Source of the DNA: a virus
DNA: 31,930 nt
IMG/VR virus record: IMGVR_UViG_3300030107_004720
Span: 1-31,930 of that record
Direction: 5' to 3' (one strand)
The notes under the pieces are model-generated. The model ran no database searches and was not told the DNA's origin. It saw nothing but the letters and a program-made list of their open reading frames with translations. Of this stretch, positions 1-31,930 are shown one piece after another. Positions within the stretch are counted from its first letter, which is position 1. The number at the start of each line of letters is the position of its first letter. A program made the position numbers and the translations under genes.

Positions 1-1028
1 AGACTGGTAGTGTAATTGGTAGATCTTTTACTCAAGATGGAGATATAAATCCAGGTAAAGTACCTATTCAAGAAATACAATCAAGTAATGGAGGTGCTAA
101 AATGCAAAGTTTAATTACCACATATAACTATTATTTGCAAATGATAAGAGATGTAACCGGGTTGAACGAAGCTAGAGACGGTAGTATGCCAGATAAAAAT
201 GCTTTAGTTGGAGTGCAAAAACTTGCTGCTGCAAATAGTAACACAGCTACTAGACATATATTACAAGCTGGATTGTATTTAACGGCTGAAACAGCGCAAT
301 GTTTATCACTTAGAATATCTGATATTATAGAGTATTCACCTACTAAAGACGCTTTTATTCAAGCTATAGGTACTCATAATGTAGCTACTTTGGAAGAATT
401 AAAACAATTGCATCTTTATGATTTTGGTATATTTATAAATCTTCAACCAGATGAAGAAGAAAAAGCTATACTTGAAAATAATATTCAAATGGCTATACAA
501 CAACAGAGTATAGATTTAGAAGATGCTATCGACCTTAGAGAGATTAAAAATGTAAAATTAGCTAACCAATTACTAAAAATACGTAGACAGAAAAAACAAG
601 ATAAAGATAGATTAGAGCAAGAAAGAAATATACAATTACAATCTGAGGCAAATCAACAATCAGCTGCTGCTGCTGCTCAATCTGAAATTCAAAAAAATGA
701 AGCTTTAACTAACTCTAAAGCTCAATTAGAACAAATTAAAGCTGGATTAGAAGCTCAAAAAATGGCTCAAGAAGTTCAATACAAAAAAGAACTTATGCAA
801 ATGGAGTTTCAAATGAATATGCAACTAAAAGGATTAGAAGTTGATGGGATGAAAGAAAGAGAAAAACAGAAAGAAGATAGAAAAGATGAAAGAACAAAAA
901 TTCAAGCTTCTCAACAAAGTGAAATGATTGAGCAAAGAAATAGTGGAAAACCACCTAAAAACTTTGAGTCCGCAGGTAATGATATACTAAGTGGCGGATT
1001 TGATTTAGGTGCATTTGACCCTAAGTAA
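1..1028 (+). CDS. Portal protein, C-terminal part (5' end outside window)
   Basis: The reading frame is open from the first bases of the window (first full codon at base 3), so the gene begins upstream and 341 C-terminal residues are seen; the in-frame ATG at 102 is internal. The sequence around GLNEARDGSMPDKNALVG, followed by KLAAANSNTATRHIL and the DLREIKNVKLANQLLKIRR stretch, matches what I know of portal proteins in crAss-like and uncultured marine podoviruses. Such portals form the dodecameric DNA channel at one capsid vertex. After this comes a long charged, Gln/Ala/Lys-rich region with a short poly-Ala run, predicted coiled coil, and a Gly-rich end. It lies directly before the probable scaffold and capsid genes, the usual place for a portal. 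The identification rests on family memory and synteny; the N-terminal portal core cannot be seen. Confidence 0.78.
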   Translation, partial: TGSVIGRSFTQDGDINPGKVPIQEIQSSNGGAKMQSLITTYNYYLQMIRDVTGLNEARDGSMPDKNALVGVQKLAAANSNTATRHILQAGLYLTAETAQCLSLRISDIIEYSPTKDAFIQAIGTHNVATLEELKQLHLYDFGIFINLQPDEEEKAILENNIQMAIQQQSIDLEDAIDLREIKNVKLANQLLKIRRQKKQDKDRLEQERNIQLQSEANQQSAAAAAQSEIQKNEALTNSKAQLEQIKAGLEAQKMAQEVQYKKELMQMEFQMNMQLKGLEVDGMKEREKQKEDRKDERTKIQASQQSEMIEQRNSGKPPKNFESAGNDILSGGFDLGAFDPK

Positions 1029-1041
1029 AAATTATTAATTA

Positions 1042-1056
1042 TTATTATATTATATT
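1042..1056 (+). promoter_or_regulatory. AT-only leader before start codon
   Basis: A run of only A and T, ending TTATATTATATT, abuts the ATG at 1057. Nearly the same string precedes the ATGs at 3812 and 4680. No Shine-Dalgarno sequence is present. It is probably an unstructured translation-initiation leader of the Bacteroidota type; a promoter role is possible but not shown. Confidence 0.35.
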
Positions 1057-2274
1057 ATGGAAGAAAAATTAAAAGAAGTAGTTGAAGAAACTACAACAAA
1101 TAACCAACAAGACCCAGGTGACGAAAACGTGGTGAAAGTTAATAAAAGTAAGTTTAAATCTGCAGATGATAACAATGTCACAAAAGTAGATTTAAGTAAA
1201 CCACCAAAACCAGTGGAAGATGAAGTTAAAAAAGATAACACTAACGACGAGGGAGTGGCTCCAAAGTCTGAGGATGCCGACACCCCAAAAGAACAAGAAG
1301 AAGTACAACCGGAAGCAAAAGCACAAGAAGAATCAGTACTAGAAGAAATTACTGATGAAGAAGTAAAAGAAGAAGTGAAAGAAGAAGTTGAAGAAGTAAA
1401 AGAAGAAGTTGAAGAAGCTATTGCTGAGGCTAAAAAAACTGGTAAACCTCTTCCTGAAAACATTCAAAAATTAATGGATTTCATGGAAGAAACTGGTGGG
1501 GATTTAAGTGATTATGTTAAGCTCAATCAAGATTATTCAAAACTAGATGATCAAAATCTATTATATGAATATTACAAGCAAACAAAACCTCATTTAAACA
1601 ATGAAGAAATTAACTTCCTTATGGAAGATTCGTTCTCTTACGATGAAGAAATTGATGAAGAAAGAGATATACGAAGAAAAAAATTAGCGTTAAAAGAGCA
1701 AGTTGCCGACGCTAGAGCCCATCTGGACGGGCAAAAGTCCAAATACTATGAAGAAATTAAAGCTGGTTCAAAACTCACGAGTGAGCAACAGAAAGCAATT
1801 GATTTCTTTAATAGATATAACAAGGAGTCAGAAGTAACTCAAAAGACAGCAAAAAAGAACTCTGATATTTTTAAACAAAAAACTAATCAAGTTTTTAACG
1901 ATAAATTCAAAGGTTTTGAATATAATGTTGGTGAAAAAAAATATAGATTCAATGTAAGCAATGCTGAGGAGATTAAGAGTACTCAAAGCGATATAAATAA
2001 TTTTACTAAAAAGTTTTTAGATAAAAATTCTACATTATCAGATGCTAAAGGTTATCATAAATCTCTATTTACAGCTATGAATGCAGATGCTGTTGCAAAG
2101 CATTTTTATGAACAAGGAAGAGCAGATGCTATGAAAAATAGTATTGCTAAATCTAAAAACATTAATATGGATCCGAGACAAAGTCATGGTGAAATTAAAA
2201 CTAGTGGATTAAAGTTCAAAGTATTAGGTGATAATTCTTCTGATTTTAAGTTTAAAATTAAAAATAATAAATAA
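1057..2274 (+). CDS. Probable capsid scaffolding protein, Glu/Lys-rich
   Basis: The 405-residue product is strongly acidic and low-complexity in its first ~135 residues, including a repeated E-E-V-K-E-E-V/EEVEE pattern at about residues 105-130 that should form coiled coil. The rest is helical and charged with almost no Cys, and ends in a basic Lys/Asn tail. I recognise no catalytic motif. Its position between portal and major capsid protein, its size and its helical charged composition fit a scaffolding protein, which organises the procapsid and is then lost. This is inference from context and composition, since scaffolds share little sequence. It starts at an ATG 28 bases after the portal stop, preceded by an A/T-only leader. 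A minor virion or cargo protein is the alternative. Confidence 0.5.
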   Translation: MEEKLKEVVEETTTNNQQDPGDENVVKVNKSKFKSADDNNVTKVDLSKPPKPVEDEVKKDNTNDEGVAPKSEDADTPKEQEEVQPEAKAQEESVLEEITDEEVKEEVKEEVEEVKEEVEEAIAEAKKTGKPLPENIQKLMDFMEETGGDLSDYVKLNQDYSKLDDQNLLYEYYKQTKPHLNNEEINFLMEDSFSYDEEIDEERDIRRKKLALKEQVADARAHLDGQKSKYYEEIKAGSKLTSEQQKAIDFFNRYNKESEVTQKTAKKNSDIFKQKTNQVFNDKFKGFEYNVGEKKYRFNVSNAEEIKSTQSDINNFTKKFLDKNSTLSDAKGYHKSLFTAMNADAVAKHFYEQGRADAMKNSIAKSKNINMDPRQSHGEIKTSGLKFKVLGDNSSDFKFKIKNNK

Positions 2275-2292
2275 CTTTAAAACAATTTAAAA

Positions 2293-3741
2293 ATGGCAAT
2301 TACAAGCGTTCCTGCGGGAACTATTACGCCCAACTCAACTCCAACCGCACTAGCATCTAATTACTTAGACTTTGCTGCGGGTACAAGTGACTGGGCACAA
2401 CAATATTTACCAGAACTTATGGAGAAAGAAGCAGAGATTTTTGGAAACAGAACTCTTTCTGGTTTTCTTTCACAAGTAGGTGCTGAAGAAGCTATGGCTG
2501 CTGATCAAGTAATTTGGTCTGAGCAAGGTAGATTACACATGGCTTTCAATGGAACATCAGTAAGTGGTGGTAATGGTGGTACAATTACAATAACTACAGA
2601 TATAGATGGTAATAATTATCAAACTGGTTCTACTAGATCACACCCTATCAGAAAAGGTGATATGGTATTAATATCTGATTCTACTACTACTACAACTGCT
2701 TACGTTGAAGGAATCAACAGTGCTGTAGCTACAAACACTATTGACGTGGGTACTTATACTGCCACAACTTTAATTAATGCTGGTATAGCTGATGGAGCTG
2801 TAACAGTATTAGTTTTTGGTTCTGAGTATGTAACGGGACAAGCTGGTAGAGATAATGGTAACGATCCTGCTCACAAAACCTACGGAAATCAACCAATTAT
2901 ATTAAAAGATATGTATGATGTATCAGGTTCTGATGCTGCTCATATTGGTTGGGTTGAAATTTCTGGAGAAGAAGGACAAAGCGGTTACTTATGGTACTTG
3001 AAGGCTGAAGGTGATACTAGAGCTAGATTTACTGATTACTTAGAAATGTCAATGTTAGAGGCTGAAAAAGTTAGTGGTACTACTCTAGTTGATTATCAAA
3101 CTTCTGGTATAGCTCCAAAAGGTACTGAAGGTTTATTTGCTGCTATTAAAGCAAGAGGTAACCAAAGTACTGGTATTACTGGTGTTAACGCTGCTACTGA
3201 TTTATCTGAGTTTGATTTAATGTTAGCAGAGTTTGATAGCAATGGTGCTATTGAAGAAAACATGATGTTTGTTGACAGGTCTACGTCTTTAGCGATAGAT
3301 GACATGTTAGCTTCTATGAATTCTTATGGTGCTGGTGGTACTTCTTATGGAGTGTTTAGTAACTCTGAAGATATGGCGTTAAATTTAGGCTTCTCTGGTT
3401 TTAGACGTGGATCTTATGATTTCTATAAGTCTGATTGGAAATATTTAAACGACAAAGCTGGAAGAGGTGCAATGATTGACACTGTAACTAATGTAAGAGG
3501 AGTTGTAGTACCAGCGGGTACATCTTCTGTTTATGACCAAACATTAGGTAAGAATATGAAACGACCATTTCTACATGTTAGATATAGAGCTTCACAAACT
3601 GAGTCTAGAAGATTAAAAACTTGGATCACTGGTTCGGTTGGTGGTGCTGTTACATCTGATTTAGACGCGATGGAAGTACACTATTTATCTGAAAGATGTT
3701 TAGTTACACAAGGTGCAAATAACTTTATGTTATTGAACTAA
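2293..3741 (+). CDS. Major capsid protein
   Basis: The 482-residue protein begins with an extended N-arm (MAITSVPAGTITPNSTPTAL) and a segment NYLDFAAGTSDWAQQYLPEL that I recognise from major head proteins of marine podoviruses and crAss-like phages. A beta-rich Ser/Thr/Gly insertion follows (about residues 85-175, including HPIRKGDMVLIS), which looks like the surface insertion domain of an HK97-fold subunit. The C-terminal part ends in LVTQGANNFMLLN, typical of these proteins. The gene follows the probable scaffold at 18 bases and is followed at once by a strong intrinsic terminator, as expected of the most highly expressed virion gene. The start is the first ATG of the frame, after A-rich sequence without Shine-Dalgarno. 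HK97 fold is family knowledge, not seen directly. Confidence 0.82.
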   Translation: MAITSVPAGTITPNSTPTALASNYLDFAAGTSDWAQQYLPELMEKEAEIFGNRTLSGFLSQVGAEEAMAADQVIWSEQGRLHMAFNGTSVSGGNGGTITITTDIDGNNYQTGSTRSHPIRKGDMVLISDSTTTTTAYVEGINSAVATNTIDVGTYTATTLINAGIADGAVTVLVFGSEYVTGQAGRDNGNDPAHKTYGNQPIILKDMYDVSGSDAAHIGWVEISGEEGQSGYLWYLKAEGDTRARFTDYLEMSMLEAEKVSGTTLVDYQTSGIAPKGTEGLFAAIKARGNQSTGITGVNAATDLSEFDLMLAEFDSNGAIEENMMFVDRSTSLAIDDMLASMNSYGAGGTSYGVFSNSEDMALNLGFSGFRRGSYDFYKSDWKYLNDKAGRGAMIDTVTNVRGVVVPAGTSSVYDQTLGKNMKRPFLHVRYRASQTESRRLKTWITGSVGGAVTSDLDAMEVHYLSERCLVTQGANNFMLLN

Positions 3742-3750
3742 TCAATTTTT

Positions 3751-3787
3751 AAAAGTGTTGGGGCTTCGGCCTCAACTCTTTTATTTT
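3751..3787 (+). terminator. Intrinsic terminator with UUCG tetraloop after capsid gene
   Basis: Bases 3751-3764 pair with 3769-3782 around a TTCG loop closed by C-G, the exceptionally stable cUUCGg form. The stem is up to 14 pairs with one T-T mismatch (3756/3777) and one G-U pair. The 3' arm runs into CTTTTATTTTATT, a T-rich tract. It starts nine bases after the capsid stop codon. It probably ends or attenuates transcription and protects the abundant capsid transcript; partial read-through must supply the downstream genes unless a promoter follows. Confidence 0.85.
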
Positions 3788-3796
3788 ATTAATTTT

Positions 3797-3811
3797 ATTA
3801 TATATTATATT
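3797..3811 (+). promoter_or_regulatory. AT-only leader before start codon
   Basis: The A/T-only string ending ATATATTATATT abuts the ATG at 3812 and is almost identical to that before the ATG at 1057. It separates the terminator from the next gene and has no Shine-Dalgarno element. The close match at three starts argues for a selected initiation context. A promoter could lie here, since it follows a terminator, but no clear TAnnTTTG box is evident. Confidence 0.35.
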
Positions 3812-4624
3812 ATGGCAAAGAAAAAAGAAAACAAAAAAGAAAACACAGTAGTTGAAGAAACTACAATGGTTGTAGAACAGCCAAAAACAAATAAAAAAGA
3901 TAATTGGGAGTATAAAACAAGAGTGTACATGCTCGCGAATCGCCAACAACCATTAAGTTATACTATTAGATCTTCTAATATATTTTACTTTGACGAAGAA
4001 AAAGGATATGAAAGAGAGTTAAAGTATTGTGAAAATCAAAGAACTTGTTTTGTTGACGAGATGCAAGGTGAACAAAGATTATCGCATATAATTTTTAGAA
4101 GAGGAGCTATTGTTGTTCCAAAAGAAAAAACAACATTGCAAAAATTACTTTCTTTATATCATCCTCATAGAGATAAAATCTTTTACGAAGACAAACCTGA
4201 AGAAAAAGCTGCAGACGAGGTTTTAGATATAGAAGTAGAAATAGAAGCTTTAAATACTGCTAAAAACTTAGATATCGATATGGCAGAAGCTGTTATGCGT
4301 GTAGAGATTGGTTCTAAGGTATCAGAGATGAGTTCTAAAGAAATTAGACGAGATTTATTATTATATGCTAAGAAGAACCCTCAATTGTTCTTAGATTTAG
4401 TAAATGATGAAAATGTTCAACTTAGAAACTTTGGTATTAAAGCAACTGAAATGAACATAATAACATTATCTTCTGATCAAAGAACATTTAGATGGACTTC
4501 TAATGATAGAAAATTATTAAATGTTCCATTTGATGAGCATCCATATTCAGCTTTAGCTGCTTGGTTTAAAACTGATGAAGGAATGGAGATTTACTCCAAT
4601 ATAGAAAAAAGATTAAATTCTTAA
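3812..4624 (+). CDS. Conserved-type virion protein of unknown function (270 aa)
   Basis: The start chosen is the ATG at 3812. An in-frame GTG at 3755 would add 19 residues, but those codons lie inside the terminator hairpin and encode an implausible hydrophobic stretch. The N-terminus is Lys/Glu-rich and flexible (AKKKENKKEN). Next comes a compact segment with WEYKTRVYMLANRQQPLSY and IIFRRGAIVVPKEKTTLQKL, then helical charged sequence, and a C-terminal part beginning near LSSDQRTFRWTSNDRK. I recall similar proteins directly after the capsid gene in marine podoviruses, but no function is known to me. There are no catalytic motifs, signal peptide or membrane segment. A capsid-associated or head-completion role is a guess from position. 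Confidence 0.72.
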   Translation: MAKKKENKKENTVVEETTMVVEQPKTNKKDNWEYKTRVYMLANRQQPLSYTIRSSNIFYFDEEKGYERELKYCENQRTCFVDEMQGEQRLSHIIFRRGAIVVPKEKTTLQKLLSLYHPHRDKIFYEDKPEEKAADEVLDIEVEIEALNTAKNLDIDMAEAVMRVEIGSKVSEMSSKEIRRDLLLYAKKNPQLFLDLVNDENVQLRNFGIKATEMNIITLSSDQRTFRWTSNDRKLLNVPFDEHPYSALAAWFKTDEGMEIYSNIEKRLNS

Positions 4625-4630
4625 TCAAAC

Positions 4631-4667
4631 TGTAGAGCGGTCGCCCTACGGGGCGATCGTAACTACA
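4631..4667 (+). terminator. Stable hairpin with UACG tetraloop (terminator-like or processing site)
   Basis: Nine pairs (4638-4646 with 4651-4659, one G-U) enclose the loop TACG closed by C-G, a UNCG-type tetraloop. An outer five-pair helix (TGTAG at 4631 with CTACA ending 4667) extends it across a small internal loop. The stem is GC-rich in otherwise AT-rich DNA. No T-run follows, so it may be a weak terminator, an RNase-processing site or a 3' stabiliser rather than a classical intrinsic terminator. It lies seven bases after the upstream stop. Confidence 0.65.
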
Positions 4668-4679
4668 AAATTATATTAT
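4668..4679 (+). promoter_or_regulatory. AT-only leader before start codon
   Basis: The string AAATTATATTAT directly precedes the ATG at 4680 and shares its core with the leaders at 1057 and 3812. It sits immediately after the UACG hairpin. There is no Shine-Dalgarno sequence. Confidence 0.3.
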
Positions 4680-4856
4680 ATGGAAAAAAAGAAATCAAAA
4701 GGGTTAGGCGATACAATAGAAAAAATTACAAAAGCAACAGGAATAAAAAAAGTTGTTGACAAAGTTAGTGAGGTTACAGGTAAAGACTGTGGTTGTGGAA
4801 AAAGAAAAGATGTATTAAACGAACTGTTTCCTTATAACTATAATACATACAAATAA
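4680..4856 (+). CDS. Small CGCG-motif protein (58 aa), unknown function
   Basis: A short gene begins at the ATG at 4680 and its TAA shares one base with the ATG of the next gene (TAATG), a tight translational coupling that supports it being real. The product is basic and helical (MEKKKSKGLGDTIEKITKAT), then has KDCGCGKRKDVLNELFP and a Tyr/Asn-rich end. The two Cys in CGCGKRK could bind a metal or form a disulphide, but two are too few for a complete zinc site in one monomer. I recall small proteins of this GLGDTIEKIT...CGCGKRK type near the head-tail genes of marine and crAss-like phages, without a known function. A small head-completion or decoration protein is possible. Confidence 0.85.
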   Translation: MEKKKSKGLGDTIEKITKATGIKKVVDKVSEVTGKDCGCGKRKDVLNELFPYNYNTYK

Positions 4857-5602
4857 TGGTAAATGTAGATACAGTATATCAAAAAGTTTTAGTTTTAGCA
4901 AATAAAGAACAACGAGGCTATATAACACCTCAAGAGTTTAATTTATATGCTAAGCAGGCTCAATTAGAAATAGTTAATCAATACTTCTATGATTTAGATC
5001 AATTTAGTAAAAGATCAAGAGTAGGTGGTTATAGTACTGAGTATTCAGATATGGTAGAGCTAATAAATGAAAAATTAGCTTTTTTAAAAATGGAAGATAC
5101 TGTTGCGGGTGTTGTAGCTAATACAGCTACAGATTTAGTACCGGTCGGTGGACAAACTATTTTAAGATTAGGATCTGTATTAACAGATGATACGGCTATT
5201 CAACTAGAAGAATTTCACGAAGTAACTATAGATGAGTTTTACCGAAACGAATCTACTCCATTAACTAAAACTAGTAATATGTTTCCTTGTTTTTATTCAA
5301 TTAAAAGTACGGTGGCCGGTAGTAATATAACTTCAATTACTTTAAACACGCAGCTTGGAAATGGAAATATTAAATATACTTTTATAAAAAAACCAGAAGA
5401 GGTAGAATGGGGGTATGTGGTTTTGGGTGAAAAAGCTTTATATGATTCATCAACCTCAATAGATTTTGAGGTGCATCCTATGGAAGAAATAGAATTAGTT
5501 TATAAAATATTAAAAATAGCTGGTATTTCTATGAAAAGAGAAGATATAGTTAGATCTAGTCAAGCTATGGAAGCATTACAAAATCAAAACGAAAAACTAT
5601 AA
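4856..5602 (+). CDS. Probable head-tail adaptor / ring protein (248 aa)
   Basis: The N-terminus NVDTVYQKVLVLANKEQRGY followed by ITPQEFNLYAKQAQLEIVNQ is a signature I associate with small connector proteins in crAss-like and marine podoviruses. A central beta-rich part follows (about residues 85-200, e.g. TVAGVVANTATDLVPVGGQT), and a helical C-terminus contains ELVYKILKIAGISMKREDIV. The pattern of helices, beta sandwich and C-terminal helix fits a ring/adaptor below the portal. The gene overlaps the preceding 58-residue gene by one base and is followed after three bases by another adaptor-like gene, so the three form one translational unit. No enzymatic motif is seen. The exact ring position is not determinable here. 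Confidence 0.6.
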   Translation: MVNVDTVYQKVLVLANKEQRGYITPQEFNLYAKQAQLEIVNQYFYDLDQFSKRSRVGGYSTEYSDMVELINEKLAFLKMEDTVAGVVANTATDLVPVGGQTILRLGSVLTDDTAIQLEEFHEVTIDEFYRNESTPLTKTSNMFPCFYSIKSTVAGSNITSITLNTQLGNGNIKYTFIKKPEEVEWGYVVLGEKALYDSSTSIDFEVHPMEEIELVYKILKIAGISMKREDIVRSSQAMEALQNQNEKL

Positions 5603-5605
5603 AAA

Positions 5606-6985
5606 ATGGCATTATTAACACAATCACAGGCAGAATACTATAATGATCAAGATTATGGTAATTACCAATTCACATCTTTAAAAGACTTAGTTAATCAATT
5701 CATGATTGGATATGTTGGTGATAATAAGTTGATAAGTAGAGTTAACAAAACAGATGTAATTTTCCATGCTAAAAGAGCATTGCAAGAATTATCTTTTGAT
5801 GTGTTTAAATCTTGTAAAGCGCAAGAATATGATATTCCAAGTAACTTAACAATGCCTTTACCTCAAGATTACGTTAATTACACTAAAATAAGTTGGGTAG
5901 ATAGTGCTGGCATAAAACACAGGTTATATCCAACTTTATGTAAAACAGGTAATCCAGACAGGTATCAACAAGATGCAAATGGTGATTTTAATTTTACTTC
6001 AGTCCTTGAAGGACCTGGTGATGGTAATTTAATAAATACTGGTGATTTATTAAATACAACATTAGAAGGTGGAACACAAGGATGGTGTGTAAACTGTGCT
6101 GCAAAAAGTGGTGTTTTTCAAGGTCGTAACGCTGTTTGGGGTCCTTCTAACGCTGCGGCTATATCTACATCCACAATGTGGCATCATTACCAAAATAAAC
6201 TTTGTCTTTATAATGGAACAAATTTTAGAACCATAAGATATACCGGTTTACCAATAGTTGATGGCGAAAAATATTCTTTAACTTTTACATTAAGTAATTA
6301 TGTTGCTGGTACTTATAGTTTTTTTCTCACTGATAGTAGCGGTTCACAAGTGCAAACAATTAATTATACTGCAGATGGAACTTATACTGTAGAAATAGAT
6401 ATGTCTACAGCTACATTTGTTACAGGGTGGACTCCTGGGACGTTATCTTTTAGAAATGACAACACGGGTTCAGGTAGTGACTCTGTATGTATAGATAATA
6501 TTTCTCTTGTAAAAGTAGGTGATGAAGCAAGCTCTACTACGTGGGATAATTATAGATCTAACACTCCTTCTGAAAACAATAATAATGACTACGAAGATGA
6601 CGTTTATTGGCCTTATGAAGGCGAGAGATATGGATTAGACCCTTCTCATGCTCAGGCTAATGGTTCGTTTTTTATAGATTGCAAACTAGGCAAAATACAT
6701 TTTAGTTCTAATGTAGCTGGAAAAACAGTTGTATTGGATTATATAAGTGATAGTCTTGGTACTGACGAAGAGATGCAAGTTCATAAATTTGCTGAAGAAG
6801 CTATGTATAAATGGATTTTATATGCTATAATATCAACAAGATTTGGTATTGCTGAGTCAATTGTAAGGCGTTATAAAAAAGAAAAATTTGCTGAAATTAG
6901 AAAAGCAAAATTAAGATTATCTAATATTAAGATAGAAGAAATAACTCAAATTTTAAGAGGTAAGTCTAAACAAATTAAACATTAA
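5606..6985 (+). CDS. Probable adaptor/tail protein with inserted carbohydrate-binding-like domain (459 aa)
   Basis: Residues 1-138 (SLKDLVNQFMIGYVGDNKLI, then HAKRALQELSFDVFKS and PLPQDYVNYTKISWVD) and residues ~340-459 (KIHFSSNVAGKTVVLDYISD, then EEAMYKWILYAIISTRFGI and a basic helical tail) form a typical marine-phage connector or gp4-like protein. Between them, residues 139-304 are a separate beta-rich unit. It begins NLINTGDLLNTTLEGGTQGW, contains GEKYSLTFTLSNYVAGTYSF, and ends near VCIDNISLVKV. That closing D-N-[IV]-S-L with a preceding Gly/Asn-rich loop is the pattern of CBM4/9-like (CenC-type) jelly-roll domains, which bind glycans. Without this unit the protein would be about 290 residues, close to its upstream neighbour. 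An Asn/Asp/Glu-rich linker (residues ~305-335) follows it. The core role is inferred from context; the insertion is read directly from the sequence. Confidence 0.65.
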   Translation: MALLTQSQAEYYNDQDYGNYQFTSLKDLVNQFMIGYVGDNKLISRVNKTDVIFHAKRALQELSFDVFKSCKAQEYDIPSNLTMPLPQDYVNYTKISWVDSAGIKHRLYPTLCKTGNPDRYQQDANGDFNFTSVLEGPGDGNLINTGDLLNTTLEGGTQGWCVNCAAKSGVFQGRNAVWGPSNAAAISTSTMWHHYQNKLCLYNGTNFRTIRYTGLPIVDGEKYSLTFTLSNYVAGTYSFFLTDSSGSQVQTINYTADGTYTVEIDMSTATFVTGWTPGTLSFRNDNTGSGSDSVCIDNISLVKVGDEASSTTWDNYRSNTPSENNNNDYEDDVYWPYEGERYGLDPSHAQANGSFFIDCKLGKIHFSSNVAGKTVVLDYISDSLGTDEEMQVHKFAEEAMYKWILYAIISTRFGIAESIVRRYKKEKFAEIRKAKLRLSNIKIEEITQILRGKSKQIKH

Positions 6986-6989
6986 TTAA

Positions 6990-9900
6990 ATGCCGGAAAT
7001 TAAACACCATTTTGCTAATGGTAGAATGAACAAGGATTTAGATGAAAGACTTGTTAAAAATGGAGAATATAGAGACGCTTGGAATGTACAGGTATCTACT
7101 TCAGAAGATTCTGATGTTGGTACTATACAAGGTGTAGTTGGTAATTCTTTAGTGAACATTACCAATCATGTGGGTTCACAAATAATACAATCAAACGATG
7201 TGTGTGTTGGATCTATTTCTGATGAAAAAAATGATTCTTTATACTGGTTTGTTGCTAGTAATCCTCTTGCTTCTGGACTTTCTTTACCTATTGGTTTTGG
7301 TGTTGAAACATATAGGGATTTAATATTAAAATACGACACAAGAACAAACACTACCACCCCCGTACTTGTTGATAGATATGCAACAATATTAGAAAACGCC
7401 GCGATTGACACTACTACTAATAGTCTTTTCGTTCAATTAAACACTTTGGGTGTAATAACAGTTACAGCAAGTACAAACATCTCCTCCTTATATCCAGGTT
7501 TATATTTAAGTTATCCAACCCCAGGTTTACCAGGCACAAATTTATTTGGTAATCAATCAATACAAATACAAAATATAGTTGGTAATACAATAGTATTGTC
7601 TAGTACAATAACACAAGTATATAACGGTGCGGCACTCACGGTTAATGATTTAGGTAATAATGATAATTTAACATTTTGGGGTGATCCAAATGGAGAGCGT
7701 GTTTTAAATTTTGGTTTATCAACACCAGGACCTTTACAACATCAAAGCATTACAGGTATAAATATAGTTGATGATTTATTATTCTGGACAGACAATAAAA
7801 CTGAACCTAAAAAAATAAGTATACCACGTAGTACACAAGGAACACATCCTAATGCTAGAACACATACTAACTACTCGGCTCCTGGAATATTTATACAACC
7901 AGGACAAGTATTACCTATTCAAGAAAAACATATAACATTAATAAAACGCCCACCATTAGAACCACCGACTGCAAACCCTGAGGCAATTGTACTACCAACA
8001 GCTACTGGATATACATTAAGTTTTGCTGTTAATTCTCAAAATCAAAGCTTAGGTAATAGAGATGTTGGAGATACTGTTATTTTAAACAATTTAATACCTA
8101 ATAACAATGGCGTGTTTCAAATAGGTAGCACATTGGCTTTTGTGTTAACATCTAGTGGATTAACGCCTCCTAATAATTATAATGTTCTTTTAGAAATAAT
8201 ATCTAATCATGGAGAAGAACACCCTACCTTAGGACCAGTTGGTTATGACACTTGGACGGCTAAAATAATATATATAGATGGAGGTTTAAACACGGCTGGT
8301 AATAGTTATGAAATTAGCGCTGTATCTCAAGAGTTAAGCGCAAATAAATTTAGATTTCCTAGATTTGCTCTTAGATATAGATATGCAGATGGTGAGTATT
8401 CTACCTTTTCACCTTTTACAGAAGTTGTGTTTATTCCAAGTAAGTTTGATTATTTACCGACTAAAGGTTATAATTTAGGAATGGAAAATACTATTCAATC
8501 TATTAAAATAAGTGATATTTTTACTGAAAACACACCTATTGATGTTAGTGAGATAGATATATTATTCAAAGATTCTACTAGTCCATCTATATACATTGTA
8601 GATACTTTAAAAAGAATACAAGATAATTTAAGTTTAACAACAACTTACACTGTTAACGCTGACATGATACATAGTATTTTGCCAGAAAATCAATTATTAA
8701 GACGATTTGATAATGTGCCTAGACAAGCACTAGCACAAGAAGTTATTGGTAATAGGATTGTTTATGGTAATTATTTACAAAATTATGATATTAGTTTTGA
8801 ACCTACGTTAGAAGTGGGTTATGTAGAAAGACAATCTATAAATGATTTTGTAGCGGCACCATCTGTAAAAAGTTTACGTAAATATACCTTAGGTATGAGT
8901 TTTGTTGATTTTTACGGAAGAGAAACACCTGTATTTAGCGATGAACAAAGCGAAATATTTATACCACAAGATAGATGTGGCACCTCTAATGCTATAACAG
9001 CTAAAAATACATCGGGTTCACCAGCGTGGGCAAAAGGATATAAATTTTATATAAAAGAAACTTCTAGTGAATACTATACTTTAGCTATGGATAATTTATA
9101 TGGTTCAGATGAGGGTGAAAACGTTTGGATATCTTTTCCAAGCGCAGATAGAAATAAGGTTGATGAAGATACTTTCCTAATACTTAAAAAAGAATTTGGA
9201 TCTGATTTACCGGTCTTAGAAGAAAATAGATATAAAATATTAGACATAGACAATGAAGCACCACCTCATATATCTGAAAATATAATAGAATTAGGTACTT
9301 GGGGAGGTGATCCTGGGAATGCTGCACCTTCTCCCCATGGTGGTAATACATCAATCCATCTTTTACTTAATGATTTAGCTAATCTACCTTCGCAAAACGC
9401 AAGAAGTTTTAGAATGGTTCAAAGTAGTGGTACTGATGGTTGGGATGATGGTGCAATTTCACTTCAAGGTTCTCTTGGATCTAGTTTTGATCCAACGTTT
9501 TATGTTAGATTTACAAAGCAAACATCTGTAGGAGCTGATATATACTCTGATTATTATCGAGTATCAACGTTTCAAGGTGATACTGCTAATTATATTATTA
9601 ATTTAGAAAAACAAATTAAAGAAAGTTGGATGTTAGCCGATCCACTTGGTAGCAGCGCATTAAACGCTTTAGAACCAACTTTAAATATTGAATTTAGCAC
9701 TGCTGTTGAAAGAAAAAAAGATCAATTTGAAGGTAGATTTTTTGTTAAAATACTAAAAGATAGTATTATTCTTGATAAATTTAATTTTACATCAGCTGGT
9801 TTAGCCACAGGTCTTATTCAAGACAATTTAGTGGCTGCTAGAACGTTTTTCTATTTAGCAGATGGTAGCGCTGATCTCAGTAATGGTGGTACAAATACAA

Positions 9901-12900
9901 CTGGAAATCCTTCTTCTGATTTAGTGACTGAATGGAAAAATAATATACAGTTTAATACTAGCGCTCCAACTTCAGGATGGTTTATAGATCAAGCTTTTTA
10001 TGGAGATACTGTTAATAAAAATATGTCTTCTTCTAAGTACGATGCTGGACCTGGTCGGGAATATACAGGTACAACTGGTTATAATAAAGGTATATATACT
10101 GAAAATGGTAAAACTTACATGGATTTATCATTTTCTGGCGTTGGACCTACAGAATCTATAGCATCAGATTCCCAAAAAGTAGCAGATGCTGGTTATGCGC
10201 TTTGTAGTGTGTCAGCCACACATATACAGAGGTACGGGGCAGTATCAACCCAACATCCAGACAAAAGATGGGCCGTTGGATCAAACGCAAACCCAGCAAA
10301 CGTTGGTGAATCAGATTTTGTTAGTCAACTTAAAGATAATACTAAATTTAAATTTACGCAAGATCCTGGTCAAGAATTATACACAATAGTTGGAACTCCA
10401 GAGGTATTTTATCATGACAATTATTATAACGGTGCTGACATATATAATTATACACATAATAACTTGACACCAAGTATAAACGGCGTCTCAATAAATCCAT
10501 GGAGTGGTATGCTTTTGTGGGCATATTCTAATAATTTATGTGATGTTAGTACTGGACCATTTGCACTTGGTGGAGCAGCTTTAGGTGTTTATAACACTTT
10601 TGATGGTTGGATAAATTTTTTAGATGATATTGGTAATCCAGCTAACAGAAGAACAAGATATAAAATACAATTAGACAAAGACCCTAGACAATCCCAATGG
10701 AACCCTCTTGTTCAAGTAGATAGTTCTACAAACTCTGGAGTTATTGAAATTATTGAACAAGAATCATTAAATCTTACAGAAAGATTTGAAGCTATTAACC
10801 CAGCTGTCTGGGAGACAGAGCCAAAAACAAAAGAAGGTTTAGATGTTTACTACGAGGCCTCTCCAGTTTTACCTACAAAATGGAATTTTGGACAAACAGG
10901 TGGTGATTATTTAAATCAAGATTATAACCCGTTTTTATTCGCACCAGTTGGTTCTGTAGTCACTGGGAGCACAACGGGTCATATTCCTAGTGGCACAACA
11001 GTTGTTAACTGGAAATACGATGTTGTTGAGTTATCAAATGCAGTTTTTCCTCTTGGTATTGTACCTTCAACTAGTTTTCAGTTAATATTTGAACATCCTA
11101 GCGGGATAGTAACAAGCGGTTCTGTTTTTGGTACGGTTGCTCCTTTTACTTCTGGTGGAAATTCTTTATTTGTAAAAATGAATTCTACGCCAGGTAGTAC
11201 TAGTGTACAATTAAGCTGGCATAATAGCTATGCTTTTGGTAATGGTGTTGAATCTAATAGAATTAGAGATAGTTTTAATCAACCAACAATAAATAACGGT
11301 GTTAAAGCATCTACGACTTTAGATGAGAAATACGAACCTAATAGACGTAAAAATGGATTAATATATTCTGGTATATATAACTCTACAACAAATACAAACA
11401 ATTTAAATCAGTTTATAACCGCTGAAAATATAACTAAAGATATAAATCCTACATATGGTAGTATCCAAAAACTACACGCTAGAGATACTGATTTAATAAC
11501 TTTATGTGAAGATAAAGTTTTAAAAATATTAGCTAGTAAAGACGCTTTGTTTAACGCCGATGGAAACCCTCAACTAACATCAACTAAAAAAGTTTTAGGT
11601 CAAGTTATACCTTTTGTTGGTGATTATGGTATATCTAAAAATCCAGAGTCATTTGCTCAAGAGTCTTATAGAAGTTATTTTACAGATAAACAAAGAGGAG
11701 TTGTTATGAGATTATCTAAAGATGGATTGACACCTATATCTGAACATGGTATGAGAGATTGGTTTCAAGATAATCTTAAAAACTCTTTATATTGTATTGG
11801 TAGTTATGATGATAAAAAACAAGAATATAATATAACTTTAAAAAGCGGAACTTTAGGAAGCGGTACGTTTGCTGATTGGGATAGTACTCTTACTGATGCT
11901 GTTACATTAAGTTTTAGTGAAAAATCAAAAGGTTGGGTTAGTTTTAAATCCTTTATTTTTGAAAATGGAATTAGTTGTTCTGGTGAATATTATACCATTA
12001 AAAACGGTGAAGTATGGAAACAACATAGTAAAAAGCATACTGATAATAGTGATTGGTATAATAATTTTTATAACGCAATAGCTCCAACTACTTTTGATGT
12101 AATACTTAACGATAATCCTGGTATTATTAAAAACTTCCACACGCTTAATTATGAAGGTAGTCAATCAAAAATAGATCAATTTGTAACTGGTACAAGTGGT
12201 GGTAATACTTACGATGATGGTGAATATTATAATTTAAGCGATAAAGCAGGTTGGTATGTAAACTCAATAATAACAGATGAAAATAAATCTACAGAAGATC
12301 GCGCGGCTTTAAATGAATTCATAGAAAAAGAAGGTAAATGGTTCAATTATCTTAAAGGAGAACCAATGAATCTAAGTAATCTAGATCCAAATAAATTTCC
12401 TATTCAAGGTATAGCTAGGGTTGATACAACAGCTATGACAACTGTATCGGGATGTACAAACCAACAAGCTATGAACTATAACGCGTCTGCAAATGTAGAT
12501 GATGGAAGCTGTAATCCACATGTGTTAGGTTGTACAGATAGTAGCCCAGGTCCAAACCCATTTGTAATATCAACTAGATTTCTTCCGACATCTCTCCAAA
12601 GAATAGGTGATTCCACAACTGTTCCTATGCCTCAAAACATGATGGCAATTACAAATAACCCTGTAACTCCAATAGCGCCTACCGTGAATTTCCTTAATTT
12701 ATATGGTTCGACGTTACTTCCTACACCGGGAACTAGTTATAACTTGTGTGATACGTACACGTCTCCTCATTATAATGATAACGACAGCCTTGAATTACAT
12801 GGTTCTTATACCGCTGGGTTAATGGGTAATCAAGCTATGTATGATTTGCAATACCCTCCTGGTAGTCAAACAAATGTTTTTGGGGCCAATTACACTTTAC

Positions 12901-15431
12901 CATTTACTTGGGGTACTTCACAATACTGTAGTAACCCTGGTATTCCATTAACCTTTACACAGGGTAATATAGCGCCACCACCAGCTCCATGTACAGCTGG
13001 ATACGCTGCTCTTAATTATAATCCATGCGCAACTAAAGATGATGGTAGTTGTACATATACTGGTTGTACAAATAGTTTGGCTATAAATTATGATCCAAAT
13101 GCATCAATAGATGATAGTAGTTGTGTTCTACCTGTTTATGGTTGTACGCTTGGTGCTGCTTTTAATTATGATCCTTTAGCTACTGTAGCTTGTGATGATC
13201 AATTTATAGGTTGTACATCAACGTCATCTCCAGCGTGTACTGGTGTTTACCCAACAAACCCTTCAACAGAAAACGGTTGTTGTAACTATAGCAATGTTGG
13301 ATGTATGGACTCTACAGCGTGTAATTATTGCCCAACTTGTAATGTTGCTGGTACGTGTGATTATAGTTGTTATGGTTGTACAAACCCGTTAGCGTGTGAT
13401 TATGATCCAACAGCTACTATAGACGATGGTAGTTGCACAATGTGTACTTATGGTTGTATGATAGAAACAGCCACTAATTATGCTGGACCCGTTAACAACG
13501 CTGGTACTGCTGACACACCTTGTGATGGAAACGTGCCTGGTTGTTTCCCACCAAACTGTACTGGACCAGGTAATAATGAATGTTGTGCTGGTGTTCAAGG
13601 CCCAATGGGTTGTACTGATGATGGTACTTTAGGTTTGCAGTCTAATATGTCTATGAATGCTTGGTGGGGAGGTTCAAATCCTAATACTGGTCCTAGTCCT
13701 GGTGGTTATACTACATTTGACTACCAAGCTTACACGGGTCTCCAAAACTATCCTGGTGACAATACAACCGGATGTCTACCACCTTGTGCGGCGTTAAACT
13801 ACCAAGTTGGAGTTGCTCATAGTGATGATGATGGTAGTTGTCAGTATAGAGATGGCTGCATGGTTCAAGTAGCTAATAATTATTCAGCTTTGTCAACACA
13901 TGATTGTAGTGGTACTTTAAATGGTCCTGATGATAGTTGTTGTGATTATCCAACTATAGGTTGTACAGCTGATTCTAGTGATAGCATGTATAGTTCTACA
14001 ACAGCTGGTACAACACAACCTACAAATACTGATTATGCTAACACCATGATATCTGGTTTCGCGGCTTGTAATTATAATTCATCAGCTACACTAGATGATG
14101 GATCATGTGAATGGAATAGCTGTTTAGGATGTCAAGATAATACATCTGGTTATAACCCAGATATACAAGGAAATAATAGTCTTGGTTCTGCCTGCGGGAC
14201 TTTAAGTTTAACAGGTAATACAGCTTGTTCTAATGATGGTTTTTTATGGACCAACGCTTTTCCTAATCATTGTCCTTATGTTAACGGAGTGGGATCAGCG
14301 TGTTGGTTAGGTTGGAATCCTCAAAATCCAAATTATTCTACACCAAGTGGGTACATGGCAACAAATTACAATCCAGCAAATAATATAATACCTAGTAATG
14401 GTTTATGTCAATACAACACAGGTTGTGCAGATAGCGGTAGCATTCCAAATACACTAAATAATTATACAGATATTAATGGTGTTCAACAAACATATGTAAA
14501 TAATTCAGCCGCAAACAATGGTGGTAACGTTACTTGTGGTGGTTTAAACGGTTCTTGTATACAAGGTGTACCAGCTTTAAATTATAATCCATCTGTTTCA
14601 CCAGAAAACGATGATGGTAGTTGTATATACCAAGTTGTTGGTTGTATGGATAATGGTAGTTTAAATCAAACCTGGTGGACAGATAATGGTAATAACTATA
14701 ATTATTCTACTTCAATTGGCCCAACTAACTACCAAGGTATTGCAGCAACAAACGCTGTTACTGGGGCAAATATTGATAATAATTTATGTACTTATCCACT
14801 TACGGGTTGTTTTGATAATACAGGTAATTCATTTGTACTAAGTTATGCTAGTGATTGGTTGTCAACGGGTAATACTACTTCTACAACTTTAGGTACAACT
14901 AGCGCTTACACACCACCAGGAGCAATAAATCACACGCCATCAGTTACTACTAATGCTCCGGGTACTTGGAGCTGGGGTAATACAGCGGCTTGTTGTTATA
15001 ACGCTGGGTGTATTCATCCAACAGCCGTTAATTTTGATGTAGCTGGATTAACGCAATCATCTACAACACCATTTTACACTGTAGATGTTAATAGTAGTGG
15101 TCAAGCTTGTGCTGATTGCGCAGGTACAGAGATTAAATTCTTTTTAACCAATGGGGTTTTAGATTATAACAAGGTAACCGCTCAGGCCGATACAAGTTGC
15201 TGTTGCTTTACAAAAGGATGTATGGACAGTACAGCTTGTAATTATAATCCAAACAACTGTATGGAAGATCCAAATAATCCTTGTGCTTATGATAGATATG
15301 CGTGTACAACAAGTGGTTGTGTTCAAGAGCCATGTGGAACGGTAGCTTCTAATCTAAACTATTCATCAATGTCTGCTTGTCAAACTGCTTGCACAACAAC
15401 AACAGGCCCTGGTACTAGTGGTGGAAATTAA
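6990..15431 (+). CDS. Giant tail muzzle / gp10-like stabilization protein with Cys-rich repeat tail (2813 aa)
   Basis: Residues 8-52 (FANGRMNKDLDERLVKNGEY, then DVGTIQGVVGN) are the hallmark opening of P22-gp10-like stabilization or crAss muzzle-type tail proteins. Residues ~1490-1690 (YGSIQKLHARDTDLI, YFTDKQRGVVMRLSKDG, LSFSEKSKGWVSFKSFIFE) carry the usual beta-propeller-like C-terminal part of that family. Between them is a long beta-rich, Asn/Thr-rich body. From Cys1822 to the end, about 990 residues are a degenerate array of roughly 17-19 Cys-rich units. The clearest read GCTNQQAMNYNASANVDDGS-C, GCTNPLACDYDPTATIDDGS-C and GCMDSTACNYNP. No signal peptide or membrane segment is seen, as expected of a virion protein. 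It starts four bases after the previous stop. The N-terminal body probably forms the distal tail, and the repeats probably project from it. The repeat tail is far longer than I would expect for the family and may have been gained from a host-like source. Confidence 0.72.
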   Translation: MPEIKHHFANGRMNKDLDERLVKNGEYRDAWNVQVSTSEDSDVGTIQGVVGNSLVNITNHVGSQIIQSNDVCVGSISDEKNDSLYWFVASNPLASGLSLPIGFGVETYRDLILKYDTRTNTTTPVLVDRYATILENAAIDTTTNSLFVQLNTLGVITVTASTNISSLYPGLYLSYPTPGLPGTNLFGNQSIQIQNIVGNTIVLSSTITQVYNGAALTVNDLGNNDNLTFWGDPNGERVLNFGLSTPGPLQHQSITGINIVDDLLFWTDNKTEPKKISIPRSTQGTHPNARTHTNYSAPGIFIQPGQVLPIQEKHITLIKRPPLEPPTANPEAIVLPTATGYTLSFAVNSQNQSLGNRDVGDTVILNNLIPNNNGVFQIGSTLAFVLTSSGLTPPNNYNVLLEIISNHGEEHPTLGPVGYDTWTAKIIYIDGGLNTAGNSYEISAVSQELSANKFRFPRFALRYRYADGEYSTFSPFTEVVFIPSKFDYLPTKGYNLGMENTIQSIKISDIFTENTPIDVSEIDILFKDSTSPSIYIVDTLKRIQDNLSLTTTYTVNADMIHSILPENQLLRRFDNVPRQALAQEVIGNRIVYGNYLQNYDISFEPTLEVGYVERQSINDFVAAPSVKSLRKYTLGMSFVDFYGRETPVFSDEQSEIFIPQDRCGTSNAITAKNTSGSPAWAKGYKFYIKETSSEYYTLAMDNLYGSDEGENVWISFPSADRNKVDEDTFLILKKEFGSDLPVLEENRYKILDIDNEAPPHISENIIELGTWGGDPGNAAPSPHGGNTSIHLLLNDLANLPSQNARSFRMVQSSGTDGWDDGAISLQGSLGSSFDPTFYVRFTKQTSVGADIYSDYYRVSTFQGDTANYIINLEKQIKESWMLADPLGSSALNALEPTLNIEFSTAVERKKDQFEGRFFVKILKDSIILDKFNFTSAGLATGLIQDNLVAARTFFYLADGSADLSNGGTNTTGNPSSDLVTEWKNNIQFNTSAPTSGWFIDQAFYGDTVNKNMSSSKYDAGPGREYTGTTGYNKGIYTENGKTYMDLSFSGVGPTESIASDSQKVADAGYALCSVSATHIQRYGAVSTQHPDKRWAVGSNANPANVGESDFVSQLKDNTKFKFTQDPGQELYTIVGTPEVFYHDNYYNGADIYNYTHNNLTPSINGVSINPWSGMLLWAYSNNLCDVSTGPFALGGAALGVYNTFDGWINFLDDIGNPANRRTRYKIQLDKDPRQSQWNPLVQVDSSTNSGVIEIIEQESLNLTERFEAINPAVWETEPKTKEGLDVYYEASPVLPTKWNFGQTGGDYLNQDYNPFLFAPVGSVVTGSTTGHIPSGTTVVNWKYDVVELSNAVFPLGIVPSTSFQLIFEHPSGIVTSGSVFGTVAPFTSGGNSLFVKMNSTPGSTSVQLSWHNSYAFGNGVESNRIRDSFNQPTINNGVKASTTLDEKYEPNRRKNGLIYSGIYNSTTNTNNLNQFITAENITKDINPTYGSIQKLHARDTDLITLCEDKVLKILASKDALFNADGNPQLTSTKKVLGQVIPFVGDYGISKNPESFAQESYRSYFTDKQRGVVMRLSKDGLTPISEHGMRDWFQDNLKNSLYCIGSYDDKKQEYNITLKSGTLGSGTFADWDSTLTDAVTLSFSEKSKGWVSFKSFIFENGISCSGEYYTIKNGEVWKQHSKKHTDNSDWYNNFYNAIAPTTFDVILNDNPGIIKNFHTLNYEGSQSKIDQFVTGTSGGNTYDDGEYYNLSDKAGWYVNSIITDENKSTEDRAALNEFIEKEGKWFNYLKGEPMNLSNLDPNKFPIQGIARVDTTAMTTVSGCTNQQAMNYNASANVDDGSCNPHVLGCTDSSPGPNPFVISTRFLPTSLQRIGDSTTVPMPQNMMAITNNPVTPIAPTVNFLNLYGSTLLPTPGTSYNLCDTYTSPHYNDNDSLELHGSYTAGLMGNQAMYDLQYPPGSQTNVFGANYTLPFTWGTSQYCSNPGIPLTFTQGNIAPPPAPCTAGYAALNYNPCATKDDGSCTYTGCTNSLAINYDPNASIDDSSCVLPVYGCTLGAAFNYDPLATVACDDQFIGCTSTSSPACTGVYPTNPSTENGCCNYSNVGCMDSTACNYCPTCNVAGTCDYSCYGCTNPLACDYDPTATIDDGSCTMCTYGCMIETATNYAGPVNNAGTADTPCDGNVPGCFPPNCTGPGNNECCAGVQGPMGCTDDGTLGLQSNMSMNAWWGGSNPNTGPSPGGYTTFDYQAYTGLQNYPGDNTTGCLPPCAALNYQVGVAHSDDDGSCQYRDGCMVQVANNYSALSTHDCSGTLNGPDDSCCDYPTIGCTADSSDSMYSSTTAGTTQPTNTDYANTMISGFAACNYNSSATLDDGSCEWNSCLGCQDNTSGYNPDIQGNNSLGSACGTLSLTGNTACSNDGFLWTNAFPNHCPYVNGVGSACWLGWNPQNPNYSTPSGYMATNYNPANNIIPSNGLCQYNTGCADSGSIPNTLNNYTDINGVQQTYVNNSAANNGGNVTCGGLNGSCIQGVPALNYNPSVSPENDDGSCIYQVVGCMDNGSLNQTWWTDNGNNYNYSTSIGPTNYQGIAATNAVTGANIDNNLCTYPLTGCFDNTGNSFVLSYASDWLSTGNTTSTTLGTTSAYTPPGAINHTPSVTTNAPGTWSWGNTAACCYNAGCIHPTAVNFDVAGLTQSSTTPFYTVDVNSSGQACADCAGTEIKFFLTNGVLDYNKVTAQADTSCCCFTKGCMDSTACNYNPNNCMEDPNNPCAYDRYACTTSGCVQEPCGTVASNLNYSSMSACQTACTTTTGPGTSGGN
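12450..15431 (+). repeat. Array of Cys-rich GC[TM]D...NYNP...DDGSC units within the tail protein
   Basis: Translated in the frame of the 2813-residue protein, this stretch encodes about 17-19 units opening with Gly-Cys-[Thr/Met/Phe/Gln/Ile]-x. Good copies continue with Ala-x-Asn-Tyr-[Asn/Asp]-Pro and end Asp-Asp-Gly-Ser-Cys, 20-30 residues apart. Others hold inserts of 40-100 residues. DNA coding for DDGSC recurs nearly unchanged (e.g. near 13040, 13423, 13828, 14611), giving short dispersed direct repeats that could recombine. The motif is known to me from secreted and surface proteins of Bacteroidota. Confidence 0.85.
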
Positions 15432-15458
15432 AAATATAATAATAATAAATAATAACAA

Positions 15459-18400
15459 ATGCCATATAATATAGGAGATATAGGACCAGCTGGTGGAATT
15501 ATTTTCGCAACACCAAATAGTCCTGGTAATCCAACACAATATTATTTTGAAGCGGCTAAAGAAGATATATTAGCATCTACAACAGAACCGCCAAATTCAA
15601 ATACTTTGCAAGGTAATAAGTATATTGGGTGTGGTTATACCGCGCCTGGCCCTGTGCCACCGCCTGGTCAAAATCCATCTGTTTTAACTCATGGTGGTGA
15701 GTTTGGATGGTACCAACAAACACTAGCGACAACCACAGGTGTTGGTCAAGGTGCTTTAAATACCCAGCAAATAGTTCAAATGTTAACATATCCGTCTACC
15801 GGTAATCCGTTAATATCTACAAATTCAGTTGCCGCTTGGGATTGTTGGAATTATTCTTCACAAGGCCCTGGGGGTTCTTTTAACGATTGGTTTCTTGGTT
15901 CTTTAGATGAAATGTTATTAATGTTTGAAAATATAGGTCCTGCAGTTAATAATATACCTGGTTTTTTTACAGATGAACCTCTACATCCTTTTGCTTATTG
16001 GATATATTGGACTTCATCTACACCTGGAATGGAATTATCACCAACAACCAATAATACTTTATATACACAAGATTTAGCACACGCTGTTCATTCTAACGCG
16101 CAAAATGTTTACTTAGTTAGTAGATGTCAAACTTATACTGTTAGGCCGATAAGGAGATTTGTTGAAGATGTTTCTGGCGAACTTTCTGGATGTATGGATG
16201 TTAATGCTTGGAATTATGATCCAACTACAAATCAACCGTGTTCTAACTGTTGTCTTTACGAAGGTTGCCCAGATAACACCGCGTTAAATTATTTAGCTGG
16301 AGCAGACGGTTGTATTGTTCCACCAAATAATTTAATACCAGGCAATGTAGATTGTTGTGATTATCCAATATGTGGTTGTATGGATAATAGCTCCCCAGTT
16401 TCACCAGTTTGGGCAACAACTTTTAATTATAACCCCTTGGCTAATGCTGACTGCAATTGCGATGTTAACGGTAATGATATGAGTTGTTGTACATACTCTG
16501 GTTGTACTTCTATTACTAATCCTCCGGCATTAAACTACTGTGCCACTTGTACATTAAATTGTGACGGTACACCCTTAGGTACTACCGCTCCTGGGTGGGA
16601 TAGTTGTTGTGAAATAAACGAAGTACCTGGTTGTACTGATTCTAGCACTAATTCTTTAGGTGCTCCTTGGGCACAAAATTATAATGCTAACGCTACCCAT
16701 GATTGTAACGTGCAGGCTATAGGTACACTTAACCCTGGTTGGAATAGTTGTTGTACTTATATACATGGGTGCACAGATATGCTAGCAGTTAATTACGACC
16801 CGTTAGCTTATATAGACGATGGTAGTTGTGACTATATAAATGGATGTCCAGACTCAACGGCCTCAAATTATTGTGCAACATGTATAGATGATTGTGTTAG
16901 TAATAATATTAATCAACCAAATTACTGGTCTTTAGTTAACGCTGGTAGTATGCCTGGTTGGGATTCATGCTGTAGATATGGATCGGGTATAGAATATAAT
17001 TATAGAGATGGGAATGCAGGTTATCCAAGGCCAAATCATGTTAAGAATTATCCATTAGCGGTTCCAGGTTTAGCTGGATCAGCTAGGATTGATGGCACAG
17101 GTAGTGGGTTTAATTCAACGTTTGGACCTCAAGGAGCATTTAGTCCGTATCAAAGTTCGAGCAACCCGTCTCTTAGTAGGTCGGGGTTAATTGGATTAGG
17201 TATATTTGTTATAAAAATAGCAAGTAAAGACGCTATGGGTAATAGTTTTCTTCCAACTGACTGGATAGATGATCCTAATAATCCTGTGGGTTATACTTTT
17301 ACGATGTATAATATGGATAAGACTCTGATAGGTAAGTGGAAATATGACAAGTTGATTCAAGCTAGATGGTCTCATTCAGGTAGTTCTGCCGCTCAAATAA
17401 CTAATAATAATGATAACCAAAACATGCAGACCAAATCAAGTTGTACAGCTGGAAGTGTTCCTGGTGGTTGCGCTAATTATAGTCCTGGAAGTTACACAGC
17501 TCAATTAAACTGTGGTTCACCATTAATGGATCCAAATAACTTTAGTAGTATTAGTCAAGTTACAGAGGGTCAAAACACATTTGGAAATGATTATGCTAGG
17601 TTTATAACTTTAAAATTTGCAATGCAAAACGGTGGCATGCCAATACATTTGGCTGGTGATTATGAATTTGCTTATTATGGAGACCATGGAAAATACCACC
17701 ATCTTGGTGCTCCAACTATGTTTGGAGCTCAAGGTCCTGGTGTAATCTCTAGTTGGAATGGTGGGTCAAACCCAGATGTATACACAACTTCAACTGGTAA
17801 ACAAATAGCTTGCGCAGGAGCAACGCTTCAAGAGTTTTTTTATCAAAGAAACAAAAGAACTGCATCTGGCGCATATATAAAACTAGAAGGACCACCAACA
17901 CAAAATCCAAATTATCAATTTGCTGACATAAATGGAAACAATACAGATTTAACACACCTTCAATCAGTGTGCGATGAAACACACGGACAATGGTTAAAAC
18001 ATTCTCCAGGTTGTGGTCACCAAGGACCAAATACCTCTCCATTATCTCCAAGTCCTCCTAGTACAATTAACGCAAATGGTAATTGGCAATTACTCCAAAC
18101 AGATGGTGTTGGTGGACCTACCTCAACTGGTGTTCCAGGAGGTGTTCAAAATGAAATAGCTAAACATGGTACCACTGGTACCGTTGAGGCAGGCATGGGT
18201 CTTCCAGCTGGAAACGCACTAGGCACGCCTAATTTGTACCCTGTTTGGACTATACCTCCTGCACATTACAGTCATTTACCAACAACCGCTCTTCACGCTT
18301 GGTATGCTCAAATACCACCAACTAGTAGTAATTTAACGTTATACCAAAACTATTTAGATGGTTGGACTGGTGGGTGTGCAACAACAGATCAAAATTTAGG

Positions 18401-19820
18401 ACTTGATGGTAATAGTCTATACACTAATATTATAAATGATCCTAGTTTGAAAATTACTAGCTTTGATTTAAATGTAACAGATATATCTTTAGAATCTATC
18501 TCTAAAAACTTTGTTATTAAAGGTGATGCGGGAGCTACGTTTACCATGACTGTAACCAACGGTGCAAATGAGTACTATAATTTTACTACAGATACTTTTG
18601 GTAGTGCTCATTCTAGATTACTATGGGAAAAAATAGATTCTACAGGTATTTATAATGGAACTATATTATATCCTTCTGTTACCTCAGATGATACTTATAC
18701 TATTAATTTAACAGCTGAACCTTATTTTGAAACATCATTTGATACTAGCGTTTCAGAATCAGGTGCTCCAGTTATTTTAACACAAAAACAGTATGCAGAT
18801 TCTACCGCAACGTTTTCTTTAGCAACAACTAGTTATGGTAGTTATTATAATACTTTACCTAGTAATGTTGTTATAACTAGATCACCACATAAATCTGGAA
18901 TTAGCACAGCTGAAATATCTTGGACAACAACACTTTCAAGTAGAAGTTTTGTTATAAATAGACAACCATTAGAAACAGATTTTAAAGTAACAAAAACACA
19001 AACAGTTGACGGTGCTACTAGTAGTTCTAAATCAGTTGTTTTAGATGATATTTTTGGTTTAGTAGTTGGAATGGAAATAACAGCTGTATCAAGTGGTTCT
19101 TTAACAGCTTCTACAGAGGTAACTTATATTGACTACGATACCAAAACATTAACTATTAGTCAAGATAATACTTTTGCTGATGGCATAACATTAACATTTT
19201 CTGGCTATGGTACAGATGGTACAAAAGCTGTATATGGTAGTTCGTTTAAAATGAATAATTTAAAAGTTGTTTTAAGTGATGTTGACATATTGACTGATGA
19301 CACTAGTTCCAATGCTACTATACCTTTGGCTAATACTAATGGTTTATTAGCTATAACAACGCAGACAGTTGATGGTGATGTGTCTGAGTTGGTTACAGTA
19401 ACTTTAGATTCTGTAGCTAATTTACGTGTAGGACAAAAACTAGTTGCCTGTTCAGCATGTACACTTGTTGGAGAACCTGTAATAGAAAGTATAGATGGTA
19501 AAGTATTAACATTAAATTCAAAACAAAAATTTAACGATGGTGAAACCTTGTCTTTTGCTAATACAGAGATAAGTGGTATAGGTGTTGGTTGTTCTGGTAC
19601 AAAAACAACATATGTACATAGTGTTTCATCTGGAGCATCTGTTGTAGCTAAAGCGGGTGGTAGTGATGTTACTAATGATATTGAAAATGGACAAACTATT
19701 AAATTTACAAAATCTAGTAGAAGTGCTACTATAACAGCGGATGTTGAACTTCAAACGATTGGAAATACAGATTACACTACAACATTGCAATTGGATAATA
19801 TATTAACAGTAATAGCGTAA
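15459..19820 (+). CDS. Probable receptor-binding tail protein: DUF1566/lectin-like domain, Cys-rich repeats, beta-rich C-terminus (1453 aa)
   Basis: Residues 1-235 show the order of motifs of DUF1566/Lcl-type domains, which adopt a C-type-lectin-like fold. These are IGDIGPAGGIIFATP (6-20), YYFEAAKEDI, DWFLGSLDEM (143-152), YWTSS (183-187) and a closing VRPIRRF (228-234). Residues 244-507 hold seven Cys-rich units like those ending the upstream protein, several closing with GWDSCC. Residues ~510-990 are Gly/Asn/Pro-rich with no family I recognise. Residues ~1000-1453 (DLNVTDISLESISKNFVIKG...) are a beta-rich module I recall from marine phage structural proteins, with two tandem ~70-residue beta units inside. 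It starts 27 bases after the tail protein. A role in host recognition follows from the lectin-like domain and position; this is inference. No signal peptide is present. Confidence 0.68.
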   Translation: MPYNIGDIGPAGGIIFATPNSPGNPTQYYFEAAKEDILASTTEPPNSNTLQGNKYIGCGYTAPGPVPPPGQNPSVLTHGGEFGWYQQTLATTTGVGQGALNTQQIVQMLTYPSTGNPLISTNSVAAWDCWNYSSQGPGGSFNDWFLGSLDEMLLMFENIGPAVNNIPGFFTDEPLHPFAYWIYWTSSTPGMELSPTTNNTLYTQDLAHAVHSNAQNVYLVSRCQTYTVRPIRRFVEDVSGELSGCMDVNAWNYDPTTNQPCSNCCLYEGCPDNTALNYLAGADGCIVPPNNLIPGNVDCCDYPICGCMDNSSPVSPVWATTFNYNPLANADCNCDVNGNDMSCCTYSGCTSITNPPALNYCATCTLNCDGTPLGTTAPGWDSCCEINEVPGCTDSSTNSLGAPWAQNYNANATHDCNVQAIGTLNPGWNSCCTYIHGCTDMLAVNYDPLAYIDDGSCDYINGCPDSTASNYCATCIDDCVSNNINQPNYWSLVNAGSMPGWDSCCRYGSGIEYNYRDGNAGYPRPNHVKNYPLAVPGLAGSARIDGTGSGFNSTFGPQGAFSPYQSSSNPSLSRSGLIGLGIFVIKIASKDAMGNSFLPTDWIDDPNNPVGYTFTMYNMDKTLIGKWKYDKLIQARWSHSGSSAAQITNNNDNQNMQTKSSCTAGSVPGGCANYSPGSYTAQLNCGSPLMDPNNFSSISQVTEGQNTFGNDYARFITLKFAMQNGGMPIHLAGDYEFAYYGDHGKYHHLGAPTMFGAQGPGVISSWNGGSNPDVYTTSTGKQIACAGATLQEFFYQRNKRTASGAYIKLEGPPTQNPNYQFADINGNNTDLTHLQSVCDETHGQWLKHSPGCGHQGPNTSPLSPSPPSTINANGNWQLLQTDGVGGPTSTGVPGGVQNEIAKHGTTGTVEAGMGLPAGNALGTPNLYPVWTIPPAHYSHLPTTALHAWYAQIPPTSSNLTLYQNYLDGWTGGCATTDQNLGLDGNSLYTNIINDPSLKITSFDLNVTDISLESISKNFVIKGDAGATFTMTVTNGANEYYNFTTDTFGSAHSRLLWEKIDSTGIYNGTILYPSVTSDDTYTINLTAEPYFETSFDTSVSESGAPVILTQKQYADSTATFSLATTSYGSYYNTLPSNVVITRSPHKSGISTAEISWTTTLSSRSFVINRQPLETDFKVTKTQTVDGATSSSKSVVLDDIFGLVVGMEITAVSSGSLTASTEVTYIDYDTKTLTISQDNTFADGITLTFSGYGTDGTKAVYGSSFKMNNLKVVLSDVDILTDDTSSNATIPLANTNGLLAITTQTVDGDVSELVTVTLDSVANLRVGQKLVACSACTLVGEPVIESIDGKVLTLNSKQKFNDGETLSFANTEISGIGVGCSGTKTTYVHSVSSGASVVAKAGGSDVTNDIENGQTIKFTKSSRSATITADVELQTIGNTDYTTTLQLDNILTVIA
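16188..16980 (+). repeat. Second array of seven Cys-rich units
   Basis: Seven units open with GCMD, GCPD, GCMD, GCTS, GCTD, GCTD and GCPD, and close with paired Cys (NCC, DCC, SCC) or DDGSC. Compared with the preceding gene, units here more often carry a doubled Cys and a repeated PGWDSCC/PGWNSCC closing, suggesting local duplication. The unit GCTDMLAVNYDPLAYIDDGS-C is near-canonical. Confidence 0.82.
19002..19568 (+). repeat. Two tandem beta-module repeats in the C-terminus of the receptor-binding protein
   Basis: Residues 1182-1251 and 1303-1370 align by eye. Each opens TVDG, continues with a V-x-L-D-[DS] strand, a GLVVGM / NLRVGQ turn, a pair of alternating strands, KTLTI / KVLTL, then FADGITLTFS / FNDGETLSFA. 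They are two copies of a small beta-sandwich-like domain separated by about 50 residues. Confidence 0.7.
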
Positions 19821-19823
19821 ATT

Positions 19824-20201
19824 ATGCCTTTAACACTAACATTCCCACAGGGAGATAAAATAAACACATCGGTAGCGGTAGGAGACAAATTGTATTTTGT
19901 TGCAACGCAAGCAAGTGGTAGCTTTTCAACAGCAACAATAGGTAATGTTCAAGAGGCTGGTATTATAACCTCTGTAAGTAGGATTAACGCTACCCCTACA
20001 ACTGGTCATACTATAATTATTAACCCCATAACTCCAACTTTAACAATTCCTAACGGTTCTTTTATATTATTTTCTAAAGATAACACCGTTAACTCAACTA
20101 GCGTAATGGGTTATTATGCTAAAACAAAGTTTATTAATTGGAGTTCTAAAAAGTTTGAACTGTTTAGTGTTGGGTCTGAAGTTTCGTTAAGTAGTAAATA
20201 A
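19824..20201 (+). CDS. Small beta-rich virion protein (125 aa), unknown function
   Basis: The gene starts three bases after the previous stop. The product is almost entirely alternating hydrophobic and polar residues (MPLTLTFPQGDKINTSVAVG..., then IIINPITPTLTIPNGSFILF), so a beta fold is expected. The end, GYYAKTKFINWSSKKFELFS followed by VGSEVSLSSK, is a pattern I recall from small proteins next to tail-fibre-like genes in marine phages, where it is usually labelled structural. There is no Cys, no membrane segment and no catalytic motif. Coupling to the upstream gene suggests it may be a partner or capping subunit of the receptor-binding protein, which is inference only. Confidence 0.68.
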   Translation: MPLTLTFPQGDKINTSVAVGDKLYFVATQASGSFSTATIGNVQEAGIITSVSRINATPTTGHTIIINPITPTLTIPNGSFILFSKDNTVNSTSVMGYYAKTKFINWSSKKFELFSVGSEVSLSSK

Positions 20202-20246
20202 TAAGTAAAAACTGTAACTATAAATAGATATAAATTAAATTAAATT

Positions 20247-20801
20247 ATGTCTAAGAATGAATTACAAAAGATATGGGAAGTATCAATAGATTTACCATAT
20301 AAGGAAAAAGTTGAAGAATTACAGCGTTTACTTTTAGATAATACAGATGTAGACGTAGAGCATAATAATGGTAAGGTTGTATATCCTACATTTACAAAAT
20401 ATAATCATTATTTTTCAGATGGATTATATATTAGGGAAATGTTTTGTGAAAAAAACGCTTTAATATTTACAGTTATACACAACACGGCTAATCCTTTGTT
20501 TTTAATGAAAGGAAAAGTTGCGTTTTCGTCTGAAGAAGGTATTGAGGAATTAACTGCACCTACTTTTATATTGACAAAACCAGGTACAAAAAGAATTTGT
20601 TATTGGTTAGAAGATAGTGTTATAGTCACGGTGCACCCTAATCCAGATGGAATAACTGATTTAGATGAGATAGAAAAGAAAATGTTTGCTGGTAGTTGGG
20701 AGGAGTATGATGAGAATATAAAACAAGATGTATGGGTTTTTATGGAGCACAAGGATTATTATAAAAAAATAGATAATGAAAAAAACAAGGAAAATAAATA
20801 A
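20247..20801 (+). CDS. Cupin-fold protein (184 aa)
   Basis: After a helical N-terminus (residues 1-30), the central part carries the order of elements of a small beta-barrel cupin: HYFSDGLYIREMFCEKNALI, TVIHNTANPLFLMKGKVAFS, LTAPTFILTKPGTKRICYW, VIVTVHPNP. Similar cupin-like proteins with a GLYIREM strand and a PGTKR turn are common near tail genes of marine and enteric phages, where their role is unclear. His residues in TVIHNT and TVHPNP could be metal ligands as in other cupins, but the canonical G-x5-H-x-H motif is not intact. The C-terminus is acidic then Lys/Asn-rich. It is preceded by a 45-base A/T-rich gap without Shine-Dalgarno. A structural rather than enzymatic role is equally possible. 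Confidence 0.66.
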   Translation: MSKNELQKIWEVSIDLPYKEKVEELQRLLLDNTDVDVEHNNGKVVYPTFTKYNHYFSDGLYIREMFCEKNALIFTVIHNTANPLFLMKGKVAFSSEEGIEELTAPTFILTKPGTKRICYWLEDSVIVTVHPNPDGITDLDEIEKKMFAGSWEEYDENIKQDVWVFMEHKDYYKKIDNEKNKENK

Positions 20802-21750
20802 CTTACTAATAGAAATAAACAAAGATAAAAAACAATTATTACCTTTATTTGTATTATTTTTATTAGATTTTGTTATAAGTAAAATTATATTTACTCAAGA
20901 GCTCGGCATTGTATGTGCCACCGGAGGTATAGCTGGGGCTATAATAGGTGGTCTTGGCCTTGCTTATACCGTGTATTCAAGCGAAAGAAATAGAAGCGAT
21001 GCTCAAGACATGGCTGAGAGCGCTGAGGACCAAAGATTAATAGATCAAGGAAAATTAAACGAAGCTTTAAAAGACTATGAAAATATACAGTTTGAAAACC
21101 CATACAAAGATATGGAAAATGTTTTTGAAGATATAACTGTTAACCAACAACAAGCACAATTTCAAGCAGAGCAAGGAGCACAACAAAGAGCTAATATACT
21201 TGGTAGTCTACGTGAGGCTGCTGGTGCTAGTGGTATAGCTAGTTTAGCTCAAGCTATGGCAAATCAAGGTCAGATACAAGCACAACGAATATCAGCTGAT
21301 ATAGGTAAACAAGAAGCTATGAATCAAAAATTAATAGCTCAAGGAGCTCAAGCTGCTGATTTAGCAGAAAGAAAAGGTAGTGCGATGCTTCAACAAATGG
21401 AACTAGATAAACAATCAACTATGTTAGGCATGCAATTTGGTCAAACAGCGGGTTCAAATCAGGCTTACCAACAATCTTTAGCTAACCAAATGATGGTACA
21501 AACCGCTGGACAACAAGCGATAGCTAGTTCTATGGGCAACTTCGCTGGTTCACTTATGGAATTAGATTTAGGTACAAGTAACAACAACACCACTACTGAC
21601 ACTACTCAAGCTAGACTAGCTGATAACTCTACTATTAACACAGGGGGTTTTACTGATGGTGATTTACCGGCTAATCCTAGTTTAGGTGATTGGGCCACGA
21701 TTAATGGTGTTTTGAAGCAATACAAAGGGAATGGTATTTGGGAAGAATAG
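20776..21750 (+). CDS. Probable internal virion (ejection) protein, Ala/Gln-rich with hydrophobic N-terminus (324 aa)
   Basis: The ATG at 20776 lies 26 bases inside the preceding gene, giving an overlap and likely translational coupling. Two hydrophobic segments lie near the start, about residues 20-39 (LLPLFVLFLLDFVISKIIF) and 44-67 (Gly/Ala-rich, GGIAGAIIGGLGLAY). The rest is helical and rich in Gln and Ala: QQAQFQAEQGAQQRANILGS, then AAGASGIASLAQAMANQGQ. This composition and wording is familiar from internal proteins of podoviruses packed in the head and passed to the cell with the DNA. The hydrophobic segments could insert into the host membrane. The first ~35 residues could be an overcalled extension, because a later start would keep the Gly-rich segment, but no good later ATG precedes it. 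The C-terminus is Thr/Asn-rich with a GDLPANPSLGDWATINGVLK-type ending. Confidence 0.66.
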   Translation: MKKTRKINNLLIEINKDKKQLLPLFVLFLLDFVISKIIFTQELGIVCATGGIAGAIIGGLGLAYTVYSSERNRSDAQDMAESAEDQRLIDQGKLNEALKDYENIQFENPYKDMENVFEDITVNQQQAQFQAEQGAQQRANILGSLREAAGASGIASLAQAMANQGQIQAQRISADIGKQEAMNQKLIAQGAQAADLAERKGSAMLQQMELDKQSTMLGMQFGQTAGSNQAYQQSLANQMMVQTAGQQAIASSMGNFAGSLMELDLGTSNNNTTTDTTQARLADNSTINTGGFTDGDLPANPSLGDWATINGVLKQYKGNGIWEE

Positions 21751-21770
21751 TATAAATAAATAAATAAAAT

Positions 21771-23285
21771 ATGGCAGCAGACGCAACATTAGTACAAGCT
21801 TCACTTAAAGAAGCTCTTTCAGATAGACCTATATATAATCCTGGTTTATACCAAATGCAAGCTGGGATGGCAGATGCTTTTTTTAATCCTATTAAAGAAG
21901 TTTTAGCTAAAAAAGATTTAGATCAAAAGAAAAAAATAAAAGAAGAAAATGATTTAAAAGAAGAATCTTTAAATAAATTTATAGATTCTGCAGATAATAC
22001 TAATATGTTGTTATCAACATATGATAAAGGTGGTAAAGAAGCTGGTATGCATCAACAAATATATAATAATACTTTTGATCATTTAGAAAGTCTTAAGACT
22101 GAATATGAAAAATATAATACAGTTGGAGAAGATGATAATCCAGAAAATAGAAAGAAAAGATTAGAAATACTAGGTCAACTAGAAAGTGTTAAAAATAGAG
22201 TTATAAATTTAAGAGGTTCAGTTTTAAAAATTAGTAAAGCAGCCGGGTCAAAAGATAATCCACCTTCTATAAGTCCATCTATGACTAAAGAAAAACTAGA
22301 TATTGTTCACGAAATAATAAACATGGATGGTGATTATAGTAATGTTAAGTCAAGATGGGAAGATGGAGATGTTGTTTTTGATGTTAACTTAGATGGTGTT
22401 ATCCACTCTGTAAAATCAACTGAATTAGAAGAAATGTTTGTTCCACACGATACCAATGGTGAGGCAAAGATTGTACAAAGAGGTATAAATGCTATTAATG
22501 GTGGTAAAAAAGCTAAATGGAACACCGAGTATGACTTACAATTAGAAGCTGATAGTATCTCAGGAGATGTATTTACTACTAAATCTGCATTTGGTGATTT
22601 GGCACAAAGAAGATTAAAAGGTCAAGTTGGTGAGCTTGGTAGTGGTAAGTGGCAAAAGGGTAGTTGGGCTAATCATTTGGAATCTCATCCAGCTTTAAAT
22701 ATTGGTGTTTATGAAAAACTAGGTATTGATGCTGATGGTATAGATGGTTCTCCAGAAGATGGTATTATTAGTGAAAAAGAAGCTGCTATGGTTTATATGG
22801 ATATTGACAATAGAGATAGAGTTATTAGCGCTTTGGTAGATCCAACTAACCCTAACTTTGATTTTAATAGGTCTAAGCAAGAGTTTTCTATGTTTTTAGC
22901 TACACAAAATCAAAAGAAGTTTAACGACAACAAACCCCCACAACCATCACCAAAAACTGATGTTACTACTGAGGTTGTAGATTTACCATGGTCAAAAGGA
23001 ATGAGAATGGCAACAACCGCAAAAGAACGTGAAAACCTAAGAACTGTTGAAAATATTATTACTGGTCAAAAAAGAATTCCAATTGGTAATGATATTTATG
23101 AACTACAAGAAGACGGACAATATTTATTAACTCAACAAATGGCACAAGGTAATATTCAGAATGTAGAAGGCGCTCAACCAGTGAGTAAAACCAGCTTAAT
23201 ACAAGCTTATGGTGGTGCTTATTCCAATATACCTAATGATTTTGATTGGGAAAATATGCCAGTAACTAATGTTAAATCAAGATAA
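21771..23285 (+). CDS. Probable internal virion / cargo protein (504 aa)
   Basis: The protein is mostly helical and charged. Its opening, ATLVQASLKEALSDRPIYNP then GLYQMQAGMADAFFNPI, and a Lys/Glu-rich helix at about residues 45-65 are of a type I recall beside ejection proteins in marine podoviruses. Residues 320-337 (DADGIDGSPEDGIISEKE) are rich in Asp at spaced positions and resemble a calcium-binding EF-hand-like loop, though the loop is longer than canonical. A Pro/Lys-rich hinge lies near residue 390 (NKPPQPSPK). No membrane segment or signal peptide is seen. It starts 20 bases after the Ala/Gln-rich gene, from a TAAATAAATAAAAT leader, and is followed after four bases by the giant gene, so the three probably form one cargo set. 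The function is not known. Confidence 0.6.
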   Translation: MAADATLVQASLKEALSDRPIYNPGLYQMQAGMADAFFNPIKEVLAKKDLDQKKKIKEENDLKEESLNKFIDSADNTNMLLSTYDKGGKEAGMHQQIYNNTFDHLESLKTEYEKYNTVGEDDNPENRKKRLEILGQLESVKNRVINLRGSVLKISKAAGSKDNPPSISPSMTKEKLDIVHEIINMDGDYSNVKSRWEDGDVVFDVNLDGVIHSVKSTELEEMFVPHDTNGEAKIVQRGINAINGGKKAKWNTEYDLQLEADSISGDVFTTKSAFGDLAQRRLKGQVGELGSGKWQKGSWANHLESHPALNIGVYEKLGIDADGIDGSPEDGIISEKEAAMVYMDIDNRDRVISALVDPTNPNFDFNRSKQEFSMFLATQNQKKFNDNKPPQPSPKTDVTTEVVDLPWSKGMRMATTAKERENLRTVENIITGQKRIPIGNDIYELQEDGQYLLTQQMAQGNIQNVEGAQPVSKTSLIQAYGGAYSNIPNDFDWENMPVTNVKSR

Positions 23286-23289
23286 ATAA

Positions 23290-26200
23290 ATGAACGGTAA
23301 TTTAGAATCAGTATTACAAGAATATGTAGCCACCGCTAACAATCCTGATTATGGTGGTGATTGGTCTATTATAAATGGTAAATTTCCAGAACTCATAGAT
23401 ATAGACGTTGATTTACTTAAAGAATATGTGGCTACTGCTAACAACCCAGAGTATAAAAATAATTATTCTATTATTAACTCTAAATTTCCTGAGTTTAATT
23501 TAAAAAAATCGGACGATGGTTCTTCAGAGCAGTTTCAGGTTTATAATATAATGAACTCTATTGATAAAGATAATGAAGATGTTAAAAATATAGCTGCTGA
23601 AAAGTATTTTTCAAAAGAACCTTATGTTATTATAGACGGTGTTAAATATAAAGGTTTTCAAGATTATAGAGATAGAGAGGGTAATGTCAAAGAAGATAAG
23701 TTTACTGGAACGGTGTTTCACCCATTTAAATATTTACGTAAAGAAAGACGTAAAGATGAAGAAACTCATGTCACAAAATTATCTGAAGATGAAAAGATAT
23801 ATTTTGAAAACCGAGGCGTTAATTATGAAGATTATAAAAAATTCCAAAAAACTGGAGAGTTTAATTTAGATTTAGCTCCTGAAGAAGACGTTGCGAGTGC
23901 TATTAAAGAAGAGCAAACTATACAAGCGCAAAATTACGTTAGAGGCATTGATGATGACAAAGTTAGAAACGAAATACAAGAAGATTTACAAGATGATTTA
24001 TATGATGTTTTTGATCCAAATGACGAGGAAGATTTAAAGTATAAAAACTTATATAAAGAAGCTTTAAAAAAAGATAGAGGTTTAAAAAGCGCAGCGGAAG
24101 CGGTAGAGCCTAGTATAATAGAGTCGATTCTTGGGATGGACAAGTATGGAGTAAAAAGAGGTGTTTCTAGAGAATTAAAAATGAAAGCTGGAAAAAATTC
24201 TGGTAAAGTTTTATCTAATTATTTAACAAATAAAAGAGAGAGCTTAACAACTGATATATCAAATTTAAATAAAGAATTTGAAAAACTAGGTGAAGTTACA
24301 GAAAATTCATCGCAAGAAGAAATACAAGCATATAATAGTTTAATAGACAAAAGTATTGATCTTCGGTCTAAACTAGAAAAGTATTCTAACAATATAGACA
24401 AAATTGGAGATGCTGAAATAGCTATAAAAGCTTTTGGATTAGAATATAACTTTTTTAAAAATGCACAAATGTCTTTAGATATAGCAAAGGCAGATATTAG
24501 CGCCATGGGCATGGGTTTGGCAAAGTGGACTAGACTTGCTAGTAAAGAAAATTTTGATGATGCAATAAGTTATACTCAAAGCCTTAAAGAAAAAAAGCAA
24601 GCACTACACCCGCTTCCAGTGGATTGGAAAGACGTTAACATGTCTAATTTAGGTGAAACGGCTAATTCGTTGCTTTCAGAAAACATATTTAGTATAGGTA
24701 CAGCCGCTTCTTACGCTGGTATTGCTAGGGCTGCTGGTAAAAAATTAATATCTAAAAAAGCTCGTGATTTAGCTGGTAAAGGTGTTATTGGTTTGTTTTT
24801 TGGTGTTGAAGGTGGTGCTAAGCTTAGTGAGTTAGAGGTAGCACAAAGAGAAGCAGAAAAAAACCTGCCTAAAATAAAAAGTTTATTGTTAGAATACGAA
24901 CCAGCATCTATACCTTCTAATGAAGAGTGGAGTAAGATGACTGATCAGGAAAAGCAAGATTATCAAGACAAACAAAGTACTAGTTTAGAATTATTAAAAC
25001 TAAAAGATGATTATAACAAGGCCGCAACTGTTAGCGAAACAACCAAAGCGTTTTCATCAATAACACATGGCGCCGTTGCTGGTATAATGGAGCGTATAGG
25101 TACAATGGGTATTATAAATCGAATGAATAAAGTCGCTTCAAAAGTCGGCCCAAGTAGATTTAAAAACCTATTAAGAACAAGTGGAAAAGTAGGGTTTAAT
25201 GCTAGTATTGAGTGGACAGAGGAAGCTTTCACGCAGGTTTTTCATAATATAGGTGACAATGTTTATTTAGATGAAAATAAAAGTTTAGCCGAAGGTATAG
25301 ATGCTAATTTTAATATGAATGTACTATTTTCAGCGTTGGCAATACAGGGTAGCGCTGGTAGTATGCAAATTCCTAACGTTATTAGAAGTGAAATGTCTAC
25401 GTTTAAAGAAAGAAAAGAAAATAGACAAAGGTTAGAAGAACTTATAGATTTAAAAGCACAGCTAGATAATATACAAGAAGATCCTAAAAAATCTAATCTT
25501 TTAGCCGTTCCTGTTAGAGCGAGAATAAACGAATTATTGAAAAAATCTGCAATGCAAGACGCTCTTAATTTTGGTAGCATGGCTAATATGACCAATGAAG
25601 AAATAAGAGAAGTATTTGATAACAATAAACAAATAAGAGATTTACTTCAAGAAGCAAGAGCAGAAGGAGCGATGAACGAATTAAGTAAAACAGAGTCGTC
25701 AAAAAGAAAACTTCAAGAAATAAAAAACAAAGTTAATGCTCTTGTTGCTAAAAACGAAGAATTAAGAAAAAAACCAGAAGATAGGAACGAAGTTAAACTT
25801 ACAGAGTTATTTGGTAAAGATAATATTAGTGTTGAGGACGCTTTTTATTATGGTCAATATAAAAATTTTATGAAAATGGCCGAGGCCGTTGGAGAAAGTG
25901 ATGGTAAATACGGGGCCGCTATTGAGGTTGAAACTCAAGAAGATGCTATAACACAACTTACTACTTACTTAGAACAAGGAGATATTACTATTGAGGAGTA
26001 CGAGCAAGCCGTAGAAGGAGTAAAAAAAGGTAATAATGGTATGGAATTACCATCTATGGGTACGACTTTATTAGTTGCAGACAATGTTGCTAATAACATT
26101 AGAATGTCACCAAACAATGAATACAAAGCTTTTATGGCTTACGCTCCTTTTCACGAAACTCAACATTTAAATGACAAAAAAGTTGGTATAGTTAAAGGTA

Positions 26201-29200
26201 ATGAAGTTGTACAGGAACAAAAAAGAGCTGTTCAAAGTTTATTTAGACATTTAGTTGATTTATATAATACTAAAAAAATAAACAAACAACAATATACGAC
26301 AGCTAAAGCTAGACTAAAACAATATCGTGATGAAAATACTAATCAAATAAATTTAACAGAATTAAAACCTATTTTTGGTGAATTTATGAATGCTGGTATA
26401 ATATCTAAAGATAATCCAACTATCATGTTAGATATAAAGTCTTTGCTTAATGGAGTTACTAAATCTATATATAAAGACAAGTTTTGGCTTTTTAGAATGA
26501 ACAAAGCTGAAGATGTGTTAGCATATATTAGGAGTTTTCAAAAACAAGTTGTGGGTCAAAAACTACAGTTACCACCAGACGAAGAAGAACAAGTTGATAT
26601 TAAAGAATCTCTTGGTGTTACTCCGTTAAAAACAATAGATGCACTTGTGCCTAAAGATGTTGAAACTAAAGAAGATTTTTTAGAGTTTTTCAGCGATCCT
26701 AAACGTAACGTAGAAATTGGTAAAGCATTAGCCCCAAACGGTATAATAGATAATTATGTAAAATCTAAAGCTATTGGTGATGAATATCAAGATGCTATAG
26801 ACTCTGTTAGAGACAGAGTATTTAATTTTAATCCACAAGCAAAAAGACAAGATGGTACTATAGTTGGTAGAAACTTTGGTGAATTTATATTTGCAAACAC
26901 TAGATTTGGTAAATTAGATGCTAGGAAAGCTTTAGCTATAGAAGCTGCTAAAAAAGCTAAAGAAGTTAGAATAGATGCTAAAGAAGCTAAAGAAGTAAAA
27001 GATGATACAGTAACTGAAGTAGAAAGCACTTTAACTGATGACAAAATAACTAAAGTAAATGTTTTACAAACTGGTAAAATAGCTAGTAAAGAAAAAGACA
27101 TTATAAAAGCTGTTAATGAAAAAGGTACACATAAGGATGTTGTAGATAATAATAAAGGTAAAGTAGGTAGTATAATATTTGGTATTCCAACAAATAAAAT
27201 AGCAAATCCTGAAGATAATATAACTACATCAGATAAAATTATAAATCCTAAAACTGGCAAGCCAGTTAAAAAAGGAGAAATAGGTATACCAGAACGTTCT
27301 GAAGCTACAAACATTCAAGATTACTTTGCTGATATAAGCTCGACTAAAAGCTTTATAAAAGCATTTTTAACACCTACTAATGTTAGTGAAAAAGATGCTG
27401 ATATAAATAAAATTGGAGAAAATATAGAGGTATCAAGAGATGTTTATGGTAGAGCTATAGGTTTACCAAACAGAATATTAAAATATTTTTATCAACCTAA
27501 AATTAAAGCAGATGGTAAAAGAGCTAGATCGCAAGGGTTAACATCTCAAGTTCCTATATGGGAATTAAAGCCAGAGTTTAGAAATCTTAACGATAAAGAG
27601 CTCACGAAAGCTGCTAAACAATTTCAAAAAGATTTAGGTATTACAGAAAAACAAGAGGTTAACAAACTACCTACAAAAGCAAATAGATCTTTAATAGGTC
27701 AACTTCTTAAAGGCGCTGCTGTTATTGTAAGTTCTCAAGCGTCATTATCTGCCGCTCAAAGAATTAAAGCAGAACAAATTAAAAAAGCTGAAAAAGTTGG
27801 TGATAAATCTAAAGTTAAAAAACTAAAACAAGAAACAGCTGATATTACAGCCGCACAAAGTAAGGTTGCGTTTAGTTTAGGTACTTTAAATTCTGTTGGG
27901 GCTTTATTTGCTAAAAGCCAAACTGATCCTAATTTTAATTTAGATTTAGCCGGTATAAATAAACTAAACACACTGTTGGTTAGTAAACGTTTAAATGAAA
28001 CTTTAGACTTAAAGAAAGAGATTCGTGATGTTGATGGTATAAAAAACATATTAGACAATTTTAAATGGATAATGGCTAATATTGGACCTAGAGAAATGTG
28101 GTTTGGAAAAAATGGAGCTAATGTTTTTACAACTAGTGGTTCGGATTATAACGTTAGTATGAGTCAATATTCAAAAAAGGACGCTAAAGAAAATAAAATA
28201 CCTAAAGGTAAAAAAGTTGGAGATTACAAAGATTTAGACGGAAGAGAAGCGTTATTAAAACTTAGACAAAAGCTAAATGACATAGGTAAAAAAGATTCTG
28301 GTTTTAAGTTTGGACCACCTATTAAAGATAAAAAAGGTAAAATACTAACTGATTATAGCGTTAGTGGTTACAGCACTTTACTAGGAACTCCTGAAAAAGC
28401 AGATGCTAGAAATAAAGACGGTAGTATCAAACAATTTAATGAAAAAGTTTCTTTAATACACGAGGCAATGTGGAGTCGTATTAATGATCTTGTTGTGAAA
28501 AAGAAAAAGAACGCTCCTATTATTGGTACTTATTTAAAACTAGTAGCAAATCACACTGGACATTGGCACAAAATGGGAGCTCAAGTAGCTGGCTGGTCTA
28601 CAAACCCAGTTGGTGTTGGGAAAACTTTATATGAGTATGAACACGCTATGCCAGCTACAGCTGCTTACCTTTATTTAATGCACACAATACTAGATCCAAA
28701 AGCTGATTTTAAACTAGCCTACAAAGCTGTAATGAATAATTATAAACTAATAGCTTTAGATAAAGCTGAAAATGCAAAACTTGGTTTAGCAAAACTTGGA
28801 AGAAGTATGCCTGTTGGATGGAGATTAGATATAAATTTTTGGTGGCAAAGGTATTTTAATGAAGGTGTTGAGCAATTTGATGGTGGTATTGATCCTAATT
28901 CAATCGTAGGTTTAGACGGTAAAACGTTTGGAAAAATGTTTAATATTAAAAAACCTATAACAAAGAAAAATATTAATAAAACTAAAAAAATAAACAAGGC
29001 TATTGTTCAAGGTAGAAAAACAGTTAAGGCTTCTAAAGGTATTACTGTTTTAGATTTTGATGATACGTTAGCCACAACAAAGTCTTTAGTTAAATTTACT
29101 AGACCAGATGGAACTACTGGAGCTTTAAACGCCGAACAATACGCTAGTACATATGAAGATTTGTTAGATCAAGGATATACGTTTGATTTTTCAGATTTTA

Positions 29201-31860
29201 ATAAAGTTGTAAAAGGTAAGTTAGCACCATTGTTTAATAAAGCAATAAAATTACAAGGTAAGTTTGGTCCAGAGAATATGTTTGTATTAACAGCTAGACC
29301 ACCAGCTGCTCAAAAAGCTATATTTGATTTCTTAAAAGCTAATGGTTTAAATATACCATTAAAAAATATAACTGGTTTAGGTAACTCTACAGCAGAAGCA
29401 AAAGCATTGTGGGTTGCTGATAAAGTTGGTGAAGGTTATAATGACTTTTATTTTGCTGATGATGCTTTGCAAAATGTACAAGCTGTTGATAATATGTTAG
29501 AGCAATTTGATGTTAAGCGTAAAGTTCAACAAGCTAAAGTACAGTTTAGTAAAGATATGAATACTGATTTTAATAATATACTAGAAGAAGTAACTGGTAT
29601 TGAAGCTAAAAAAAGATTTTCAGATATTAAAGCTAGAAAACGTGGTGCTAGTAAAGGTAAATTCAGATTATTTATACCACCTTCACACGAAGACTTTGTA
29701 GGGTTGCTATATAACTTTATGGGTAAAGGTAGAAAAGGTGATCAGCATAGAAACTTTTTTGAACAAGCTTTAGTTAGACCTTTAAATAGAGCGTATAGAG
29801 AAATAGATACAGCTAAACAAGCTATAGCAAATGACTATAAAGAGTTAAACAAACAGTTTCCAAAAGTTAAAAGTAAACTTAGAAAGAAAACTCCTGATGG
29901 TGATTTTATTTTTGAAGACGCTTTAAGAGTTTATCTATGGAACAAGCATAATTATGATATACCAGGTTTGTCACCAACAGATCAAACTAAATTATCAGAG
30001 TTAATAATGAACGATCCTGAGTTGCAAGCTTATGCTGAAACGTTAAACGTAGTATCTAAACAAGATACATATGTAGATCCAGGTCAAGGGTGGGAAGGTG
30101 GTAATATAAAAACTGATTTAATAGATGCTACTGGTAGAGTTGGTAGAGCTGAGTATTTTACAGAGTTTAATGAAAATGCAGACGTGTTATTTTCACCTGA
30201 AAATTTAAACAAAATAGAAGCGGCTTATGGCGCTGATTTTAGAAGTGCTTTAGAAGATATGTTACATAGAATAAGCACTGGTGTTAATAGACCAAAAGGT
30301 CAAAGCGGAACGGTAAATGCTTTTATGAATTATTTAAACGGTTCTGTTGGTACTGTCATGTTCTTTAACGTAAGATCTGCAATATTACAGCAAATGTCTA
30401 TTGTTAACTATATAAACTTTGCTGACAATAACATATTTGCTGCTGCTAAGGCTTTTGCTAATCAAGTTCAATATTGGAAAGATTTTGCTTTTATATTTAA
30501 TTCTGACATGTTAAAGCAAAGACGTGGTGGTATTGGTACAGATATTAACGGTAATGACCTCGCTCAAGCTGTAGCTGGTTCAAAAGAGCCTACTAAAGTT
30601 GTTATAAGTAAACTTTTACAATTAGGATTTTTACCTACTCAAATTGGTGATAATATTGCAATTGCAACGGGTGGTGCTACTTTTTATAGAAATAGAATAA
30701 ATAAGTATATAAAAGATGGTTTAAGTAAAAAAGAAGCTGAAACAAAAGCTTTTACAGACTTTCAAGATTTAACACAGTCAACTCAGCAGTCATCAAGACC
30801 TGATATGACTTCTAAACAACAAGCTAGTTGGATAGGTAAGTTAGTATTAAACTTTCAAAATATTACGTCACAATACAATAGAATAATTAAAAAAGCTGCT
30901 TTAGATATTGGTAAAGGTAGAATATCACCTCCATACACAACTAGAACACAAAGTAATTTAGGTAATTTATCTAAAATATTATATTACGGGGCTATACAAA
31001 ACGTTATATTTTATAGTTTACAAACCGCTTTGTTTGCTGTAATGTTTGGTGATGACGAAGACGAAGATCAAATATTGAAGAAAAGTGAAAGAGTTATTAA
31101 CGGTAGTATTGATTCTATATTAAGAGGATCTGGTATATATGGCGCTGTTGCATCTACTTTAAAAAACATGATTATTAAGTTTAAACAGCAAAGAGAAAAA
31201 GGTTATAACAAAGATGAAAGTGCTGTTCCAATGGAACTATTAAACTTTTCACCAGTAGTAGGTATTAAAATTAGACAATTAGTTAATGCTGAAAAAACTC
31301 TTAATTACAATGAAAACGTTATAAGTGAAATGGAAACGTTTGAAGCTGATAATCCAGTGTGGTCTGCTGTTACTAATTACACTCAAGCTTTAACTAATTT
31401 TCCTGCTAACAGGTTATATCAGAAAAGTATAAACATGCGTAACGCATTAGACAAAGATTATACTAATTTCCAAAGAGTACTGTTCTTTAGTGGTTATACA
31501 ACTTGGAGTTTAGGTTTAGGTGATACTGAAGCCGTAGTAGAAGCCAAAGAAAAAGTTAAAATAAACAAAGAAAACGCTAGAAAAGAAAAAAGAGTACAAA
31601 AGAAAATTGAAAAAATTGCAGCTAATAAATCTATTATTGAAGAAAATAAAAAGAAAAAAGATGGTAGGTGTGCGCATGTAAACACTAGTGGTAGTCGTTG
31701 TAAAAATAAAGCAATTAAAGATGGTTTGTGCAGTATACATGAAAAAGTAGAAAAAAGAACAGATGGAAAACAGTTACAATGTAGAAAGCGTAAAAGTGAT
31801 GGTACTCGTTGCAAAATGATGACAACTAACAAAAGTCAATATTGTTACTACCATGATTAA
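23290..31860 (+). CDS. Giant multidomain internal virion protein (2856 aa): tandem repeats, HExxH, HAD, LPD38-like, zinc-finger-like tail
   Basis: In order along the protein: two 25-residue repeats at 11-35 and 45-69 (EYVATANNP...INxKFPE); long charged helical regions; a hydrophobic, Gly/Ala-rich segment near 460-510; HETQH at 955-959, an HExxH zinc-protease-type motif with nearby Glu972 and Glu976 as possible third ligands; Lys-rich low-complexity sequence near 1220-1290; and a HAD-type unit at 1918-2074 with DFDDT (1922-1926), VLTARP with Thr2001, Lys2038 and FADD (2055-2058). Then comes a region at 2351-2590 resembling LPD38 of phage polyvalent proteins, including QSSRPD at 2500. The last 63 residues hold two C-x9-C-x9/10-C-x2-H motifs. 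The size, end position in the cargo set and mixed enzyme modules fit a polyvalent protein injected with the DNA. The functions are inferred and catalytic activity is unproven. Confidence 0.72.
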   Translation: MNGNLESVLQEYVATANNPDYGGDWSIINGKFPELIDIDVDLLKEYVATANNPEYKNNYSIINSKFPEFNLKKSDDGSSEQFQVYNIMNSIDKDNEDVKNIAAEKYFSKEPYVIIDGVKYKGFQDYRDREGNVKEDKFTGTVFHPFKYLRKERRKDEETHVTKLSEDEKIYFENRGVNYEDYKKFQKTGEFNLDLAPEEDVASAIKEEQTIQAQNYVRGIDDDKVRNEIQEDLQDDLYDVFDPNDEEDLKYKNLYKEALKKDRGLKSAAEAVEPSIIESILGMDKYGVKRGVSRELKMKAGKNSGKVLSNYLTNKRESLTTDISNLNKEFEKLGEVTENSSQEEIQAYNSLIDKSIDLRSKLEKYSNNIDKIGDAEIAIKAFGLEYNFFKNAQMSLDIAKADISAMGMGLAKWTRLASKENFDDAISYTQSLKEKKQALHPLPVDWKDVNMSNLGETANSLLSENIFSIGTAASYAGIARAAGKKLISKKARDLAGKGVIGLFFGVEGGAKLSELEVAQREAEKNLPKIKSLLLEYEPASIPSNEEWSKMTDQEKQDYQDKQSTSLELLKLKDDYNKAATVSETTKAFSSITHGAVAGIMERIGTMGIINRMNKVASKVGPSRFKNLLRTSGKVGFNASIEWTEEAFTQVFHNIGDNVYLDENKSLAEGIDANFNMNVLFSALAIQGSAGSMQIPNVIRSEMSTFKERKENRQRLEELIDLKAQLDNIQEDPKKSNLLAVPVRARINELLKKSAMQDALNFGSMANMTNEEIREVFDNNKQIRDLLQEARAEGAMNELSKTESSKRKLQEIKNKVNALVAKNEELRKKPEDRNEVKLTELFGKDNISVEDAFYYGQYKNFMKMAEAVGESDGKYGAAIEVETQEDAITQLTTYLEQGDITIEEYEQAVEGVKKGNNGMELPSMGTTLLVADNVANNIRMSPNNEYKAFMAYAPFHETQHLNDKKVGIVKGNEVVQEQKRAVQSLFRHLVDLYNTKKINKQQYTTAKARLKQYRDENTNQINLTELKPIFGEFMNAGIISKDNPTIMLDIKSLLNGVTKSIYKDKFWLFRMNKAEDVLAYIRSFQKQVVGQKLQLPPDEEEQVDIKESLGVTPLKTIDALVPKDVETKEDFLEFFSDPKRNVEIGKALAPNGIIDNYVKSKAIGDEYQDAIDSVRDRVFNFNPQAKRQDGTIVGRNFGEFIFANTRFGKLDARKALAIEAAKKAKEVRIDAKEAKEVKDDTVTEVESTLTDDKITKVNVLQTGKIASKEKDIIKAVNEKGTHKDVVDNNKGKVGSIIFGIPTNKIANPEDNITTSDKIINPKTGKPVKKGEIGIPERSEATNIQDYFADISSTKSFIKAFLTPTNVSEKDADINKIGENIEVSRDVYGRAIGLPNRILKYFYQPKIKADGKRARSQGLTSQVPIWELKPEFRNLNDKELTKAAKQFQKDLGITEKQEVNKLPTKANRSLIGQLLKGAAVIVSSQASLSAAQRIKAEQIKKAEKVGDKSKVKKLKQETADITAAQSKVAFSLGTLNSVGALFAKSQTDPNFNLDLAGINKLNTLLVSKRLNETLDLKKEIRDVDGIKNILDNFKWIMANIGPREMWFGKNGANVFTTSGSDYNVSMSQYSKKDAKENKIPKGKKVGDYKDLDGREALLKLRQKLNDIGKKDSGFKFGPPIKDKKGKILTDYSVSGYSTLLGTPEKADARNKDGSIKQFNEKVSLIHEAMWSRINDLVVKKKKNAPIIGTYLKLVANHTGHWHKMGAQVAGWSTNPVGVGKTLYEYEHAMPATAAYLYLMHTILDPKADFKLAYKAVMNNYKLIALDKAENAKLGLAKLGRSMPVGWRLDINFWWQRYFNEGVEQFDGGIDPNSIVGLDGKTFGKMFNIKKPITKKNINKTKKINKAIVQGRKTVKASKGITVLDFDDTLATTKSLVKFTRPDGTTGALNAEQYASTYEDLLDQGYTFDFSDFNKVVKGKLAPLFNKAIKLQGKFGPENMFVLTARPPAAQKAIFDFLKANGLNIPLKNITGLGNSTAEAKALWVADKVGEGYNDFYFADDALQNVQAVDNMLEQFDVKRKVQQAKVQFSKDMNTDFNNILEEVTGIEAKKRFSDIKARKRGASKGKFRLFIPPSHEDFVGLLYNFMGKGRKGDQHRNFFEQALVRPLNRAYREIDTAKQAIANDYKELNKQFPKVKSKLRKKTPDGDFIFEDALRVYLWNKHNYDIPGLSPTDQTKLSELIMNDPELQAYAETLNVVSKQDTYVDPGQGWEGGNIKTDLIDATGRVGRAEYFTEFNENADVLFSPENLNKIEAAYGADFRSALEDMLHRISTGVNRPKGQSGTVNAFMNYLNGSVGTVMFFNVRSAILQQMSIVNYINFADNNIFAAAKAFANQVQYWKDFAFIFNSDMLKQRRGGIGTDINGNDLAQAVAGSKEPTKVVISKLLQLGFLPTQIGDNIAIATGGATFYRNRINKYIKDGLSKKEAETKAFTDFQDLTQSTQQSSRPDMTSKQQASWIGKLVLNFQNITSQYNRIIKKAALDIGKGRISPPYTTRTQSNLGNLSKILYYGAIQNVIFYSLQTALFAVMFGDDEDEDQILKKSERVINGSIDSILRGSGIYGAVASTLKNMIIKFKQQREKGYNKDESAVPMELLNFSPVVGIKIRQLVNAEKTLNYNENVISEMETFEADNPVWSAVTNYTQALTNFPANRLYQKSINMRNALDKDYTNFQRVLFFSGYTTWSLGLGDTEAVVEAKEKVKINKENARKEKRVQKKIEKIAANKSIIEENKKKKDGRCAHVNTSGSRCKNKAIKDGLCSIHEKVEKRTDGKQLQCRKRKSDGTRCKMMTTNKSQYCYYHD
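23320..23496 (+). repeat. Two N-terminal 25-residue tandem repeats of the giant protein
   Basis: Residues 11-35 and 45-69 share EYVATANNP-[DE]-Y, then a four-residue spacer, SIIN-x-KFPE, at a 34-residue period. I recall this short helical unit at the starts of large marine phage virion proteins, where it may act as a targeting or packing tag. That role is inference. Confidence 0.8.
26152..26166 (+). other. HExxH zinc-metallopeptidase-like motif (HETQH)
   Basis: Residues 955-959 of the giant protein read HETQH, preceded by a hydrophobic helix (EYKAFMAYAPF) as in zincin active-site helices. Candidate third ligands are Glu972 (GNE) or Glu976, at a 12-16 residue spacing that is short for gluzincins but possible. 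The motif alone is weak evidence, but the preceding helix raises it. Confidence 0.5.
29041..29512 (+). other. HAD-superfamily phosphatase-like domain in the giant protein
   Basis: All four HAD motifs occur in order. Motif I is DFDDT (Asp1922 nucleophile, Asp1924 acid/base), motif II ends VLTARP (Thr2001), motif III is Lys2038 in AEAKALW, and motif IV is FADD (Asp2057, Asp2058). A ~70-residue cap-like insert lies between motifs I and II. Intact catalytic residues suggest an active phosphotransferase; the substrate is unknown. Confidence 0.82.
30340..31062 (+). other. LPD38-like polyvalent-protein region
   Basis: Residues 2351-2590 carry a hydrophobic opening (GSVGTVMFFNVRSAILQQMS), FLPTQIGDNIAIATGGATFY, QSSRPD at 2500, and LVLNFQNITSQYNRIIKKAA. 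They end in a membrane-like helix (YYGAIQNVIFYSLQTALFAV). I recall this sequence order from C-terminal parts of very large phage proteins assigned to the LPD38 family. It may associate with membrane during DNA delivery. Confidence 0.5.
31669..31857 (+). other. Two C-terminal zinc-finger-like motifs (C-x9-C-x9/10-C-x2-H)
   Basis: Cys2794, Cys2804, Cys2814, His2817 form the first and Cys2831, Cys2841, Cys2852, His2855 the second, in a strongly basic context. The pattern, with G-[ST]-R-C and C-x2-H, matches the small phage and Bacteroidota C-x-C-x-C-x2-H family I know as DUF5763-like. It probably binds zinc and nucleic acid. Confidence 0.72.
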
Positions 31861-31894
31861 GTAAACAATTGAAAAAATAAGTGATAATAAAAAG

Positions 31895-31930
31895 ATGGTG
31901 AAAAGACTAATAATAATACTAACAATAATT
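31895..31930 (+). CDS. Start of next gene (12 codons), hydrophobic N-terminus
   Basis: An ATG 34 bases after the giant gene's stop opens a frame that runs to the window end. The visible MVKRLIIILTII has a basic start and a hydrophobic run, as in a signal peptide or membrane anchor. In this position a spanin, holin or small membrane protein would fit, but too little is visible to say. The 34-base gap before it is A/T-rich without a hairpin. Confidence 0.5.
   Translation, partial: MVKRLIIILTII

Follow-up and report, generated by a model that had tools for sequence, protein, structure and literature searches.

What is a Cys-rich repeat of the kind found in Bacteroidota surface proteins doing at the end of a phage tail protein? 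The question is raised by a 31,930-bp fragment of the IMG/VR virus record IMGVR_UViG_3300030107_004720, which, at its full length, we refer to as the window. All window features discussed here lie on the plus strand. The gene order is the C-terminal part of a portal gene, at the contig edge (102..1028; phrog_6547, E 9e-52), genes for structural proteins, including a virion structural protein (2293..3741; phrog_13704) syntenic with gp093 of Cellulophaga phage phi38:1, genes for two ring-side proteins, a gene for a 2813-aa muzzle-type tail protein (6990..15431), one for a 1453-aa protein (15459..19820), a 125-aa ORF (19824..20201) and more virion genes, the last of which has a product of 2856 aa. 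The virion protein encoded upstream of the muzzle (5606..6985; phrog_13977) is syntenic with phi38:1 gp096, and the small 125-aa ORF (phrog_18548) is conserved and, in relatives, comes after the variable tail of the muzzle. Phage phi38:1 and the Flavobacterium elemo phages are annotated with the same gene order. Since NCBI taxonomy places phi38:1 in the Pervagoviridae, outside Crassvirales, we use "crAss-like" for the virion module and not as a taxonomic term.

The initial annotation recognised a muzzle-like body in the 2813-aa protein, and this was borne out by profile matches, structure comparison and synteny. Residues 1–1820 (6990..12449, as delimited by aligning complete homologues to a body HMM) match phrog_14478 with an E value of 2e-129. 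The domain PF25729 (crAss_MUZ_C) was detected in 30 of 30 muzzle homologues, with a best E value of 4e-19; in the window protein alone it scores 0.0014, below the curated cut-off, at residues 1690–1789 (12057..12356). Foldseek, run on a low-confidence model of residues 1345–1846, returned the PhicrAss001 muzzle (7qol_P and 7qok_A) as its two best matches (E 2e-6), and VIA-align placed residues 203–311 of this low-confidence model onto residues 1077–1217 of gp44 (Z 9.8, 90 residues), a region that follows IG2 in the published domain order (PMC10172136). The C-terminus of the body is poorly modelled (pLDDT 50), and searches of the body against PDB sequences with phmmer and with profiles gave no match. 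The position of the gene after portal, capsid and ring-type genes is shared by the window, phi38:1 and the elemo phages. Together, the PHROG match, PF25729 in the homologues, the Foldseek result and synteny support the conclusion that the body is a crAss-type muzzle.

The Cys-rich array occupies 12450..15431, as initially annotated. Its first unit, GCTNQQAMNYNASANVDDGSC, starts at residue 1821 (window 12450), 31 residues past the MUZ_C domain, and the reading frame runs uninterrupted to its stop codon at 15431. These last 993 residues contain 74 Cys, as against a total of 7 in the first 1800 residues, summed over blocks of 100. An HMM built from the units of relatives, in which G1, C2, A7, N9, Y10, A14, D17, D18 and C21 are the conserved positions, detected 11 array units at E<0.001 and 13 when the threshold was relaxed to E<0.1. 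It found no unit in the body, and 200 shuffled versions of the array residues gave on average 0 units at E<0.001. The count of 17–19 units that had been proposed holds for segments that begin with GC (17 to 21, depending on whether a regular expression or a relaxed HMM is used), but only about four units are complete: those starting at residues 1821 (to 1842; 12450..12515, E 2e-14), 2006 (to 2024; 13005..13061, E 8e-10), 2025 (to 2047; 13062..13130, E 3e-13) and 2129 (to 2151; 13374..13442, E 8e-13). The other segments are half-units or degenerate, with spacers of up to 150 aa between them. No recognisable domain was found inside the array. When two canonical arrays and the array of the next gene were compared with Pfam, the matches up to E 10 did not include thrombospondin type 3 repeats. 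A second Cys motif (C...C...G-x-Y-S-S-L-x-x-C-x-x-x-C) can be read at the extreme C-terminus of the muzzle (15291..15395; C..GC...C...NYSSMSACQTAC); similar motifs were seen by eye in L002, L161 and L192. The GC rise in the array sits at codon position 2, that is, in amino-acid composition. We rejected an explanation of the rise by recent transfer, since array GC3 is 0.19, against 0.15–0.20 in the rest of the phage.

The array does form the last third of the muzzle, as had been noted, but it is not the only one in the window. The 1453-aa product of the next gene carries a second, shorter array at residues 244–505 (16188..16973), with 6 units at E<0.01 between residues 244 and 471. Its N-terminus is weakly Lcl_C-like (E 0.029), and its conserved C-terminal part (residues 999–1453; 18453..19817) corresponds to a standalone gene of ~420 aa in L166, L179, L137 and L162, to which its last ~450 residues match by blastp with E values of 1e-44 to 3e-31. 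The reverse transcriptase domain PF00078, sought as the mark of a diversity-generating retroelement acting on Lcl_C/DUF1566-type targets, was not seen in the window or in 17 related contigs, all of them fragments.

To place the repeat, we searched cellular and viral sequences. In a unit-profile search of genome contigs, the best 79 cellular loci were almost all from Flavobacteriales or other Bacteroidota, the remainder being a few metagenome-assembled genomes labelled as candidate-phyla bacteria, Balneolaceae or Euryarchaeota. Within one such order, 46 of 100 genomes encode arrays at E<1e-12, some in more than 50 places; in a phylum-wide sample, only 13 of 198 genomes match at E<1e-6. Two host repeat proteins were examined for sorting signals, and each has a T9SS type A sorting domain. 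The repeat thus does match Bacteroidota surface proteins, as the initial annotation had proposed, and its host-type origin is well supported in kind; the GC3 of the array is that of the phage and gives neither a date nor a direction. To call the repeat foreign to phage tails was too strong, since it recurs in many marine phages: it stands behind the muzzle in at least 20 homologues, in neighbouring genes, in cyanophage structural proteins and in hundreds of marine viral contigs, with at least 552 places in viral contigs encoding it. In the papers searched, nothing relevant was found on DDGSC, GCTDPTA or phage Cys-rich repeats. Other viral contigs of 23–246 kb (L148, L170, L171, L174 and L189) have GCTD-repeat proteins whose T9SS sorting domains score above the curated cut-off; L174 also encodes a DNA polymerase and L170 a virion protein. 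In L148, L171, L190 and L209, many genes open with a common leader, MIKLKxIL.E, possibly a targeting or packaging leader.

Comparison of related muzzles showed that their tails are modular. Complete homologues all reach position 1768–1794 of the 1795 positions of the body profile, all 57 bodies in our tree extend to the end of the shared profile, and no DDG[ST]C unit precedes the body end in the tree set. Past this constant fusion point, a muzzle stops at once or after a short end, continues for hundreds of residues without Cys, or carries a Cys array. In a maximum-likelihood tree, 20 of the 29 muzzles in one clade (SH-aLRT 97) bear arrays, a share drawn from a set enriched for arrays because some members were fetched via the repeat itself, and none of the 26 muzzles in its sister clade does; repeats are thus not a fixture of homologous muzzles. 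The array label requires 6 changes on the tree, at least 3 of them forced by well-supported branches. Among 33 contigs chosen by an unrelated gene, at least 10 have repeats in the frame of the muzzle itself. Where the muzzles of L163 and L181 are bare, the array is found in the next gene instead. Array-bearing tails range from 136 to 1163 aa. Most closely related pairs show greater divergence in the tail than in the final 450 body residues.

Leucine-rich repeats (LRR; L004, E 6e-10), an Fn3 domain (L135, E 1e-7) or Lcl_C-type domains stand after or within the arrays of relatives. An Lcl_C domain is encoded in the muzzle-adjacent gene of L163 (E 5e-6), and the L163 stretch that bears it has a homologue at the tail end of the L136 muzzle (31%, E 1e-11). 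Arrays end without a further domain in L003, L137, L166 and L179. Two other muzzle architectures were seen: L025, L035 and L037 encode muzzles of 3300–3450 aa with no tail but with ~1500 additional residues ahead of the final body section, and in L153, L156 and L165 the body is spread over two or three ORFs, the final one of which bears a Cys array in L153 and L156.

We modelled five units of the L137 muzzle tail with AlphaFold2. The pLDDT of 92 with a pTM of 0.43 predicts firm beads whose mutual orientation is uncertain. The best PDB profile match of the unit is MPEG1/perforin-2, over 24 residues (E 0.0012). A structure search also ranked MPEG1 first, over 24 residues at 0.5–0.6 Å rmsd and 45–46% identity, with a Foldseek E value of 1.7 that is not significant alone; VIA-align on the small unit gave no match with a Z of 2 or more. 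By residue numbers, the matching segment falls within the EGF-like hinge that links the MACPF domain to P2 (PMC6989145).

Related phages encode a further repeat gene, in an exported cassette that L161, L138, L179 and L151 carry downstream of the region covered by the window. In four array-bearing contigs, the giant last virion gene, before whose downstream region the window ends, is followed by a cassette encoding a conserved ~350-aa protein, a ~92-aa protein, a signal-peptide-like thioredoxin-fold protein and an exported-type Cys-repeat protein of 690–1080 aa, with a peptidase M15 gene close by. Members of these families include the ~350-aa protein at L214 3166–4260 (A5) and its relatives, thioredoxin-fold proteins at L213 6898–7266, L214 4553–4915 and L215 6053–6376, and exported repeat proteins at L213 7271–10510, L214 5423–7723 and L215 6980–9043 and in L217–L296. 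In L213, the repeat protein matches a T9SS sorting domain (E 7e-11); 6 of 30 exported repeat proteins match Por_Secre_tail and 8 of 30 a MAM domain. Among 80 viral loci, 46 have at least 4 kb after the ~350-aa protein, and all 46 hold the thioredoxin-like and repeat proteins. In the thioredoxin-like proteins, which always neighbour the exported repeat protein, Asn replaces each active-site Cys (FNAGWNxxN; NxxN for CxxC). The ~350-aa protein was found in at least 542 viral places and is 56–84% identical to its first member across contigs of differing gene content; three members gave no Pfam match over the cut-off, and a search for the protein in 199 host-order genomes, run without a positive control, gave no match. 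We also considered that the muzzle array was copied from the exported repeat gene of the phages themselves. This was not supported, since 81 of 83 muzzle units are nearer to host units (in a comparison with only 23 exported units), and neither repeat gene is obviously copied from the other within the phage. Marine crAss-like phages might use one host-type Cys-repeat twice in the infection cycle, as a matched pair on the two sides of infection: once on the muzzle of the virion and once on an exported, T9SS-type surface protein of the lysis region, encoded together with the ~350-aa and NxxN thioredoxin-like proteins. We regard this as unlikely; if true, the pair could, for example, control re-adsorption, superinfection or release.

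How might such an array work on the virion? Our best reading is that it would form a disulphide-bonded, host-type bead string serving as spacer or adhesin on the tail, most likely a stalk that bears host-binding surfaces. Small mini-domains of disulphide type, as in exported Flavobacteriales surface proteins, are here fused to the muzzle C-terminus. The tail of PhicrAss001 ends in six muzzles, and disulphides stabilise the tail barrel and hubs (PMC10172136); by analogy, each muzzle hexamer would carry six strings, and disulphides in the window array are plausible, since such bonds stabilise the PhicrAss001 tail, and would be expected to form after virions have left the cell. The T7 nozzle has as its C-terminal domain an adaptor-facing platform adjoining the fibre dock (PMC6702177), and the ring-joining and propeller domains of PhicrAss001 resemble that nozzle. 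Because of this orientation and the PhicrAss001 domain order, we infer that the array would leave the muzzle at its barrel-proximal, ring-joining side, the side to which T7 fixes its fibres, as six lateral strings. These semi-flexible stalks would place adhesive surfaces near the host envelope. Such surfaces would be offered by the units, by the spacers inserted among them and, where relatives have them, by LRR, Fn3 or Lcl_C-like domains at the end; arrays would be gained, lost and lengthened as a host-range module. The length variation, the LRR, Fn3 and Lcl_C-like fusions and the re-use of a host surface module fit such a stalk or adhesin; the degenerate state of the window array, with its roughly four complete units, irregular spacers and no recognisable domain, speaks against this reading. 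On balance, we give the semi-flexible stalk or adhesin acting as a host-range module an even chance.

The bead string could instead be purely structural, stiffening and lengthening the tail end through a capsule or S-layer while separate fibres do the binding. The firm unit, with its uncertain mutual orientation, and the role of the one matching MPEG1 segment as a hinge between domains would suit a spacer of this kind, as would the arrays of L004 and L136, which stand between the body and another domain; the arrays that have no domain after them and the long irregular inserts in the window do not, and we consider a structure-only role somewhat unlikely. A further alternative is that the units are merely tolerated as a drifting insertion at an exposed C-terminus. 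Degenerate units, strong length variation and several bare relatives are what such drift would produce, but many relatives keep the Cys, Gly, Asn and Asp positions, deeply diverged muzzles repeatedly bear the array, and L163 and L181, whose muzzles are bare, have it in an adjacent gene. We consider passive insertion very unlikely.

Two other proposals concern what the units themselves might do. They might dock on the GCTD...DDGSC surface proteins of the host that they copy, an idea favoured by the dozens of such arrays in hosts and by muzzle units being closer to host units than to the phages' own exported ones. Such docking would need the repeat to self-associate, and 54 of the 100 Flavobacteriales genomes sampled lack the repeat; we judge such mimicry distinctly unlikely. 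The initial annotation had also suggested a possible switch, in which disulphides would close only after lysis. On this view, the units would be reduced and loose as long as they are in the cytoplasm, and their closure would arm the tail. The 74 Cys in a cytoplasm-made protein and the disulphides in the PhicrAss001 tail (PMC10172136) are compatible with this, but ordinary oxidation after lysis suffices, a redox enzyme was not found in the window, and the exported thioredoxin-like proteins of relatives have no CxxC. A functional redox switch is speculation, and highly improbable.

The conserved muzzle, fixed fusion point and interchangeable tails make this locus a defined host-recognition candidate in an uncultured marine crAss-like group. 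A Bacteroidota surface-protein repeat on a virion would show that adhesion modules are exchanged between phages and hosts, and a small Cys-rich module with its best PDB match in perforin-2 offers a testable building block.

Compared with known systems, the Cys array is a striking yet not unique decoration of a known tail protein. The muzzle of PhicrAss001, gp44 (PDB 7QOK/7QOL; PF25729/PF25731), is alike in its body, in the propeller region and C-terminal domain, and in gene order. Its description mentions no Cys array, and the length variation reported there comes from insertions in the crass and IG2 domains rather than from C-terminal arrays (PMC10172136). Muzzles of phi38:1 (gp097) and of the elemo phages are syntenic homologues with about 32–33% identity, but they end in a C-terminal extension of ~100 aa without Cys. 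The GCTDPxAxNYDPxAxxDDGSC arrays of Flavobacteriales T9SS proteins resemble the muzzle array in their unit, its length of about 23–27 residues and its Cys spacing. Unlike the muzzle, which lacks both features, those proteins have a signal peptide and, in two of two cases, a T9SS sorting domain; the sorting domain (PF18962/TIGR04183), which viral and host controls match, is absent from the product of the next gene as well. In MPEG1/perforin-2, the segment that matches the unit is a single copy within a eukaryotic pore-former. A virion structural protein of cyanophage S-CAM3 (gp232, 517 aa) likewise carries two GCxD..NY units; it differs in coming from a Synechococcus myovirus and in being an unrelated protein with an Ig-like remainder.
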